Assembly: GCF_000425285.1 (NCBI RefSeq)
Contig: NZ_AUDD01000001.1
Span: 124,001 to 188,000, forward strand
DNA from: Acidipropionibacterium jensenii DSM 20535
GTDB taxonomy: Bacteria > Actinomycetota > Actinomycetes > Propionibacteriales > Propionibacteriaceae
Direction: 5' to 3'
DNA length: 64,000 nt
Below the pieces are notes generated by a model, which saw only the letters and a program-made list of their open reading frames with translations, had not been told where the DNA came from and did not search any database. The position numbers and the translations under genes were made by a program. Positions 1-64,000 of the stretch are shown one piece after another (the stretch's first letter is position 1; each line of letters opens with the position of its first letter).

Positions 1-965
1 CGGGATACATCGGGTCGACGGTCGGGTCGGCCTGCGAGGAGGCGGGCCACGAGGTGGTGGTCCTGGACGACCTGTCGGCGGGACGCCGCGAGTTCGTCCG
101 CGACCGGAAGTTCTACCAGGGCGACGTCGCCGACCAGGACCTGCTGGACCGGGTGTTCACCGAGAACCAGATCGACGCCGTGGTGCACTGCGCCGCCAAG
201 ATCATCGTCCCCGAGTCGGTCGACCAGCCGCTGGCCTACTACGAGAACAACGTTGCCAAGACCATCAAGCTGCTGCAGGCGATGGCCCGCAACGGCGTCA
301 ACCGCATCCTGTTCTCCTCCTCGGCCTCCATCTACGCCACCGACGCCGAGTTCAAGGTCACCGAGAAGTCCGCCCTGGACCCGGGTTCGCCCTACGCCAC
401 CACCAAGTTCATGGTCGAGTTCGTGCTGCGCGACGCCGCCCACGCCTCCGACCTCAAGGCCCTGTCGCTGCGCTACTTCAACCCGATCGGGTCGGACCCG
501 AAGCTGCGCACCGGCCAGCAGATCGAGCACCCCACCCACGTCCTGGGCAAGATGATCGACGCCTGGCTGGACAAGACCACCTTCACCGTCACCGGAGCCG
601 ACTGGCCGACCCGCGACGGGTCGGGGATCCGCGACTTCATCCACGTCTGGGATCTCGCCCGCGCCCACGTCGCCGCCCTCGAGCACCTCGACGAGGTGAC
701 CGCCGAGGATCCCTACCAGGTCTTCAACATCGGCACCGGCAACGGGGTCACCGTCAAGGAGCTGGTGGACGCCTTCGAGGAGGGCACCGGCAAGCCGCTG
801 GACGTCGTCTACGGCCCGCCCCGTCCCGGTGACGTCGCCGGCGCCTACACCGTCTCGCACCGCGCCAAGGATCTGCTCGGCTGGAGCGCCCAGCTCACCC
901 CGGCCGACGGCATCCGCGATGCCATCGCCTGGCTGCCCGAGCGCAAGAAGATCCTGGGCTACTGA
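1..965 (+). CDS. galE: UDP-glucose 4-epimerase, 5' end cut by the window
   Basis: This enzyme interconverts UDP-glucose and UDP-galactose in the cytoplasm, feeding galactose use and cell-envelope sugars. The frame is open from base 3 and begins inside the Rossmann fold with GYIGS, the end of the usual GGAGYIGS nucleotide loop, so roughly the first ten residues lie upstream of the window. The internal GTG at 54 is not the true start. The short-chain-dehydrogenase catalytic pair is visible as YATTK after the SSSASIY strand. The C-terminal half has the family's typical NIGTGNGVTVKEL and PRPGD segments. Length from the start of the window (about 320 residues) fits GalE. A small membrane-protein gene follows 22 bases later. 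Confidence 0.93.
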   Translation, partial: GYIGSTVGSACEEAGHEVVVLDDLSAGRREFVRDRKFYQGDVADQDLLDRVFTENQIDAVVHCAAKIIVPESVDQPLAYYENNVAKTIKLLQAMARNGVNRILFSSSASIYATDAEFKVTEKSALDPGSPYATTKFMVEFVLRDAAHASDLKALSLRYFNPIGSDPKLRTGQQIEHPTHVLGKMIDAWLDKTTFTVTGADWPTRDGSGIRDFIHVWDLARAHVAALEHLDEVTAEDPYQVFNIGTGNGVTVKELVDAFEEGTGKPLDVVYGPPRPGDVAGAYTVSHRAKDLLGWSAQLTPADGIRDAIAWLPERKKILGY

Positions 966-987
966 GCCCCGGAGGACCGGCACGAGG

Positions 988-1143
988 ATGAAGCACAGGT
1001 TCTGGTGGGGTCTGGTCGCACTGGCGGCCGGATGTCTGGTCGGCGGGCGGATCGACGCCCACCGACGCCGTCAGCGGGCCGCCCTGTGGGCGGTGGCGAC
1101 CGAGGGAGTCTCCTCGGCCGACCCGCATCCCCGCTGGTTCTGA
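988..1143 (+). CDS. small single-pass membrane protein, function unknown
   Basis: A 51-residue protein beginning MKHRFWWG. One hydrophobic helix (about residues 6-20, ending in a Gly-Cys-Leu-Val-Gly-Gly run) is followed by an arginine-rich stretch, so the topology is probably N-terminal anchor with a short basic tail. A GGAGGA ribosome binding site lies 11 bases before the ATG. It starts 22 bases after galE and ends 66 bases before the HAD gene, which suggests co-transcription. I do not recognise a family. Small proteins of this shape are common in actinobacteria. The good ribosome binding site and the uninterrupted spacing are the main support. Confidence 0.55.
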   Translation: MKHRFWWGLVALAAGCLVGGRIDAHRRRQRAALWAVATEGVSSADPHPRWF

Positions 1144-1209
1144 GCCGGGCTGGTTCAAGGCTGGGCTGGTTCAAGGCGGGGCGCCCCGTGGCGCGAGAAG
1201 GAGAAGACG

Positions 1210-1902
1210 ATGGTCTCACTGGTGACCTTCGACATGGCCGGCACCACCGTCGATGACGGTGGTGCGGTGTCGCGGGCGCTGCGCGCGGCGGTCGAGGAGA
1301 CCGGCGCCAGCGTCGCTCAGGAGGACCTGGAGGTCTGGTCCGGGGTGGAGCGGACCAGCGCCATCTCGGCGCTGATGGCGCTGGGCGGGGTGCACCCCGC
1401 CCGCGGTGCGGCACGCGCCCAGTTCCTGAGGTTCTCCACCATCCTGGCGGACAGCTGGCGCACCGACCCGCCGCAGGAGATCGCGGGGGCCACCGAGACC
1501 TTCGAGACCCTCCACGAGGAGGGCATCCGGGTGGCCCTCACCACCGATCTGAACGAGGCATCGGTGACCCCTCTGATGGAGGAACTGGGCTGGTGGCCGG
1601 CCCGCCGGCCGCTCATCGACACCGTCGTGACCGCCGACGACGTGGCCTCCGGGTGCCCCGCCCCCTACCTCATCCACCGGGCGATGGAGCGCACCCGGGT
1701 GGTCGACGTCCGCCAGGTGCTGGCGGCCGGGGACACCGTCGTCGATCTGCAGGCCGCCCGCAATGCCGGCGTGGCCCCGGTCAGCGTGCTCACCGGTGCC
1801 GGGGACCGGCAGACCCTGGAGGCGGCCGGCCCCGACTACCTGCTCGGGTCGATCGCCGAGCTGCCGGCGGTGATCTCGGCCGCCGGCTCGGCGATGGGCT
1901 GA
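1210..1902 (+). CDS. phosphonatase-like HAD hydrolase
   Basis: A 230-residue HAD-superfamily hydrolase with a C1-type helical cap. Motif I is DMAGTTVDD. The nucleophile is D8, and the second acidic position of DxD is Ala10, as in phosphonoacetaldehyde hydrolase (DWAGT). The cap segment SGVERTSAI aligns with the region that carries the Schiff-base lysine in true PhnX, but here Arg48 occupies that place, so genuine phosphonoacetaldehyde cleavage is doubtful. Motif III/IV residues appear near AAGDTVVDLQAARNAG. It resembles the PhnX-like family of unknown substrate. No phosphonate transport or transaminase gene is nearby. The ATG has a GAGAAGGAGAA ribosome binding site. Confidence 0.8.
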   Translation: MVSLVTFDMAGTTVDDGGAVSRALRAAVEETGASVAQEDLEVWSGVERTSAISALMALGGVHPARGAARAQFLRFSTILADSWRTDPPQEIAGATETFETLHEEGIRVALTTDLNEASVTPLMEELGWWPARRPLIDTVVTADDVASGCPAPYLIHRAMERTRVVDVRQVLAAGDTVVDLQAARNAGVAPVSVLTGAGDRQTLEAAGPDYLLGSIAELPAVISAAGSAMG

Positions 1903-1907
1903 GCGCC

Positions 1908-2540
1908 TCAGACGCGCATCAGTACCTTGAGCAGGGCCGTCATCTGCCGGGCGACCGCCAGGTGATCGGCCGGGTTGCCGGAGATGATCGCCTCGATCAT
2001 CTGCTGGTCGTAGAGGGTGCGCATGATCGAGAGCAGGTCGTCCACCGAGATCCCCAGCCGGACGTCGTTGGCCGCGATGACGTCGGCGACCAGGTCGCGC
2101 AGGGCCGGGGTGCAGGACTCGTTGAGCGCCCGGTAGGCCGGTCGCAGTTCGGGGTCGCGGGCCGCCTGGAGGCGGATCTCGTTGATCGCCAGGATGGTCT
2201 GGGGGTCGGTGCTCACGGTGGACAGGAACAGGCTGACGGCCCGGTCGAGCTTCTGCTCGATCGGCAGTTCGCTGGCCGAGACCCTCGGCAGCTGGGTCGA
2301 CAGGGTCTGGTAAGTCTGGTCGATCGAGCGCTGCAGGACGTCGAGGCAGAGGTCGTTCTTCGACTCGAAGTTGGAGTAGAAGGCGCCGCGGGTGAACCCC
2401 GCCTCCTCGCAGATCTCCTCCACCGAGGCGCCGTCGACCCCCTTGCGGGCGAACACCCGGATCGCCGCCCAGGCCAGCCGTTGCCTGGTGGCCTCCCGCC
2501 GGGTGCTGACCTGCTCGCGGGACGCAATCACATCGGTCAT
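1908..2540 (-). CDS. TetR-family transcriptional regulator
   Basis: A 210-residue DNA-binding repressor. The N-terminal TetR helix-turn-helix spans about residues 17-63 (ATRQRLAWAAIRVFARKG, then EICEEAGFTRGAFYSNF). The C-terminal ligand domain is unspecific. It is divergent from the MMPL exporter gene, with 199 bases between the two starts, and that gap holds two inverted repeats that are good candidate operators. By analogy with other TetR-exporter pairs it probably represses its own gene and the exporter/YhgE operon until a toxic or lipid-like ligand binds. The ligand cannot be read from the sequence. Confidence 0.9.
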   Translation of the reverse strand: MTDVIASREQVSTRREATRQRLAWAAIRVFARKGVDGASVEEICEEAGFTRGAFYSNFESKNDLCLDVLQRSIDQTYQTLSTQLPRVSASELPIEQKLDRAVSLFLSTVSTDPQTILAINEIRLQAARDPELRPAYRALNESCTPALRDLVADVIAANDVRLGISVDDLLSIMRTLYDQQMIEAIISGNPADHLAVARQMTALLKVLMRV

Positions 2541-2577
2541 CGTTGGCCTCCTGTCCTCCGGCCCCTGCCAGTTTGCA

Positions 2578-2606
2578 TACGGAAGTGTATCGGATACGCT
2601 TCCGTA
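2578..2606. promoter_or_regulatory. 29-bp palindrome, probable TetR operator
   Basis: The arms TACGGAAGTGTATC (2578-2591) and GATACGCTTCCGTA (2593-2606) are inverted repeats with one mismatch around a central G. It lies 38 bases before the TetR start codon and 134 bases before the MMPL start, in the shared promoter region. The size and symmetry fit a TetR dimer or pair of dimers. Confidence 0.7.
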
Positions 2607-2609
2607 CTG

Positions 2610-2625
2610 GATACGGGTATGTATC
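2610..2625. promoter_or_regulatory. second shorter GATAC/GTATC inverted repeat
   Basis: GATAC (2610-2614) and GTATC (2621-2625) flank six bases. The half-site GATAC/GTATC is shared with the larger adjacent palindrome, so this may be an auxiliary operator for the same regulator. The short arms make it less certain. Confidence 0.4.
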
Positions 2626-2739
2626 GGACCTGCTCAGGGGGAGTACCGGCGGGCCGACATCCCGGATCTGCGAGTCATCGTCCGCCAGCGGCGCCGACGG
2701 CACGCGGAAACCGAGTGTGTCGATATTTCTGAGGTGACG

Positions 2740-5547
2740 ATGTCCTCCTTCCTGCATGATCTCAGCGCCTGGTGCTTCCGGCGCGCCAAGACGGTCATTG
2801 CGATCTGGCTCGGGATCCTGGCCCTGCTGGGCGGGCTGACAGCCGGTTTCGGGGGATCATTCGAGGACACCTTCACCATTCCCGGCGCACCCTCGCAGGT
2901 GGCCATGGACAACCTCAAGGCGACCTTCCCGCAGGCCGCCGATCTCACCGCCGATGTGGTGGTCGTGGTCCCCAAGGGGGACTCGGTGGAGTCGGCGGCG
3001 ATCCGCCCGAAGATCGAGCAGGGGGTCACCGACCTCGGGAAGCTGAGCTTCGTCCGCACTGCCACCTCCCCGTGGGCCAAGTACGTCAGCGGCATGATCA
3101 GCGACGACCGGACGGCCGCCGTCATCCAGGTTGATCTGGGCAACACGACCCAGGTCTCCTTCTCCGACAAGGACAAGGCGGCCCTCCAGCAGGCCGGTCA
3201 CCGGATCGAGCAGGCCCTGCCGGTGGGCGCCAGGGTGACCGTCGGCGGCCAGGCCTTCGGCGCCACCTTCCCGTCCATCGGGATCACCGAGGCGCTCGGC
3301 GTCGTGGTCGCCCTCATCGTGCTGTTCATCACCCTGGGGTCCATCGTCGCCGCCGGGATGCCGGTCCTCACCGCCCTCATCGGGGTGGGGATCTCCACCT
3401 GCATCACGATGCTGCTGGCCAATTTCACCGACATCAACTCCACCACCCCGCTGCTGGCCGTGATGCTGGGTCTGGCGGTGGGCATCGACTACGCCCTGTT
3501 CATCCTGTCGCGGCACCGCGACCAGCTCGCCGAGGGGGTCGATCCGCAGTCCTCGGCGGCCCGGGCGGTGGCCACCTCCGGTTCGGCGGTCGTCTTCGCC
3601 GGGACCACCGTCATCATCGCCCTGGTCGGTCTGGCGATCGCCGGGATCCCCTTCCTCACCGTGATGGGCGTCTTCGCCGCGGTCGGCGTCGCCCTGGCGG
3701 TGGCGATCGCCCTCACCATGCTGCCCGCCTTCATGGGACTGATGGGGCAGCGGATGGCCCCCCGCCGTCCGCGCAGGAAGCGCAGCAGGGCCGCCGCAAA
3801 GGTGGCCGCCGCTGACCAGGAGGCGGTCGGGGACGGCGCCACCGGCTCCGGCCGGCAGAGCGGCGCGGCACCGGCCGCCGAACCCGCCCGGGCCACCAAG
3901 GACCCCCGCAAGGGGATCTTCGGCTGGTGGGTGCGGGTGGTCACCAAGGTCCCGGTGGTCACTGTCCTCATCGTCGTGGTGGTGCTCGGCTCCCTGGCCA
4001 TCCCGGTCAAGGACCTCCACCTCTCCCTGCCCAGTGCCGCCGAGGACGCCCTCGGCACCCCCTCCCGGCAGACCTACGACACCCTCACCGAGAAGTTCGG
4101 CGAGGGGTTCAACGGCCCCATCATCGTCACCGCTGACATCGTCAACTCCACCGATCCGATGGGTGTCATCAACGGGTTGAAGAAGGAGATCGCGGACCTG
4201 CCCGGCGTCAAGCAGGTGCCGGTCGCCATTCCCAACCAGAACGTCGACACCGGCATGATCCAGGTCATCCCGACCACCGGGCCCTCCGACCAGGCCACCG
4301 CCGACCTGGTGAACCGGCTGCGCGACCAGCAGTCCCGGTGGAAGAGCGAGTTCGGGGTGGACACCGGGGTGACCGGCGTCACCGCCATCCAGATCGACGT
4401 CTCCGACCAGCTGGGCCGGGCGATGCTGCCCTTCGCGCTGTTCGTGGTGGGGCTGTGCATCATCCTGCTGACCGTGGTCTTCCGGTCCATCGCGGTGCCC
4501 ATCAAGGCGACCGTGGGATACCTGCTCTCGGCGGGAACCGGACTCGGCGCCGCCCAGCTGGTCTTCAACCGCGGGGTCGGCCTGAGCATCATCAACATCG
4601 ACAAGCCGGTGCCGATCATCTCCTTCATGCCGATCGTCGTGATGGGCATCCTGTTCGGCCTGGCGATGGACTACGAGGTCTTCCTGGTCTCGCGGATGCG
4701 TGAGTCCTACACCCACGGGATGGCGGCCAAGGAGGCCGTGGTGGACGGCTTCGTCCACTCCGGCAAGGTCGTCACGGCGGCCGCCCTCATCATGTTCTCG
4801 GTCTTCGCCTTCTTCATCCCCGAGGGGATGCACGCGCTGCGCGAGATCGCCCTGGCGCTGGCCATCGGCATCGTGGTGGACGCCTTCCTGGTGCGGATGA
4901 CCTTCGTCCCCGCCGTCCTCACGATGCTCGGTGACAAGGCCTGGTGGCTGCCGAAGTGGCTGGACGAGCGTCTCCCGGTCCTCGACATCGAGGGGGAGGC
5001 CGTCACCCGCGAGCGCAATCTCGCGCAGTGGCCCACCGCCGACCACACCGAGGCCGTCCACGGCGAGGATCTCGCCGTCGAGGGGCTGTTCAGCGGGGTC
5101 CGCGCCCACGTCGAACCCGGCGAGGTCCAGGCGGTGGTGGGACCTCCGGGGGCCGTCACCGGCCTGCTGCTGGCCCTGTCGGGGCGTCTCACCCTCGACT
5201 CCGGCACCTGCCGGTCGGCCGGCGAACTGCTTCCCGACCGGGCCCCCCGGGTCCGGCGGCTGGTGACCTTCGTCGACGCCGCCGAACCCGACGGGCTGGC
5301 CGAGAGGCTCCGCCGGGGCCTGGCCCCCACCACCCGACTGGCCATCATCGACCACGCCGACCAGGTCGTCGACCCGGAGTCCCGGGCCGCCCTGGAGCAT
5401 CTGTGCACCCGGGCCCGCACGGCAGGACGCACCGGCGTCCTGCTCGGCGCCCAACGCGCCGGCCGACTCGACTGGCTCAACCCCGACGGGGTCGGCGAGC
5501 TCGCCGCCGTCGACCCGACTCCCGCCCTTCCCGAAGGAGCGAACTGA
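2740..5547 (+). CDS. MMPL-family RND exporter with a degenerate ABC-ATPase-like C-terminal domain
   Basis: A 935-residue inner-membrane protein. Residues 1-760 form a typical MMPL/RND transporter: TM1 near residues 15-35, a first periplasmic domain, a helix bundle including GLAVGIDYALFILSRHR, a variable basic loop near 330-390, a second periplasmic domain, and a second bundle with FGLAMDYEVFLVSRMRE. The paired Asp-Tyr motifs are the proton-relay sites of the family. Residues about 775-935 are an extra domain laid out like an ABC nucleotide-binding domain, but the P-loop position reads GPPGAVT (801-807) without lysine, the Walker B-like strand is LAIIDHAD (867-874), and no LSGGQ is present. 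The start ATG at 2740 fits the first hydrophobic helix; the open frame further upstream crosses the operator region. The stop overlaps the next ATG (TGATG). Confidence 0.88.
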   Translation: MSSFLHDLSAWCFRRAKTVIAIWLGILALLGGLTAGFGGSFEDTFTIPGAPSQVAMDNLKATFPQAADLTADVVVVVPKGDSVESAAIRPKIEQGVTDLGKLSFVRTATSPWAKYVSGMISDDRTAAVIQVDLGNTTQVSFSDKDKAALQQAGHRIEQALPVGARVTVGGQAFGATFPSIGITEALGVVVALIVLFITLGSIVAAGMPVLTALIGVGISTCITMLLANFTDINSTTPLLAVMLGLAVGIDYALFILSRHRDQLAEGVDPQSSAARAVATSGSAVVFAGTTVIIALVGLAIAGIPFLTVMGVFAAVGVALAVAIALTMLPAFMGLMGQRMAPRRPRRKRSRAAAKVAAADQEAVGDGATGSGRQSGAAPAAEPARATKDPRKGIFGWWVRVVTKVPVVTVLIVVVVLGSLAIPVKDLHLSLPSAAEDALGTPSRQTYDTLTEKFGEGFNGPIIVTADIVNSTDPMGVINGLKKEIADLPGVKQVPVAIPNQNVDTGMIQVIPTTGPSDQATADLVNRLRDQQSRWKSEFGVDTGVTGVTAIQIDVSDQLGRAMLPFALFVVGLCIILLTVVFRSIAVPIKATVGYLLSAGTGLGAAQLVFNRGVGLSIINIDKPVPIISFMPIVVMGILFGLAMDYEVFLVSRMRESYTHGMAAKEAVVDGFVHSGKVVTAAALIMFSVFAFFIPEGMHALREIALALAIGIVVDAFLVRMTFVPAVLTMLGDKAWWLPKWLDERLPVLDIEGEAVTRERNLAQWPTADHTEAVHGEDLAVEGLFSGVRAHVEPGEVQAVVGPPGAVTGLLLALSGRLTLDSGTCRSAGELLPDRAPRVRRLVTFVDAAEPDGLAERLRRGLAPTTRLAIIDHADQVVDPESRAALEHLCTRARTAGRTGVLLGAQRAGRLDWLNPDGVGELAAVDPTPALPEGAN

Positions 5548-8099
5548 TGTCCCCACGCACGAAGTCCACAGCCTCGGGGTCCTCCAGCGCCCGCCCCAGG
5601 GCCGAACGCTCCCACTCGACCATCGCGCTGAGCTGGCACACCGTGGTCGCCCTGGTGCTGGTGCCGCTGGTGGTGGCCGGGGCGCTGATCGGCACCACCT
5701 GGAAGATGACCAACCGGCTCTCCCAGGTGCAGGCCGCCATCGTCAACCAGGACGCCGGGGTCACCTTGGGCGGCCAGTTCGTCCCGCTGGGCCGCCAGCT
5801 GTCGGGGGAACTCATCAAGTCGAGCACCACGACCACCGACGGGCGGCCCATCTCCTGGGTGCTCGCCGACTCCGCCGGCGCCGCCAAGGGACTGAAGGAC
5901 GGCAGCTACGCCGCCGTCGTCACCATCCCCAAGTCCTTCTCCAAGGACGCCACCTCTTACTCGGCCAACAAGGGTGACCAGGCCCGCCAGGCCGTCATCA
6001 CGGTGGCCACCTCGGACTCCTCCCCGGTCACCGACTCGGCGATCGCCACGATGACCGCCCAGGCCGCCCAGAACCAGATCAACAAGACCCTCAACAGCCA
6101 GTACCTCGACAACATGTACATCGGGCTCAACAAGTCGGCCAGCGGGATGGTCTCCCTCAGCAAGGGCGCCTCCCAGCTCAACGACGGCGCCCAGCAGCTC
6201 ACCGGCGGGGTGAAGTCCGCCACCTCGGGCAGCCAGCAGCTGTCCAACGGTCTCGGCCAGCTCGACAAGGGCGGGCAGACCCTCACCTCCGGCGGCTCCC
6301 AGCTGCTGGTCGGGGTGCGTCAGCTCGCCTCCGGGGTCGCCCTGCTCGACGCCAACGGCAGCAAGCTCAACGCCGGTGGCACCCAGCTGGCCTCAGGTGC
6401 CAGGACTCTCGACGCCGCCGGCAGCAAGCTCAATGCCGGTGGCACCCAGCTGGCCTCGGGGACCAGGACCCTGGACGCCAACGGCAGCAAGCTCAACGCC
6501 GGTGGCACCCAGCTTCGCAACGGCGCCAACCAGCTGTCGGCCGGCATCAATCAGATCGACCGCCAGCTCCAGCAGACCAGCGGCACCGTCCCGTCGATGA
6601 GCCAGGAGCAGCTCGCCCAGATCCAGCAGCTGAGCACCGGGGCCACCGCGATCGCCGACGGCAGCGCCGGGGTCTACGCCGGAATGCAGCGCTACCAGGG
6701 GGCGATGGCCCGACCCACCGACTCCCAGATCGCCCAGGTCGTCAACCAGATCTGCGCCCAGAACGCCCAGGCCTGCGCCACCGACGCCGCCCGGGCACAG
6801 CTGGCCGCCGGGGTGAAAGCCGGGATGGCCGCGGCCGCCCAGTCGATGGGCAGCTCCTCCGACCCCGACTCCCTGATGGGCGGGGCCCGGGCCACCAGCG
6901 AGGGGGCGCGCAGCTACGCCTCGAAGGTCAGCGAGGGGATCGATCAGCTCACCGCGACCCTGAAGGCCCTGCCCGGCCAGATCGGCAAGCAGATCACCGC
7001 CCTCAAGGACGGTGTCCACCAGCTCGCCACCGGCGCCAACCAGGTCTCGAGCGGGGTGTCGACCTACACGAACGGCGTCTCGCGGTACACCGCCGGGGTG
7101 CACACCCTGTCATCCGGGGTGTCGACCTACACGAACGGCGTCTCGCAGTACACCGCCGGGGTGCACACCCTGTCGTCCGGGGTGTCGACCTACACGAAGG
7201 GGGTCTCGCAGTACACCGGCGGGGTGCACACGATGGCCCAGCAGATGCCGACCCTGACCACCGGCGCCCAGCAGTACGTCGCCGGGGTGGGGCAGTTCGC
7301 CCAGGGGGTGCACCAGACCTCCCAGGGCGCCGACAAGCTCTACGCCGGACAGGTGAAACTGTCCCAGGGAGCGGTCAAGTTCGCCCAGGGCTCCGACACC
7401 TTCGCCACCGACGTCGCCAAGGGGGCCAAGCAGGTGCCCACCTACTCGGCCTCCGACCGGCAGAAGCTGTCCGACGCCGTCTCCTCGCCGGTGCGGGCGA
7501 GCAGCACCCCGATGGGCACCTCGGCATGGGTGGTCGGACTGATCCTCATCCTCGGACTGTGGATCGGCGCACTGGCGATCTGGACGGTGGCCCGCACCGT
7601 GCCCTCCCGGGTGCTCACCTCCTCCCGGTCCACCCTCTCCCTGCTGTGGAGCTCGCTGTCGACCGGCGCCGGCGTGATGGCGGCCAGCGCGGCGGGGCTG
7701 GCCCTGCTGGCGACCCTCACCACCGGCATCTCGGTGCCGCGCGGCCTGGGGCTGTTCGGGATGCTGCTGCTGGTCGGCGCGATGTTCCTGGCCGTCAACC
7801 ACGCCCTGGCCGGCTGGCTGCACGCCATCGGACGGTTCATCAGCGTCATCCTGGTGGCCGCCGCCTCCGCCGTCGGACTGGTCTCGGCGGTGCCGGGTCC
7901 GGTCCGCTGGGTGCACGACATCTCCCCGCTGAAACCCGCGATGGAGGCGCTGACGGCGATCCTGGCCGGTCACTCACCGACCTTCGGATCCCTGCTGACG
8001 ATCATCATGTGGTTGCTGATCGGAGGACTGGCGAGCCTGCTCGCGGTCAACCGGGCCCGGCACATCAGTCCGGCCAAGGTGATCGCCGAACTCACCTGA
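5547..8099 (+). CDS. YhgE/Pip-family membrane protein
   Basis: An 850-residue protein with one N-terminal membrane helix (about residues 32-52), a long extracytoplasmic segment and about five C-terminal helices (from residue 650), the usual YhgE/Pip plan also related to ABC-2-type permeases. The start of the outer domain (QAAIVNQDAGVTLGG) is the family hallmark. The middle is a long heptad-like, Gln/Gly/Ser-rich region with tandem 21-residue repeats, probably an extended helical stalk. Its ATG overlaps the exporter's stop codon and has a GAAGGAG ribosome binding site, so the two are translationally coupled. In relatives an ABC ATPase gene often precedes YhgE; here the degenerate ATPase-like tail of the exporter sits in that place. 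The role is probably export or envelope transport; the substrate is unknown. Confidence 0.85.
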   Translation: MSPRTKSTASGSSSARPRAERSHSTIALSWHTVVALVLVPLVVAGALIGTTWKMTNRLSQVQAAIVNQDAGVTLGGQFVPLGRQLSGELIKSSTTTTDGRPISWVLADSAGAAKGLKDGSYAAVVTIPKSFSKDATSYSANKGDQARQAVITVATSDSSPVTDSAIATMTAQAAQNQINKTLNSQYLDNMYIGLNKSASGMVSLSKGASQLNDGAQQLTGGVKSATSGSQQLSNGLGQLDKGGQTLTSGGSQLLVGVRQLASGVALLDANGSKLNAGGTQLASGARTLDAAGSKLNAGGTQLASGTRTLDANGSKLNAGGTQLRNGANQLSAGINQIDRQLQQTSGTVPSMSQEQLAQIQQLSTGATAIADGSAGVYAGMQRYQGAMARPTDSQIAQVVNQICAQNAQACATDAARAQLAAGVKAGMAAAAQSMGSSSDPDSLMGGARATSEGARSYASKVSEGIDQLTATLKALPGQIGKQITALKDGVHQLATGANQVSSGVSTYTNGVSRYTAGVHTLSSGVSTYTNGVSQYTAGVHTLSSGVSTYTKGVSQYTGGVHTMAQQMPTLTTGAQQYVAGVGQFAQGVHQTSQGADKLYAGQVKLSQGAVKFAQGSDTFATDVAKGAKQVPTYSASDRQKLSDAVSSPVRASSTPMGTSAWVVGLILILGLWIGALAIWTVARTVPSRVLTSSRSTLSLLWSSLSTGAGVMAASAAGLALLATLTTGISVPRGLGLFGMLLLVGAMFLAVNHALAGWLHAIGRFISVILVAAASAVGLVSAVPGPVRWVHDISPLKPAMEALTAILAGHSPTFGSLLTIIMWLLIGGLASLLAVNRARHISPAKVIAELT
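6348..6536 (+). repeat. three 63-bp tandem repeats within the YhgE/Pip gene
   Basis: Units at 6348-6410, 6411-6473 and 6474-6536 each encode 21 residues starting DANGSKLNAGG or DAAGSKLNAGG. The first two are nearly identical at DNA level and the third diverges in its last 20 bases. In-frame length keeps the stalk periodicity. Confidence 0.85.
7047..7235 (+). repeat. second set of three 63-bp tandem repeats in the YhgE/Pip gene
   Basis: Units at 7047-7109, 7110-7172 and 7173-7235 encode SSGVSTYTNGVSRYTAGVHT-like 21-residue blocks with only a few base differences. The same unit length as the upstream set but a different sequence points to independent recent duplication of a structural 21-residue period. 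Confidence 0.88.
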
Positions 8100-9270
8100 G
8101 GACCGAACGGTCCCGGTGCTCGCGGCGCAGGCGGTCGTGGTGCAGCAGGGCTGCGCCGAGGACCGCCGAGAGGAGGGAGCCGATCAGCACCGCGGCGCGG
8201 GCCGCGGTGACCTCCTCGGCCCCCTCGAAGGACAGCCCGGCGATGAGCATCGCCACGGTGAACCCGATCCCGCACAGCAGGCCGACCGGCAGCAGATCGC
8301 GCAGCGTCAGCCCCTCGGCCATCCTCAGCGGCGTCCACCGGGTGACCAGGGCGGTGGTGGCCATGATCCCCAGCGGCTTGCCCACCACCAGGGCGATCGC
8401 GACCGCCCATGCCACCGGATGGTCGACCAGCCGGGACCCTGCGCTCAGCGGGATCCCGGCGGCGAAGACCGCGAAGACCGGCAGGGCCACCGCGTTGGAC
8501 ACCGGCTGGACGAGCTGACCGAGCCGGGTGGCCCTGGAGACGAGCTCCCCGCCGAACCTGCGGGTCGGCATCACCAGCCCCAGGGCGACACCGGCGATGG
8601 TGGCGTGCACCCCCGAGGAGTGCACGCACAGCCAGGCCAGCACCGCCACCGGGGCCAGCAGCCACCAGCGCACCCGGGGGCGTCGGGCCAGCCACCCGAA
8701 GACCGCCACCGCGGCCGCCGCACCGATCAGCGCGGGGAGCCGCAGGCCGTGGGAGTAGACGATCGCGATGATGAGGATCCCGATGAGGTCGTCGACGACC
8801 GCGACCGTGAGCAGGAAGACCCGCAGACCGGCCGGCGCGCCGCGTCCGGCCAGCACCAGCACCATCAGGGCGAAGGCGATGTCGGTGGCGGTGGGGATCG
8901 CCCAGCCGTGGGCGTAGCGGCCCGCCCCCATCGCGAACAGCACGCCCGCGTAACACAGCGCCGGGATCGCCACCCCGCCGCAGGCGGCCAGGATCGGCAC
9001 TGCGGCCCGACGCGGGTCGCGCAGGCTGCCGGCCCGGATCTCCTGGATCAGCTCCAGTCCCACGGTGAGGAAGAACAGGCTCAGCAGGACGTCCTGGGCC
9101 CACTGGTCGGCGGTGAGAGGACCCAGTCGGGACCCCGACAGCCGGTGGAAGGAGTCGCGGGCGGCGGTGTTGGCCAGCAGCAGCCCGGTCACCGCCCCGA
9201 CCAGCACCAGCACACCACCGGTGGTCTCCCGGCTCAGGGCGATGCGCGCCCGGGTGGTGATGCTGGTCAT
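8092..9270 (-). CDS. nhaA: Na+/H+ antiporter NhaA
   Basis: A 392-residue inner-membrane antiporter that exports Na+ in exchange for protons. About 11-12 hydrophobic helices are visible. The ion-site aspartates are present as D160-D161 in TVAVVDDLIG, and D130 lies in PTATDIAF, matching the E. coli D163/D164 and D133 positions. The late helices carry the conserved GKPLGI and LLCGIGFTVAMLIA segments, so the fold is complete. The ATG has an AAGGAG ribosome binding site 8 bases away. Its 3' end overlaps the convergent YhgE gene by 8 bases, so no separate terminator fits between them. No NhaR-type regulator is adjacent. Confidence 0.93.
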   Translation of the reverse strand: MTSITTRARIALSRETTGGVLVLVGAVTGLLLANTAARDSFHRLSGSRLGPLTADQWAQDVLLSLFFLTVGLELIQEIRAGSLRDPRRAAVPILAACGGVAIPALCYAGVLFAMGAGRYAHGWAIPTATDIAFALMVLVLAGRGAPAGLRVFLLTVAVVDDLIGILIIAIVYSHGLRLPALIGAAAAVAVFGWLARRPRVRWWLLAPVAVLAWLCVHSSGVHATIAGVALGLVMPTRRFGGELVSRATRLGQLVQPVSNAVALPVFAVFAAGIPLSAGSRLVDHPVAWAVAIALVVGKPLGIMATTALVTRWTPLRMAEGLTLRDLLPVGLLCGIGFTVAMLIAGLSFEGAEEVTAARAAVLIGSLLSAVLGAALLHHDRLRREHRDRSVLR

Positions 9271-9370
9271 GGGACTCCTTGAGGGACGGCGCCGGGCATG
9301 AGGACATGACGGCGTGGTTGACTTGGGGGATACGTCCTGCGTGACATCGATGTGCGGAGATGAGTGTTCA

Positions 9371-11095
9371 ATGACGACCGGATTTCAGCCCAATGAGTTC
9401 GAGTTTGCCAGTGACGACAAGGGAGAGTTCGTCAAGGTGATGGCCCGCGGCTACCAGGTGCTGGCCAGTCCCGGGATCAACCAGGGGTCGGCCTTCAGCC
9501 TGGAGACCCGCGAGGCGCTGGGCCTGGACGGCCTGCTCCCCTCGGGGGTGACGACCCTCGAGGGCCAGCTCAAGCGGGTCTACGGGCAGTACCAGGCCCA
9601 GCCCGACGCACTGAGCAAGTACCTCTACCTCAACGCCACCCACGACCGCAACGAGGTGCTCTACTTCGCCCTGCTCACCGCCCACATCGAGGAGATGATG
9701 CCGATCGTCTACACCCCGACCATCGGGCAGGCGATCCAGGAGTATTCCCACTGGTACCAGCGTCCGCGCGGGGTCTTCCTGTCGATCGACGATCCCGGCA
9801 CCATGGAGCGCTCCCTCAAGGCGATGGGGGACCGTCCCGACGACGTCGACCTCATCGTCGTCACCGACTCCGAGGGCATCCTGGGGATCGGCGACCAGGG
9901 GGTCGGCGGGGTCGCGATCACCGTCGGCAAACTGGCCCTCTACACCGCCGCCGCCGGGATCCACCCGCACCGGGTGATGCCGGTCGTGCTGGACACCGGG
10001 ACCGACAACCTGGAACTGCTCAACGACGACACCTATCTGGGCGTCCGGCACGCCCGGGTGCGCGGCAAGCAGTACGACGACTTCATCGAGCGCTTCGTCA
10101 CCACCGCCCATCGGCTCTACCCCCACGCGATGATCCACTGGGAAGACTTCGGCGCCGCCAATGCGACGCGGATCCTCGACAAGTACCGCAACGACTACTG
10201 TACCTTCAACGACGACATCCAGGGCACCGCGGCCGTGGTGGCCGCCGCCGTGATGGCGGCCGTGAAGGCCTCCGGGACGCCCCTGGCCGAGCAGCGGATC
10301 GTCATCCACGGCGCCGGGAGCGCCGGGATCGGGATCGCCTCGCTGCTGCGGCGGGTGATGGTCGAGGAGGGGATGGACGCCGACGAGGCGCGCCGCCACT
10401 TCTGGGGACTGGGGTCCCGCGGTCTGCTGCGCGAGGGTCTGACGCTGCGCGACTTCCAGGGCCCCTGGGCGCGCCCGAGCGCCGACCTGAAGGGCTGGAA
10501 GCTCGACACCCGCGGCCACTACGAGCTGGCCGATGTGGTGCGCAATGTGCGCCCGACCATTCTCATCGGCTCCTCGGCCCAGGCCGGGGCCTTCACCGAG
10601 GACCTGGTCCGAGAGATGGCCGAGTACTGCGAGCGGCCGATCATCATGCCGCTGTCCAACCCGACCAGGAAGGCCGAGGCGGTTCCCTCCGACCTCATCG
10701 AGTGGACCGACGGCAGGGCGCTGATCGCCACCGGATCCCCCTTCGAGCCGGTGACCCATAAGGGGACCAGCTACCGGATCGCCCAGGCGAACAACGCCCT
10801 GGTCTTCCCCGGCATCGGGCTGGGGGCGATCGCCTCGGGGGCCACCCGGATCTCGGAGGGGATGGTCGCGGCGGCCTCCACCGCGCTGGCCTCCACCGTC
10901 GACGTGCACGCCAAGGGGGCCGCCCTGCTGCCCCGGATGTCGAGCCTGCGGTCCATCTCGGCGCGGGTCGCGCTGTCGGTGGTCGAGGCCGCCCAGAACC
11001 AGGATCTGGCCACCGTGAAGCTGGGCCACAATCCGGTCCAGGCGATCTACGAGTCGATGTGGAAGCCGCGCTACCCGCGGGTGATCCCGGCCTGA
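9371..11095 (+). CDS. maeA: NAD-dependent malic enzyme (large, eukaryote-like form)
   Basis: A 574-residue enzyme that oxidatively decarboxylates malate to pyruvate and CO2 with reduction of NAD(P), linking the C4 acid pool to pyruvate. The malic N-domain is marked by YTPTIGQAIQEYSHWY and the metal-binding block WEDFGAANA. NDDIQGTAAV precedes the NAD-binding domain with GAGSAGIGIA. The length matches the large ScfA/MaeA form rather than the 400-residue bacterial form. The chosen ATG has GGAGA ten bases upstream; the open frame extends 57 bases further without good support. The stop is only 7 bases from the convergent CNNM gene. Cofactor preference (NAD or NADP) is not certain from inspection. 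Confidence 0.92.
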   Translation: MTTGFQPNEFEFASDDKGEFVKVMARGYQVLASPGINQGSAFSLETREALGLDGLLPSGVTTLEGQLKRVYGQYQAQPDALSKYLYLNATHDRNEVLYFALLTAHIEEMMPIVYTPTIGQAIQEYSHWYQRPRGVFLSIDDPGTMERSLKAMGDRPDDVDLIVVTDSEGILGIGDQGVGGVAITVGKLALYTAAAGIHPHRVMPVVLDTGTDNLELLNDDTYLGVRHARVRGKQYDDFIERFVTTAHRLYPHAMIHWEDFGAANATRILDKYRNDYCTFNDDIQGTAAVVAAAVMAAVKASGTPLAEQRIVIHGAGSAGIGIASLLRRVMVEEGMDADEARRHFWGLGSRGLLREGLTLRDFQGPWARPSADLKGWKLDTRGHYELADVVRNVRPTILIGSSAQAGAFTEDLVREMAEYCERPIIMPLSNPTRKAEAVPSDLIEWTDGRALIATGSPFEPVTHKGTSYRIAQANNALVFPGIGLGAIASGATRISEGMVAAASTALASTVDVHAKGAALLPRMSSLRSISARVALSVVEAAQNQDLATVKLGHNPVQAIYESMWKPRYPRVIPA

Positions 11096-11102
11096 GGGGC
11101 CC

Positions 11103-12227
11103 TCAGATCTGCGGCCGCTGAAGGGTGTCGCGCACCTCGCCGACCAGCTCCTCGAGGATGTCCTCCAGGAAGATCACGCCGATCATCCGGTCGGTGTCGA
11201 TGCTCCCGCCGGTGGTGGTTGAGGTGCCGGTTGTTGCCGAGGCGTCGGTGGCGGCGTCGACGTCGGTTGCGGAACCAGCTTCGGGCACCACGGCGGCGCA
11301 GTGGATCCCGGTGCGCTGCATCTGGCGCATCGCGTCCTCCACCTCGTCGTCGACCCGGACCGTCTCCATCTGGCGGATGTGCTCGGCGCCGATCGGCCGG
11401 TCGTGCTCGGCGCCCTGGGCGTAGAGGACGTCCTTGACGTGCAGGTAGCCGGTGATCCTGCCGTGCTGACTCACCGGGAACCGGGAGAAGCCGGTCACCG
11501 AGACCTCGTGCTCCAGCTGCGCCGGGGTGCACTCGGGGGTCAGCGTGACGAGGTCGGCCAGCGGGACCATCGCCTCGCCGACGGTGCGGTCGGTGAACTC
11601 CAGGGATCCGCTGAGCAGGCCCAGGTCGTCGTGGATCTTGCCCTCCTCCTCGGACCTCTCCACGATCGAGGCGACCTCCTCGGTGGTGAATGCGGCGGCG
11701 ATCTCGGTCCGCGGGGTGAGGCCGGCCAGCCGGACGAACCAGTTCGCGGTGTGGTCCATCGCGTAGATCACCGGCGCTACCACCTTCCCGATCGCCACCA
11801 GCGGTGGGGCCAGGGTCAGCAGGGCGTTCTGGGGCATCGCGATGGAGATGTTCTTGGGGACCATCTCGCCGAAGACCACGTGCAGGAACACCACCAGCAG
11901 CAGGGCGATGACCAGGGCCACCAGATGGGAGCTGGAGGCCGGCAGCCCGATCGATGTCAGCGGGTGGACCAGCAGATGGGCGATCGCCGGTTCGGCCACC
12001 GCACCGAGGGTGGTCGAGGCGACCGTGACCCCCAGCTGGCAGATCGACAGCATGTGAGAGACGTGCTCGAGGGCGTACAAGGCTTTCGCCGACCCGCGTC
12101 GGCGCTGTTCCACCAGCGGTTCGATCTGGGACCGCCGGGAGGAGGTGGTGGCGAACTCGCCGGCCACGAAGAAGGCGTTGACGCCGAGCAGGGCGACGGT
12201 GATGAGAAGTCCGACCATCGGGCTCAT
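11103..12227 (-). CDS. CNNM/CorC-family (DUF21-CBS) membrane protein, downstream copy
   Basis: A 374-residue member of the CNNM/CorC (hemolysin C-like) family, proteins that handle Mg2+ or other cations. The DUF21 membrane domain has about four helices (residues 1-165, including the signature FGEMVPKNISI), followed by a CBS pair (about 210-360). The second CBS domain carries an unusual Thr/Ser/Ala/Asp-rich insertion near residues 320-345. It ends soon after the CBS pair and seems to lack the C-terminal CorC/HlyC domain. Its ATG overlaps the stop of the upstream CNNM gene by four bases, so the two are co-translated and may form a heterodimer. Confidence 0.85.
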   Translation of the reverse strand: MSPMVGLLITVALLGVNAFFVAGEFATTSSRRSQIEPLVEQRRRGSAKALYALEHVSHMLSICQLGVTVASTTLGAVAEPAIAHLLVHPLTSIGLPASSSHLVALVIALLLVVFLHVVFGEMVPKNISIAMPQNALLTLAPPLVAIGKVVAPVIYAMDHTANWFVRLAGLTPRTEIAAAFTTEEVASIVERSEEEGKIHDDLGLLSGSLEFTDRTVGEAMVPLADLVTLTPECTPAQLEHEVSVTGFSRFPVSQHGRITGYLHVKDVLYAQGAEHDRPIGAEHIRQMETVRVDDEVEDAMRQMQRTGIHCAAVVPEAGSATDVDAATDASATTGTSTTTGGSIDTDRMIGVIFLEDILEELVGEVRDTLQRPQI

Positions 12228-13555
12228 GACTCCTCCTCGTCCTCGGGCTTCGGGGCGGGGGTGATGCGCAGCTGGGAGACCCGGCGTCGCACCATCCGGG
12301 TGACGGTCAGTGTCGTCCCGTCCTCGGTCCGGGCGGTGTCGCCGATCGACGGCACCCGGCCCAGCAGGGTCATCACGAGGCCGGCGAGGGTCTCGTAGGG
12401 GCCGTCGTCGGGGACCTTCACGCCGGTCCGGTCGCGCAACTCGTCGGGACGCAGCCGGCCGGGCACCAGGAAGCTCCCGTCGGGCTGGCTGCGGATCCCG
12501 GCGCGCAGCTGGTCGTGCTCGTCGGCCACCTCGCCGACGATCTCCTCGACGGCGTCCTCCAGGGTGACGACCCCCGAGACTCCGCCGTACTCGTCGACCA
12601 CCACGGCCATCTGGAGGCCCTCGTCTCGCAGCTGGACCAGCAGCCGGCTCAGTTCCAGGGTCTCGGGGACCCGTGGTGCCGGGTCGAGCAGGGAGGATGA
12701 GATCACCGGGACCTCCTCGCGGCGCTGCCAGGGCACCCCGACCGCGCGGCGCAGGCTGGCCAGGCCGACGATCTCGTCGGTGCCCGCTCCCAGCACCGGA
12801 AACCGCGAGTGCCCGGTCTCCGAGGCCATCGCCACGACGTCGGCCGCCGATGCGGTGGCCGGCAGGGTGCGCACCAGACCGCGGTCGGTCATCACGTCGA
12901 CCGCGGTGAGCTGCTCCATGTGGATGGACCGGGTGAACAGGGTGGCGGTGGAGGGGTCCATCGTCCCCTCGTCGGCGCTGTGGCGCACCATGGCGGCCAG
13001 TTCGGTGGCCGACCGGGCCGAGGAGATCTCCTCCCGGGGGGTGATGCCCATCCGGTGCAGGACCCAGTTCGCGGTGCCGTTGAGGACCACGATGAGGGGT
13101 TTGAAGACGGTGGTGAAGACCATCTGGAGAGGGGCCACCTGGCCGCCGGTGCGCAGCGGGTGGGCCATCGCGATGTTCTTGGGGACCAGCTCGCCGAACA
13201 GCATCGAGAACACGTTGATGATGACGGCCGCGGCGAAGACGCCGATGGAGGTGGCCAGGGCGCGGGCCAGACCGGCGTCCCCCAGGGCGCCGGTGAGCAG
13301 GTTCGCCGCCGATGACTGGGCCGTGTAGCCCAGCAGGATCGTGGTGAGGGTGATCCCGACCTGGGCGCCCGACAGCTGGGTGGACAGCGACTTCATGGCG
13401 GTCAGCACCCGGGCCGCCCCCTTGTCGCCGCGGGCGGCGTGGTTCTCCACCGAGGCCTGGTCGAGGGCCACCAGGGAGAACTCGGAGGACACGAAGATGG
13501 CGGTGAAGGCGGTCAGCACGACGCCGACGGCCAGCATGGCGATGTCAGTCCACAC
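12224..13555 (-). CDS. CNNM/CorC-family (DUF21-CBS-CorC_HlyC) membrane protein, upstream copy
   Basis: A 443-residue protein with the complete family plan: DUF21 membrane domain (1-190, signature FGELVPKNIAM), CBS pair (about 210-340, with VVVDEYGGVSGVVTLEDAVEEIVG) and a C-terminal CorC/HlyC domain (about 360-435). A GTG start is chosen because GGGGAG lies five bases upstream. It is the first of two overlapping CNNM genes, an arrangement frequent in actinobacteria. Expected role: divalent-cation (Mg2+/Co2+) efflux or its regulation. No riboswitch-like structure was recognised upstream. Confidence 0.87.
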   Translation of the reverse strand: MWTDIAMLAVGVVLTAFTAIFVSSEFSLVALDQASVENHAARGDKGAARVLTAMKSLSTQLSGAQVGITLTTILLGYTAQSSAANLLTGALGDAGLARALATSIGVFAAAVIINVFSMLFGELVPKNIAMAHPLRTGGQVAPLQMVFTTVFKPLIVVLNGTANWVLHRMGITPREEISSARSATELAAMVRHSADEGTMDPSTATLFTRSIHMEQLTAVDVMTDRGLVRTLPATASAADVVAMASETGHSRFPVLGAGTDEIVGLASLRRAVGVPWQRREEVPVISSSLLDPAPRVPETLELSRLLVQLRDEGLQMAVVVDEYGGVSGVVTLEDAVEEIVGEVADEHDQLRAGIRSQPDGSFLVPGRLRPDELRDRTGVKVPDDGPYETLAGLVMTLLGRVPSIGDTARTEDGTTLTVTRMVRRRVSQLRITPAPKPEDEEES

Positions 13556-13828
13556 GGTGGCTCCCCGGGGTCGAGAGGTCCGGCGCGGTGCTGGTCGCAG
13601 GGGGCTCGGTCGCGGGGGACGTGGTCACAGCGGTCCTGGTGACAGGAGCGGTGGCCGTCGAGTTCGTGGTGGGAGGAGGTTCAGCCGACGCACGGCTGCA
13701 ACTGTCACTGTCCATGATGACGGTCAGTGTAGGGCGGCGGGGCGACAGGACACAGTTGCGCGCGGTCGTCCGGGGAATTGCGCTCCGCGCAAGGATGGAT
13801 GTGTCAGGAGGCGGACGGAGGGACCGAG

Positions 13829-14134
13829 ATGGCCGAGCGGGACGGGATCGTCGATGTGCTGAGCGTCGCCGTGGCCCGGGTGCGCGGGGCCATCGACAGT
13901 CTTGACGGCGGCTCGGCACGCGACGCCGACCGATTCGTGCGCGACCGCTACCGCAGCTCCCGGATCTCCCCGGCAGGCACTGTGATCCGGATGGAGATCG
14001 CCAGCGGGATCACCACCAGCGTGCTGGTCGACGGCGTCCAGATGGATCTGGTGATCGAGGTGCGCGGACGTCGCGCCGACATGCCGGTACCGCCGGGCCA
14101 GTTCGCCGAGGCGCTGGCACGATTCGCCGGCTGA
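13829..14134 (+). CDS. small conserved-looking protein, function unknown
   Basis: A predicted 101-residue soluble protein starting MAERDGIVDVLS. The second half alternates short beta-strand-like segments (GTVIRMEIASG, SVLVDGVQMDLVIEVRG). There are no membrane segments, signal peptide or metal motifs. The ATG is chosen for the GGAGGGA ribosome binding site; an in-frame GTG-type extension upstream is less supported. It is followed after 45 bases by another small gene on the same strand. I do not recognise the family. Confidence 0.6.
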   Translation: MAERDGIVDVLSVAVARVRGAIDSLDGGSARDADRFVRDRYRSSRISPAGTVIRMEIASGITTSVLVDGVQMDLVIEVRGRRADMPVPPGQFAEALARFAG

Positions 14135-14179
14135 GGGTCCCCGCTCGTCCTCGAGTCGGTTCGGGCTACGGTGAGATCC

Positions 14180-14497
14180 ATGACAGACCACTTCGAGATC
14201 GATCGGGACGCGGTGGGAAAGGCTCTGGCCGATGAGCTGCCGCTGGTCCTGCGAGCCCTCCAGCTGTGGCTGGTCCAGCTCCAGAACACGATCGCCAAGC
14301 TCGAGGGGGACGAGCACCCGTCGGAGAAGGCGCAGGGCTACCTGCGTGCCCACGAGCAGGAGCGCACCCGGCTGCTGGACCTGGTGGCCGAGATCACCGC
14401 CTCGGTGGCCGGCAAGAAGCGTGAGGACCTCACCCGTGACGACGTCGCCGCGGCCCGCCGGTTCATCGCCGAGACCTGGCCGACCGACAAGGACTGA
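14180..14497 (+). CDS. small all-helical protein, function unknown
   Basis: A 105-residue protein starting MTDHFEIDRDAVG. It is rich in Leu, Glu, Lys and Arg with long predicted amphipathic helices (LPLVLRALQLWLVQLQNTIAKLEGDE and following), probably a helical hairpin or small coiled-coil protein. No catalytic or membrane motif is visible. Codon use and GC pattern match neighbouring genes. It may share a transcript with the 101-residue protein upstream. The family is not recognised. Confidence 0.6.
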   Translation: MTDHFEIDRDAVGKALADELPLVLRALQLWLVQLQNTIAKLEGDEHPSEKAQGYLRAHEQERTRLLDLVAEITASVAGKKREDLTRDDVAAARRFIAETWPTDKD

Positions 14498-14619
14498 CCT
14501 CTCGGGCCTCGTTCCCACCGCCGGTGTCGTCCCGGGTGTTGCTGCGGGTGTCGTCCTGATCGCGCTGGGGACCGTCCTGTTGCTTCGTGGCTCTGTGGCT
14601 CAGGTGGTCGTACGGTGGG

Positions 14620-14895
14620 TCATCCGGTCACCCGGAATCCGGACATCCCGGTGACCGCTGCCGGCATCGTCTCCACCCCGTCCACCCGCGACATGCCGGG
14701 GCCGCGGTGCAGCATCGCGACCACGGAGTCGACGTCCTCCTCGGGACCCTCCAACTCGGCCTTGACTGTGCCGTCGGCGCAGTTGCGCACGGTGCCGGCG
14801 ACTCCCAGGCTCTCGGCGGCGCTCTGGGTGAACCAGCGGAACCCGACCCCCTGAACCCTGCCGCGGACGATGACGTGGACATGAACGGTGCTCAT
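14620..14895 (-). CDS. acyP: acylphosphatase
   Basis: A 91-residue cytoplasmic enzyme that hydrolyses acyl phosphates. The two active-site residues are present: R20 in GRVQGVGFR and N38 in GTVRNCADG, in the standard fold with VKAELEG and VDSVVAMLHRGP following. The length is exactly typical. The ATG overlaps the stop codon of the upstream endonuclease-like gene by four bases, so it is translated from the same message. The pairing is probably fortuitous rather than functional. It converges on the 105-residue gene across 122 bases. Confidence 0.93.
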   Translation of the reverse strand: MSTVHVHVIVRGRVQGVGFRWFTQSAAESLGVAGTVRNCADGTVKAELEGPEEDVDSVVAMLHRGPGMSRVDGVETMPAAVTGMSGFRVTG

Positions 14896-15869
14896 GCCTC
14901 CATGGTGCCCGGTACCGGACGGCGTCGTCGTCCGGCGAGCAGACGACCCAGTCTGGCGGCCGCGGCGGCGGGGTGCCTCAGGTCGGCGAGGCAGAAGCGG
15001 ATGACCTCCAGGCCCTGGTGGCGGATGGCGGCCTCCCGCTGCTTCTCCCGGACGACGACGTCGGATGTGCTCTCGCCGGGACGCAGATCGCGCAGGTACT
15101 TCTGGGCGCCGTCGTACTCGCCGACCACTCCGTACTCCAGCCATCCGAAGTCGCAGCGTGCGACGAAGCGGCCGTGCCGGTCGTACACCGTGACCTGCAG
15201 GTCGGTGGGGGCGCACCCCTGCAACTCCAGCATGGCCCGCATGGACGACTCCCCCGGGCTCTCGGAACGCCCGTCGGCGAAGTCGCAGACGGCGCGGGCC
15301 ATGGCATTGCCGTGACGCCGGGATCCCCGGTCGACCAGGTTCTGCAGGGCCGGCGGGGAGAGTCCACCGGCGAGTGCGGCATCGGCGGTGACGGTGCCTG
15401 CGATGAAACCGAACTGCCTGGCCATGTCGACGGCTGTGCGTCCCGGGCTGGTGACCAACAGGTCGCCGACGCGGACGACCTCGTCCTCGGCCAGCCGGCA
15501 GGTCCGGCTCACCAGAAGGGGGCTGCGGTAGCCGCTGGTCCCCGACGCCCGGTTGACCCAGACGGTGTCGGCGCCGTCGCGCAGCATCGGCAGTCCCAGC
15601 AGCGCGACGGCGGAGGTGTGAGTGAGTACCCAGTCCTGGCCTGTCAGAACAGGGCCGGTGGCGGCGATGAGCTCGAGCTGACGGTGGCGCAGGTCCGCCG
15701 GAGGTGGACCCTCGACCACGGCTCCGTGGCGAACTCTGGAGACCGTGCCGTCCCGGATCTGTCGTCTCACCGTCCCGTATGAGACCCCGCTGCGACACAG
15801 GTCGGTGACCCGCCACACCCGCCGTGAACTGTCCATGGCTGGAGTCAGCCACAGGAATCCCGGCGGCAC
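14892..15869 (-). CDS. AbiEi-like N-terminal / Vsr-like C-terminal domain protein
   Basis: A 325-residue protein of a family widespread in actinobacteria. The N-terminus resembles the winged-helix domain of AbiEi-type antitoxins (LCRSGVSYGTVRRQIRDGTVSRVRHG). The C-terminal third has a restriction-endonuclease-like pattern: E in ESSMRAML, D in RCDFGWLEYGVVGEYDG, then REKQREAAIRHQGLEVIRF, as in DUF559/Vsr-like nucleases. No partner toxin gene is next to it. The GTG start at 15869 has GAGGT upstream; an ATG at 15836 is an alternative that removes 11 residues. Biochemical function is unproven for the family. Confidence 0.72.
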   Translation of the reverse strand: MPPGFLWLTPAMDSSRRVWRVTDLCRSGVSYGTVRRQIRDGTVSRVRHGAVVEGPPPADLRHRQLELIAATGPVLTGQDWVLTHTSAVALLGLPMLRDGADTVWVNRASGTSGYRSPLLVSRTCRLAEDEVVRVGDLLVTSPGRTAVDMARQFGFIAGTVTADAALAGGLSPPALQNLVDRGSRRHGNAMARAVCDFADGRSESPGESSMRAMLELQGCAPTDLQVTVYDRHGRFVARCDFGWLEYGVVGEYDGAQKYLRDLRPGESTSDVVVREKQREAAIRHQGLEVIRFCLADLRHPAAAAARLGRLLAGRRRRPVPGTMEA

Positions 15870-15887
15870 CAGACCTCATCACCATTC

Positions 15888-15936
15888 TGTGGACAACTTG
15901 CCTGGCCCGCGGAGCGGTGGTTCCTGCTGTGGACAA
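15888..15936 (-). other. two TGTGGACAA (DnaA-box-like) sites
   Basis: The nonamer TGTGGACAA, the reverse of the actinobacterial DnaA-box form TTGTCCACA, occurs at 15888-15896 and 15928-15936, forty bases apart, just upstream of the endonuclease-like gene. Two boxes alone do not make an origin, and no dnaA, dnaN or gyrase gene is in the window. They might titrate DnaA or be coincidental. Confidence 0.3.
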
Positions 15937-15958
15937 CTGGGGTGGTCGGGGTACCCGT

Positions 15959-16120
15959 CACGGATGCAGGGAAGTGGTCGGGTCACCTCCACGGATGCAG
16001 GAAAACTGTCGGTAACCCCGTCACAGATGCAGGGAAATGGTGTCGAAATCCCACGGATGCAGGCAAAAGGCACGGATGCAGTGGAGCTCCACTGCATCCG
16101 TGCCTTTTCCCTGCATCCGT
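15959..16120. repeat. short repeat cluster built on CACGGATGCAGG
   Basis: Direct copies of CACGGATGCAGG or a one-base variant start at 15959, 15990, 16022, 16052 and 16071, spaced about 31, 32, 30 and 19 bases. Inverted copies lie at 16091-16102 and 16110-16120. The bases after each copy are also loosely conserved (GGAAATGGTCGG-like), making a degenerate 31-base unit. This lies in a block of about 700 bases (15870-16571) with no credible gene. Confidence 0.75.
16065..16108. repeat. perfect 44-bp palindrome
   Basis: The 22-base arms 16065-16086 and 16087-16108 are exact reverse complements with no spacer; the centre is GGAGCTCC. Including the flanking CACGGATGCAGG copies, the symmetry continues imperfectly to about 16052-16121. 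It could form a cruciform or a long RNA hairpin. Confidence 0.9.
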
Positions 16121-16151
16121 CGATCAGTGGGAGGTGTGGGCCGCCGAGAGT

Positions 16152-16408
16152 GTCGTCCAAGGGGCCGGCTGTCACGTCCACTGGGCGGGTGTCCCCAGCG
16201 GAACGGAGGAACCGACCGACAGAGACCCAGTTCAGAGAAGAGACAGCGACCAGAGGGTCACAGCCACCAGACAAGGGGTCAGCGACCAGAGGGTCCGGGC
16301 TCAGATGGGGGACGTCGTCCGAGGGGCCCGGCCACCACATCCGCCGGGCGGGCGCACCTACCGAAACGGAGACGCTGACCGACGGGGACAGCCACCAGAC
16401 AGGGGGAC
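16152..16408. repeat. degenerate duplication with AGC(G/C)ACCAGA motifs
   Basis: A roughly 75-base segment at 16152-16226 recurs at 16314-16389 with about three-quarters identity (both begin GTCGTCC and share ACCGACCGAC-like ends). Between and after them the motif AGC(G/C)ACCAGA followed by a G-rich run occurs at 16245, 16262, 16281 and 16390. No gene is credible here. Confidence 0.6.
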
Positions 16409-16429
16409 AGCTGTCCACCCCCAGGAAGC

Positions 16430-16473
16430 GTCTGAGCGCCGGGTGCAAGACATCTTGCACCCGGCGCTCAGAC
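16430..16473 (-). terminator. perfect 21-bp hairpin downstream of the acyl-CoA synthetase gene
   Basis: Arms 16430-16450 and 16453-16473 are exact reverse complements separated by CA. It begins 99 bases beyond the stop of the acyl-CoA synthetase gene on that gene's strand and is its best terminator candidate. There is no strong U-run, so it may act with Rho or simply protect the 3' end. Confidence 0.6.
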
Positions 16474-16560
16474 CATCCAGGCCAGTCAGGCCATCCAGGC
16501 CAGTCAGGCCATCCAGACCAGTCAGGCCACCAAGACCATTCAGACCAGTCAGGCCAGCCA
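16473..16560. repeat. 18-bp tandem repeat array
   Basis: About five units of an 18-base repeat (CCATCCAGGCCAGTCAGG) run from 16473 to 16560. The first three are nearly exact and the rest are degenerate. The array sits directly between the acyl-CoA synthetase stop codon and its hairpin. Confidence 0.88.
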
Positions 16561-16571
16561 CACAGCTCGGA

Positions 16572-18731
16572 TCACTCAGGCAGGATCCCCAGGTGCGAGT
16601 ACTTGGCCGGGGGGTTGGCCAGGGCGTCGCGGTCGATGACGGCCCGGGCATCCAGGGCGATCGCACCGGAGGGCGAGACCGTCAGCGGGTTCATCTCGGT
16701 CTCGGTGATCTCCGGGTGGTCGGCCACCAGGGTCGAGAACCGGGTGATGACCTTCACCAGGGCGTCCACGTCGGCACCCTCGGCGCCTCGGTAGCCCTTG
16801 ATGAGCGGCCAGATCCGCAGCGACTCGACCATCGTGCGGGCCAGACCGGCGTCCACCGGGGCCAGCTGGAGGGCGGAGTCCTTGAGAATCTCGGCCGAGG
16901 TGCCGCCGGCGGCGACCATGATGGTCTGGCCGAAGGAGGGATCCCGGGTGGATCCGAGGATCAGCTCGGCATTGCCCGCGCCGACCATCTGCTCGATGAC
17001 GACACCCTCGATGTGGGCCTCCGGCTTGGCCTTCTTGGCGTTGGCGACGATCTGCTCGAAGGCCGCGCGCACCTCATCGGCGTTCTTAGGGCCGACGACG
17101 ACGCCGCCGACGTCGGTCTTGTGGGTGATGTCGGGGGAGGCGATCTTGGCGACCACCGGGTAGCCCATCTCGTCGGCCAGCTTTGCAGCCTGGTCGGCGC
17201 TGGTGGCCAGCCGGGGCAGTGCGACCGGGATCCCGTAGGCGTCGAAGAGCTCTTTGGACTCGGTCTCGGGCAGCAGCCCGGAGTCAGGCACCCCGGCGAT
17301 CAGGGCGGCGGCCCGCTCCCGGTCGGGAGCGAAGTCGTCGGCGACGGCGGCCGGCGCGGCGGCCCGGTCGGTGTAGCTCTGGGACTGGGTGGTGTTGACG
17401 AAGGCGTCGACGGCGTTCTCGGGGAAATCGAAGGTCGGGATGCCGGCCGAGGCGAGCTTGGCGATGGCCTTGTCGTTCTCGGCGCCGCCGCCCATCCACA
17501 CCGCCAGCACCGGCTTGTCGGTGGTCTGCGCGGCGGCGATGACGGCGTCGGCGGAGCCGAGGATGTCGGTCATGGCCTGGGGGGTGAGGATCACCAGGAT
17601 GCCGTCGGCGTCGTCCTCGGAGACGGCGGCCTTGATGGCGGCCTGGTACCTCTTGGCCGGTGCATCGCCCAGGACGTCGATCGGGTTGGCGTGCGACCAG
17701 GCGGTCGGCAGCACCTCGTTGAGGGCGTCGAGGGTCGAGGGGGAGATCTCGGCGAGACGTCCGCCGCGCTCCGACAGGGCGTCGACCGACATGACGCCGG
17801 GGCCTCCGGCGTTGGTGACGACGGCCAGGGTGGGCTGGTGGGCGGTCCGGTCGGCCGCCAGCAGCTCGATGGTGTGGTACAGGTCGGAGATCCGCAGCAC
17901 CCGGGTGGCGCCGACCCTCTCGAAGGCGGCGTTGTAGACCTCATCGGCGCCGGCCATCGCACCGGTGTGCGAGACGGCGGCCTTGGCCGAGGCGGCGAAG
18001 CGTCCGGCCTTGTAGATGACCAGCGGCTTCTTGGCGGTGAACCGCCGGGCCGCCGCGGTGAAGGCCTGGGCGTCGGAGATCGACTCGGCGTAGACGACCG
18101 CGGCGTGGGTGTCCTTGTCGTCGACCAGGTAGTCCAGGGTGGCCGCCAGCTCGACGTCGGCGGCGTTTCCGAGGGTGACGAGCTTGGAGAAGCCGATCCC
18201 CTTGCCCAGGGCCCACTCGATGACGGCCGCGGTGAGAGCGCCCGACTGGGAGACCAGGGCGATGTTGCCCGGCTTGGGCATGTGCCCGGCGAAGGTGGCG
18301 TTGAGGCGGCGCTCGGGAACCTGGAGTCCCAGGCAGTTCGGCCCGAGCAGGCGCATCCCGGCCTTGTGGCAGATGTCGACGACGTGGTCCTCCATCGCGC
18401 GGCCCTCGGGGCCGACCTCGCGGAACCCGGCGGCCATGCAGATGATGCCCTTGACGCCGGCCTCGGCGCACTGCTTCACGACGTCGAGAACACCGACCGC
18501 CGGCACGCACAGGATGGCGAGATCGGGAGTCTCAGGGGTTTCACGAACGCTCGGGAAGGCGGGCACGCCGCCGATCGACTCGTGCTTGGGATTGATGGGA
18601 TAGACGACGCCGTCAAAATTCCCATTGAGAAGATTGCGGACAACCATGTGTCCGAGGTTGGTGGGCTTGGTGCCCGCTCCCACAACCGCGACGCGGTGCG
18701 GAGTGAACAGACAATCCAGTTCGCCACTCAT
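16572..18731 (-). CDS. ADP-forming acyl-CoA synthetase (acetate--CoA ligase type), single chain
   Basis: A 719-residue enzyme of the NDP-forming acyl-CoA synthetase family, which interconverts acyl-CoA plus ADP and phosphate with acid plus ATP. Order: CoA-binding domain (1-130), two succinyl-CoA-ligase-like domains with the phospho-accepting H255 in VSHTGAMAG (130-470), then an ATP-grasp domain (490-719, KIASPDITHKTDVGGV and EQMVGAGNAELILG). The fused alpha-beta arrangement is complete and no GNAT domain is attached, so it is not a Pat-type protein acetylase. The ATG at 18731 is preceded by GGAGGT; an ATG 15 bases upstream is less likely. In a propionic fermenter it could conserve energy by making acetate or propionate; substrate unproven. 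Confidence 0.88.
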   Translation of the reverse strand: MSGELDCLFTPHRVAVVGAGTKPTNLGHMVVRNLLNGNFDGVVYPINPKHESIGGVPAFPSVRETPETPDLAILCVPAVGVLDVVKQCAEAGVKGIICMAAGFREVGPEGRAMEDHVVDICHKAGMRLLGPNCLGLQVPERRLNATFAGHMPKPGNIALVSQSGALTAAVIEWALGKGIGFSKLVTLGNAADVELAATLDYLVDDKDTHAAVVYAESISDAQAFTAAARRFTAKKPLVIYKAGRFAASAKAAVSHTGAMAGADEVYNAAFERVGATRVLRISDLYHTIELLAADRTAHQPTLAVVTNAGGPGVMSVDALSERGGRLAEISPSTLDALNEVLPTAWSHANPIDVLGDAPAKRYQAAIKAAVSEDDADGILVILTPQAMTDILGSADAVIAAAQTTDKPVLAVWMGGGAENDKAIAKLASAGIPTFDFPENAVDAFVNTTQSQSYTDRAAAPAAVADDFAPDRERAAALIAGVPDSGLLPETESKELFDAYGIPVALPRLATSADQAAKLADEMGYPVVAKIASPDITHKTDVGGVVVGPKNADEVRAAFEQIVANAKKAKPEAHIEGVVIEQMVGAGNAELILGSTRDPSFGQTIMVAAGGTSAEILKDSALQLAPVDAGLARTMVESLRIWPLIKGYRGAEGADVDALVKVITRFSTLVADHPEITETEMNPLTVSPSGAIALDARAVIDRDALANPPAKYSHLGILPE

Positions 18732-18834
18732 TGGTGAGACCTCCATGTCAAAGATTTGCCGGCGAGCCCGCGGGAACCCGCCGCTGGCACAGTAGCAGAC
18801 GTGTTTTCGGGCAATAATTCCGGCACGGAGTTGT

Positions 18835-18864
18835 ATTCTTAATCGCTCTGGACGCACTTGTAAT
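18835..18864 (-). promoter_or_regulatory. candidate promoter of the acyl-CoA synthetase gene
   Basis: The 361-base gap 18732-19092 between the divergent acyl-CoA synthetase and phosphohexomutase genes is AT-richer than its surroundings. On the minus strand TTACAA (18859-18864) and TAAGAAT (18835-18841) are spaced like -35 and -10 elements, about 100 bases before the start codon. I see no other element in the gap beyond ordinary promoter-like AT runs. Confidence 0.35.
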
Positions 18865-19092
18865 CAGCGATGAACAGGTGATCCACAGGGAAAATGTCAT
18901 GGGACATTTGATGCAAAGTTGCAGGCGTCAGATCACAGGGTTGAACGCGAGGGTCACGACGTCTGCGCCCGGCTCCGGGGCGCCAACCTCAGCAATGGCG
19001 CGAGACGGAACGCTCAGGCTCGTTGCGCGAACCGATCGTCGGGACCGAGCGGTCGTGGTGGCCGGCGGGCGCCGACGGCTACCGTCGGTGAC

Positions 19093-20517
19093 ATGGCTGA
19101 TGAGATCGAGTTCGGTACCGGCGGTTGGCGCGCAGTGATCGCCGACACCTTCACCAAGGCCAACGTCCAGCGACTGGCCCAGGGGCTGGCCGACCGGATC
19201 CACCACGAGAAGGTGTCCGACCGCCCGGTCGTCATCGGCTACGACCAGCGCTTCCTCTCTCCTGAGTTCGCCTGGTGGGCGGCCGAGGTGCTCGCCGGCA
19301 ACGGCATCCACGTCCGCATCATCGACCGGCCGGCCCCCACCCCGATGATCATGTGGACCGTCCGCGACAAGGAGTGCGCCTACGGGCTGGCCGTCACGGC
19401 CTCCCACAACCCCGCCATCTACAACGGCATCAAGGTCTTCACCGAGGGCGGCCGGGACGCCGAGGTCGAGGTCACCGGTCCGCTCCAGGAGCACGTCAAC
19501 CGGCTGACAGCCGACGACGTGCGGGCCATCACCCGCGCCGAGGCCCTCGACCAGGGGCTCATCCGGGTGCAGACCTCGATGAACTGGTACATCGACTCGA
19601 TCCTCGACCAGGTGGACCTCGACGTCATCCGGCACGCCCACCTCAAGATCGTCCTGGACCCGATGTTCGGGGTCTCCAAGACCTGCCTCCAGACCATCCT
19701 GCTCACCGCCCGCTGCGACGTCGATACCATCCACGAGCGCCGCGACACCCTGTTCGGCGGCCGGCTCCCCTCGCCCAACTCGAAGACCCTCAAGGCGCTG
19801 GCCGGGGTGGTGGTCGAGCGCGGCGCCGATCTGGGCATCGCCACCGACGGGGACGCCGACCGGCTCGGCATCATCGACGACCTGGGCAATTTCCTGCACC
19901 CCAACCAGATCCTGGTGCTGCTGTACACCTACCTGCTGGAGGAGAAGGGATGGGTGGGCCCGTGCGTGCGCAACCTGGCCACCACCCACCTGCTCGACCG
20001 GGTCGCCGAGGCCCACGGGCAGAAGTGCTACGAGGTGCCGGTCGGCTTCAAGTGGGTCTCGGCGAAGATGGCCGAGACCGGTGCGGTGATCGGCGGCGAG
20101 TCCTCCGGCGGCCTGACCGTCAAGGGCCACATCTCCGGCAAGGACGGCGTCTACGCCGGCACCCTGCTGGTCGAGATGATCGCCAGGCGGGGCAAGCCGC
20201 TCTCCCAGATCTACGCCGATATCGTCGAGCGCTACGGCAGTTTCGAGATGGTGGAGGACGACTTCTCCTTCGCCCCGGAGGCCAAGGAGGGGCTGAGGAG
20301 GCGGATCTACGTCGACAAGGACCTGCCGGCCTTCGACCTGGCGGTCGACCACGTCTCCGACATGGACGGCATCAAGGTCTACTTCTCCAACGGCGGCTGG
20401 CTCATCGTCCGGTTCTCCGGCACCGAGCCGCTGCTGAGGGTGTTCTGCGAGATGCCCGACGCCGCCCTGGCCCAGCGGTGCGTCGACGCGGTGGTCGACA
20501 AGTACGACCTCGGCTGA
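19093..20517 (+). CDS. phosphoglucomutase/phosphomannomutase family protein
   Basis: A 474-residue alpha-D-phosphohexomutase that moves phosphate between C1 and C6 of a hexose. All four family signatures are present: the phosphoserine loop TASHNP with S104, the Mg2+ loop ATDGDADRLG, the sugar loop GGESSGG, and the phosphate-binding loop RFSGTEPLLR near the end. Starting at MADEIEFGTGGWRA gives the usual N-terminus (FGTGGWR); the frame upstream reads through unconserved, Arg-rich sequence and is not coding. It is divergent from the acyl-CoA synthetase. Glucose or mannose specificity cannot be told by eye; it may supply glucose-1-phosphate for glycogen or trehalose. Confidence 0.9.
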   Translation: MADEIEFGTGGWRAVIADTFTKANVQRLAQGLADRIHHEKVSDRPVVIGYDQRFLSPEFAWWAAEVLAGNGIHVRIIDRPAPTPMIMWTVRDKECAYGLAVTASHNPAIYNGIKVFTEGGRDAEVEVTGPLQEHVNRLTADDVRAITRAEALDQGLIRVQTSMNWYIDSILDQVDLDVIRHAHLKIVLDPMFGVSKTCLQTILLTARCDVDTIHERRDTLFGGRLPSPNSKTLKALAGVVVERGADLGIATDGDADRLGIIDDLGNFLHPNQILVLLYTYLLEEKGWVGPCVRNLATTHLLDRVAEAHGQKCYEVPVGFKWVSAKMAETGAVIGGESSGGLTVKGHISGKDGVYAGTLLVEMIARRGKPLSQIYADIVERYGSFEMVEDDFSFAPEAKEGLRRRIYVDKDLPAFDLAVDHVSDMDGIKVYFSNGGWLIVRFSGTEPLLRVFCEMPDAALAQRCVDAVVDKYDLG

Positions 20518-20542
20518 GTCGCCCCGGGCCCTCTTCAACCAC

Positions 20543-21979
20543 TCAGTCGATCCGTTCCAGGCCGCCGGACAGCACCCCGGCCAGGGTCGACCGGGTGGCC
20601 CGCAACCCGCCGACCACCATCAGCGCTCCCGCGGCGACCACCGCCGCGGTGACCGCCATGGTGAGCGGATCCAGGATCAGCGCCACCCCGACCAGGGGCA
20701 TCAGGACGATCGCCGCGCTGGCGATCGAGACCGCCATCACGAACCACAACGGCCCCAGCACGGCACGGCGTCTGGCCTGCTCCTGCTCGGCCATCGTCAT
20801 CCCGACCAGATCCAGGCCGACCTCCACATCGCGGCGGTCCAGCACCGCCGAGGTCTGGTTGATGCCGACCGAGCAGGCCACCGTCGCGAAGGCGAAAGCG
20901 ATGGTGAGGATGATCCCGGTGCGGATGTCGGCGATCAGCATCGCTCCGGCAGGATCTGCGTCAGCACTGCCGGCCTTGCCGATCAGGGCGACGCCGGCGC
21001 CGCCGGCCACCGCGACGAAGCACACCGAGCCCAGTGCCGAGACCTGGCGCCAGGCGGCCCGGGGGGACTCCAGCACCATCCGCGCGGCCACCACCGCCGG
21101 TGCGGTCCGGGCCCTGCGCAGCCGGGACCGGAAGTACACCGCCAGCAGTTTCGGCCCGACGATGGAGATCACGCCCAGTCCGATCGCGATCGCCAGCAGG
21201 ACGACGGCGATCGACACCACCGGTCCGGTGCCGACCCCAAGAAGGGGTGCGATCCGCCCGGCCGACGCCGCCACCGTCAGCAGGACGACGCCGATGATGA
21301 TCCGCGCCACCGAGACGCGCTGGGCGGTGGAACGCATCCGCACTCTCAGCGGGGAGATCTCGACCCGGCGCAGGCTCACCGCCGAACTGGCCAGGGCCAG
21401 CACCAGCAGGGCGCCGATGACCCCGGCCAGGGCGGGGGCACTGAGCAGCAGCGAGGAGGCCCCGATCCGGGATCCGTTGACGCGCAGCAGGCCCAGCAGG
21501 GGGATCGACAGGCCGTATCCCAGGATCCCGATGAGGCACCCGACCAGGGCGTGCGCACCGGCCTCGGCGAGGGTGAGCAGTCGCAGCGTGCCCGACCGGG
21601 CGCCGAGCAGACGCAGTGAGGACAGCCGCTCGTCGCGGCGTCTGGCCGACAGCCGGGCCGCCGAGGAGGCCAGGGTCGCCAGCGGCATCACCAGCAGGAC
21701 CGCCGCCAGCCCCGACAGGCCGCGGTAGATGACGCTCATCTGGCCGGGGATCCGCCAGAACACGGCGGCACCGGCGATGACGTCGAGGGTGATCGTGGCG
21801 ATCACCGCGAAGGCGGTCACCGGCAGCCCCCAGGAGCGCCGGTCGGCCAGGGTGGGGCGGGCCAGCATCGGCCAGATCGCGGCGGTGGACCGCAGGGAAC
21901 CGGCGCCGGGCATCTCGAGCGGGGACGGGTAGTGGACAGGGGTCGGGTTCTCAGCAGGGTTCGGAAGGCCGGTGGTCAT
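20543..21979 (-). CDS. FtsX-like ABC transporter permease
   Basis: A 478-residue membrane protein of the FtsX/MacB permease type, with about eight to ten hydrophobic helices. The first FtsX-like block (about residues 60-160) holds the typical cytoplasmic SARRRDERLSSLRLLGA segment, a feature of actinobacterial FtsX-like permeases, and a second block follows at 330-470 (DVEVGLDLVGMTMAEQEQARRRAVLG). The ATG overlaps the stop of the ATPase gene by four bases, so the two form one transporter. Such systems move lipids, peptides or antibiotics rather than import sugars. No sensor kinase of the BceS type is adjacent. Confidence 0.82.
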   Translation of the reverse strand: MTTGLPNPAENPTPVHYPSPLEMPGAGSLRSTAAIWPMLARPTLADRRSWGLPVTAFAVIATITLDVIAGAAVFWRIPGQMSVIYRGLSGLAAVLLVMPLATLASSAARLSARRRDERLSSLRLLGARSGTLRLLTLAEAGAHALVGCLIGILGYGLSIPLLGLLRVNGSRIGASSLLLSAPALAGVIGALLVLALASSAVSLRRVEISPLRVRMRSTAQRVSVARIIIGVVLLTVAASAGRIAPLLGVGTGPVVSIAVVLLAIAIGLGVISIVGPKLLAVYFRSRLRRARTAPAVVAARMVLESPRAAWRQVSALGSVCFVAVAGGAGVALIGKAGSADADPAGAMLIADIRTGIILTIAFAFATVACSVGINQTSAVLDRRDVEVGLDLVGMTMAEQEQARRRAVLGPLWFVMAVSIASAAIVLMPLVGVALILDPLTMAVTAAVVAAGALMVVGGLRATRSTLAGVLSGGLERID

Positions 21980-22779
21980 CGACGTCCTCCCGTCACCTGC
22001 TGGTCGGAGACGATCCGGCCGTCGGCCAGGGTGAGGATCCGCGAGCAGCACCGCGCGACGTTGATGTCGTGGGTCACCACCACCAGGGTGCGTCCCCGGC
22101 CGGTCACCGAGTGCAGCAGGGCGGTCATCACGTCGACCGAGGTGGCGCTGTCCAGGGCGCCGGTGGGCTCGTCGGCGAAGACCAGGGCCGGGTCGATGGC
22201 CTGGGCGCGGGCGATCGCCACCCGCTGGGCCTGGCCTCCCGACAGCTGTCCGATCCGACGTTCCCCCAGACCCGGCAGGCCCAACGCCACCAGCCATTCC
22301 TCGGCCTGCCTCTCGGCGGCCGCCCGCGGGACGCCGTTGAGCATCAGCGGGAGGGCGACGTTCTCCACCGCGGTCAACTCGGGGACGAGCATCCCCTGCT
22401 GGAAGACGAATCCGAGGTGCTCCCGGCGCAGCCGGGCCCGCCCGGCGGCATCGAGGGTCTCGAGGCGGATCTGCCCGCTCGGCAGCTGCAGCCCGATCGC
22501 ACCGGAGGTGACCGGCAGGATCCCCGACAGGCAGTGCAGCAGGGTGGTCTTGCCCGATCCGGAGGGGCCCATGATCGCCACCGAGGACCCGGCGGCGATC
22601 GTCAGGCTGACCCCCACCAGGGCGTGGGTGGGTCCGTAGGACTTCACCAGCCGGTCGGCGACAATCAGCGGCGGCGCCCCGGTCGCCACAGGGCTGGTCG
22701 TCACCGGGCCGGTCGCCACAGGGCTGTTCAGGAATGGGCGGGGGCCGTCAATGGTCTGCGGTTGCGGATTGCTCGACAT
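21976..22779 (-). CDS. ABC transporter ATP-binding protein (LolD/MacB type)
   Basis: A 267-residue ATPase that powers the FtsX-like permease encoded directly downstream. Walker A is GPSGSGKTT, followed by the Q-loop FVFQQGMLVPELT, the signature LSGGQAQR, Walker B LVFADEPTGALD and the switch histidine in VVTHD, all intact. The first 35 residues are a Pro/Thr/Val-rich tail containing a small repeat (PVATGPVTTSPVATG) and are dispensable-looking. ATG at 22779 is preferred to a TTG eight codons upstream. The gene diverges from succinate-semialdehyde dehydrogenase with about 106 bases between. Confidence 0.88.
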   Translation of the reverse strand: MSSNPQPQTIDGPRPFLNSPVATGPVTTSPVATGAPPLIVADRLVKSYGPTHALVGVSLTIAAGSSVAIMGPSGSGKTTLLHCLSGILPVTSGAIGLQLPSGQIRLETLDAAGRARLRREHLGFVFQQGMLVPELTAVENVALPLMLNGVPRAAAERQAEEWLVALGLPGLGERRIGQLSGGQAQRVAIARAQAIDPALVFADEPTGALDSATSVDVMTALLHSVTGRGRTLVVVTHDINVARCCSRILTLADGRIVSDQQVTGGRR

Positions 22780-22838
22780 GACCCACAGCCTGCTCGGAGC
22801 CAATGTCGTCGCGAATCATTCCCCGGGACTGTTCTGCC

Positions 22839-22856
22839 GTCATCCGACGGAATGAC
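22839..22856. promoter_or_regulatory. imperfect inverted repeat in a divergent promoter region
   Basis: GTCATCCG and CGGAATGAC are inverted around a single A with a one-base bulge, between the ABC ATPase and dehydrogenase genes. It could be an operator for either gene. No adjacent regulator gene suggests the protein. Confidence 0.3.
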
Positions 22857-22885
22857 TGCCGAACCGGAGTCGTAATGTGGGGGAC

Positions 22886-24349
22886 ATGACGACCGCTGAC
22901 CGTTCGCTTCCATCAGATCTTCCCTCCCAGTTGTTCATTGGTGGTGAATGGGTCGATGCCGATGGTGGCCGCACCTTCGACGTCATCGATCCCGCCACCG
23001 AGGAGGTCCTCACCTCCATCGCCGACGCCGGCCCCCTCCAGGGCATCGACGCCCTGGATGCCGCCGTTGCCGCTCAGGACGCCTGGGCGGCCACCGCCCC
23101 TCGGGAGCGAGGCGAGATCCTGCTCCGCGGCTGGGAGCTCATCACCGAGCGCCGCGACGACTTCGCCCGCCTGATGACCCTCGAGATGGGCAAGCCGCTG
23201 GCCGATGCCTACGGCGAGGTCACCTATGGCGCCGAGTTCCTCCGCTGGTTCTCCGAGGAGGCCGTGCGCATCCGCGGCGACTACGGCATTCTGCCCGAGG
23301 GCAAGGTCCGCCAGCTGGTGACCAAGCGTCCGGTGGGCCCCTGCCTGTTCATCACCCCGTGGAACTTCCCGCTGGCGATGTCCACCCGCAAGGCCGGCCC
23401 GGCCCTGGCCGCCGGCTGCACCGTCATCATCCGGCCCGCCTCGGCCACCCCGCTGACCACCATGCTCTTCGCCAAGGTGATGCAGGACGCCGGCCTTCCC
23501 GCCGGAGTGCTCAACATCATCACCGGCCGCAGCCACGACGTCACCGACAAGATCCTGGCGGATCCGCGACTGCGCAAGCTGTCCTTCACCGGCTCGACCC
23601 CGGTCGGCCAGGGGCTGCTCGCCAAGGCCTCCGAGCACGTGTTGCGCACCTCGATGGAGCTGGGCGGCAATGCCCCCTTCATCGTCTTCGACGACGCCGA
23701 CGTCGACGCCGCCGTGGAGGGCGCCAAGGGCGCCAAGATGCGCAACATGGGCGAGGCCTGCATCGCCGCGAACCGGTTCATCCTCCACGAGTCGGTGGCC
23801 GAGGAGTTCACCGAGAAGTTCACCAAGTACATGTCCGGCCTGACGGTCGGCGACGGGATGGCCGAGGGCAGCGAGGTCGGACCGCTCATCACCGATCACG
23901 ACCGGGCCAAGGTGCACGGTCTGGTCGAGTCGGCCAAGGCCTCCGGCGGCACCGTGCTGACCGGTGGCGAGATGCCTTCCGGGAAGGGCTACTTCTACCC
24001 GCCGACGGTGATCTCGGGGGTGGCCCCCGACGCCGAGGTGATGACCACCGAGATCTTCGGGCCGGTCGCCCCGATCACCACCTTCTCCACCGAGGAGGAG
24101 GCCCTGGCGATCGCCAACTCGGTTCCGGTCGGTCTGGCCGGGTACGTCTACACCCGCGACGTCGACCGCATCCAGCGGATGGCCGCCAAGCTCGAGACCG
24201 GCATGATCGGCGCCAATATCGGCGTCTTCTCCAATGCTGCGGCGCCTTTCGGCGGCGTCAAGGAGTCCGGTCTGGGACGCGAGGGGTCCTACCAGGGCAT
24301 CGAGGAGTTCCTGGAGACCATCTACGTGGCCCTTCCCGACCCGTCCTGA
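22886..24349 (+). CDS. gabD: NAD(P)-dependent succinate-semialdehyde dehydrogenase
   Basis: A 487-residue aldehyde dehydrogenase that oxidises succinate semialdehyde to succinate, joining GABA or 4-hydroxybutyrate use to the TCA cycle. The Rossmann entry ITPWNFPLAM, the SFTGSTPVGQ loop, the general base E258 in MELGGNAPF and the catalytic C292 in GEACIAANRF are in place. The C-terminal APFGGVKESGLGREGSYQGIEEFLE is typical of GabD. The ATG at 22886 has a GGGGGA site upstream. No GABA transaminase lies nearby, so the physiological substrate may be another semialdehyde. Confidence 0.85.
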   Translation: MTTADRSLPSDLPSQLFIGGEWVDADGGRTFDVIDPATEEVLTSIADAGPLQGIDALDAAVAAQDAWAATAPRERGEILLRGWELITERRDDFARLMTLEMGKPLADAYGEVTYGAEFLRWFSEEAVRIRGDYGILPEGKVRQLVTKRPVGPCLFITPWNFPLAMSTRKAGPALAAGCTVIIRPASATPLTTMLFAKVMQDAGLPAGVLNIITGRSHDVTDKILADPRLRKLSFTGSTPVGQGLLAKASEHVLRTSMELGGNAPFIVFDDADVDAAVEGAKGAKMRNMGEACIAANRFILHESVAEEFTEKFTKYMSGLTVGDGMAEGSEVGPLITDHDRAKVHGLVESAKASGGTVLTGGEMPSGKGYFYPPTVISGVAPDAEVMTTEIFGPVAPITTFSTEEEALAIANSVPVGLAGYVYTRDVDRIQRMAAKLETGMIGANIGVFSNAAAPFGGVKESGLGREGSYQGIEEFLETIYVALPDPS

Positions 24350-24408
24350 TCCGCCCCTTCTGATCCGAGGAGTCCCCGTCGGGGGCCCGTTCAGCTCGCC
24401 TGGACGTG

Positions 24409-24600
24409 GCCCTCGACCCAGGGCCTCAGGTCGCCCAGCACCGGATCCTCGAGCGGGTCGCCGACCTCGTCGACCGGGGCACGGTGGTCACCACCGCGGC
24501 CCGCTGCCTGACCCCGATCAACGTCGAGCAGCTGCGGCGGGCCCACCAGATCGTCGAGTCGGGCCACACCCTCGCCAAGGTGGTGCTGCACGGCTGGCCG
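24409..24600 (+). pseudogene. 3' remnant of a zinc-binding (MDR) alcohol dehydrogenase gene
   Basis: In the 340-base gap between gabD and the phosphofructokinase gene, one frame reads as the last 60 or so residues of an MDR alcohol dehydrogenase of the adh_fam_1 type: QHRILERVADLVDRG, then TTAARCLTPINVEQL, then RRAHQIVESGHTLAKVVLHGW. This matches the family's usual ending (HR.L..VA.LVD.G, PINA.NLR.AH, ESG...GK.VLEG). The nucleotide-binding and catalytic domains are absent, because gabD's end lies only about 60 bases upstream, and no in-frame stop follows at the expected place. It is therefore a decayed 3' fragment rather than a gene. Confidence 0.65.
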
Positions 24601-24689
24601 CGGTCCGCAGATCCGGTGCCGGACCCCCGGCGCGCTGACGCCGGGGCCCGGACATGGCAGGATGACCGCCAGACAGACAGGAGGGGTCC

Positions 24690-25820
24690 ATGCCCAAGAA
24701 GAAGAAGGTCGGCATTCTTACCGCTGGTGGTGACTGCCCGGGCCTCAACGCTGCCATCCGCGGCTTCGGGAAGGCCGCCATCCGCGAGTTCGACATGGAG
24801 CTCGTCGGCTTCCTGGACGGCGTCCGCGGGCTGGCCGAGAATCGCTACATGAAGCTGGACGGCCGGGCCCTGTCGGGGATCCTCACGATCGGCGGGACGA
24901 TCCTGGGCACCAGCCGCGACAAGGTCAACCGGATGCTGGTCGACGGCGAGACCCGCGACATGATCCCCACCATCGTGGAGAACTACGAGAAGCTCGGCCT
25001 GGACGCCCTGGTCACCCTCGGCGGTGGCGGCACCGCCCGCAACGCCAACAAGCTGTCCAAGGCGGGGCTCAACGTCGTCCATCTGCCGAAGACCATCGAC
25101 AACGATATCGTCGGCACCGACGACTCCTTCGGGTTCTCGACCGCCCTGGAGATCGCCACCGAGGCCATCGACCGGCTGCACTCCACCGCCCACTCCCACC
25201 ACCGGATCATCCTCGCCGAGATCATGGGTCACCGGGCCGGATGGCTGGCGCTGGGATCGGGGATCGCCGGCGGTGCCGACGTCATCTTGCTGCCCGAGCT
25301 GCCCTACCACATCGACTCGATCGTCAACGCGGTCGAGGCCCGCCGCAGGCAGGGGCTGAGCTTCTCGGTGATCGCGGTCGCCGAGGGGGCTCGTGACGAG
25401 ACCGATGCCCTCGCCCTGTCCGGCGCCCAGGCTCTGGTCGACGAGACCAGGAACCCCTCCACCAGGGAGACGGCCAAGAAGGCCAAGCGGGACCTCGAGC
25501 GCTCGATGCGCGACAACACCTTCAAACTGGCCAGCCAGCTGGAGGCCGCCACCGGACTGGACTCCCGGGTCACCATTCTGGGATATGTCCAGAGGGGCGG
25601 GACGCCGTGCGCCCAGGACCGGCTGCTGGCCACCCGGCTGGGGACCAAGGGGGCCCAGGTGGTCCAGGACGGCGAGTTCGGGATCATGGTCGCCGCGAAG
25701 GGCACCGGCACCGGCACCGTCCCCCTCAAGGAGGTCGGCGGCAAGGTGAAGTACGTGCCGCTGGACCACCCCTGGGTGGAAGCCGCCCGTGAGGTCGGGA
25801 CGAACCTCGGCGACGGCTGA
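24690..25820 (+). CDS. 6-phosphofructokinase, lysine (PPi-type or group III) variant
   Basis: A 376-residue phosphofructokinase that makes fructose 1,6-bisphosphate. The first strand is GILTAGGDCPGLNA, the catalytic loop is PKTIDND with D137, and MGHRAGW binds the sugar phosphate. Two positions decide the phosphoryl donor. K134 replaces the glycine of ATP-dependent enzymes, as in PPi-dependent and group III members. The GGDG(S/T) motif reads GGGGT (111-115), lacking the usual aspartate. Such GGGGT/GGNGT forms occur in a distinct branch of the family. Propionibacteria are known for PPi-dependent phosphofructokinase, so PPi is plausible, but ATP cannot be excluded. An AGGAGG ribosome binding site precedes the ATG. 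Confidence 0.87.
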   Translation: MPKKKKVGILTAGGDCPGLNAAIRGFGKAAIREFDMELVGFLDGVRGLAENRYMKLDGRALSGILTIGGTILGTSRDKVNRMLVDGETRDMIPTIVENYEKLGLDALVTLGGGGTARNANKLSKAGLNVVHLPKTIDNDIVGTDDSFGFSTALEIATEAIDRLHSTAHSHHRIILAEIMGHRAGWLALGSGIAGGADVILLPELPYHIDSIVNAVEARRRQGLSFSVIAVAEGARDETDALALSGAQALVDETRNPSTRETAKKAKRDLERSMRDNTFKLASQLEAATGLDSRVTILGYVQRGGTPCAQDRLLATRLGTKGAQVVQDGEFGIMVAAKGTGTGTVPLKEVGGKVKYVPLDHPWVEAAREVGTNLGDG

Positions 25821-25831
25821 TCCGTCCGGGC

Positions 25832-26455
25832 TCAGCGTCCTCCGGGGGTTCTCGAGGCCCCGGAGCTGAGGGTCGGGTCCAGATCGATGAAACAGGTCGC
25901 CCCCGGGTGCGCCTCCAGCGTCACCGGGTGGCCGACCGCCCCCTCCACCACTCCGCGGTGCAAGGGGCAGACCACCTCGGGGTGATCGGTCGCCAGATCG
26001 ATGAAGGGGCAGTGCCCCAGCGCGATCCGATCGTCGTGGTCCGGATCGGGTGAGGGCGCGAACCCCACCTCGGCCAGCAGTGCCACGACGTCCTGTCCGG
26101 TGAAGTGGCGTCCCCACTCGGCGCCCGCCCGGGCCGCCCGCTCGGGGCCGTCCGACTGCCGGGCCAGGCTGGCCACGAGGACCTCGGCGAGCATCTGGTA
26201 GGACCTCGGGCCCTCGATCGGATCGGGCTCCAGGGTGAACATGGTGCGCGGCCGCCCTCTGGTGGCCCGTCTCTCGCGGCTCACCCGGACCCTGCCCTGG
26301 TTGACCAGACGGTCCAGGTGGAAGCGGGCGGTGGAGGGGTGGAGGCCCAGATCCGCCCCGACCTCACTGGCCGAGGCGGTTCCGCCGCGGCGTCTCAGCG
26401 CCTCGGTGACCCGCCCGGCGGGGGAGTCGGCTCCCGGATCGGTGAGGCTGGTCAT
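25832..26455 (-). CDS. winged-helix regulator with a cysteine-containing C-terminus (COG2345-like)
   Basis: A 207-residue predicted repressor. Residues 12-75 form a winged helix (ASEVGADLGLHPSTARFHLDRL, then the wing RVSRERRATRGRPRTMF). The C-terminal half carries C149, C163 and C188 in a pattern HCPFIDLA, VVCPLHRG and GATCFIDL, reminiscent of the Fe-S-binding SufR-like family, although spacing differs from the canonical SufR arrangement. It is the last gene of the nitrite-reductase operon and its ATG overlaps the reductase stop. A role as an NO- or redox-sensing autoregulator is attractive but inferred. Confidence 0.75.
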   Translation of the reverse strand: MTSLTDPGADSPAGRVTEALRRRGGTASASEVGADLGLHPSTARFHLDRLVNQGRVRVSRERRATRGRPRTMFTLEPDPIEGPRSYQMLAEVLVASLARQSDGPERAARAGAEWGRHFTGQDVVALLAEVGFAPSPDPDHDDRIALGHCPFIDLATDHPEVVCPLHRGVVEGAVGHPVTLEAHPGATCFIDLDPTLSSGASRTPGGR

Positions 26456-29241
26456 GCCGTCACCTCGATGAGTCCCCGGGCCCCTCGCTCCATCTCCACG
26501 AAGGAGTGGTTGACGAAGGTGTACTTCCCGGGCTCGTGGAAGGTCATCTCGACGAATCCTCCCTGGGCGGAGGACAGGTCGAGGGCTTGGGCGCCGCCTC
26601 CCTCGGGGTTGTCGGGGCGCAGCAGGTAGGCGCCCTCCTTGAACACGGTGTCGAACTGGGTGCCGACCACGTGGAAGGAGATGCCGCGGCTGGGTCCGGC
26701 CGCCAGCACCCAGATCCTCACCCGCTCCCCGACCTTCGCCGTCAGCGGGGCGAAGACGTACTGGTTGGCGTGGCCGTTGAACATCGTGAGGTCGGGGGTC
26801 TCGGCGGCGATCTTGTCGGCATTGACCTCGGCCCCGTTGCGGGCGTCGAGGTAGCTCTCCGACTGGACGAGGACGTACTCGCGGTCCGCCGATGCCAGGT
26901 CCCGCGGGGGCACGATGACCGCCCCGAACATCCCGGCGGCGATGTGGGAGCTCATCGGCATCGTCGAGCAGTGGTAGAGCCAGACTCCCGCCCTCGGCAG
27001 GGTGAACCGGTAGTCCAGCGAGGCTCCCGGCGCGATGGTGCGCATGTTCGGGGTGGGGGAGACGATCCCGGCGTGGAAGTCGATGGAGTGGCCCATCGTG
27101 CCCCGGTTGACCAGGTGGACGTTCATGGTGTCGCCGATCCGGGCGTGGATCACCGGCCCCATCACCCGGCCGTTGTAGGTCATCGCGTGGATCGTGGTGG
27201 CCGGTGCCACCTCCTGGACCGACTCGGTGACGGTCAGCGTCATCGGGTGGGTGCGCCCGGGCAGCAGGCTCGGAAGCCGGGCGTCACGGGTGGTGAAGCC
27301 GCGCCCCGGCGCCTGGCTGAGGTCGACCTTGCGGCGTCCGGTGCCGACCGCCGGGGACTCGGATCCCTGGCCGACCGAGGCCCCGTTGACCCTCACCTCC
27401 AGCTCCATCCCCATCGAGCGGTGGCCGACGATGGTGCACCACCCCTGGGTGGCAGCGGTGATCACGCCGGCGTCCACGGTGGCCTTCTGGCCGGGGGAGA
27501 GCCGGGGGGAGTGCGCCCCTCCGGCCAGGTAGAGGTCGTGCACCTGGTCGGGATCGGCGTTGGTCAGCGAGATCACCAGGCGGTTGCCGGCCGGCACGTC
27601 GACCGTGGCGGGGTGGTAGTGCATGTCCTTCATCGTCACCGACACGGTCGTGGTGCGACCGGTGGGGGCGACCGCGGCGGCGCCCGACAGGCCCGGGCCC
27701 GACAGACCGGGCGTGCCGTCCAGCCGCCGGCCCACGGCCACCGCACCCAGGGCGGCGCCCAGGCCGACCATTCCCTCGACGAAGGATCGGCGGCCGGCCG
27801 GGGCGGTTGCCGCGGGGATGGTGGGTCTTGAGGTGGACGTTTCACTCGCGGAACTGGCCTTCTCGTCCTCGCGGGGCTCCGAGGGGTGATGTGGCGAGTG
27901 ATCTGTCGACCCTTCACCCGCCGAACCCGCCACCGGGTGCACCGAACCCGCCGCTCCCGCCCTCTTGGCGCGCAGCAGGGTGACTCCTGTCCTGACCATC
28001 GCCAGCATCGCCGGCAGGAACCCCGCCATCGCGAGGACGGCCAGGCCCAGTCCGATCCGGGAGGTCCATGTCCCGATGGACAGCGCCCAGACCACCAGCC
28101 CCGCGTTGGCGGCGGTGGCGCGCAGCGCTCCCAGGGTGTGCATCTTCGCGTTGGTGGCTCTCACGATGGAGGGCCCGCCGCCCATCACCATCGGCATCAG
28201 GTAGCTCATCGCCCCGATCAGCAGCTGCAGCATGAACCCCAGCACGACCGGCACGGTGAGTGCGGTGATGTCCTCCTGGAGGAGGTGGTCGCGCCGGGTC
28301 AGCAGAGTCCACGCCAGCCAGCACAGCCACACCGCCAGCCAGCAGATAGCCGCCGCCATCGAGTAGCCGGGGAAGTCGCGCGGCGGTTTGCGGGAGGCGC
28401 AGCGGACCATGTCGACGCCGACGATGATGACGGCGACCAGTTCGATCAGCACCCCGGCGGCGGTCAGCCACCACCATCCGCCCAGGGATCCGGTGGCCAC
28501 CGCCAGGACGGCGGCGATCATGATGACCAGGGCGATCCGGCCGTGCCGGTCCTGCCGGGGGGCCATCGGGGTGCGGAGCACCGTGGGCCACAGGGTCACC
28601 AGGGTGCCTACCGCCGTCATCGCGACGAAGCCGAGGATGTTGACCCCCTGGTGGGCCAGCAGGAGTCGGGTCCGCCAGGGTTCGGCGGGGGAGAAGGCCA
28701 TGATGGCCCCGAAGACGGCACCGACCGGGAGCAGACATGCCGCCGTCGAGTAGAACCGGACGGTCGCGTCGAACCGTCCCGGCAGTGCCCGGCGCACCTG
28801 CAGACCCAGGTCGATCGCGTACCAGCACATCGCCAGCCCGACCACGGTGGCGCCGGCCACCACGACCCACGGCCAGGCACCCACCATGCCTACGCAGCAG
28901 GCCAGCACGCCGACATTGAGCGCGTTGATGCGGATCACCTGGCGACGCCGGTCGGGTTCGCCGAGTCGTTCGTGGAGGATCGACTCGGTGAAGTACTGGC
29001 CCCACACCAGGATCGAGGTGGTTGCCACCCCGAGGGTCACCATGTGCACCAGCAGCCAGCGGGACTGCGGGATCCAGTGTCCGGCGATGAGCACCACCAC
29101 CAGACCCATCAGCCACAGCGAGACCGGCCGGGAGGCCTTGCGGTGCCAGGCGCTCCTGCCGGTCCGGGGCGGCCGTGCGCCGGAGGTGCCGCCGGGGGCG
29201 CTCCCCGGTGCGTCGGCGGGACGGGGGCTGATCTCAGGCAT
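26452..29241 (-). CDS. nirK: copper nitrite reductase fused to a membrane domain and a cupredoxin
   Basis: A 929-residue protein in three parts. Residues about 40-420 hold roughly ten to twelve membrane helices, histidine-rich and NnrS-like in style. After a low-complexity linker and one more helix, residues 530-620 form a cupredoxin with type-1 copper ligands H568, C602, H607 and M610 or M612. Residues 640-929 form the two NirK domains: H718, D721, H723, H757-C758, H766, M771, H857 and H912 supply the type-1 and type-2 copper ligands and the catalytic Asp/His. It should reduce nitrite to NO outside the membrane, with electrons passing through the fused cupredoxin. AGGAGGT precedes the ATG, and the start overlaps the upstream gene by 8 bases. 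Confidence 0.88.
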   Translation of the reverse strand: MPEISPRPADAPGSAPGGTSGARPPRTGRSAWHRKASRPVSLWLMGLVVVLIAGHWIPQSRWLLVHMVTLGVATTSILVWGQYFTESILHERLGEPDRRRQVIRINALNVGVLACCVGMVGAWPWVVVAGATVVGLAMCWYAIDLGLQVRRALPGRFDATVRFYSTAACLLPVGAVFGAIMAFSPAEPWRTRLLLAHQGVNILGFVAMTAVGTLVTLWPTVLRTPMAPRQDRHGRIALVIMIAAVLAVATGSLGGWWWLTAAGVLIELVAVIIVGVDMVRCASRKPPRDFPGYSMAAAICWLAVWLCWLAWTLLTRRDHLLQEDITALTVPVVLGFMLQLLIGAMSYLMPMVMGGGPSIVRATNAKMHTLGALRATAANAGLVVWALSIGTWTSRIGLGLAVLAMAGFLPAMLAMVRTGVTLLRAKRAGAAGSVHPVAGSAGEGSTDHSPHHPSEPREDEKASSASETSTSRPTIPAATAPAGRRSFVEGMVGLGAALGAVAVGRRLDGTPGLSGPGLSGAAAVAPTGRTTTVSVTMKDMHYHPATVDVPAGNRLVISLTNADPDQVHDLYLAGGAHSPRLSPGQKATVDAGVITAATQGWCTIVGHRSMGMELEVRVNGASVGQGSESPAVGTGRRKVDLSQAPGRGFTTRDARLPSLLPGRTHPMTLTVTESVQEVAPATTIHAMTYNGRVMGPVIHARIGDTMNVHLVNRGTMGHSIDFHAGIVSPTPNMRTIAPGASLDYRFTLPRAGVWLYHCSTMPMSSHIAAGMFGAVIVPPRDLASADREYVLVQSESYLDARNGAEVNADKIAAETPDLTMFNGHANQYVFAPLTAKVGERVRIWVLAAGPSRGISFHVVGTQFDTVFKEGAYLLRPDNPEGGGAQALDLSSAQGGFVEMTFHEPGKYTFVNHSFVEMERGARGLIEVTA

Positions 29242-30304
29242 GGGACCTCCTGGAACGGACATGGGTGACGACGACCGCGATGAGACTGAGCAGCGCGATG
29301 ACATTGAGCGAGCCGCCGAGCTGGACGGCGAGCGGGCGGTCCAGGCCGTCGCCGACGCCCAGACGCAGGACGAGGGAGACCTCCAGCAGGACCGCGGGCA
29401 GCCAGAACCACCCCGACCAGTCGAGCCGGACGCGCAGCACCGAGGGAAGGATGATCGGGGCGTGGCCGAGGATCATGCCCATCACGAAGCCGAGGAAGAC
29501 GGCGTGGACGGCTGCATCGTAGCCGGGTCCGGACTCCAGCGGGCCGGCCACCAGCCAGATGATCCCGGCGACCGTCAGCCACAGGTAGCCGATCATCAGC
29601 ATTCCGCCGATGAAGGCCGCCTGGCCGCCGCGGCGGATCCCCGCCCGGGCGACGTCGTTGCGGACCAGCCACACCGACATCACCACCAGGACCGCGCCGA
29701 ACAGCGGCCAGCCGAGGGCGGGGGAGGCCACCTGGACGAGCAAGGCGGCGAGCAGGGCCATCGCGCAGCCCGGCAGGAACCGGTTGCGCATCATGGTGAG
29801 CCGGGACAGCTCGAGTCGCTCCCCGAGGATGGTGAGCACCAGGTAGGAGGACAGCCAGCCGATCGTCGAGGCGACGGTGGCTCCGCTCAGCAGCAGCAGG
29901 GCCGCCCCGCAGGCGCACAGCGCGCCGGCCGCCTGGATGACGGTGGCGTCGTCGCGACTGCGTCTCCACAGCGGCAGGTAGAGGGCGAGCAGGCCGATCT
30001 GGGCGGCCGCCAGGAAGCTCAGTCCGAAGGGCACCGGCGCCGGGCTGGCGAGCAGCACCGCCCCCAGGCCCGAGGACAGCGGGACGAGGTATCCGGCCCG
30101 GTGGTTCAGCGCGACGGCCCGTTCCAGGCAGATGACGGTGCCGATGAATCCCAGCGTCATGAAGGGGCCGTGCCACAGCGCCAGCCGTGACGAGAGCACC
30201 GGGGACCACACCCCCAGCAGGATGAGGGCGCCGTCCAGCCCGCACAGGAGGCCGATTCCGGCGCCGACCATGAGCCATGCTCGATGGCGGCTGAGGGTGG
30301 ACAC
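29234..30304 (-). CDS. polytopic membrane protein of the nitrite-reductase operon
   Basis: A 356-residue integral membrane protein with about ten to twelve helices and several membrane-embedded histidines (ALWHGPFMTLG, DAAVHAVFLGFVMGMILGHAPI). The pattern recalls NnrS-like heme/copper membrane proteins that accompany denitrification genes, and it echoes the N-terminal domain of the next gene. A GTG start with AAAAGGAG upstream is chosen. It is the first gene of the three-gene operon ending in the winged-helix regulator. Function in NO tolerance or quinol-to-reductase electron transfer is inferred from context only. Confidence 0.72.
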   Translation of the reverse strand: MSTLSRHRAWLMVGAGIGLLCGLDGALILLGVWSPVLSSRLALWHGPFMTLGFIGTVICLERAVALNHRAGYLVPLSSGLGAVLLASPAPVPFGLSFLAAAQIGLLALYLPLWRRSRDDATVIQAAGALCACGAALLLLSGATVASTIGWLSSYLVLTILGERLELSRLTMMRNRFLPGCAMALLAALLVQVASPALGWPLFGAVLVVMSVWLVRNDVARAGIRRGGQAAFIGGMLMIGYLWLTVAGIIWLVAGPLESGPGYDAAVHAVFLGFVMGMILGHAPIILPSVLRVRLDWSGWFWLPAVLLEVSLVLRLGVGDGLDRPLAVQLGGSLNVIALLSLIAVVVTHVRSRRSHA

Positions 30305-30528
30305 CGGTTCTCCTTTTCGCTGACCGACTCGTCACAAAATATCACCGCCGACAAGCGCCGACGCCACGGGATCGACACGCCGGACCCGGGCCGGTCCGGT
30401 GGGCACGGAATAGTCGGCGGCGACCCTGTGTTACAACTGGGTGAGAACGACAACAGGTCAGGGCGGCCGCGCCGAGCAGGTGCAGGTCGTCAGGACCCCC
30501 ACAGATGTCCAAGACAAGGAGATCGTCA

Positions 30529-31059
30529 ATGACTCAGCAGAGCATCACTGTCCCGCAGCCCGCCGGTGACACCCAGACCCATCTGGAGAACGCAGAGCAC
30601 GGCTTCGTGGCCTCGAAGGACCTGAGCGACAACCTGCAGAAGGTTCTCGTCGACATGATTGCCCTGAGCCTGGTCGGCAAGCAGGCTCACTGGAATGTCG
30701 TGGGGTCGAGCTTCCGCAGCCTCCACCTCAACCTGGATGACGTCGTCGCCATCGCCCGCGACGCCTCCGACGAGGTCGCCGAGCGGATGCGCGCCCTGCA
30801 CGCCACCCCGGACGGCCGTCCCTCCGTCGTCGCCGCTCGCACCTCGATCGCCCAGTTCCCCCAGGGCGAGGTCGACAGCCACGACGCCATCGACCTGGTC
30901 GTGGCCGCCGTCGAGTCTGTGACCGGCACGATGCGCGAGGTTCATGACGCCGTCGACAAGGCGGACCCGACCTCGGCCGACATCCTGCACGGCTACATCC
31001 AGAAGCTCGAGCAGCAGGCCTGGTTCATCAGCTCCGAGACCCGCTCGCCGAGGAACTGA
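30529..31059 (+). CDS. dps: Dps-family ferritin-like DNA-protection protein
   Basis: A 176-residue four-helix protein that oxidises Fe(II) and coats DNA under stress or starvation. The inter-subunit ferroxidase ligands are recognisable: H54 in KQAHWNVVG, H66 and D70 in RSLHLNLDD, and E82/E85 in SDEVAERM. The ATG at 30529 has AAGGAG eight bases upstream. The gene is divergent from the nitrite-reductase operon across about 220 bases and ends with a strong hairpin. Adjacency to the NO-generating operon may reflect shared stress control; I could not identify an OxyR or Fur site by eye. Confidence 0.93.
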   Translation: MTQQSITVPQPAGDTQTHLENAEHGFVASKDLSDNLQKVLVDMIALSLVGKQAHWNVVGSSFRSLHLNLDDVVAIARDASDEVAERMRALHATPDGRPSVVAARTSIAQFPQGEVDSHDAIDLVVAAVESVTGTMREVHDAVDKADPTSADILHGYIQKLEQQAWFISSETRSPRN

Positions 31060-31088
31060 TCACCGCGCTGAGGCGCTGACAGAACGAA

Positions 31089-31123
31089 GGGGCGCCGCCG
31101 GACCTGAGGTCCGGCGGCGCCCC
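31089..31123. terminator. strong hairpin between dps and the GNAT gene
   Basis: GGGGCGCCGCCGGACCT (31089-31105) pairs exactly with 31107-31123. In the folded form the loop is about five bases (CTGAG). It lies 29 bases after dps and 4 bases after the convergent GNAT stop, so it can serve both. Confidence 0.85.
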
Positions 31124-31127
31124 TGTC

Positions 31128-31418
31128 TCAACTCTGGTGCACCAGGTCGGCGTAGTCGGGGTGGCGCTGGATCCACTTCTCGACGTAGGGGCAGGTCGGC
31201 GTCACCGTCAGCCCGCCGCGCGCGCGGATGTCGTCGAGGCCGTGTCGGACCAGGGCCCCTGCGACCCCCTTCCCCTCGTACTGGGAGAAGACCTTGGTGT
31301 GGGGCAGGTCGACGACCTCCCCGTCCTGCTCGTAGACCAGGTATCCGGCGAGTTCGCCGTCGAGGTGCGCCTCGTAGCGGTGCTCAGCGGTGTTGTCGGT
31401 GATGGTGGGCTCGGCCAT
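31128..31418 (-). CDS. short GNAT-fold N-acetyltransferase (YjdJ/COG2388 type)
   Basis: A 96-residue minimal GNAT. It has the acetyl-CoA loop EGKGVAGALVRHGLDDIRARG and the family's ending TPTCPYVEKWIQRHPDYADLV. Length and order fit the small COG2388 acetyltransferases, whose acceptors are unknown. The ATG at 31418 is preceded by GAGGAGG; an open stretch upstream lacks support. It is transcribed from the same strand as the protease upstream but with a 67-base gap. Confidence 0.88.
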   Translation of the reverse strand: MAEPTITDNTAEHRYEAHLDGELAGYLVYEQDGEVVDLPHTKVFSQYEGKGVAGALVRHGLDDIRARGGLTVTPTCPYVEKWIQRHPDYADLVHQS

Positions 31419-31485
31419 GGGTCCTCCTCGGTGATGACGGCATGCTGCTGCTCCGCCTCCACGGTACGTCGCCTCGCCGGGGGCC

Positions 31486-32619
31486 TCAGAGCAGCGTGAC
31501 GGGAGTGCTGTGACTCTGGCCGTCCCTGGTGTAGCTGACCTTGACGACGGCACCGGCCCTCTTGCGAACCGTCGCGATGACGAGGTCCTCGAAGGACCGG
31601 GCCTTCTGGCCGTCGAACTCGGTGATCACATCGCCGGCCTTGAGGCCGGCCCTGGCCGCCGCGCCGTTGGCCACCACCGCGTTGACGTAGAGGCCGCCGG
31701 AGCCCGCTGCGGAACTGACGTCGAGCGGGACGACCGAGATCCCGAACGATCCCGGGGTGAAGGAACCGGAGCTGAGAATCTCCTTGGACACCGCCATCGC
31801 GGTGTTGACCGGGATGGCGAATCCCAGTCCGACGCTTCCCCCTCCGGCCGCGCCCTCGGCGGTGGGCACGGTGGCGATCGCCGTGTTGACGCCGGTGAGG
31901 CGCCCGTCGCAGTCCACCAGCGGCCCTCCCGAGTTGCCGGGGTTGATCGAGGCATCGGTCTGGATGACATCGGACAGGAAGGCACTCAACTCCCCCGAGG
32001 CGTCCGGAAGGGGCATCTGACGTCCCAGAGCGCTGATGATGCCGCGGGTCACCGATCCCGACAGCCCGAGCGGGGCGCCCAGGGCGACGGTCGGCTGGCC
32101 GACATTGAGCTTCGAGGAGTCGGCCGTGTCGATCACGGTGTCCTTGTCGGGGGCGGTCCGGATCACCGCCAGATCCAGCCGCGGCACACGTCCGACGAGT
32201 GTGGCGGGGGACTGGACGCCGTTGGAGCGCAGCACCGTCATCTTCGCGCCCTTGGCGGCCTCGGCGATGACGTGATCGTTGGTGAGGATGTGGCCCTGGT
32301 CGTCGATGAACTCCCCGGTGCCGTTTCCGGACTGGCCGGAGGGGGAGGTGAGATGGATGGTGACGACGCTGGGAAGGACCTTCTTCGCGATCACCACCGC
32401 ATTGCAGTCGTTCGTACCGGCCGCCGAGGTCGCAGCGGAGGACGAGGATGCGGACGGCCCCGCGGAGCGGTTCGCCAGAGCCGCCCACAGGGCCGCCCCT
32501 GAGGCGATCAGGGAGAGGACCAGCAGACCGGCCATCACGGCCAGGACGGCCGGGGTGACCTCGAACCTCCTGCCCGACGATGCAGGGGACTTCCTGCCAT
32601 GAGCGTTCGCGCCGGTCAT
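31486..32619 (-). CDS. HtrA-like serine protease with PDZ domain (S1C family)
   Basis: A 377-residue membrane-anchored protease: cytoplasmic tail, one helix (residues 23-46), a Ser-rich linker, a trypsin-fold domain with the catalytic triad H116 (TNDHV), D149 (RLDLAV) and S230 (NPGNSGGPL), then a PDZ domain from about 285 to 377 (GAAARAGLKAGDVITEFDGQ). It should act on misfolded proteins outside the membrane. The plan matches mycobacterial PepD/HtrA, which is controlled by MprAB; an MprAB-like pair is present at 45.6-47.7 kb. Confidence 0.92.
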   Translation of the reverse strand: MTGANAHGRKSPASSGRRFEVTPAVLAVMAGLLVLSLIASGAALWAALANRSAGPSASSSSAATSAAGTNDCNAVVIAKKVLPSVVTIHLTSPSGQSGNGTGEFIDDQGHILTNDHVIAEAAKGAKMTVLRSNGVQSPATLVGRVPRLDLAVIRTAPDKDTVIDTADSSKLNVGQPTVALGAPLGLSGSVTRGIISALGRQMPLPDASGELSAFLSDVIQTDASINPGNSGGPLVDCDGRLTGVNTAIATVPTAEGAAGGGSVGLGFAIPVNTAMAVSKEILSSGSFTPGSFGISVVPLDVSSAAGSGGLYVNAVVANGAAARAGLKAGDVITEFDGQKARSFEDLVIATVRKRAGAVVKVSYTRDGQSHSTPVTLL

Positions 32620-32661
32620 TGCTGCTCCTCTCCCGACCCGGTCAGGGACGGCGGTGGTGTC

Positions 32662-33213
32662 TCAGGCCTTCTTCTTGGAGAAGATCGCTCGGAAGGCGTT
32701 GAGGAGTCCGAGGACCACCAGCGAGATGCCGAGCAGCCACCACAGGAAGACGGCCCCCCACAGCGGGCTGGAGACCAGGGAGATTCCGGCCAGGATCGAG
32801 ATGACCGCGAAGATGATGTTCCATGCGGAGGACTCGCCGGTGCTCAGCACGAACAGCGCGACAAAACCCTCCATCATCCACATGACGCCGATCATCACGG
32901 CAACGAAGAGGGCCAGGAAGACGGCCGTCCTGCTGAGCTGGCCGAAGGCGAAGCAGCCGGCGATGACGTAGAGCAGACCGAGCAGGCCGTGACCGATGCG
33001 GCCACCCGTTCCCAGGCTCTTGCCAACGACGGCACCGATGACATAGACGAGCCCGGCGAGGACGGCGTAGATGGCCATGACGACCGTGATCGCCTTCCAC
33101 GCGTGACCCGGCCAGACAAGAATTGCAACACCCGAAAGGGCTGCCAACAATCCCGCGACAGCGATGAATCGCCGGGTGCCCTCGCCCAGACCGCTGGTAT
33201 AAGTTTCTGACAT
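32662..33213 (-). CDS. HdeD-like (DUF308) membrane protein
   Basis: A 183-residue protein with six hydrophobic helices arranged as three repeated pairs, characteristic of DUF308/HdeD. Gly and Trp are placed as in the family (VMWMMEGFVALF, SPLWGAVFLWWLLGISLVVLG). The ATG at 33213 has GAAGGA ten bases upstream. It ends 42 bases upstream of the protease gene on the same strand and might be part of one stress regulon. HdeD proteins are linked to acid stress in enterics; the role here is unknown. Confidence 0.8.
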   Translation of the reverse strand: MSETYTSGLGEGTRRFIAVAGLLAALSGVAILVWPGHAWKAITVVMAIYAVLAGLVYVIGAVVGKSLGTGGRIGHGLLGLLYVIAGCFAFGQLSRTAVFLALFVAVMIGVMWMMEGFVALFVLSTGESSAWNIIFAVISILAGISLVSSPLWGAVFLWWLLGISLVVLGLLNAFRAIFSKKKA

Positions 33214-33388
33214 TTGCGTATCCTTCACTGAACAGGGCGAATTGTCACCGACGGGTGGCTCGCCACATTGTATCCTAGGGGAACGTTCTCTGGTAGGAAA
33301 AATCTTACGTTTCCCGGGTGTCGGGAGAACATCTGCAGCTGAGTAATCGGTGAGAAAAACTCAGGAGTGCGTCCGGGGATCACCTCGG

Positions 33389-34750
33389 TCAGGACCGTGC
33401 CGTGAAGAGGTCGAAGTCCGACTCGGAGAGCTTCGCGTAGTCCAGCGACCAGGACAGGATCGCCTCGGTGAGTTTCTTCCCGTGACCTGCGAATCCGAGA
33501 ATCTCCACTGCCTCGGGGGACTGGGCGTGGGCTCGGGCCAGTACCCGGCCGCAGGCGGTCCCGTACTGGTTGAAGGGTTCGTTCTTGAGGGTGTCCATGT
33601 CGATGTTGCCCTTCATGTCGTGGAACTGGCGCACGTAGTAGCCCCGGGAGCCCTGGTCGATGTAGCCCAGAAAGGGATCGGAGAGTCCCTGGAGGATGCG
33701 CTGCAGGCCGACGACGCGGGCGCCCTGCCCCCTGGAGGTCATCGTGTCCTGGAGTGCGGGCGGCTGGGCGATGCCGCCGTACTGCTCCAGCACGCTTCGG
33801 CCGGCCTCCTTCACCTGGAGGACCTGGTGGTGGCCGTCGCCGTCCTCGAACAGTGCCAGGAAGCACCGGGTCCCCACGCTGCCGACCCCCACCACCCGCC
33901 GTGCCACGTCGGCCAGCCTGTAGTGGAGCATCAGCAGGTGGATGTCCTCGCTGGCCGAGTCCTGGTACTGCCTCAGACCGTCGGCCACCGCGGCGGCCGC
34001 GGCGTCATCGATCGGGGTGAGCACCGGAGGCTGTTCGATGAATCGCCGGTGGCCGTCCTTCGCCACGGCCGTCAGCCGTCTCACGACGCGGGCGCTGGTG
34101 CGCTTCTCGGCATCCCCGATTGCGTCCTTGAGCACCTCGCGGGACCTCTTGCTCAGCTGGCTGACATGCTGCTCGGCGTCGAAGTGGGTGAAGTAGCGCT
34201 CGGTCGGGCTGGTGTGAACCGCGGCCCGCAGGGCGTCGAGATAGCTGGCGATGGTGTCGACCGCGGTCTGGCGCACCACTGCCTTCTTCCGCGACGTCGA
34301 CCGGCCGGCGATGACGATGCTCGCCACCAGGCGCTTGAGATCCCACTCCCATGGTGCCCAGGCGGACTCGTCGAAGTCGTTGAGATCGAAGACCAGGCTG
34401 CGCTGGGGGGAGGCGTAGAAGCCGAAGTTGCTGACGTGGGCGTCTCCACAGGAGGCCACCAGGATGCCGCTGTGGGGAGTTCTGGCGAGATCGGAGGCCA
34501 TCAGGGCCGCCGTGCCGCGGTAGAAGGTGAACGGGCTGACGCTCATCCGTTCGGTGCGCAGCGGCACCAGGGACTGCAGGCGATCCTCATTCTGCTCGGA
34601 GAGGATGCCGATCGGGTCGCGATCGGTGGTGCTCAGCTGTGCGACGCCGTCCCAGGTGGTGCTCTCCCGTGCTTCCCGGCCCCGGTGGATCCGATCGTCG
34701 AAGGAGGGGGGAGGGGTGGGGGTGAATGCTGGTGACACAACCTTGCTCAT
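33389..34750 (-). CDS. DUF2252-family protein
   Basis: A 453-residue cytoplasmic protein of the DUF2252 family, which has a kinase-like fold. Hallmarks are FTFYRGTAALMASDLA, SCGDAHVSNFGFYASPQRSLVFDLNDFDE with the WEWDLKRLVAS segment, and the late RQFHDMKGNIDMDTL. These resemble the catalytic and metal-binding parts of aminoglycoside-phosphotransferase-like enzymes, but no activity is established. The ATG at 34750 is chosen with GGTGG 12 bases upstream; the next ATG at 34762 is possible. It is divergent from the small membrane protein that follows. Confidence 0.85.
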   Translation of the reverse strand: MSKVVSPAFTPTPPPSFDDRIHRGREARESTTWDGVAQLSTTDRDPIGILSEQNEDRLQSLVPLRTERMSVSPFTFYRGTAALMASDLARTPHSGILVASCGDAHVSNFGFYASPQRSLVFDLNDFDESAWAPWEWDLKRLVASIVIAGRSTSRKKAVVRQTAVDTIASYLDALRAAVHTSPTERYFTHFDAEQHVSQLSKRSREVLKDAIGDAEKRTSARVVRRLTAVAKDGHRRFIEQPPVLTPIDDAAAAAVADGLRQYQDSASEDIHLLMLHYRLADVARRVVGVGSVGTRCFLALFEDGDGHHQVLQVKEAGRSVLEQYGGIAQPPALQDTMTSRGQGARVVGLQRILQGLSDPFLGYIDQGSRGYYVRQFHDMKGNIDMDTLKNEPFNQYGTACGRVLARAHAQSPEAVEILGFAGHGKKLTEAILSWSLDYAKLSESDFDLFTARS

Positions 34751-34902
34751 GGAAAAGATCATCCACCGGCGTTGTCGTCGTCACCAACCCGCGCGCCGCA
34801 ATCCCTCACAAATGGGGGCACCGGGTGGGGCATCATGGGAGTACACGGAATCGCGGGTCGAGTGCCGGCCGTGATTCACCATGTCGCAGAGAGCGAGCCG
34901 TC

Positions 34903-35280
34903 ATGATCCGATTTGTCATTCGGGCAGCCATCTTTCTGGCCACAGCAGCGATCGGCCTGGTGGTCGCCGCGCTGTACCTTCATGATTTCCGGGTGACAAT
35001 CTCTGGTTTCCTCCTCGCCGTCATCGTGTTCGCCGTGGTGCAGAGCGTCCTCGCCCCGTTCATCTTCAAGATGGCGAACCGCTATGCGTCCTCCCTGCTG
35101 GGCGCCGCCGGCCTCATCTCCACCTACGTCGCCCTGCTGGTGGCGTCGTCGGTCTCCCACGGTCTCACCATCCGCGGCTTCTCGACCTGGGTCTTCGGGA
35201 CCCTGATCGTGTGGATCGTCACGATGTTCGGGGCGTGGCTGCTGCCGCTCATCTTCATCAAGAAGAAGGTGGCCGGCTGA
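34903..35280 (+). CDS. small four-helix membrane protein, holin_4_2-like
   Basis: A 125-residue protein made almost entirely of four hydrophobic helices, ending in the basic tail IKKKVAG. The first two helices (FVIRAAIFLATAAIGLVVAAL, then ISGFLLAVIVFAVVQSVLAPF) resemble the Phage_holin_4_2/YvlD-type membrane family, chromosomal proteins not tied to prophage. No phage gene is nearby. The ATG is preceded by GAGAGCGAG. A hairpin 15 bases after the stop separates it from the convergent fusion gene. Confidence 0.7.
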   Translation: MIRFVIRAAIFLATAAIGLVVAALYLHDFRVTISGFLLAVIVFAVVQSVLAPFIFKMANRYASSLLGAAGLISTYVALLVASSVSHGLTIRGFSTWVFGTLIVWIVTMFGAWLLPLIFIKKKVAG

Positions 35281-35294
35281 TCCTGGGCACCGGA

Positions 35295-35314
35295 GGGCCA
35301 CCGCGGGGTGGCCC
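35295..35314. terminator. hairpin between convergent genes
   Basis: GGGCCACC (35295-35302) pairs with GGTGGCCC (35307-35314) over a GCGG loop. It lies 15 bases after the small membrane-protein gene and 13 bases after the fusion gene's stop on the other strand, so it could end both transcripts. Confidence 0.6.
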
Positions 35315-35326
35315 CGAGGGACTGCT

Positions 35327-38179
35327 TCAGTCGGTGGCCCTCCAGGCGGCTCGGATGTCGGGCACTCCCTCCACTGGTTCGGCCGGTCCCCAGGCCTCGT
35401 GGAAGGAGCCGTTGGCGTCGGGCTCCAGGCCGAGCAGCACTCGGTCCTCCGCGCCCACCAGCCCCTCGACCGCGAGCACCCGACGGGCCCAGGCCCACAG
35501 TTGCGGATAGTCGACCAGAGATGCGGATCCCCACCCCAGGTGCCCCCGGTAGCACAGGTCCCACCCGACGAGCGTCCCGAAAAGGGCCAGATCGGCTGTG
35601 CTGAGCTCGTTGCCGAGCAGGAACCGCTGCCCTCTCCCGGCCGCCGGGTGAAGTGCCAGGTCCAGCATCCCGAGACGCGCGAAGAGCAGCCGTTCGACCG
35701 CATCGCGGACCGGCTGGTCGGTGGAGAAGATGGCCTGCTCCAGGCCGCCGATCACCTCCTCATCGATGAGCCGTTCGAGCCGGTCGATCTCGTCCCGGCG
35801 GGCGGCCGGGTAGAGCGGGCTATCTGCCGCGGCGGCCAGGCTGCGGGAGATCCACGCCCAGTCATCGCTGACCAGATTCCCTGAGGCATCCACCAGCTGG
35901 GGCGAGCTCGCGCTCCCGGGCCCGGTGAGCTCGACGCTCACCCAGTCCGGCGCGGCGAACCGAGCCCCCAGCACCGCGCCCCAGCTGCGCGGGGAATCGG
36001 TGGGTGCCATCAGGCGCAGCGGGGTATCGGGCAGCTCGGCCGGTCCGGGCAGTGAGGGCTCCTCGGCGATGAAGCGGCCGGCGTCGTCCACCTCTCCGGC
36101 CGGGCGGTGCGAGGCGAGGTCGGCGGTGGCGGTGTGCGCCGACCCGGCGTGTGCAGTCTCAGTACTCACAGACCCTCCCGAGGTCTCGAGGCGGTATTCA
36201 GAAGCGGCGCTACTCTGCGCGGGATCGGTGATGCGGTATGAGAAGCTGCGCAGCCGCTGGTGTCCATCGACCACCGCGGTCTCCCAGTCGATGCGCCGCA
36301 CGAACCCGTAATCCAGGTACATTCTGTGCGCCCAGGTCATCTGGGGCCCGGAATGGATGTCGACCCGGCGCAGCCCCAGCGCCCGAGCCACCGCAACGGC
36401 ATGGTCGGTGAGCACCCGGCCCAGTCCGAGCCCCCGTGCTCGTGGCCCGACACCGAGAATGTTGAAGGTGAAGGTGTCGGAGTCGAGGAATCGTGGCATC
36501 GGGGTGAGCACCGCGGCCAGAACTCCTCGGTCATCGGTGATCACCCAGACATTCGAGGTCCGCGCCCGCTCCGTGATGGCGTGCAGGGAGGCCACATACT
36601 CGGGGGTCGAGGTGCAGCCGGTGGTGAAGGCCGTCTCCAGGACGTCGCCCACCTCGGGGTACTCCTCAGGCAGCGCATGGCGCAGCGCCAACTCCCGCCC
36701 GTGCACCTGGAGCTCGCGGAACCAGAGAGTCGAGGGAATCGGCGACAGCGAGGCGATCACCTCGGGGGGCAGGTCGTGCGCGTCGAGGGGTCGCCGGACG
36801 TCGGGTGCATCCCTGGGGTCGGTCGTGTAGCGGGGGTCGAAGGAGCCGAGCGGGTCCTGGGAGATGAACTGCACCTGACGGCGCAGCGCGGGGCTCAGCG
36901 AGCGTGCGGAGCGGTGCCTTGCCCACGGGGTGGGTGGTCGTGAGTCCTGTCCGGATGGACCGCTGATCTGCACTCCGCCGATCTCGATCGAACCTTCGTC
37001 GGGGTGGGTGAGGTCCAGCAGAAGCCTGGCCAGGGTGCTCTTCCCCGATCCCGATTCGCCGACGATGCCGAGCTTCTGGCCGGCTTTCAGGGTCAGGCTG
37101 ACATGATCGACGGCGGTGCGGGTGCCGCCGTCCGGCAGCGGGAAGGACTTCGAGAGGTTGTGGGCGGCAAGCACTGGAGTGCCGGTGTCGACCTGACCCT
37201 CGGTCTCCTGGCGGAGGCGTAGAGGGGCCTCAGCCCGGGCACGCAGCCGGATTCCGGGGGACGCCGACAGTCGGGTTCCGCGGGTGGAGGCCGACGGGAC
37301 CGCCGCCAGCAGAGCCTTTGTGTACTCGTGCTCCGGGGCGGTGAGAACCTTCTCGGTGGGGCCCTGCTCGACGACCACTCCGTCATGCATCACCAGCACT
37401 CGGTCGGCGACCCGGGAAACCACTGCCAGGTCATGGGAGACCAGAAGCAGGGCGGTTCCCTCGGCTCGCCGGGACTCCAGCAGGTCGAGGATCTGGGCCT
37501 GCACGGTGACATCCAGGGCAGTGGTGGGCTCGTCGGCGATCAACAGGTCGGGGGCGCCGGCCAGTGCCGAGGCGATCAGGGCTCTCTGCCGCAGCCCGCC
37601 GGACAGTTGGTGAGGATACTGCCGGGAGCGGACCTGAGGATCGGGGATACCAACCTCGCGAAGCAGCTCGTCGACCCGTTCGCCGTACTGTCGGCGAGGC
37701 ACGATGCGGTGGGCGCGCAGGGTCTCGGTGATCTCGCGGCCAATGGTGCGCAGTGGGTCGAGTGAGGTCAGGGCATCCTGCAGGACGAAGCCGATCCGGC
37801 GGCCCCGGATGGCTCGCCACTGGCCCTCGCGCAGTCTCAGTCCGTCCTGGCCGATCACCGAGAACTGGTCGGCTGTCAGTTCGGCGTTGTCGCCGGCAAG
37901 TCCCACGATGCTGCGCGAGGTGACCGATTTTCCGGATCCGGACTCCCCGACGATGGCCAGCGCCTCGCCAGGGTTGATGGTGAACGAGACTCCGCGCACG
38001 GCATGCACCCGACGGGCGCCGGTGAACCGGACATCCAGGTTGCGGACCTCCACCAGTGGGGTTGGGGAACCGGTTGTCCGGGGGCCGGATGCGGAGGATC
38101 CGGAAGGCACGGGTTCAGGCTTCGATGTCACTGCGACTCCCCGGTGGGTTGCGGTGTGTGAAGTGGTAGCGAGGCTCAT
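35327..38179 (-). CDS. fusion: ABC ATPase, truncated second ABC ATPase, GNAT acetyltransferase, GST-like domain
   Basis: One uninterrupted 950-residue frame. Residues 42-290 are a complete oligopeptide-type ABC ATPase: Walker A GESGSGKSV (about 79), LSGGLRQR (about 191), Walker B LLIADEPTTALD (about 211). A second ATPase begins near 330 with Walker A GESGSGKST (about 372) and a Q-loop FISQDPLGSFDPRYT (about 437-450), but then stops: it has no signature, Walker B or switch. Residues 500-660 form a GNAT domain (acetyl-CoA loop VGPRARGLGLGR near 574). Residues 700-950 resemble a xi-class glutathione transferase (YPAARRDEIDRLERLIDEEV, FLLGNELSTADLALFGTLV), with Ser at the expected catalytic Cys (about 728). 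It overlaps the permease by four bases. Whether this is a working polyprotein or a deletion product is open. Confidence 0.82.
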   Translation of the reverse strand: MSLATTSHTATHRGVAVTSKPEPVPSGSSASGPRTTGSPTPLVEVRNLDVRFTGARRVHAVRGVSFTINPGEALAIVGESGSGKSVTSRSIVGLAGDNAELTADQFSVIGQDGLRLREGQWRAIRGRRIGFVLQDALTSLDPLRTIGREITETLRAHRIVPRRQYGERVDELLREVGIPDPQVRSRQYPHQLSGGLRQRALIASALAGAPDLLIADEPTTALDVTVQAQILDLLESRRAEGTALLLVSHDLAVVSRVADRVLVMHDGVVVEQGPTEKVLTAPEHEYTKALLAAVPSASTRGTRLSASPGIRLRARAEAPLRLRQETEGQVDTGTPVLAAHNLSKSFPLPDGGTRTAVDHVSLTLKAGQKLGIVGESGSGKSTLARLLLDLTHPDEGSIEIGGVQISGPSGQDSRPPTPWARHRSARSLSPALRRQVQFISQDPLGSFDPRYTTDPRDAPDVRRPLDAHDLPPEVIASLSPIPSTLWFRELQVHGRELALRHALPEEYPEVGDVLETAFTTGCTSTPEYVASLHAITERARTSNVWVITDDRGVLAAVLTPMPRFLDSDTFTFNILGVGPRARGLGLGRVLTDHAVAVARALGLRRVDIHSGPQMTWAHRMYLDYGFVRRIDWETAVVDGHQRLRSFSYRITDPAQSSAASEYRLETSGGSVSTETAHAGSAHTATADLASHRPAGEVDDAGRFIAEEPSLPGPAELPDTPLRLMAPTDSPRSWGAVLGARFAAPDWVSVELTGPGSASSPQLVDASGNLVSDDWAWISRSLAAAADSPLYPAARRDEIDRLERLIDEEVIGGLEQAIFSTDQPVRDAVERLLFARLGMLDLALHPAAGRGQRFLLGNELSTADLALFGTLVGWDLCYRGHLGWGSASLVDYPQLWAWARRVLAVEGLVGAEDRVLLGLEPDANGSFHEAWGPAEPVEGVPDIRAAWRATD

Positions 38180-39036
38180 GCCGACCTTCTCTCGTAGCGG
38201 GCCTGCAGGGTGCGGCCCAGTGCGGTCGCGGCGATCACGACAGTGGTGACCGCAGCACCCGGGAAGACGCCGAGCCACCAGGCATGGCGCAGGTAGTCGC
38301 GCGACTCGGAGATCATCAGGCCCCATTCGGGGGCCGGCGGCTGGGGACCGAGCCCCAGGAAGCTCAGGCCTGCGGAGCTGACGATCGCCTCGCCCAGAGC
38401 GATGGTGGCGATGATGGGCAGCGATCCCAGGGCGTTGGGCAGGATGTGGCGCAGCAGCGACCGGACACCGGTGACCCCGAAGGTGCGGGCCTGTTCGACG
38501 TACCCGGACTGGCGTGTCTGCAGTACCTGGGTGCGCACCAGGCGGGCGTACTTGGGGATCCCGGCGATCCCGATCGCGACGATCAGGTTGGGGACGCCGG
38601 GGCCGGTCAGAGCGATGAACAGCAGGGCCAGCAGAACCTCGGGAAATGCTGCCAGGATGTCGATCGCCCGGCCGACGGTGTAGTCCAGCCAGCGCGGCCC
38701 GGTGGATGCCAGGATCCCGAGGACCAGGCCGGCGAACAGGCCCAGCATGGTGGCTCCCAACCCGATCGACAGGGAGTAGCGGGCGCCGTGAATGATCCGT
38801 GAGTAGACGTCTCGACCCTGCAGATCTGTTCCGGCCCAGTGAGCGGTGCTGGGAGCGTGCAGGGACACGGCCGGGTCGGCGTAGAGCGGATCGACGTGGC
38901 TGAGCAACCGGGGGAACAGTGCCGCGATGACGGCCAGTGCAAGGACCGTGCCACTGGCGGTGATCGCAAGACTGGATCGCAGTCTGCCGGGGTGGCGGAC
39001 GACTGCTGGTGCGGTGGACAGTGAGATGACGGCCAT
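38176..39036 (-). CDS. Dpp/Opp-type ABC permease, DppC-like
   Basis: A 286-residue inner-membrane permease with six helices and an N-terminal cytoplasmic arm. The start of the outer loop HWAGTDLQGRDVYSRIIHGARYSL and the ATPase-contact loop EQARTFGVTGVRSLLRHILPNALGSL are hallmarks of DppC/GsiD permeases. It starts 2 bases after the DppB-like gene and overlaps the fusion gene by four bases, so all three form one transporter operon. The family imports peptides, nickel chelates, glutathione or related sulfur compounds. Confidence 0.9.
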   Translation of the reverse strand: MAVISLSTAPAVVRHPGRLRSSLAITASGTVLALAVIAALFPRLLSHVDPLYADPAVSLHAPSTAHWAGTDLQGRDVYSRIIHGARYSLSIGLGATMLGLFAGLVLGILASTGPRWLDYTVGRAIDILAAFPEVLLALLFIALTGPGVPNLIVAIGIAGIPKYARLVRTQVLQTRQSGYVEQARTFGVTGVRSLLRHILPNALGSLPIIATIALGEAIVSSAGLSFLGLGPQPPAPEWGLMISESRDYLRHAWWLGVFPGAAVTTVVIAATALGRTLQARYERRSA

Positions 39037-39038
39037 GA

Positions 39039-40046
39039 TCAGCTCCTGGAGGCTCGTGCGGTGCGAAGCCGTGGATCGATCGCCAGGGCGATGATGTCGA
39101 CGGCGGTGGAGGCCGCTACAAAGGCGGCCGTGGCGACCAGAGTGATGCCCAGGATCAGTGGGATGTCCTTGACAGTGACCGCTTGAACGGCAATCTGGCC
39201 CAGCCCGGATCGGCCGAAGACCTGTTCGACGACCACAGCCCCGCCTATAAGGCTGCCGATGACCAGACCCAGAACCGTGATCACCGGGACCGTTCCGTGC
39301 TTGAGGGCATGCCGGGTGTGGACCTGTGGTGCCGAGAGTCCGCGAGAGCGGGAGGTGAGTGAGAACGGCTGTTCCATCGCGCGGTCGGCGCCGTCGCGCA
39401 GGATCTGGGTGAGATAGCAGCCGATCGGGAGGGCCAGTGACAGTGCTGGCAGTACCAAGGCACTGGGTGAGTCGGGGTCGACGATGGAGAACCAACCGAG
39501 TTTGAAGGAGAAGACCAGCAGCAGCACGATCCCGAGCCAGAATGCCGGGGCCGAGAGCAGGATCAGCTCGACGACCTGGGAGATCGGCCGCAGTCTGCGG
39601 AACCGTGTCGAGGTGAGCGCGGTGAGCAGGTAGGCGATCAGGACGGCACCGATAGCCGCGGAGAAGGCCAGTTGGAGGGTCGGCCCGATGGACTCGGCGA
39701 GCAGCGAGGTGACTGGCCGGGAGAAGCTGTAACTGGTTCCGAGGTCACCGGTGGGGATGCGTGCTAGGTAGACCAGGTACTGGTACCACAGCGGGTGGTC
39801 CAACCCCCATCGCTCAATCGTGCGGGCACGCAGCACTGGATCATCGCGGTTCTCGCCGAGCAGCAGGGAGACGGTGTCGCCGGGGGTTGCGTGGACGGCC
39901 AGGAAAGTCAGTGTGGTGGCCGCCCACAGCACGAACAGGGCTCCCAGGATGCGGTAGAGCACCAACTTGGCGAGGTGCGCTCGGCGTGGGGCGGCAGCCG
40001 TCTCGGCGGCGACCTGCCGGGTGTTGTGGAGGACGAAGTGGTCCAT
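39039..40046 (-). CDS. Dpp/Opp-type ABC permease, DppB-like
   Basis: A 335-residue permease with six helices. The typical N-terminal segment FLAVHATPGDTVSLLLGE, the loop GLDHPLWYQYLVYL, GDLGTSYSFSRPV and the late GGAVVVEQVFGRSGLGQIAVQAV identify a DppB/GsiC-type subunit. ATG at 40046 was chosen; a frame opening 69 bases earlier is unconserved. It is the first large gene after a roughly 560-base leader region. No periplasmic binding-protein gene lies next to the permeases, which is unusual for this transporter class. Confidence 0.9.
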   Translation of the reverse strand: MDHFVLHNTRQVAAETAAAPRRAHLAKLVLYRILGALFVLWAATTLTFLAVHATPGDTVSLLLGENRDDPVLRARTIERWGLDHPLWYQYLVYLARIPTGDLGTSYSFSRPVTSLLAESIGPTLQLAFSAAIGAVLIAYLLTALTSTRFRRLRPISQVVELILLSAPAFWLGIVLLLVFSFKLGWFSIVDPDSPSALVLPALSLALPIGCYLTQILRDGADRAMEQPFSLTSRSRGLSAPQVHTRHALKHGTVPVITVLGLVIGSLIGGAVVVEQVFGRSGLGQIAVQAVTVKDIPLILGITLVATAAFVAASTAVDIIALAIDPRLRTARASRS

Positions 40047-40272
40047 CTCTGATACTTCCAAACTTTCAGCACAGGAACTGCGGAGGCCGGTCAGTTGAGT
40101 GGACCGGGCATGCATGGTGGGGCCCTGGCAGAGTGGTTCTGGGGAGCCGCAGGGCGCGAGAGGCCCACGGATCAGGCCCTCGGGGGCCGGAATCTGGGGT
40201 GGTGCTCAGCGCTAACGGATCTGGCAGCTGGGTGACAGAGGGGCGGTGCCCGAAGAGGTCACTGCTGCGAGG

Positions 40273-40297
40273 CTTCCGGGGACCGATGCCCCGGAAG
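40273..40297 (-). promoter_or_regulatory. hairpin just after the leader peptide frame
   Basis: CTTCCGGGG and CCCCGGAAG pair over a seven-base loop. In the operon's direction it begins 14 bases after the leader stop codon. A ribosome stalled on the Cys codons would not cover it directly, so it could act in attenuation or occlusion. No U-run follows, arguing against a simple intrinsic terminator. Confidence 0.45.
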
Positions 40298-40311
40298 GCC
40301 GAACAGCCGGA

Positions 40312-40365
40312 TCAGCGGCAACACATGGGGTCGAGGGCGCTGGGACACGGCATGCACATACACAT
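40312..40365 (-). CDS. Cys/Met-rich leader peptide (17 residues)
   Basis: The short frame encodes MCMCMPCPSALDPMCCR and stops at TGA: five cysteines (TGT or TGC) and four methionines in 17 codons. It lies 266 bases before the DppB-like start, on the operon strand, and a hairpin follows. Polycysteine short frames upstream of sulfur-metabolism operons are known as cysteine-responsive attenuators in mycobacteria; this has the same composition and context. No clear ribosome binding site precedes the first ATG, and no obvious -10 for a leaderless start is visible, so the translation start is uncertain. Confidence 0.5.
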   Translation of the reverse strand: MCMCMPCPSALDPMCCR

Positions 40366-40570
40366 CGGGCGGCGGGCTGAGATTGCCAGGCCTCCGACGG
40401 TGTGCACGATCGCGTTCACGCAAACTCCTCAACCGGGTTGCGTGAGTCGACAGTGTGACTCACAACAACCATGACGATCGGACGGTACTGCCGATCGGAT
40501 CCCGACCAACCGGGATTGCGAAGGACACTAGGGGCAGAGCCACCGTGGTTCCAACATTGTCTTGAAACGT

Positions 40571-40608
40571 GAGACCATATATCAATATCTGATATTCCTC
40601 AGGGTCTC
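40571..40608 (-). terminator. AT-rich hairpin after the HAD gene
   Basis: GAGACC (40571-40576) and GGTCTC (40603-40608) enclose a second short inverted repeat ATATCA/TGATAT in an unusually AT-rich stretch, three bases after the stop of the HAD hydrolase gene. It may end that transcript or be part of the following promoter. Confidence 0.4.
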
Positions 40609-40610
40609 AA

Positions 40611-41288
40611 TCACGCTTCTGAGCGCAGCTGGAAACCGGGTGCGGTGATGCTCACACCGTCCCGGCCCACCGTGAAGGAGACCTCGGACAGATCGGTGAC
40701 CACGGCCTCGGCGTCCAGATCGGCGCTGGGGGTGGAGGTGGTCAGCGCCAGGGCCGACATGCCGGCCCGGTGGGCCGCCTCGACCCCCGCCGGGGCGTCC
40801 TCGACGACCAGGCAGCGGGCCGGGTCGGCGTCCAGCCGCCGGGCGGCCAGCAGGAAGGCATCGGGCTCGGGCTTGCCGCGCTCGACGTCCTCACCGCTCA
40901 CCATGACCCGAGGCGGTTCGAGTCCGGCCGCGGCCAGCCTGGCCAGGGCCACCGGACGCCGCGAGGAGGTGGCCACCGCGGCGACCTCGTGCAGCGCGGA
41001 CAGTGCCTCGACGGCACCGGGGATCGCGGTGATGCCCTCGGTGGTGGTCAGCTCGAGCTCGTCGATCAGGGCCAGCGCCTCGGCGCGGCGGGGCTTCTCG
41101 ATGGCGGCGTCGACGATGTCGCGGGTTCGCCAGCCGGCCCTTCCGGTGAGCTGATCGGGTGAGATGCGGTACTCCCGGGCCCAGCTGCCGAATGCGGCGA
41201 CCAGGGCCTCCTGGGAGTCGACCAGGGTGTTGTCGAGGTCGAGGATCACGGCGTCGAACCGTTGGGTGGGAAGGGATCCGAGATTCAT
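40611..41288 (-). CDS. HAD hydrolase, beta-phosphoglucomutase-like
   Basis: A 225-residue HAD-superfamily phosphatase with a small helical cap. Motif I is LDLDNTLVDS, motif II is VATSSRRP, motif III GKPEPD and motif IV VVEDAPAGVEAA, all intact. The set matches the GPH/CbbY/beta-PGM subfamily that dephosphorylates small sugar phosphates such as sugar alcohol or 2-deoxyglucose phosphates. It stands alone between the ABC operon leader and the DCC-family gene. Substrate unknown. Confidence 0.88.
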   Translation of the reverse strand: MNLGSLPTQRFDAVILDLDNTLVDSQEALVAAFGSWAREYRISPDQLTGRAGWRTRDIVDAAIEKPRRAEALALIDELELTTTEGITAIPGAVEALSALHEVAAVATSSRRPVALARLAAAGLEPPRVMVSGEDVERGKPEPDAFLLAARRLDADPARCLVVEDAPAGVEAAHRAGMSALALTTSTPSADLDAEAVVTDLSEVSFTVGRDGVSITAPGFQLRSEA

Positions 41289-41402
41289 GACGGCTCCTGG
41301 GCTGCATCAGTGGTCGGTTCAGTGGTGGACACAGCGATTGTCCCAGCTCTGTGGGTATCTCGCGTCCACCGTGTGCACAGGTCTCTGACTAGGAGAAATA
41401 CG

Positions 41403-41546
41403 ATGACCGGCAGAGCTGTGCACACCTCATCCCGGAGTTGTCCACAGGCTTGTCCCCAGGCTGGGGACAAAACTCAGCGATGTAGTTCCACCGCTGTGAG
41501 GAGCGTCCGGGAGCCGCCTGCGGCCCGCGGCAGACTGGAGACATGA
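41403..41546 (+). CDS. possible 47-residue protein coupled to the DCC gene
   Basis: A frame starting MTGRAVHTSSRSCPQACPQ has a very good AGGAGA ribosome binding site seven bases before ATG. Its TGA overlaps the next gene's ATG by four bases, the geometry of translational coupling. It is Ser/Arg/Pro-rich with three cysteines and no recognised domain. The region also contains TTGTCCACA (41438-41446), a DnaA-box-like word. It could be a real small protein or a leader that delivers ribosomes to the DCC gene. Confidence 0.35.
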   Translation: MTGRAVHTSSRSCPQACPQAGDKTQRCSSTAVRSVREPPAARGRLET

Positions 41547-41935
41547 CCCTCACCGCGCCGCCCCCGCAGGGGGTACTGCTCTACGACCCCGACTGCGGGT
41601 TCTGCACCCGGACGGCCAGGATTCTGCAGAGGCTGACCGCCCCGGCGCAGGCTGCGGCGACGGTCGCCCCGATGACCGACGCCGATCTGGACGCCCTGGC
41701 GGTCGACCCCGTGCGGGCTCGCCGGGAGATCCCCCTGGTGAGGGGCGACGGCACCGTCGTGTGGGGAGCCCGCGCGATCGCGGAGGCGCTGTCGGGCGGC
41801 CCGGCACCGCTGCGGTGGGTCGGTCGGGGCATCGGCGCCCCGCCCGTCATTCCCGTCGCCGAGCGGATCTACGCCTGGGTGGCCGACAACAGGTACCGAC
41901 TCCCGGGCGGATCGGAGTCCTGCCGGACCCGATGA
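41543..41935 (+). CDS. DCC-family (DUF393) thiol-disulfide oxidoreductase-like protein
   Basis: A 130-residue thioredoxin-like protein with the family hallmark LLYDPDCGFC, giving the CxxC pair C18 and C21 near the N-terminus. The middle part (PLVRGDGTVVWGARAIAEAL) matches the usual DCC pattern. The family is predicted to handle thiol-disulfide exchange but lacks defined substrates. It ends one base before the convergent YciI gene. Its start overlaps the stop of a possible small frame upstream. Confidence 0.87.
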   Translation: MTLTAPPPQGVLLYDPDCGFCTRTARILQRLTAPAQAAATVAPMTDADLDALAVDPVRARREIPLVRGDGTVVWGARAIAEALSGGPAPLRWVGRGIGAPPVIPVAERIYAWVADNRYRLPGGSESCRTR

Positions 41936-41936
41936 C

Positions 41937-42209
41937 TCAGAATGCGAAGTTGGGCTTCCACTGGCGGACCGAGGAGACTTTCACCGCATCCTTGGGGTAG
42001 GGATCGGCCTCCAGCAGCCGGTCCAGGGTCTTGCGGTCGTCGACCTGGTAGATCAGGACGGCACCCGACCCGTCGCTCAGCGGCCCGCCATTGACCAGCT
42101 GCCCGCGCTCGCGCATGGCCTCCAGGTTCTTCAGGTGAGCCGGGCGCGCAGCCAGTCTCTTGTCATTGAGTTCGGGATCATAGGTCGTCTCGACGATGAA
42201 CACAGCCAT
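41937..42209 (-). CDS. YciI-like protein
   Basis: A 90-residue ferredoxin-like-fold protein of the YciI family. It has the conserved His/Asp pair region (RPAHLKNLEAM) and GPLSDGSGAVLIYQV, followed by ADPYPKDAV typical of the family (usually DPF..A). YciI proteins are small proteins with a putative active-site histidine; some take part in catabolic pathways. The ATG at 42209 matches the usual N-terminus (MAVFIVETTYDPE). It is transcribed separately from MarP across 44 bases. Confidence 0.88.
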   Translation of the reverse strand: MAVFIVETTYDPELNDKRLAARPAHLKNLEAMRERGQLVNGGPLSDGSGAVLIYQVDDRKTLDRLLEADPYPKDAVKVSSVRQWKPNFAF

Positions 42210-42253
42210 GGGGAGATCGTAGACCACGGCCCCGCGATGGTCGGACCAAGGCC

Positions 42254-43459
42254 TCAGTCGACCGCGCAGGTCTGGGTGGAGGCCGGGGTCGTGTCGGTGG
42301 CCCCGGCGGTGATCATCGCCCGGGTGGCGGAGTTGGTGAGGACGTATCCGGTGTCGGCCTCCCCGGTCGAGCGGGCGAAGACGGTTCCCGCCACCTCCCC
42401 GGAGGTGGTGAGCAGCGGCCCCCCGGAGTTGCCCGGCTGGACGGTGCCGCGGATCGCCATCACCTCACGGGTGACGGTGGCGGTGGAGTAGATGTTCTCG
42501 CCGCGGGCCAGGATCGTACCGCGCACCCGCGCCGCCGCCAGGGTGAAGGGTCCGTCGAGGGGGAATCCCGCGACCACCGCCTGCTGGCCGTCGGCGGGGG
42601 GAGACGACATCGTCAACGGCCTGGCGTCCAGCCCCGGCACCGACAGCACCGCGAGGTCCAGGTTCGGATCGTAGGAGACCACCGTGGCCGGCCGGGACAG
42701 ACCGGTCCCCCCGATCTGGACGGTCACCCTGCTCGCCCCGGCGACGACGTGGGCATTGGTGACCACCCGGTCGTCGGCGCTCACCCAGCCGCTGCCCTCC
42801 GAGGCCCGCGAGCACAGCGTGGAGGTGGCCCTGATCTTGATGATGCTGCCGGCCGCCCGTTGCACCCCGGCGCTGCGGATGACCGCCTCGTCGGGGGTCC
42901 CGGTGGGCAGTTCGGGTTCGGTCTCCAGACCGGAGAAGACCCTCGGGAAGCCGTCGGCCAGCGATCCGGCGGCCCGCACCGCGGCGCGGTTGACGGCGTC
43001 GGGAACGACCTCGTCGGTGACCGCGAGCACCCGGGAACCCGCGATGGCCCGGGACCAGTCGGTGGGGACCAGCGGGCGCACCGCCCCGGCCAGCACGGTG
43101 AGCACGACGGCCGAGACGAGGATCGAGACGACCGCCCCCACCAGGGAGTCGGCCGCCCTCAGGGTGGGGATGCGGTTGGCACGGTTGAGGCGCATGCCGA
43201 TCCCCGACAGCAGGGACTCGCCGATGGCGGCGACCGCCAGCAGCACCATGATCCGCAGCACGGCGCTGCCGACCGGACCGATTCCCTGGGTGGCCATCCA
43301 GGGGGCCAGCCGACCCGACAGCCACAGCCCGAGCCAGGCGCCGAGCACCAGTCCCGCCAGGCTGAGGACACCGACCACCGCGCCCCGACGTCGTCCCCTG
43401 ACCGCCTGGCCGATCAACAGGAGGACCAGGACGATGTCCAGTGCGCCGGAACCGCTCAT
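42254..43459 (-). CDS. MarP-like membrane serine protease (CvpA domain plus trypsin-like domain)
   Basis: A 401-residue protein with four N-terminal helices of the CvpA/colicin V type (residues 5-130) and an extracytoplasmic chymotrypsin-fold domain. The triad is H237 (TNAHVV), D268 (NLDLAV) and S345 (QPGNSGGPL). C216 and the C-terminal C398 sit where MarP has its activity-linked disulfide. In mycobacteria MarP protects cells in acid and processes peptidoglycan enzymes. An acid-producing bacterium would have similar need, which is inference. ATG at 43459 gives the correct first helix. Confidence 0.9.
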   Translation of the reverse strand: MSGSGALDIVLVLLLIGQAVRGRRRGAVVGVLSLAGLVLGAWLGLWLSGRLAPWMATQGIGPVGSAVLRIMVLLAVAAIGESLLSGIGMRLNRANRIPTLRAADSLVGAVVSILVSAVVLTVLAGAVRPLVPTDWSRAIAGSRVLAVTDEVVPDAVNRAAVRAAGSLADGFPRVFSGLETEPELPTGTPDEAVIRSAGVQRAAGSIIKIRATSTLCSRASEGSGWVSADDRVVTNAHVVAGASRVTVQIGGTGLSRPATVVSYDPNLDLAVLSVPGLDARPLTMSSPPADGQQAVVAGFPLDGPFTLAAARVRGTILARGENIYSTATVTREVMAIRGTVQPGNSGGPLLTTSGEVAGTVFARSTGEADTGYVLTNSATRAMITAGATDTTPASTQTCAVD

Positions 43460-43594
43460 GTCTCCATCCTCCTCCGTCTCGGGATCGCACCGGGAGTATC
43501 GGCGCACCCTCCAGACTGACACGGTTGTCTGTGCATATCTGTGCGCAGTTCGTCATGAGCTGTGACTGGCACCAGTTCTCCTGATGAGTTCGTG

Positions 43595-43610
43595 CTACAT
43601 GATGTAGTTT
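43595..43610 (+). promoter_or_regulatory. palindrome and -10 box giving a likely leaderless idi transcript
   Basis: CTACATGATGTAG (43595-43607) is a perfect palindrome. It overlaps TAGTTT (43605-43610), a TANNNT -10 element that ends seven bases before the idi ATG. No ribosome binding site is visible, so transcription probably starts at or beside the A of the start codon. The palindrome could be a repressor site over the -10 box. Confidence 0.45.
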
Positions 43611-43617
43611 TGTCCCC

Positions 43618-44232
43618 ATGACGAGTCAGAGCGAGTCCGGCGTCGGACCAGCCTCCGACGGTGAGGCGATTGACGACCAGGACGACCTCGTCGTGCTCCT
43701 GGACAGGGACGGACATCAGATCGGCACGGCGCCGAGACTGGCCGTCCACACCCGCTCGACCCCCCGTCACCTGGCCTTCTCCTGCCACATCCTCGATGTC
43801 GGCGGCCGGGTGCTCATCACCCGGCGGGCCCTGGGCAAGGTGAGCTGGCCCGGGGTCTGGACCAACTCCTGCTGCGGCCATCCCCGCCCGGGGGAGAAGA
43901 TTCCCGAAGCCATCGAGCGCCGGGTCCGCGAGGAACTGGGCCTGGACGTCAACCCCTCGACGATGGTCTGCGCCATCCCTGACTTCTCCTACCGGGCCAC
44001 CGACGCCTCGGGAATCGTCGAGGACGAGCTCTGCCCGGTCTACCTGGCCCTGCTGGACGATCCCGAGGAGATCGTCGAGCTGTACCCCGATCCCGAGGAG
44101 GTCGAGGAGGTGGCCTGGGTCGGCTGGAAGGATCTCTACCGCACGGTCCAGACGATGTCCCCGCTGCTCAGCCCGTGGTCGGTGCTCCAGGTCCGTCAGC
44201 TCGGCGAGGACATCAGCGCCCACCTGCCCTGA
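43618..44232 (+). CDS. idi: isopentenyl-diphosphate delta-isomerase, type 1
   Basis: A 204-residue Nudix-fold enzyme that interconverts isopentenyl and dimethylallyl diphosphate, needed for menaquinone and other isoprenoids. The catalytic cysteine region reads WTNSCCGHPRPGE (C86 with H88) and the second active-site motif EDELCPVY carries E137. Metal-binding histidines are at H44 and H51. Length is typical with a short acidic N-terminal tail. The lack of a ribosome binding site and the near -10 box suggest a leaderless message. It is divergent from MarP and convergent with YibE/F. Confidence 0.93.
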   Translation: MTSQSESGVGPASDGEAIDDQDDLVVLLDRDGHQIGTAPRLAVHTRSTPRHLAFSCHILDVGGRVLITRRALGKVSWPGVWTNSCCGHPRPGEKIPEAIERRVREELGLDVNPSTMVCAIPDFSYRATDASGIVEDELCPVYLALLDDPEEIVELYPDPEEVEEVAWVGWKDLYRTVQTMSPLLSPWSVLQVRQLGEDISAHLP

Positions 44233-44240
44233 GTCGGGGA

Positions 44241-45599
44241 TCAGTCCCGGGGGCGGCGGAAGGGCGCGTCGGGATCGGTGTCGAGTCCGTGGCGAGGCCG
44301 GGCGACGGGCTGCTCGGCGACCCGTTCTGCGGCCCGGTCAGGAGTCTTGTCGGTGCCCCGGCCGTGCACCGTCTGCCAGGCCAGCACCGCCCCCAGGGCG
44401 GTGGTCAGCGGCACCGACAGCACCAGGCCGATCGACCCGACGAGGGTGCGCACGATCTCCTCGGAGAAGGTCTCGGATCTCAGCATGTCGCCCAGCGGCA
44501 TGTTGTAGATGCTCAGCAGCAGCAGGGTCGACAGGGCCGCCCCGGCGGTGGCGAAGGCGATCGTGTAGACGCTGGAGGCGATGTGGTCGCGCCCGATCCG
44601 CATCGCGCGGGTGTAGAGCTCCCGGCGGCTGGTGGAGGACTCCGCCAGCTCCCACACCGAGGAGGCCTGGGTGACGGTGACGTCGTTGAGGACGCCGAGG
44701 CCGGCGACGATCACCCCGCAGATGATGACCGATCCGAGAGTCAGATTCGGGGCGGTGGCGGTGATGATGAAGTCGTCCTCGCTGGTGACCCCGGTGAGGT
44801 GGGCCCAGCGGGCCGCCAGATAGCCCAGACCGGCCGACAGCAGCAGACCGAAGAGGGTGCCCAGCAGGGCCGTGGTGGTGCGGGTGGACAGGCCGTGGGT
44901 GAGGTAGATGACGATGAACATGATCGCCGAGCAGGCCACCAGACCCACCAGCACCGGCGGTGAACCGACCAGCAGGGCGGGCAGCATGAACTTCGAGAGG
45001 ATGACGAAGGCCAGCACCAGGCTCACGATGGCGGCCAGTCCCCGGCGTCTGGCCACCGCCACGACGACCACCATGAAGACCACCGCGATGACGATGAGCG
45101 GCGTGGTCCGCTCGAACTCGTAGTACTGGTAGGTCCCCGAGGCGGTGCCCTGTGCACTGCCCGAGGTGTTCTGACCGGCCTGGGTTCCCGGGGAGCGGTA
45201 CATCCGGACCACCTGGCCCGGCTCGATCCCCGAGGAGGTGACCGCCGAGGTGAACTGGATGGTGGTGGTGCGGCCGGCGTCGCTGCCCTGGTCCAGCCTC
45301 ACCGTGGCCACCGCGCACTTCTCCCCGGTGCTGGTTCCGGTGGAGCCGGGGGTGCCCTGGCACGAGCCGTTGCGCACCGACTCGATGGTCCCGTTGACGA
45401 TCGTCACCCCCGGCGCGTTCCAGGCCGCGGTGTCGGACTGCAGATGGGCCGAGACGTCGTGGGGCCACAGCGCGATGATCCCCACCACGGTGGCCAGGAA
45501 CAGCGGGGCCAGCATCAGCAGCAGACGGCCCAGGGCCGAGCGCTCCCGGGCGGCCTGCTCCGGGGTGCTCGGCCGGTGGGAATGGCCGGGGTCGCTCAT
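44241..45599 (-). CDS. YibE/F-family membrane protein
   Basis: A 452-residue protein with one N-terminal helix, an extracytoplasmic beta-rich domain (about 60-155) and seven or eight helices afterwards. The conserved TASVWELAESS-like segment appears as TQASSVWELAESS, and the pattern GRDHIASSVYTIAFATAGAALSTLL is the YibE/F hallmark. The function is unknown; some links to manganese or lactococcal stress have been suggested for relatives. Its ATG overlaps the histidine kinase stop by four bases, so it belongs to the two-component operon and may be its output or sensor partner. Confidence 0.85.
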   Translation of the reverse strand: MSDPGHSHRPSTPEQAARERSALGRLLLMLAPLFLATVVGIIALWPHDVSAHLQSDTAAWNAPGVTIVNGTIESVRNGSCQGTPGSTGTSTGEKCAVATVRLDQGSDAGRTTTIQFTSAVTSSGIEPGQVVRMYRSPGTQAGQNTSGSAQGTASGTYQYYEFERTTPLIVIAVVFMVVVVAVARRRGLAAIVSLVLAFVILSKFMLPALLVGSPPVLVGLVACSAIMFIVIYLTHGLSTRTTTALLGTLFGLLLSAGLGYLAARWAHLTGVTSEDDFIITATAPNLTLGSVIICGVIVAGLGVLNDVTVTQASSVWELAESSTSRRELYTRAMRIGRDHIASSVYTIAFATAGAALSTLLLLSIYNMPLGDMLRSETFSEEIVRTLVGSIGLVLSVPLTTALGAVLAWQTVHGRGTDKTPDRAAERVAEQPVARPRHGLDTDPDAPFRRPRD

Positions 45600-47032
45600 T
45601 CGGAGGCCGTCTCGTCGGCGGCGGGCTCCGGAAGGTCGGCGACCGGCAGGCTCATGGTGAACATGGCTCCCCCGCCGGGTGCCCGGGAGGCCTTGATCCA
45701 GCCGTTGTGGGAGGTGACGGTGTGCGCCACGATCGACAGTCCCAGGCCGGTTCCCGGGGTGTTGCGGGAGCGGTCGGAGCGGTAGAACCGCTCGAAGATG
45801 TGGGGCAGGTCTTCCTCGGCGATGCCGGGGCCCTGGTCGGAGACGATGACCTTGTCGTCCTCCATCCGCACGGTGACGGTGCCCTCGGGAGGGGAGAACT
45901 TCACGGCATTGTCGAGCAGATTGGTCACGGCCCGCTCGAGGGTGGCGGCGTCCCCCATCATCGGGTGCGGGGCCAGCTCGACGTCGAAGGTGAGCCCCGG
46001 CCCGCGCCGGCGGGCCCGTTCGACCGCCTTGGAGACCACCGCCGACAGCTCGAGGGGTTCGGGGGACCGGGTCATCGCGTCGTCGCGGGAGAGCTGGACC
46101 AGGTCACCGATGAGGCTGGAGAACTCGCCCAGCTGGGCGGCAATGTCGGTGAGGATCTCCCCGCGCGCCGCCTCGGGCAGCATCCCGGTCTTCTGGTCGG
46201 CCAGCATCAGTTCGACATTGGTGCGCATCGAGGTGAGCGGGGTCCGCAGCTCGTGGGAGGCGTCGGCGATGAGCCGGCGCTGGCGCTCCCGGGAGCTGGC
46301 CAGCGACGACAGCATGGTGTTGAAGGAGGTGGCCAGTCGGCCGAGCTCGTCGGAGGAGCGCACCGGGATCGGGTCCAGCTTGTCGGTGCGGGTGACCCGC
46401 TGGACGGCCTGGGACAGGTCGAGGATCGGGCGGGTCGTCGAGCTGGCCGCGAAGTAGCCGGTGATGGCGGTGAACAGGATGCCGAGCAGACCGGTGGCCA
46501 CCAGAACCAGCCACAGCGAGTGCAGGGTGGCCTCGGTGGGCTGCAGGGAGCGTCCGACCACCAGGGAGTACCGGACGCCGTTGACCGACAGCGGCACCGA
46601 GACGATCCGGGTGGGCACCCCCTCGGAGTCGGTGACGGTGCGGGTCGAGGTGCCCGACTGGATGCGGGCGACCGCCAGCTCCTCGGGGCCGGTGGGCACC
46701 GTGGTGACCGCCCCCGGGACGTTCTCGACGGTCCCGTCGGCGCGCACCAGGGTGATGGTGACGTCGGAGACCTGCAGGGCGTCGGTGCTGAACTCGCCGA
46801 TGTCGCTGGTGCCGTTGCTGATCGGGGTGGACAGGTACCGGGCCAGGGCGGTGAGCCGGTTGTCGAGCTGGGAGTACAGCGACAGCCGGGTCATCGAGTA
46901 GCCGGCCAGACTGGTCGCCATCACGGCCACCGCGACGCTGAGGGCCACCAGGATGGTGACCCGCCGGCCCATCGTGATGCGCGGAATGCGGGGCTGCCAG
47001 TCCAGCAGCCGACGCCACCAGCGTGGAATCAC
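45596..47032 (-). CDS. sensor histidine kinase, MprB-like
   Basis: A 478-residue membrane kinase: helix 1 (about 25-47), extracytoplasmic sensor domain (48-170), helix 2 (172-195), HAMP (196-250), dimerisation domain with the phospho-accepting histidine in [13 protein letters not shown] (about 263) and an ATPase domain with N-box [11 protein letters not shown]1 [15 protein letters not shown] and G2 GTGLGLSIV. The overall plan and the HAMP-HK type are those of MprB/PrrB-like actinobacterial kinases, which sense envelope stress. It overlaps the regulator gene upstream and YibE/F downstream by four bases each. Confidence 0.88.
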
Positions 47033-47739
47033 GGAGTCGCTTCTCGCAGCACGTAGCCCACTCCGCGGACGGTGTGGATGAGGCGGGGCTCACCGTCCTG
47101 CTCGGTCTTGCGGCGCAGGTAGCCGATGTAGACCTCCAGGGAGTTGGCGGTGGTGGGGAAGTCGAACCCCCACACCTCGTGCAGCAGCCAGCTGCGCTCC
47201 AGCACCTTGCGGGGGTTCTGCAGGAAGACCTGCAGCAGGGCGAACTCGGTGCGGGTGAGGTTGATCCGGCGTCCCGCCCGGTTCACCTCGCGGGTCTGCG
47301 GGTCGAGGCTCAGATCGGCGAAGGAGAGCAGCTCCGACTCGTCCTCGCCGCCGGCCTCGGCCTCGGCCTCCGCGCGGGACCGGCGGGTGAGGGCGCGCAG
47401 CCGGGCGAGCAGCTCGTCCAGGGCGAAGGGCTTGACCATGTAGTCGTCGGCTCCGGCGTCCAGCCCGTCCACCCGGTCGCCCACCGCGTCGCGGGCGGTG
47501 AGGATGAGGATCGGGACGTCGTTGCCGTTGTCGCGCAGCATCCGGGTGGCCTCCAGGCCGTCCAGCCGGGGCATCATGACGTCCATCACGACCGCGTCGG
47601 GGTGGATCGAGCTGAGCTTGGCGAGGGCCTCGACGCCGTCACTGGCGGTGTCGACCTCGTAACCGCTGTAGTGAAGCGACCGTGCGAGGGACTCGCGGAC
47701 GGCTCGGTCGTCGTCCACCACAAGGATGTGCATGGCCAT
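47029..47739 (-). CDS. response regulator, MprA-like (OmpR/PhoB family)
   Basis: A 236-residue regulator. The receiver domain has the acidic pocket VDDDRAVRE, the phospho-accepting aspartate in [14 protein letters not shown] (about D52), T in ILTARD and K in MVKPF. The winged-helix output domain (about 140-236) ends with [21 protein letters not shown] at 47739 (MAMHILVV) has GAGGTGG upstream; the methionine two codons later is equally possible. It is the first gene of an operon with the kinase and YibE/F. Likely targets are envelope-stress genes, as for MprA. Confidence 0.9.
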
Positions 47740-47752
47740 AGCCTGCCACCTC

Positions 47753-48637
47753 TCACTGACCGGACTCGACCGGGACGGCGGTGTCCCCGGTCGGACCGGT
47801 CTTCTCGGTGTCATGGCGCTGGTGAGCGGCACGGGCGGCCGCGGCGACCCGGGCCATCCCGGCCAACCGCGGAGCGGCCGGTGGCGGTGGGACCTCCTTG
47901 TGGGGGCTCCGCTCAGAGCGGACGATGACCCCCTGCGGGTCCTTGGTGAACCAGCGGACCACCCCGGAGCCCATCACCTGGGTGCGTCCCGAGCTGTGGT
48001 GGATCACCAGGCAGGTGCCCTCGTCGACGGCCACCGCCGAGGACAGCAGTCCGGAGTCGATCGCCGAGATGAGCAGTCCGTCGCCGCCGCAGGTGTCGTT
48101 GTGGGCCAGGCAGGTGATGCTCACCAGGCCGAGCCCCTGGGCCAGGGCGAGTTCGTCGAACCCCTCGGATGCCGCCTCGGGGTAGATCTGTCGGCCCTGG
48201 AGGTGCCAGCCCCCCTCGATGGCGGTGACGGCGGTGGCCATCGCCCCGGCCGAGAATCCCAGCCAGGGGGAGCCGCCGCGGACCAGCCGGGAGAGCTGAT
48301 CGGCCGAGGGCCCCAGCCCCGCCAGGTAGTCGGCCACCCGGCCGCCGCCGACGATGATCCCGGCGAGCTCGTCCAACCCCTCCAGAGGGGTGAGCGGGGG
48401 TTCATCGGTGAGACGGATGGTGCGGATCTGAGCCTCGGGCCACCGCGAGGTGACGATCCCGGCGAGCGGGGAGGAGTAGACCTCGGCGGACTCCGGGGAT
48501 CCGCAGACCACGACGGCGAGTGTGGAACGGCCGGTCGAGCGCGCCTCCTCGATGAAGGCGTCGTAGACCTCGTCCAGGCCCGTACCGTCGGCGCCTTCCT
48601 GGGACTCGGACCCGCCGCCAACCAGGAAGAAGCTCAT
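47753..48637 (-). CDS. peptidase S51 family (cyanophycinase/dipeptidase E-like) protein
   Basis: A 294-residue predicted cytoplasmic hydrolase. The glutamine-amidotransferase-like fold is shown by [16 protein letters not shown] and the nucleophile-elbow motif [10 protein letters not shown] with the catalytic serine (about S129). [21 protein letters not shown] gives the following acidic/His region. The last 55 residues are a Pro/Ala-rich tail. Members cleave aspartyl dipeptides or cyanophycin; no cyanophycin synthetase is in the window. Its start overlaps the tyrosine phosphatase stop by four bases. Confidence 0.8.
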
Positions 48638-49119
48638 GGCGCCAGCCTATCGGGCAGCTTCGAGACGGCGTCGACGATTCCGGGCATCGCCGCCTCGATC
48701 GCCTGCAGGGTCGCGGTGAACTGCTGGTCGGGCCCGTACCAGGGGTCCGGCAGCGCGGTGCCGCGCTTCTTCGCGGGGTCGTAGTCGCAGATCAGGCGCA
48801 GATTGGTGGCGTGCGGCGCCATCCGGCGCAGCATCGTGAGGTGCATCGGCTCGGCGGCGATCACCAGGTCGGCCCCCCGGATCTCCTCGGCGTCGATCTG
48901 GTGGGCGCGGTGGCCGGCGGCGTCGTATCCGTGGGCCTCCAGAACCGTCCTGGCCCGCGAGTCCATCGGGGCGAAGCCCTCCTCGTCACTCACCCCGGCG
49001 CTGGTCACCCGAGCCGCCACGCCGGCATCGGCGAGCCACCTGCGGGCCACCCGTTCGGCCATCGGGGAGCGGCAGATGTTGCCCCAGCAGACGAAGATCA
49101 CGGATGGCGGATATGACAT
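48634..49119 (-). CDS. low-molecular-weight protein tyrosine phosphatase
   Basis: A 161-residue phosphatase. The P-loop is CWGNICRSPMAE with nucleophile C11 and R17, and the general acid D125 is in LPDPWYG. The length and order are typical of actinobacterial PtpA/YwlE-like enzymes, which dephosphorylate protein tyrosine or arginine. The tryptophan after the nucleophile is uncommon compared with the usual Leu, Val or Thr. ATG at 49119 is preceded by GAGAGG. It is the first gene of a two-gene unit with the S51 peptidase and is divergent from the ABC exporter. Confidence 0.9.
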   Translation of the reverse strand: MSYPPSVIFVCWGNICRSPMAERVARRWLADAGVAARVTSAGVSDEEGFAPMDSRARTVLEAHGYDAAGHRAHQIDAEEIRGADLVIAAEPMHLTMLRRMAPHATNLRLICDYDPAKKRGTALPDPWYGPDQQFTATLQAIEAAMPGIVDAVSKLPDRLAP

Positions 49120-49257
49120 GAGGGGCCTCTCGGTCGGCTGCGTTCTGGTGTCCTGGACCATTCGGGCATAGCGTATAGGCCATGTTGTTCCACTCCTGAG
49201 TGATGGCGCCAGGTCTGCGCGCCCACGATCCATCCCGAAGATCCACCAGGAGTCCCC

Positions 49258-51123
49258 ATGCCCTCACGCACCCTGCCCACCGTCAGCACCGAGGTCGAGC
49301 AGCTCTACGGCGACGCCCTGGGACGGCCTGCGGCGGTGGCCCCGCCGCGCCCCGACGGACACCGGCACCGGCTCGGCAATCTGCTGAGGTTCACCCCCTA
49401 CCTGCGTCCCTACGCCACCCGGTTCGCGCTGATGGTGGTCTTCGCGCTGGCCTCCACGCTGGCCGGGATCGTCACCCCGCTGCTGATCCGCCGGATCATC
49501 GACGGCCCGGTGGCCCACTCCGACCGCCCCGGCCTGTACGCCCTGGGCGCCGGTGCCATCGGGATCGGCGTCGTCGAGGCGATCTTCATGTTCTGGCGGC
49601 GCTGGGTGGTGGCCCGCGGCACCCTGGGCACCGAGACCGGGATCCGGCTGGACCTCTACGCCAAGCTGCAACGTCTGCCCCTGGGGTTCCACACCCAGTG
49701 GGAGTCCGGCCAGCTGCTGAGCCGGATCATGAACGACCTGTCGACGGTGCGCCGGTTCCTCGGCTTCGGGCTGCTCTTCCTCATCATGAACACCCTGCAG
49801 GTGGTCATCGTCACGATCCTGCTGCTGCGGATGTACTGGCCGCTCGGCCTGGTGGTGATCGTCTCGGCGGTGCCGATCGTCATCCTCTGCCTGGTCAACG
49901 AGCGGCACTACACCCGGCTGTCGCGGGCCATCCAGGACCAGACCGGGGACGTCGCCTCGGTGGTCGAGGAGTCGGTCCACGGGCTGCGGGTCATCAAGGC
50001 CTTCGGCCGCTCCGAGCACGCCTTCAAGGGGTTCGACGAGAAGTCCCGGGTCCTTTATCGCACCAGCATGTCGCGGATCCGGCTGGTCTCCCAGTTCTGG
50101 ACCATCCTGGAGGCCATTCCCTCCCTCACCCTCATCGTGGTGCTGGGATTCGGGGCGCTGGCGGCCTCCCAGCACCGACTCTCCCTGGGCACCCTGGTGG
50201 CCTTCATCACACTCATGATGAGCCTCATCTGGCCGATCGCCTCACTGGGCTTCCTGCTGTCGATGACCCAGGACTCGATGACCGCGGCCGATCGGATCTG
50301 CGAGATCTTCGACGCCCCCGAGACGATCTCCGACGGCCCCTCCCGACTGGACGCCGTCGAGGGCCGCCTCACCTTCGACGACGTCTCCTTCCGCTACCCG
50401 GACGGCGACCAGGACGTGCTGCGCCACGTCGACCTGGACATCGCGCCGGGCCAGACGGTCGCCCTGGTCGGGGGCACCGGGTCGGGCAAGACCACCCTCA
50501 CCGGGCTGGTGCCGCGGCTGGCCGATGTCACCGGCGGCGCGATCCGGATCGACGGGGTCGACATCCGGGAGCTGCAGGTCGCCAACCTGCGCACCATCGT
50601 CGCCACCGCCTTCGAGGACCCCACGCTGTTCTCGATGAGCGTCCGGGAGAACCTCACCCTGGGACGGGAAGAGGCCACCGACGAGGAGATCTGGCAGGCC
50701 GTCGAGGTCGCCCAGGCCGGCTTCATCCGCGACCTGCCGTGGGGTCTGGAGACCCGCATCGGCGAGCAGGGGATGAGCCTGTCCGGAGGCCAGCGCCAGC
50801 GCCTGGCACTGGCCCGGGCGGTGCTGGTCAACCCCCGGGTGCTGGTCCTCGACGACACCCTGTCGGCCCTCGACATGGAGACCGAGGCGCTGGTCGAGTC
50901 GGCGCTGCGGCGGGTGCTGGTCGGGGTGACCGCGATCGTGGTCGCCCACCGCGCCTCCACCGTGCTGCTGGCCGACAGGGTCGCGATGCTCCAGGAGGGG
51001 ACCATCACCCATGTCGGCACCCATTCGCAACTGCTGGCCGACGTCCCGGAGTACCGGGAACTGCTGAGCGCCGAGTACGACGCCGAGGCCGCCATCGGGG
51101 CGGGAGGACACCACCATGGCTGA
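49258..51123 (+). CDS. ABC exporter half-transporter with degenerate catalytic site (first subunit)
   Basis: A 621-residue multidrug-type half-transporter: six membrane helices in residues about 45-335, then an ATPase domain. Walker A is GGTGSGKTT (405-413) and the signature LSGGQRQR (508) is normal, but Walker B reads LVLDDTLSALD, so D533 stands where the catalytic glutamate should be. Together with the next gene (8-base overlap) it should form a heterodimer with one consensus and one degenerate ATP site, as known for TM287/288 and mycobacterial Rv1272c/Rv1273c. AGGAG precedes the ATG. The substrate, probably drug or lipid, is unknown. Confidence 0.9.
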   Translation: MPSRTLPTVSTEVEQLYGDALGRPAAVAPPRPDGHRHRLGNLLRFTPYLRPYATRFALMVVFALASTLAGIVTPLLIRRIIDGPVAHSDRPGLYALGAGAIGIGVVEAIFMFWRRWVVARGTLGTETGIRLDLYAKLQRLPLGFHTQWESGQLLSRIMNDLSTVRRFLGFGLLFLIMNTLQVVIVTILLLRMYWPLGLVVIVSAVPIVILCLVNERHYTRLSRAIQDQTGDVASVVEESVHGLRVIKAFGRSEHAFKGFDEKSRVLYRTSMSRIRLVSQFWTILEAIPSLTLIVVLGFGALAASQHRLSLGTLVAFITLMMSLIWPIASLGFLLSMTQDSMTAADRICEIFDAPETISDGPSRLDAVEGRLTFDDVSFRYPDGDQDVLRHVDLDIAPGQTVALVGGTGSGKTTLTGLVPRLADVTGGAIRIDGVDIRELQVANLRTIVATAFEDPTLFSMSVRENLTLGREEATDEEIWQAVEVAQAGFIRDLPWGLETRIGEQGMSLSGGQRQRLALARAVLVNPRVLVLDDTLSALDMETEALVESALRRVLVGVTAIVVAHRASTVLLADRVAMLQEGTITHVGTHSQLLADVPEYRELLSAEYDAEAAIGAGGHHHG

Positions 51124-52963
51124 GAGCACCACCCAGGACCAGGAGACGAGCTGGCGGGGGGTCGCCCAGGAGGAGGCCGCCGAGGTCTCCCAGCGCGCCT
51201 CGGGAATCCTGCGGGCGCGCAGCCGGTCCCTGCTGTGGGATCTGCTGCGCCCGCACCGCCGTCTCATCTGGCTGCTGGTCGTCATCATCCTCGTCGAGAA
51301 CCTGTCCCGGCTGGCCTCCCCCTGGCTGGTCCGGCGGGGGATAGACATGGGCATCCCGCCCCTGATGACCGGCGGCTCGCCGCGCTACCTCATCGAGACC
51401 GTCACCGCGATGCTGGTCGCCCTTCTGGTCCAGGTGATCACCCGGATCATCTTCCTGCGGTTCTCCGGCAGGATCGGCCAGGATCTCCTGCTGGAGCTGC
51501 GCCGTCGGGTGTTCCGGCACTTCCAGAGCCTGGACGTCTCCTTCCACGACCGCTACACCTCCGGGCGGGTGGTCTCGCGGATGACCAATGACATCGAGGC
51601 GATCGCCGACCTCATGGAGGAGGGGTTCGACGATCTGCTCTCGGCGGTGCTCACCCTGATCGGCACCGGGGTGATGCTGCTGGTGATGGACTGGCGGCTG
51701 GGTCTGATCTGTCTGGCCTCGCTGCTCTTCGTGGGGATCCTGGTCCGCTGGTTCTCCCGCGAGTCGAGCCGCACCTTCCGTAAGGTGCGCAACGCCTCGG
51801 CGGCGGTGATCATGCAGTTCGTCGAGACCATGACCGGCATCAAGGCGGTCCAGGCCTACCGGCGCGAACCCCGCAACCAGGAGATCTTCACCGAGCTGTC
51901 GGACCGCTACCGCGGGATCAACGTGCGCTCCTTCCGGCTGTTCGCGATCTTCATGCCGGGAATCACCCTGATCGGCAACATCACCGTCGGCGTGGTGCTG
52001 CTGGTCGGCGGGCTGTTCGTCGTCGAGGGCTGGACCACCGTCGGCGTGCTGGCCGCATTCCTGCTCTACCTGCGCCAGTTCTTCGAGCCGCTGGGCAGTA
52101 TCGGCGAGTTCTACAACACCTTCCAGTCGGCCATCTCGGCCCTGGAGAAGCTCTCCGGGGTCCTCGGAGAGGAGGCCGAGGTCGCCGAACCGGACGATCC
52201 GGTGGCGGTGGGATCCGACGGGCGCAGCCAGGGCCGCATCGACCTCGACCATGTCACCTTCGGGTACGGCGAGGGGGATCCGGTGCTGCCCGACCTGGAC
52301 TTGCACATCCCGGCCGGCCAGACGGTGGCCCTGGTGGGCACCACCGGAGCCGGCAAGACGACCATCGCCAAACTCGTCTCGCGGTTCTACGACCCGGTGG
52401 CCGGCCGGGTCGAGCTGGACGGGGTGCCGTTGAACCGGCTCGCCGACCACGACCTGCGGCGCAACATCACGATGGTCACCCAGGAGAACTTCATCTTCAA
52501 CGGGTCGGTCGCCGACAACATCGCCTTCGGCCGTCCCGGGGCGAGCCGCGCCCAGATCGAGGAGGCCGCCCGGACGGTCGGCGCCGACACCTTCATCGAG
52601 GCCCTTCCCGAGGGCTTCGACACCGACGTCTCCCAGCGGGGAGGACGGCTGTCGGCCGGTCAGCGGCAGCTGGTCGCCTTCGCCCGCGCCTTCCTGGCCG
52701 ACCCGGCGGTGCTCATCCTCGACGAGGCGACGTCCTCCCTGGACATCCCCTCGGAGCGGCTGGTGCAGCGGGCGCTGCGCACCATCCTGGCCGACCGGAC
52801 GGCGATCATCATCGCCCACCGGCTGTCCACCGTGGAGATCGCCGACCGGGTTCTGGTGCTCGAGCACGGCCGTATCATCGAGGACGGCGCCCCGGCCGCA
52901 CTGCAGCTGCGCGGCGGCCGGTACGCCGACCTGCACCGCGCATGGGAGGCCTCACTGGCCTGA
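51116..52963 (+). CDS. ABC exporter half-transporter (second subunit)
   Basis: A 615-residue partner subunit with six helices (about 50-340) and an ATPase domain. Walker A GTTGAGKTT (408-416) and Walker B LILDEATSSLD with the catalytic E537 are intact, but the signature is LSAGQRQL (512), slightly altered. In the heterodimer its Walker motifs would face the partner's normal LSGGQ to make the working site, and its LSAGQ would face the partner's Asp-containing site. Starts 8 bases inside the previous gene. The alpha-glucosidase gene follows after 36 bases. Confidence 0.9.
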   Translation: MAESTTQDQETSWRGVAQEEAAEVSQRASGILRARSRSLLWDLLRPHRRLIWLLVVIILVENLSRLASPWLVRRGIDMGIPPLMTGGSPRYLIETVTAMLVALLVQVITRIIFLRFSGRIGQDLLLELRRRVFRHFQSLDVSFHDRYTSGRVVSRMTNDIEAIADLMEEGFDDLLSAVLTLIGTGVMLLVMDWRLGLICLASLLFVGILVRWFSRESSRTFRKVRNASAAVIMQFVETMTGIKAVQAYRREPRNQEIFTELSDRYRGINVRSFRLFAIFMPGITLIGNITVGVVLLVGGLFVVEGWTTVGVLAAFLLYLRQFFEPLGSIGEFYNTFQSAISALEKLSGVLGEEAEVAEPDDPVAVGSDGRSQGRIDLDHVTFGYGEGDPVLPDLDLHIPAGQTVALVGTTGAGKTTIAKLVSRFYDPVAGRVELDGVPLNRLADHDLRRNITMVTQENFIFNGSVADNIAFGRPGASRAQIEEAARTVGADTFIEALPEGFDTDVSQRGGRLSAGQRQLVAFARAFLADPAVLILDEATSSLDIPSERLVQRALRTILADRTAIIIAHRLSTVEIADRVLVLEHGRIIEDGAPAALQLRGGRYADLHRAWEASLA

Positions 52964-52999
52964 CCCCCGCCCCCCGCGACCTTCCCCAGAGAGGACCCC

Positions 53000-54691
53000 G
53001 TGACCATCGCACCCGCGAAACAGCCGACCTTCCGCATCCCCGACGACTCCCCGGACTGGTGGCGCCAGGCGGTCGTCTACCAGATCTATCCGCGCTCCTT
53101 CGCCGACTCCAACGGCGACGGTATCGGGGATCTGGCCGGCATCATCTCCCGGATCGACTACCTCAGGCAGCTGGGGGTCGACGCCGTCTGGCTGAGCCCC
53201 TTCTACCCCTCCGAACTCGCCGACGGCGGCTACGACGTCGCCGACTACCGCGCGGTGGACCCGCGGATCGGGACCTTGGGGGAGTTCGACCGGATGAGCG
53301 AGGGGCTCCACCGGGCCGGTATCCGGCTGATCGTCGACATCGTGCCGAACCACTCCTCCGACCAGCACCCGTGGTTCCAGGAGGCGCTGGCCTCCCCGCG
53401 GGGCTCGGCCGCCCGCGACCGCTACATCTTCCGCGACGGGCTGGGGGAGCACGGCGAGCTCCCGCCCGCCGACTGGAAGGGATCCTTCGGCGGGGGAGCC
53501 TGGACCCGGGTGCCCGACGGCCAGTGGTACCTGCACACCTTCGCGACCGAGCAGCCCGACTGGAACTGGAAGAACCCCGAGGTGCACGCCGACTTCCTGA
53601 AGACCCTGCGGTTCTGGGCCGACCGGGGGGTCGACGGGTTCCGGATCGACGTCGCCAATGCGCTGGCCAAGGACCTTCCCGAGGTGCTGCCCTCGGCCGC
53701 CGAGATGGCCGAGATGCCGCTCGACGGCAGACATCCGGTGATCGACCGCGACGAGGTCCAGGACATCTACGCCGAGTGGCGCCAGGTGTTCAACGAGTAC
53801 GACCCGCCGCGCACCGCGGTGGCCGAGGCCTGGCTCGACGATCCCGAGAGACGGGCCCGCTACGCCCGCCCGGAGTCCCTTGGTCAGGCCTTCAACTTCG
53901 ACCTCCTGCAGGCCGACTTCGACGCCGACCAGTTCCGGCGGATCGTGACGGCCAACCTCGAGCAGCAGACGATGTCGGGATCCTCCTCGACCTGGGTGCT
54001 GTCGAACCACGACGTCACCCGGCACGCCACCCGTTACGGGCTGGCACCGCTGAACGGCCGCAAGGTCAAGCAGGGGACCGAGTGGATGCTCGACGGGGCG
54101 CCGGCCGACCAGCTGGACCGCGACCTGGGGCTGCGCCGGGCCCGGGCCGCCACCCTCTTCGTGCTCGCCCTGCCCGGCAGCGCCTACATCTACCAGGGTG
54201 AGGAGCTGGGCCTCCACGAGGTCACCGAGATCGCCGACGACCAGCGTCAGGACCCGGTCTTCCTGCACGGCGGCCGGCACGCCTACGACGGACTGGGCCG
54301 GGACGGCTGCCGGGTCCCGATCCCGTGGCGGCGGGAGGGATCGTCCTACGGCTTCGGGCCGTCGGGGGCGCACCTTCCGCAGCCCTCCTGGTTCGCCGGG
54401 TGCTCGGTGGAGGCCGAGGAGGGGGACGAGGACTCCACCCTGTCGATGTACCGGCGGGCCCTGGCGCTGCGCCGCGAACTCGAGTCCTCGGAGACTCTCA
54501 GCTGGCGCGAGGCCGACGGCCCGGTGCTGATCTTCGAGCGGCCCGGCGGGTGGATCTGCGTCACCAATTTCGGTGCCGAGACCGTCGGGATGCCCCGGGG
54601 CCGGCTGCTGGTGGCCAGCGAGCCGCTGCCCCGCGACGACGACGGGGAACCCCTGCTGCCGCCGGCGACCACCGCCTGGCTGCGGTGCTGA
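53000..54691 (+). CDS. GH13 alpha-glucosidase (oligo-1,6-glucosidase type)
   Basis: A 563-residue cytoplasmic glycosidase that releases glucose from alpha-linked oligosaccharides such as maltose, isomaltose or trehalulose-like sugars. GH13 conserved regions appear in order: DIVPNHSSDQHPWF, the nucleophile D217 in GFRIDVANAL, the acid/base E276 in AVAEAWL, and D338 in LSNHDVTRH. No signal peptide. The GTG start has GAGAGGA upstream. It may be read through from the ABC exporter genes. A second, unrelated alpha-glucosidase (GH31) lies 1.1 kb downstream, so this is a small alpha-glucoside district without its own sugar importer in view. Confidence 0.93.
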   Translation: MTIAPAKQPTFRIPDDSPDWWRQAVVYQIYPRSFADSNGDGIGDLAGIISRIDYLRQLGVDAVWLSPFYPSELADGGYDVADYRAVDPRIGTLGEFDRMSEGLHRAGIRLIVDIVPNHSSDQHPWFQEALASPRGSAARDRYIFRDGLGEHGELPPADWKGSFGGGAWTRVPDGQWYLHTFATEQPDWNWKNPEVHADFLKTLRFWADRGVDGFRIDVANALAKDLPEVLPSAAEMAEMPLDGRHPVIDRDEVQDIYAEWRQVFNEYDPPRTAVAEAWLDDPERRARYARPESLGQAFNFDLLQADFDADQFRRIVTANLEQQTMSGSSSTWVLSNHDVTRHATRYGLAPLNGRKVKQGTEWMLDGAPADQLDRDLGLRRARAATLFVLALPGSAYIYQGEELGLHEVTEIADDQRQDPVFLHGGRHAYDGLGRDGCRVPIPWRREGSSYGFGPSGAHLPQPSWFAGCSVEAEEGDEDSTLSMYRRALALRRELESSETLSWREADGPVLIFERPGGWICVTNFGAETVGMPRGRLLVASEPLPRDDDGEPLLPPATTAWLRC

Positions 54692-54697
54692 GGGGCC

Positions 54698-54964
54698 TCA
54701 GGGGCGGGCGACCGGCCGGCCTTTGAGGCTCTTGACGAAGGCGTCGACCTCGCGGCAGCGGTAGGAGCTGTCGTACCTGGTCGACAGCCTGAACCTCGGC
54801 CTGGCGACCAGATCGTCGACCGGCTCGCCGGCCTTCACCCGGGCGATCAGGGAGTCGATGAGGGGATCGACGTCCACCACCCGGTACTCGCTCCTGCCGC
54901 CGAGGTTGAAGCGGACGGTCGAGACTTCCTCGAGGGTGATGGGTGACGGGGGCTGGTGGCTCAT
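54698..54964 (-). CDS. mini-protein with two DivIVA-type motifs
   Basis: An 88-residue protein without a long coiled coil. It carries two copies of the short motif seen at DivIVA/Wag31 N-termini (an F, then a Y or GY, then xxxVDxF or similar): VRFNLGGRSEYRVVDVDPLIDSL (17-39) and RFRLSTRYDSSYRCREVDAFVKSL (57-80). Such stand-alone repeats occur in actinobacteria and are called DivI1A domains. Possible role: peptide that engages membrane curvature or DivIVA partners at cell poles; unproven. The ATG at 54964 is chosen; an earlier in-frame ATG at 54976 is possible. It converges on the GH13 gene. Confidence 0.65.
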   Translation of the reverse strand: MSHQPPSPITLEEVSTVRFNLGGRSEYRVVDVDPLIDSLIARVKAGEPVDDLVARPRFRLSTRYDSSYRCREVDAFVKSLKGRPVARP

Positions 54965-55032
54965 GGGGACAGTCAACCATGATGGCCACAGGACGAGGAC
55001 CGACGAGAGTCTCCGCAGAAAGGGGTCGGCCG

Positions 55033-55776
55033 ATGACGGTGTCAGATGCGCTCGGATGGTGTCCGCTCGAGGCCGGACTGGGGCTGGGACAGAGTTGGAC
55101 CCAGGTCTGGGAGCTCCTGCTGGCCCTGCTGCTGACCTCCCTGGTCGGTCTGGAGCGGAGCATGCGCGGCAAGGGCGCCGGACTGCGCACCCAGAGTCTG
55201 GTCGGCGTCTCCTCGGCGCTGTTCCTCCAGGTCGGCAAGTACGGATTCTTCGACCTGATGCCGCTGATGGGCGGCGACATCCGGCTGGACCCGTCGCGGG
55301 TCGCCTCCCAGATCGTCTCGGGGATCGGCTTTCTGGGGGCCGGCCTCATCATCACCCAGCACAGCCGGGTGCGCGGGCTCACCACCGCCGCATCGGTCTG
55401 GGAGTCGGCGGCGATCGGGATGGCGGCCGGCGCGGGACTGTGGCTGCTGGCGGTGGTGGTGACGGCGATGCACTTCGTCATCACCCTGGGGTTCAACAGC
55501 CTGGAACGGGTGCTGCCCACCAGGAGACACGCCCTGGTCCACCTCGACGTGAGCTATGTCGACGGGCACGGGCTGCTGCGCGAGCTGCTGTCGACCATCA
55601 CCCGGGCGGGATGGTCGGTGTCGCGGGCGGTGCCCCGCCCTCGGCCTGGAACCGACCGGGCCCGGCTGGTGCTGGAGCTGGACGGCCCGCACGACACCGA
55701 GGCGCTGGTCTCCGAGATCACCGGCACCGACGGCGTGCTGTCGGTCGAGGTGATCCCCGAGGCCGATCTGGAGTGA
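55033..55776 (+). CDS. MgtC/SapB-family membrane protein
   Basis: A 247-residue protein with five N-terminal helices and a soluble C-terminal domain of ferredoxin-like ACT type (about 165-247). The signatures SLVGLERSMRGKGAGLRTQSLVG, VSGIGFLGAGLI and VRGLTTAASVWESAAIGMAAG are diagnostic. MgtC proteins help growth at low Mg2+ and limit ATP synthase activity in pathogens. No Mg2+ transporter or M-box riboswitch lies nearby in the 68-base upstream gap. The ATG follows AAAGGGG. It is divergent from the DivIVA-motif gene. Confidence 0.9.
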   Translation: MTVSDALGWCPLEAGLGLGQSWTQVWELLLALLLTSLVGLERSMRGKGAGLRTQSLVGVSSALFLQVGKYGFFDLMPLMGGDIRLDPSRVASQIVSGIGFLGAGLIITQHSRVRGLTTAASVWESAAIGMAAGAGLWLLAVVVTAMHFVITLGFNSLERVLPTRRHALVHLDVSYVDGHGLLRELLSTITRAGWSVSRAVPRPRPGTDRARLVLELDGPHDTEALVSEITGTDGVLSVEVIPEADLE

Positions 55777-55825
55777 GCGCTCCCGATCGGCCACCGCGCG
55801 GCGACTCCGCGAGGAGAATCCAGCC

Positions 55826-58276
55826 ATGAGCTGCGACCCGGCACGACCAGATCCCCTGCTGCCCAATTCTCTGCTGCCCAGTTCCCTTCTGCAGGGAGAG
55901 CACTACCGGCTCACCCCGCTCACCCCGCGGGTGATCCGCCTGGAGTGGTCCCCCTCGGGCCGTTTCGAGGACCGCCCCACCACCTTCGCGGTGCACCGGG
56001 ATCTGCCCGTGGTGGACCACCGGGTGGAGGAGACCGGCACCGGGGTGCGGGTCACCACCGACTTCTTCATCCTCGACTACGACCGGGGACCCTTCTCCAC
56101 CCACGGGCTGAGCGCCGAGGTGCGCGGCGGCGTCTCCGACTACCACTCGGTGTGGCGATACCGGCAGGACCTCTCCCTGCCGGCCGACCGGCGGATGCAG
56201 GCCGAGGGCCGGGCCGGGCGCGGTCGGCTGGACGGCAACATGGGCGGTGCGGCGCGCACCCTGGACGTCGCCGACGGGCCGGTGGACCTGGACCCGGGGG
56301 TGGTCAGCGAGCTGGGTTACGCCGTCATCGACGACTCCGCCTCGATGATCCTCGACGACCGGGGTCGGCTGTGCGCCCGCGAGGCCGAGCCCGGCTACCT
56401 GGACCTCTACCTGTTCGCCGGCGGCCACGACCATGTCGGCACCGTCGCCGACCTGTTCGCGATCTCCGGGTCCCAGCCCTTGCTGCCGCGGTTCGCGCTG
56501 GGCAACTGGTGGTCCCGCTACCACCGCTACGACGAGGCCGAGTACCTCACCCTGATGGACCGGTTCGAGGCTGAGGGGGTGCCGCTGTCGGTGGCGGTGG
56601 TCGACATGGACTGGCACCTGACCGACATCGATCCCGGCTACGGGTCGGGCTGGACCGGATACACCTGGAACCGGGAGCTCTTCCCCGACCCGGCGGCATT
56701 CCAGGCCGAACTCCACCGGCGCGGGCTCGCGGTGACCCTCAACGTCCACCCGGCCGAGGGGGTGAGGGCCTTCGAGGAGGCCTACGAGCCGATGTGCCGG
56801 GCGCTGGGCCGGGCCCCCAGCGGCTCCCCGATCGCCTTCGACGTCACCGACCGGGCCTTCATGGACGCCTACTTCGGTGTGCTGCACCGCGGCCTGGAGA
56901 AGCTCGGAACAGATTTCTGGTGGGTCGACTGGCAGTCCGGGCCCTACTCGAGAACCGCCGGGATGGATCCGCTGTGGGTGCTCAACCAGGGCCACTACGA
57001 CGACTCGGCGGCCCGGATGGAGCGCGGCCTCACCTTCTCCCGGTACGCCGGGCCGGGATCCCACCGCTACCCGGTCGGGTTCTCCGGGGACGCCCTCATC
57101 ACCTGGCGGTCGCTGGCCTTCCAGCCGCGGTTCACCGCCGCCGGGGCCAATATCGGCTACGGCTGGTGGAGCCATGACATCGGCGGCCACCTGGACGGGT
57201 TCCGCGACGACGTGCTGGCGACCCGCTGGGTCCAGTTCGGCGTCTTCTCCCCGATCACGAGGCTGCACTCCAGTTCCTCGCGGTTCTCCGGCAAGGAGCC
57301 GTGGCGGTTCTCCCAGCCCGGCCAGCGGTCGATGATCGAGCACCTGCGGCTGCGTCACCGGATGCTGCCCTATCTGAACGCGATGAACCTGCACGCCCAC
57401 CGCGACGGCCGGTCCCTCGTCGAGCCGGTCTACTACCAGGACCACAGCCCGCAGGCCTACCGGTATCTCGACGAGTACCTCTTCGGCTCCCAGCTGCTGG
57501 TCGCCCCGATCGTCGTCCCGAACGACCCGGTGGTGGCCAGGGGCCATGCCGATGTCTGGCTGCCCTCGGGAAGGTGGACCGACATCGTCACCGGTCGGTC
57601 CTACCGCGGCGGCCGGAGCCATCGGATGTGGCGCGACCTGATGTCGATCCCGGTGCTGCTGAGGGCCGGCGGATTCCTGCCGCTGGTCGCCGAGGGGGAG
57701 TCGCTGGACGCCCGGGAGCTGTTCCCCGAGCTGGAGGTGCTGGTCGCCGCCGGGGCCGACGGACGGTTCGAGCTGGACGAGGAGACCGCGGACGACCAGT
57801 GGCAGACCACGGTGCTGGAGCTGTCGGCCACCGAGGGCCGGCTGACCATCACCCGTCCCGACCGGGACCGGTCCGGGCGGGTGGAGTGGACTCTCACCCT
57901 GCTCGGCCTCGCTTCGCGCTCCGGGGCCAGGTTCGAGGTGGAGGGGGGCGAGCTGATGGGGGTCGAGGAGGCCGACGGGCGGACCCGCCTGAGGTTGCGC
58001 AGCACCGGCGGGACGATGGTGGTCCGGTCGGCGGTGCTGGCGACCACCGGCCAGCCCGAGACGCTGGCGGCCGTGGAGGAGCTGCTGGCCGCCGCCCAGA
58101 CCGGATTCGTCCTCAAGGACACCATCTACCGGCTGGTCGCCGAGCAGGGGGCGGCGGCGCTCAACGCCGTCACCTCGGTGGGCCGCTACCCGCTGGGCCA
58201 TCTGGCGGAGGTCCACGACTACGACCTGGCGACCCCCGAGCTCGTCTCCGCCCTCACCGAGATCCTGGCGGACTGA
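55826..58276 (+). CDS. GH31 alpha-glucosidase family protein
   Basis: An 816-residue glycosidase: N-terminal beta-sandwich (about 20-215), catalytic barrel (215-560), then C-terminal beta domains. The nucleophile D368 in FWWVDWQSG and the acid/base D422 in GFSGDALITW are in place, and RFALGNWWSRYHRY is the family's substrate-binding entry. There is no signal peptide, so it is probably intracellular. It should hydrolyse alpha-glucosidic links, or related alpha-xylosides or sulfoquinovosides; specificity unclear. AGGAGAAT precedes the ATG. The N-terminus has a small Leu-Leu-Pro repeat of no known role. The 3' end converges on the RpiR gene. Confidence 0.9.
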   Translation: MSCDPARPDPLLPNSLLPSSLLQGEHYRLTPLTPRVIRLEWSPSGRFEDRPTTFAVHRDLPVVDHRVEETGTGVRVTTDFFILDYDRGPFSTHGLSAEVRGGVSDYHSVWRYRQDLSLPADRRMQAEGRAGRGRLDGNMGGAARTLDVADGPVDLDPGVVSELGYAVIDDSASMILDDRGRLCAREAEPGYLDLYLFAGGHDHVGTVADLFAISGSQPLLPRFALGNWWSRYHRYDEAEYLTLMDRFEAEGVPLSVAVVDMDWHLTDIDPGYGSGWTGYTWNRELFPDPAAFQAELHRRGLAVTLNVHPAEGVRAFEEAYEPMCRALGRAPSGSPIAFDVTDRAFMDAYFGVLHRGLEKLGTDFWWVDWQSGPYSRTAGMDPLWVLNQGHYDDSAARMERGLTFSRYAGPGSHRYPVGFSGDALITWRSLAFQPRFTAAGANIGYGWWSHDIGGHLDGFRDDVLATRWVQFGVFSPITRLHSSSSRFSGKEPWRFSQPGQRSMIEHLRLRHRMLPYLNAMNLHAHRDGRSLVEPVYYQDHSPQAYRYLDEYLFGSQLLVAPIVVPNDPVVARGHADVWLPSGRWTDIVTGRSYRGGRSHRMWRDLMSIPVLLRAGGFLPLVAEGESLDARELFPELEVLVAAGADGRFELDEETADDQWQTTVLELSATEGRLTITRPDRDRSGRVEWTLTLLGLASRSGARFEVEGGELMGVEEADGRTRLRLRSTGGTMVVRSAVLATTGQPETLAAVEELLAAAQTGFVLKDTIYRLVAEQGAAALNAVTSVGRYPLGHLAEVHDYDLATPELVSALTEILAD

Positions 58277-58296
58277 GATTCCGGCGGGGACCGGCC

Positions 58297-59148
58297 TCAG
58301 GGCTGGACGGCGAAGGCGTTGACGGTCGCGGCGACCTTCTCGGCGACCCCGCGGTCGGGGACCAGGTGGCCGACCGCGCCGGCCAGCGCCTGACCGAGCA
58401 GGTACAGCGGGAGCCGGGTGATCTCGGTGATCCCGGTCGGGTCGCTCATCCCGGGCAGGGCGACCAGCAGGACGAGGTCGGCGGACCTGCTGGTGGGGGA
58501 CTCCTCGGAGGTGGTGATGAGGACCACCGGGACCTCGCGCTCCCGCACGGCGCGCACCACGGCGAGGGTCGCGGAGTTGCGGCCACTGCCGCTGACGGCC
58601 ACGCAGACCGACCCGGGAGGCAGCGAGAAGGCGGCGATCTGCTGCGCCAGCGGGTCGACGGTGCGGCTCACCGGGATGCCCAGGGCCGACAGCCTCATGG
58701 CGAGGTCGTCGGCGACCGGGCCGGACAGCCCGCAGCCGACCACGAAGACATTGCCGGCGTGGGCGATGAGCTCGGTGGCACGGTCGACGGTGGCGGCGTC
58801 CAGCAGGCTGCCGGCCGACCTCAGGTCCTCCACCGAACGCCCGATGGTGGACAGCAGGTCGCCGTAGGGGCCGGTGTGCTCGCCGGGGCCGAGAGGGGAC
58901 CGGCCGACCTCCTGGGCGAGGCCGATCCGCAGCTGCTGGTAGCCGCTGAACCCGAACCTCTTGGCGGCCCTGATGACGGTCGCCCGGGACAGTCCCACCG
59001 CGGCGGCCAGCTCGTTGACGGTGAGGCCGACCACCTCCCGGGGGTTCTCGAGGATGAACCGGGCCACCGTCAGTTCGCTGTTCCGCAACTGCGGTGAGCG
59101 GGCCCGGATCGTCGCGGTGACCGGGCTGGTCAGGGCGGCCTCGCTCAC
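58297..59148 (-). CDS. RpiR/MurR-family transcriptional regulator with SIS domain
   Basis: A 283-residue regulator. Residues 1-80 hold the RpiR helix-turn-helix (LTVNELAAAVGLSRATVIRAAKRFGFSGYQQLR). Residues 115-255 form a sugar-phosphate-binding SIS domain (FVVGCGLSGPVADDLAMRLSALG, VAVSGSGRNSATLAVVRAVRE). The last gene of a minus-strand operon, its start overlaps the metallophosphoesterase stop by four bases. By family it senses a phosphosugar and controls the operon and perhaps the divergent MFS gene. Confidence 0.9.
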   Translation of the reverse strand: MSEAALTSPVTATIRARSPQLRNSELTVARFILENPREVVGLTVNELAAAVGLSRATVIRAAKRFGFSGYQQLRIGLAQEVGRSPLGPGEHTGPYGDLLSTIGRSVEDLRSAGSLLDAATVDRATELIAHAGNVFVVGCGLSGPVADDLAMRLSALGIPVSRTVDPLAQQIAAFSLPPGSVCVAVSGSGRNSATLAVVRAVREREVPVVLITTSEESPTSRSADLVLLVALPGMSDPTGITEITRLPLYLLGQALAGAVGHLVPDRGVAEKVAATVNAFAVQP

Positions 59149-60002
59149 CGGCGGTCCTTCTCGTCGGCCCTCGCCGGGATCCCGATCTCGGCGAGCAGGT
59201 CCTTGTCGATCGTGCCGTCGATGATGGCCTGGAAGTCCAGCACGGTGTCCATCTGCTGGCAGGGGATGGAGACGGCGACCGCCTCCCCGTCGATGAGGTC
59301 GATCCGGCTGAAACTCCCGTAGTCGGCGGTGCGGGCGCGCTGCCTCGGGGGCACGACGTCGGTGTAGGCGGCGGTGGAGCCGCCCACCCAGACCGGGACG
59401 CCGCCGCAGACCCCGGCCCCCGCGTAGTGGGTGTGGCCGGTGACCACCATCGAGACCCCCGAACCCTCCAGCAGCTCGGCGAGATCGGCGCGGTTGCGCA
59501 GCATGTCGCGGTCCAGCCCGGGCAGCGGGCAGCGCAGCGGGGGGTGGTGCATCAGCAGCAGGGTGGGTTCGACCGGGCCGGCCAGCACCGTGCGCAGCCA
59601 GTCCAACTGGTCGGGGGTGAGGAGGCCGTGGCTGGCACCGGGGACGGTGCTGTCCAGGACGATCAGACGGACCCCGTCGACGTGCTCGACCCTGTCGATG
59701 ACCCCGCCGTCGAGGATGTGGCTGCGGAAGGACTCGATCTCGTCGTGGTTGCCGTTCACCCAGATCACCGGGCAGCCGGTCCGGCCGGCATAGGACTCGA
59801 TGAGGGTGCGGGCGGTCCGGTAGGCCTGAGCGTCGCCGTGGTCGCCGACGTCCCCGGTGACCAGGACCGCCGAGGGGGCCAGCTCGGCGTCGGCCAGGCG
59901 GTCCAGGAGGTCCCGGAGCAGGGAGGTGGAGTCGACGGTTCCGTAGAGCTTCTTCCCGGGGGCCACCAGATGGACGTCGGACAGCTGGAGGAAGTAGGCC
60001 AT
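59145..60002 (-). CDS. calcineurin-like metallophosphoesterase (CpdA-like)
   Basis: A 285-residue phosphodiesterase with the complete two-metal motif set: LSDVHL (start of strand 1), VLVTGDVGDHG, VNGNHDE, LLMHHPPL and VVTGHTHYAGA. These match class III cyclic-nucleotide or glycerophosphodiester phosphodiesterases. It lies between a HAD phosphatase (one base gap) and an RpiR regulator (overlap), so the natural substrate may be a phosphodiester whose product is dephosphorylated by the HAD. That pathway is inference. No signal peptide is visible. Confidence 0.88.
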   Translation of the reverse strand: MAYFLQLSDVHLVAPGKKLYGTVDSTSLLRDLLDRLADAELAPSAVLVTGDVGDHGDAQAYRTARTLIESYAGRTGCPVIWVNGNHDEIESFRSHILDGGVIDRVEHVDGVRLIVLDSTVPGASHGLLTPDQLDWLRTVLAGPVEPTLLLMHHPPLRCPLPGLDRDMLRNRADLAELLEGSGVSMVVTGHTHYAGAGVCGGVPVWVGGSTAAYTDVVPPRQRARTADYGSFSRIDLIDGEAVAVSIPCQQMDTVLDFQAIIDGTIDKDLLAEIGIPARADEKDRR

Positions 60003-60003
60003 C

Positions 60004-60759
60004 TCAGTGGCTCTCGCTGAGAACCGGGGTGGCAGCCCAGGAGGAGATGAACGCGTAGAGCTCCTCGAAGGTCTCCCCGCGGGCCGAGGGGGTGCCGACC
60101 CCGGTGCGGCGGCGGTCGATGAATGCGGTGCGGCAGCCGAGGGCCAGGGCCGGGGCGAGGTCGTTGGTCCAGACGTCGCCGACGCTCAGCAGCGACTCCG
60201 GGCGCTCGGCGAGGCCCGCCTCGGCCAGCAGTCCGGTGAGGATGGCGGGGCTGCCGGCCGGCTTGTGGGCGTCGGTGACGATGTGGTCGATCACGGGGGC
60301 CACCCCGAGCTTCTCCAGCTGGGAGGTGACGCCGTCCAGAGGGGCGTTGGTCACCAGGACCCGGTGGACGGTGGCCGGCAGGTCGGCCAGGAACTGGGGG
60401 AGGCCCTTCGGGGTGCTGGTCTCCAGCAGACCGTCGTCGAGCATCCTCCGACTCTGCTGGAACGCCCGGTGGATCTGCTCGGCGGTGAGACCGTGGCGCC
60501 TCCCGAGGGTCTGGGCGGCGGCGTATCCGTCGACGGCGTCGGCGAGGACGGCCGGCTCGGATCCCTTCGAGGAGGTGAGGAAGTCGCGCAGGGTGGCCTC
60601 GATGTCGACATCGGCGGTGCGGGGGTCGTCGTGCAGCTGCCGGGCGAGCTGGTGGCCGTAGGCGAGTACCGGCGAGTCGCCGACGCAGACCGTGCCGTCG
60701 AAGTCCAGTACCAGAATGTGTGAGATCGCCATGCCATCTGCCCCTTGTTCGGTGTTCAC
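60004..60759 (-). CDS. HAD-superfamily phosphatase
   Basis: A 251-residue hydrolase. Motif I is VLDFDGTVCVG, motif II VLVTNAPLD, motif III lysine in DAHKPAGSP, and motif IV SVGDVWTNDLAPALALG. All are intact, with a helical cap between about residues 30 and 115. The GTG start at 60759 has GGAGGT six bases upstream; an ATG nine codons in is an alternative. It is the first gene of the HAD-phosphoesterase-RpiR operon, divergent from the MFS gene. Substrate unknown, probably a small phosphorylated sugar or polyol. Confidence 0.82.
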   Translation of the reverse strand: MNTEQGADGMAISHILVLDFDGTVCVGDSPVLAYGHQLARQLHDDPRTADVDIEATLRDFLTSSKGSEPAVLADAVDGYAAAQTLGRRHGLTAEQIHRAFQQSRRMLDDGLLETSTPKGLPQFLADLPATVHRVLVTNAPLDGVTSQLEKLGVAPVIDHIVTDAHKPAGSPAILTGLLAEAGLAERPESLLSVGDVWTNDLAPALALGCRTAFIDRRRTGVGTPSARGETFEELYAFISSWAATPVLSESH

Positions 60760-60845
60760 GAGAAGACCTCCGGATCGTCATCGGTCGGGATCGCGCGTGG
60801 GTTTGACGGGTCTGGGACATTGTGTCGCGCTGTTATGCGTTTGGT

Positions 60846-60867
60846 GAACTTGCTGTCCACACAGTTC
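60846..60867. promoter_or_regulatory. GAACT/AGTTC inverted repeat before the MFS gene
   Basis: GAACT (60846-60850) and AGTTC (60863-60867) flank 12 bases, 35 bases before the MFS start in the divergent promoter. RpiR or another regulator could bind here. Short arms; low certainty. Confidence 0.3.
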
Positions 60868-60901
60868 GATTCCGGCTCATCTGCAGCCGAAGGAGTCTCT
60901 T

Positions 60902-62353
60902 GTGACCAACGCAACCCCCTCCGCCCCACCCTCAGCCTCCTCCACCGGCGCGGACACCGCGGCCTCGGTTCCCACCGCAGGCATCGGGGTGATCACCGGA
61001 CGTCCGGCAGTCCGCCTGGTCGCCGCCCTCATCACCGCCGTGGTGGCCTATCAGCTCAATGCGACGATGGTCGCCCCGACCCTGCCGGACATCGCGCGGA
61101 CCTTCTCCGCCTCCACCACCCAGATCGCCCAGGTCAGCTCCCTGTTCTTCCTGGCCGGGTCGGTGGCCGGGGTTGTGGCCACCCGCTGGTCCGACTTCCT
61201 CGGTCGCCGCCGGATGCTGATGATCGTCCTGACCATCGCGGCCATCGGCAGCGTGGTGGCTCTGTTCTCCCCGAACCTGCCGGTGCTGCTCGGCGCCCGG
61301 GTCCTGCAGGGGATCGCCTGCGGATCCTTCCATATCACCTTCGTGGTTCTGGGCGCGAGGCTGCAGCCGAAGACATTCGCCGTGGTGGTGGCGGTGCTCA
61401 GCGCCATCAATGGCAGGGTGGCGGGGTTCGACGGCGTCCTCGGCGGTTTCCTGGCCGACCGGTTCGGGTTCCGCTCGGTCTTCCTGGTGATCGTCGCGGT
61501 GGCCGTCATCGCCCTGGTCGCGGTGGGGGTGACGATGCCCCGCCACGAGGTGGGGCTCATCGAGGGGAGGATGGACTGGTGGGGTGCGGCCCTGATGACC
61601 GTCGTGCTCATCGCGCTCACCAAGCTCGTCGCCCACGGCTCCGCGCAGGGGTGGGGTGCCGAGACGACGCTGATCTACATCGCGATCTTCGTCGTGAGTG
61701 CGGTCGCCTTCACTCTGGTCGAGAGACGTCGTCATGATCCGTTGATCAACCCGGCCCATCTGGTGTCGCGGCAGATCTGGCCGCTGCTGGCGACCACCAT
61801 CCTGTTCACGGTGGCCTTCTCCGCGGTGATCTACTTCACTTTCGTGCTCTTCGCCCAGGACACCAAGGTGGGCTACGGCCTGCCGGCCTCGGTCGCCGCG
61901 CTGTGCTACATCACACCGGCCGCGGCCATCGCCGCCCTCGCCTCCCCGTTCACCGGTTGGCTCACCGGGAGGATCGGCTGGACCCTCACCCTGCGGATCG
62001 GCCTGACCCTCAACGCCGCGGTGATCGCGTTCGCGGCGGTCTTCCCGCAGCACCGCTGGGCGGTGATGGTGGCGCTGGCCTGCCTGGGGATCACCTACAA
62101 GGGGATGTGCATCGCACCGGTCAACGGTCTCGGTGTGCTGCTGTCGCCCAGGAGCGCACCCGGTGCGCTGCCCGGGTTGCTGGGTGCGGCCTTCGGGATC
62201 GGCAACGGTCTGGGGGTCACCTCGGTGGCCGCGACGGTGGGTGCCGGCACCCTCGCCGGGTACACCGGCGGCCTGTGGATCTCCTTCTTCATCTCCCTGG
62301 CAGCCCTGGCCACCGCCTTCTTCGTGCCGCGGGTGCTCGCTCAGGAGGACTGA
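60902..62353 (+). CDS. MFS transporter, 14-helix (DHA2-like)
   Basis: A 483-residue transporter in which fourteen hydrophobic helices can be counted. The motif A loop after helix 2 reads RWSDFLGRRRML and helix 5 has an unusual AINGRVAGFDGVLGG in place of the drug-exporter motif C. The N-terminal 30 residues are a Pro/Ser/Ala tail. A GTG start follows GAAGGAG. Divergent from the HAD/phosphoesterase/RpiR operon, it may carry that operon's substrate or product. DHA2 members usually export drugs, so import is not assured. Confidence 0.85.
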   Translation: MTNATPSAPPSASSTGADTAASVPTAGIGVITGRPAVRLVAALITAVVAYQLNATMVAPTLPDIARTFSASTTQIAQVSSLFFLAGSVAGVVATRWSDFLGRRRMLMIVLTIAAIGSVVALFSPNLPVLLGARVLQGIACGSFHITFVVLGARLQPKTFAVVVAVLSAINGRVAGFDGVLGGFLADRFGFRSVFLVIVAVAVIALVAVGVTMPRHEVGLIEGRMDWWGAALMTVVLIALTKLVAHGSAQGWGAETTLIYIAIFVVSAVAFTLVERRRHDPLINPAHLVSRQIWPLLATTILFTVAFSAVIYFTFVLFAQDTKVGYGLPASVAALCYITPAAAIAALASPFTGWLTGRIGWTLTLRIGLTLNAAVIAFAAVFPQHRWAVMVALACLGITYKGMCIAPVNGLGVLLSPRSAPGALPGLLGAAFGIGNGLGVTSVAATVGAGTLAGYTGGLWISFFISLAALATAFFVPRVLAQED

Positions 62354-62378
62354 GACAGAGCGGGCCCGTCCGCCACGC

Positions 62379-62930
62379 TCAGCTCGGCTGCCAACCCTCC
62401 GGAGGGTCCTCCCCGACGAGCCCGTCGATGGCCTCGCGGATGAGGTCGGCATGGCCGGTGTGGCGTCCGTACTCCTCCACCAGATCGCACACGATCCGCC
62501 TCAACAGCACGGTCTGTCCCTGCCACTGTCTGGCGGTCGGCATGTCCAGGCCGCCCTCGTCGAGCAGCTCGGTGAGACGGCGTCTGGCAGTGCTCACCGC
62601 CCGGTCGTAGCGGGAGTACAGCTCGGCCGGGCTGTCGAGGGCCGCGGTGCGGAACTCCCAGTCGGGGTCGGCGTCCCAGTCGACCGACCGCCAGGGCTCG
62701 CCGGGCTCCTGTTCGAATGCCCAGCTGAGTTTGATGTCCTCCACGTAGGTGAGGTGCTTGAGCAGCCCGCCGAGGGTCAGTGCGGAGGTCGTCGTCCGCC
62801 GGGCCAGCTGCTCGGCGTCCAGGCCTCCGGCCTTCCACCGGAAGGTGGCTCGCAATCGGTCGAGCATGCCGACCAGGTGCTCCTGCTCGGTGCCGGCCAC
62901 CGGCGGTTCCACCGGCCAGATCTCGGTCAT
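62379..62930 (-). CDS. DinB/DUF664-family protein
   Basis: A 183-residue four-helix-bundle protein of the DinB/YfiT type. The metal-binding histidine pattern is visible: LLKHLTYVED in helix 2 and EYGRHTGHADLIREAIDG in helix 4, the usual H...HxxxH set. Family members include mycothiol- or bacillithiol-dependent transferases; this DUF664 group in actinobacteria may use mycothiol, unproven here. The ATG at 62930 begins the conserved part; an ATG at 62951 adds seven residues. It converges on the MFS gene. Confidence 0.87.
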   Translation of the reverse strand: MTEIWPVEPPVAGTEQEHLVGMLDRLRATFRWKAGGLDAEQLARRTTTSALTLGGLLKHLTYVEDIKLSWAFEQEPGEPWRSVDWDADPDWEFRTAALDSPAELYSRYDRAVSTARRRLTELLDEGGLDMPTARQWQGQTVLLRRIVCDLVEEYGRHTGHADLIREAIDGLVGEDPPEGWQPS

Positions 62931-63113
62931 CCGACAAGGGTAGTCACTCATCGACAATGCACCGGGTGTTACGGCTTGAACCGGTGCGGTAACGACCTCG
63001 TTAATGCGCCGCAGATTGGGGCGGTGGGCTCGTTCTCCGGGGTTATCGTCCTGCAATCGACGCCGACGCCCCGGCGTCGCGCGCCCTGAGTCCACACACT
63101 CCAAGGAGCGCAG

Positions 63114-64000
63114 ATGAGCATCATCACCGACAAACCCGCCAAGGAGGACCCGGTCGCGGTCGCCGGCGTCACCTATCAACGGGCCGAGGACGGCTACTTC
63201 GACAAACGCCAGCTCCAACGGACAGCCGGGATCTGGGGGCTGTGGGGGATCGGTGTCGCCGCCGTCATCTCCGGTGACTTCTCCGGCTGGAACGGCGGCA
63301 TCAGCGCTGCCGGTTTCGGCGGCTTCCTGGTCGCGGCGGCCATCGTCGTGTGCATGTACATCGCGATGATCGCCTCCATCTCCGAGATGTCGGCGGCGAT
63401 GCCGCACACCGGCGGCGCCTACTCCTTCGCCCGGGCCGCGATGGGCCCGTGGGGAGGATTCGTGACGGGCCTGGCCGAGACCATCGAGTACGTCATGACC
63501 ACCGGCGTCGTGATCTACTTCTCGGCCCAGTACGCCGACCAGATCATGAAGACGCTCACCGGGTTCAGCCTGGAGGCCCACAGCCTGATGCCGCTGTGGT
63601 GGGTGGTCCTCTACGCGGTCTTCGTCCTGCTCAACGCGGCCGGCGCCGAGGCCTCCTTCAAGTTCGCGGTGATCGTCGCGTTCATCTCGGTGGGGATCCT
63701 GCTGGCATTCATGCTCATCGCGCTGTTCTCCGGGAAGCTCGACTTCCACTCCCTGTGGGACGTCGCCGCCGGCCCCGGTCACAGCACCTTCCTGCCGTTC
63801 GGCGGATGGTCGATCGTCTACGCGATGCCCTTCGCGATGTGGCTCTTCCTGGGTATCGAGGAGCTCCCGCTGGCCGCCGAGGAGGCCCACAACCCGGAGC
63901 GCGACATCCCCCGGGCCAGCCGTTGGGCCATGCTCACCCTGATGGTCACCGGTGCGATCGTCGTCTTCCTCAACCCGGCCGTGCTGGGATCGACCAAGAC
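63114..64000 (+). CDS. APC-family permease, ethanolamine-type, 3' end cut by the window
   Basis: The frame runs open to the end (295 codons seen). An AAGGAG site sits five bases before ATG. After a 45-residue hydrophilic N-terminus (MSIITDKPAKED), helices begin with WGIGVAAVISGDFSGWNGG, then SEMSAAMPHTGGAYSFARAAMGPWGGFVTGLAETIEY, the signature of the ethanolamine/APC 2.A.3.5 group. GIEELPLAAEEAHNPERDIPRA near the end matches the family's consensus loop. The 3' part is outside the window, and no ethanolamine ammonia-lyase is visible, so the substrate could be another amine. Confidence 0.85.
   Translation, partial: MSIITDKPAKEDPVAVAGVTYQRAEDGYFDKRQLQRTAGIWGLWGIGVAAVISGDFSGWNGGISAAGFGGFLVAAAIVVCMYIAMIASISEMSAAMPHTGGAYSFARAAMGPWGGFVTGLAETIEYVMTTGVVIYFSAQYADQIMKTLTGFSLEAHSLMPLWWVVLYAVFVLLNAAGAEASFKFAVIVAFISVGILLAFMLIALFSGKLDFHSLWDVAAGPGHSTFLPFGGWSIVYAMPFAMWLFLGIEELPLAAEEAHNPERDIPRASRWAMLTLMVTGAIVVFLNPAVLGSTK

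Follow-up and report, generated by a model that had tools for sequence, protein, structure and literature searches.

Cysteine-rich leaders and related pathways

Canestrari et al. reportedly described polycysteine leaderless short ORFs of mycobacteria as attenuators in 2020. In the available excerpts of three papers on such mycobacterial sORFs, contiguous cysteine codons are placed upstream of operons, the speed of the ribosome is cysteine-dependent and the downstream genes are attenuated, with control at the level of translation reported for M. smegmatis (PMC9031893, PMC9094748, PMC13236596). Leaders with runs of cysteine codons have also been described for the cys operon of Propionibacterium acnes and for cbs of Bifidobacterium longum; the accessible part of that work notes no obvious terminator and suggests a role for Rho (Seliverstov et al. 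2005, PMC1262725). Two further systems are relevant to the genes discussed below. In the scm (yxe) pathway of B. subtilis for breakdown of S-(2-succino)cysteine, an acetyltransferase and a hydrolase help to recover cysteine from the thioether, according to the excerpt available (PMC12757645), and MstX of C. glutamicum is presented in the available text as a Xi-class mycothiol S-transferase (PMC6815410).

The window analysed here (the whole stretch of 64,000 nt from Acidipropionibacterium jensenii DSM 20535, to which all coordinates refer) contains a short Met- and Cys-rich frame ahead of an ABC/GNAT/GST operon. Sequence comparison makes it probable that a cysteine-responsive leader with its own Shine-Dalgarno (SD) sequence attenuates this probably sulfur-related uptake operon, as one member of a set of such leaders in the genus. 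We infer from sequence that the frame is translated and that it responds to cysteine, as well as the direction of this response. The original prediction saw here a possible new instance outside mycobacteria, a claim that is superseded by the leaders published in 2005 for P. acnes and B. longum, as given in the accessible part of PMC1262725.

The leader frame

The frame of 17 codons originally reported, MCMCMPCPSALDPMCCR, is translated exactly as stated at 40312-40365 on the minus strand. It forms the 3' part of a longer frame that is open upstream to a GTG at 40419 and encodes the full peptide VNAIVHTVGGLAISARRPMCMCMPCPSALDPMCCR, followed by TGA. The elements of the leader are:

40312-40419, minus strand: leader peptide frame, GTG start, 35 codons plus stop, kept in both operon-bearing congeners
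40425-40430, minus strand: SD sequence GAGGAG of the leader, read in the sequence, identical in both congeners (G027 and G003)
40351-40365, minus strand: MCMCM block ATGTGTATGTGCATG, 15/15 bases identical in the window and the two congeners
40318-40323, minus strand: terminal Cys-Cys codons TGT TGC; TGTTGC is terminal in all three aligned leaders

The distance from GAGGAG to the GTG is 5 nt, and the peptide contains five cysteines and four internal methionines, with CC directly preceding the last codon. Five cysteines in 34 leader residues compare with 1.33% Cys in 25 window ORFs (p ~8e-5 for a single frame, uncorrected for how many frames there are); the corresponding value for the four methionines is p ~0.007. 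Since the GTG start and the SD sequence are kept in two congeners, the methionines of the MCMCM block are probably not the start of the leader. The block itself is a 15-base alternating purine-pyrimidine run. The leader stop lies 265 nt before the ATG of the first permease gene at 40046, in agreement with the distance of about 266 bases given originally.

One promoter-like site was found in a scan in which 0.1 would be expected:

40556-40585, minus strand: promoter-like site TTGATA-18-GACAAT, a consensus match only

It would place the transcript start about 130 nt before the GTG. Both this predicted site and the GAGGAG kept in three species point away from a leaderless start of the mycobacterial type. 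Several palindromic elements were observed in the same region. An imperfect palindrome, GGTTGTTGTGAGTC-N8-GACTCACGCAACC, lies directly upstream of the leader SD at 40436-40470; no such element was seen where both congeners align here. Another palindrome, ATATCAGATATTGATAT, covers the -35 region (40579-40595), together with a GGTCTCAC element (40569-40576), and GTGAGACC or GAGA-N5-TCTC-like elements are also found upstream of several cysK leaders. The palindrome over the -35 and these elements are a possible operator. For the GGTCTCAC-like motif, about 0.6 matches per region are expected when one mismatch is allowed, and hence no claim is made for it as a shared signal.

Conservation ahead of the ABC operon

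Of 147 family genomes searched for the permease, 12 gave a match at E 1e-60 or better; three of these belong to the genus, including the window's own. Both congeners with the operon keep the SD sequence, the GTG, the frame and the MCMCM block, with a variable N-terminal part, and their peptides end in SCCC (G027) and SSCC (G003). The pattern ATGTGYATGTGYATG occurs once per genome in the window's genome and in these two congeners, and is absent from congeners G047 and G063, neither of which has a permease match. Apart from the Cys block, the peptide sequence shows free variation.

The identity of the MCMCM block in three species could alternatively mean that an RNA hairpin or a DNA operator is what is conserved, the Cys and Met codons being a by-product of the ATGTGTATGTGCATG sequence. 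The block can pair with an upstream TGCACAC, and RNAalifold pairs it with the leader's own upstream part, as a weakly predicted 3' arm; the covariation term, however, is +1.45, and none of the pairs changed on both sides (3 of 38) falls in this hairpin, while the z-scores of the three leaders are -2.0, -1.0 and -0.2. Moreover, Cys runs persist in leaders from other genera that lack the block, and the cysK and cysH leaders described below keep such runs in other nucleotide contexts, which makes this explanation very unlikely.

For the wider comparison a fixed rule was used, which was set after sight of these leaders: rule A comprises 10–60 codons, an SD sequence, at least three Cys and a CC in the last 10 residues, and rule B is rule A without the SD sequence. 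By these rules, a leader precedes seven (A) or nine (B) of 12 family operons, located in 11 genomes; G016 (37% identity, L014), one of 13 permease places, is outside the 12 operons counted. Neither rule finds a leader in G114 and G023, and G061 has only a frame with two Cys; the first-gene positions are approximate for G061, G023, L020 and L021. In other genera the order of the operon differs, and the leader precedes whichever gene stands first. It is found ahead of a GST-like gene in G033 (P. cyclohexanicum; MNISREAVSVMPAVRSTRCQLDCCSPSTAR), of an amidohydrolase-like gene in G094 (MNESMHGRSAAASFVMRMSPCRCCCRFC; so labelled from its resemblance to the G033 protein that was tested) and of permeases in G098 (MNLIALPLSSCGFASLCCRR) and G140 (MGNLMAIRSCCCLCC). 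The Cys codons, whose conservation in relatives had been put forward as a check of the original prediction, are therefore kept in the congeners and in seven or nine of the 12 family operons.

None of four operons outside the family was positive by the fixed rule. L020 (B. psychraerophilum) was not counted, its frame having one CC but no third Cys. Likewise, no leader was detected at 21 more distant permease loci from 20 genomes of other families, in about 630 nt upstream of the permease, a test that would miss any leader placed before an earlier gene. In the set of 61 loci, the rule was applied to L016, L017, L020 and L021; L018, L019 and L022 were taken as the same loci as G114, G033 and G107 and counted once, and L023, L024, L027 and the other 51 were outside the rule.

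As a control, rule A was applied to 1248 window tiles (600 nt, both strands, excluding tiles over 40200-40700) and to 41 upstream regions of window ORFs, without a single positive in either set; without the SD rule, 21 tiles and one ORF upstream region are positive. Random locus tiles (18/1596 positive) include real leaders, and the window tiles were hence used as the cleaner control.

Related leaders on cysK and cysH-cysD-type genes

Similar frames are present ahead of other genes in the genus:

L096:1033-1143: Met/Cys-rich, SD-led leader of the own-genome cysK, ending in MMSMPACRMPSCPVTSSCCR, 330-odd nt before the gene
L149:7165-7254, L148 (reverse strand) and L150: leaders of paired PAPS_reduct genes in three congeners

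L096 is the best cysK match of the window's own genome, and frames of the same kind precede cysK in G063, G027 and G003, with peptides ending in MMSMSTCRSMVPGQCCCR, MSMSMCSFRCCRS or MSMSMCSRPCCRS. By rule A, 4 of 23 cysK loci are positive (one being unreadable), all four in the genus, and three more are positive without the SD rule; the unreadable upstream region belongs to L138 (G047), a short locus that is seemingly cut at a contig end.

Paired PAPS_reduct genes, which we take from their type to be cysH-cysD, were found in six of 12 genomes searched. PAPS_reduct (PF01507) has no match in the window's own genome, and the pair occurs in three of four congeners; judging by sequence, sulfate assimilation may have been lost in the window's strain. 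The leaders before the pair in the three congeners end in TTCMCRMCC, NTCMCRMCC and SSCMCRMC, 110–117 nt before the gene. CMCRMCC is found in G003 and G027, and CMCRMC in G063, where the frame has no SD by the pattern used. Upstream of the pairs of G033, G061 and G094 nothing equally clear was seen.

Met/Cys-rich leaders thus occur on three operon types in one genus: the ABC operon, cysK and the PAPS_reduct pair. Within the genus, the seven ABC and cysK leaders contain 28 methionines in 218 residues; nine leaders from elsewhere contain 10 in 196, and the methionine share in window ORFs is 2.3%. These leaders are related to each other, and the figures are not an independent test. With respect to the genes downstream, the leader style is common to cysK and cysH-cysD-type genes, and the gene types of the ABC/GNAT/GST operon suggest a sulfur role for it as well.

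The frame being a chance short ORF without function is very unlikely: Cys-bearing short frames are not rare without the SD rule (21/1248 tiles, 1/41 ORF upstream regions), but conservation in the congeners, recurrence on three operon types and 0/1248 positives under the stricter criterion all speak against it. The reading of the frame as a cysteine attenuator is well supported because the leader is conserved, the controls are empty (0/1248 and 0/41) and the leader recurs on cysK and the PAPS_reduct operon. The originally proposed control through Cys codons is supported in part, by the conserved codons and by the same leader on cysK and a cysH-cysD-type operon.

Possible mode of action

If the frame acts as a cysteine attenuator, ribosomes would complete the leader and leave when cysteine is plentiful, and expression of the operon would stay low. 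When charged Cys-tRNA, and perhaps also Met-tRNA, is short, ribosomes would be held up within the final third of the frame, and expression would rise. The step after stalling could take one of three forms, in our order of preference: relief of Rho-dependent termination in the C-rich spacer, with not quite an even chance of being right; control of permease translation, also a serious candidate; and an intrinsic hairpin, which seems improbable.

The last of these concerns a hairpin behind the leader:

40274-40296, minus strand: hairpin TTCCGGGG/CCCCGGAA, 15 nt past the leader stop, no T-run

The presence of a strong hairpin after the frame agrees with the original observation; it begins 15 nt past the stop. 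For this hairpin to be the terminator of an intrinsic-termination attenuator, stalling would have to prevent its formation. Similarly placed hairpins that follow the cysH leaders in three congeners, with base changes in both arms, are in line with such a function, but a scan of 39900-40700 gave no T-run terminator-like site, and the two congeners do not conserve the hairpin behind their ABC leaders (z -2.68 in the window, 0.37 in G027, -1.27 in G003). In addition, folding predicts it to be formed at 0.82 or more with a ribosome modelled at each Cys codon or at the stop, which leaves no antiterminator. The cysH hairpins are predicted at 0.65 or more in RNA ending just behind them and at 0.31 or less once the RNA extends 100 nt past the stop. 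The role of attenuator that the original prediction gave to this 9-bp hairpin is therefore not borne out, and termination by this route is improbable. The cysH-leader hairpins are of the TTCCGGGC/GCCCGGAA type, and in folds for G027 and G003 an upstream CGCGTCCGA competes for the left arm.

A classical intrinsic-terminator attenuator was rejected for the window's operon for lack of a T-run terminator and of a competing antiterminator in the modelled states. SAM, cobalamin and other Rfam riboswitches were rejected as well, as there was no match at gathering score in the window or in L077, L078 and L096. Eight leaders compared with the curated leader peptides of NCBIfam matched no family at E up to 10, a search in which filters may lose short peptides.

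The two preferred forms of the stalling model both involve the region between leader and permease:

40047-40311, minus strand: C-rich, G-poor untranslated spacer from leader to first permease (C 0.40, G 0.27)

Ranked by C-G excess among 220-nt window tiles, the spacer is in the top 2.6%, and those of G027, G003 and the own cysK rank at 0%, 0% and 3.0%; C also exceeds G in three cysH-leader spacers, and the permease gene is likewise C-rich over its first 200 nt. The C-rich spacer fits the Rho proposal of Seliverstov et al., short of proving it, and control at the level of translation is nearly as likely. What counts against the Rho model is that a stalled ribosome would not obviously cover the spacer of 265 nt. 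With regard to translation, the predicted accessibility of the permease SD is alike for stalling and for termination at the stop codon (0.40–0.50 in the window, 0.55–0.59 in G027 and 0.60–0.66 in G003). A ribosome anywhere on the leader brings it from 0.38–0.39 up to about 0.6 in the two congeners. Only for the own cysK is there a clear excess on stalling, with 0.60 and 0.58 at two of the five Cys codons versus 0.37 at the stop. SD sequestration switched by stalling was rejected as a general scheme, since stalling and stop did not differ consistently either for the permease (three species) or for cysH (three). Translational control remains a candidate.

The operon and its deletion

Three genes on the same strand follow the spacer:

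39039-40046, minus strand: first permease, Opp/Dpp/Nik/Gsi type (BPD_transp_1)
38176-39051, minus strand: second permease, Opp/Dpp/Nik/Gsi type
35327-38179, minus strand: in-frame fusion of an ABC ATPase with a GNAT-GST_C protein, deletion junction near 36824

The start of the fusion at 38179 was assigned by comparison, the frame as read having 999 codons. Its ATPase part is cut in the second nucleotide-binding domain and joined in frame to the GNAT-GST_C protein: residues 1-501 match a longer ATPase in G003 and G027, and the part from residue 501 (G003) or 510 (G027) to the end corresponds to a GNAT-GST gene of its own. In G003, 4.4 kb separate the two matches, an interval that holds the ATPase remainder, a binding protein of family 5, a Xi/glutathionyl-hydroquinone-reductase (GHR)-type GST and a second GST-like protein. 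The binding protein of G027, the genome in which the GST types were tested, matches TIGR04028 below the cut-off, and GHR/Xi structures match almost the full length of the first GST-like gene in the relatives' operons. Since the congeners keep separate genes, the fusion appears to be a deletion derivative, or else an assembly error. The "odd transporter fusion" of the original prediction would accordingly be the product of a 4.4-kb deletion, through which the locus lost the binding protein and two GST-like genes. A search of the own genome with the first GST returns only the GNAT-GST of the window and no other copy, and with the binding protein only a 27% relative.

This deletion raises the question of whether the leader is a relic, ancestral and without useful regulation now that the operon is broken. 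The absence of another first GST-like gene and of a close binding protein from the genome would be consistent with such decay, but the SD sequence, the frame and all five Cys codons are intact, and the fusion continues in frame through GNAT-GST without a stop; we consider a relic unlikely.

In the relatives, the operon would serve to import and break down organosulfur S-conjugates. This suggestion is based on the gene types and on analogy with the S-(2-succino)cysteine route of B. subtilis and the Xi-class enzyme of C. glutamicum. Going further, the interleaved Met/Cys leader might be a joint gauge of sulfur amino acids over cysK, cysH-cysD and the uptake operon, and the latter an oxygen-independent S-conjugate salvage route in which acetylation by GNAT, reductive cleavage of the thioether by a Xi/GHR-type enzyme and an amidohydrolase together recover cysteine, without the monooxygenase of B. 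subtilis; we put this forward as a speculative proposal that is unlikely to be right.

Comparison with known systems

The leader would link the ABC/GNAT/GST operon to cysteine supply and thereby give an initial clue to its substrate. Control by Cys leaders in Propionibacteriaceae may further extend past the cys genes, to a regulon with a recognisable Met/Cys signature, and such leaders could serve to find other unrecognised sulfur genes. Several natural leader variants are now available for comparing the Rho and translation routes.

Among the literature matches listed (titles and abstract openings, with few subscription journals covered), there was no report of such a leader in front of an ABC/GNAT/GST operon. 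What looks new is the target operon, together with the interleaving of Met and Cys codons common to three operon types, the kind of switch being already known. With respect to the scm (yxe) system, as far as the available excerpt describes it (PMC12757645), the likeness is a functional analogy only; in the operons inspected no monooxygenase gene was noticed, and the relatives of the window have a Xi/GHR-like GST. A gene matching Xi/GHR structures, the types to which MstX and the glutathionyl-hydroquinone reductases belong, is present in the operons of relatives and deleted in the window, where only the GST C-terminal domain on the GNAT protein is left. Like the mycobacterial sORFs of the excerpts cited above, the frame has Cys codons upstream of an operon, but it starts behind a conserved SD sequence, whereas theirs are leaderless. 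Compared with the leaders in the accessible part of Seliverstov et al. (PMC1262725), it differs in its target, an ABC uptake/GNAT/GST operon, and in the Met codons that are interleaved with those for cysteine.
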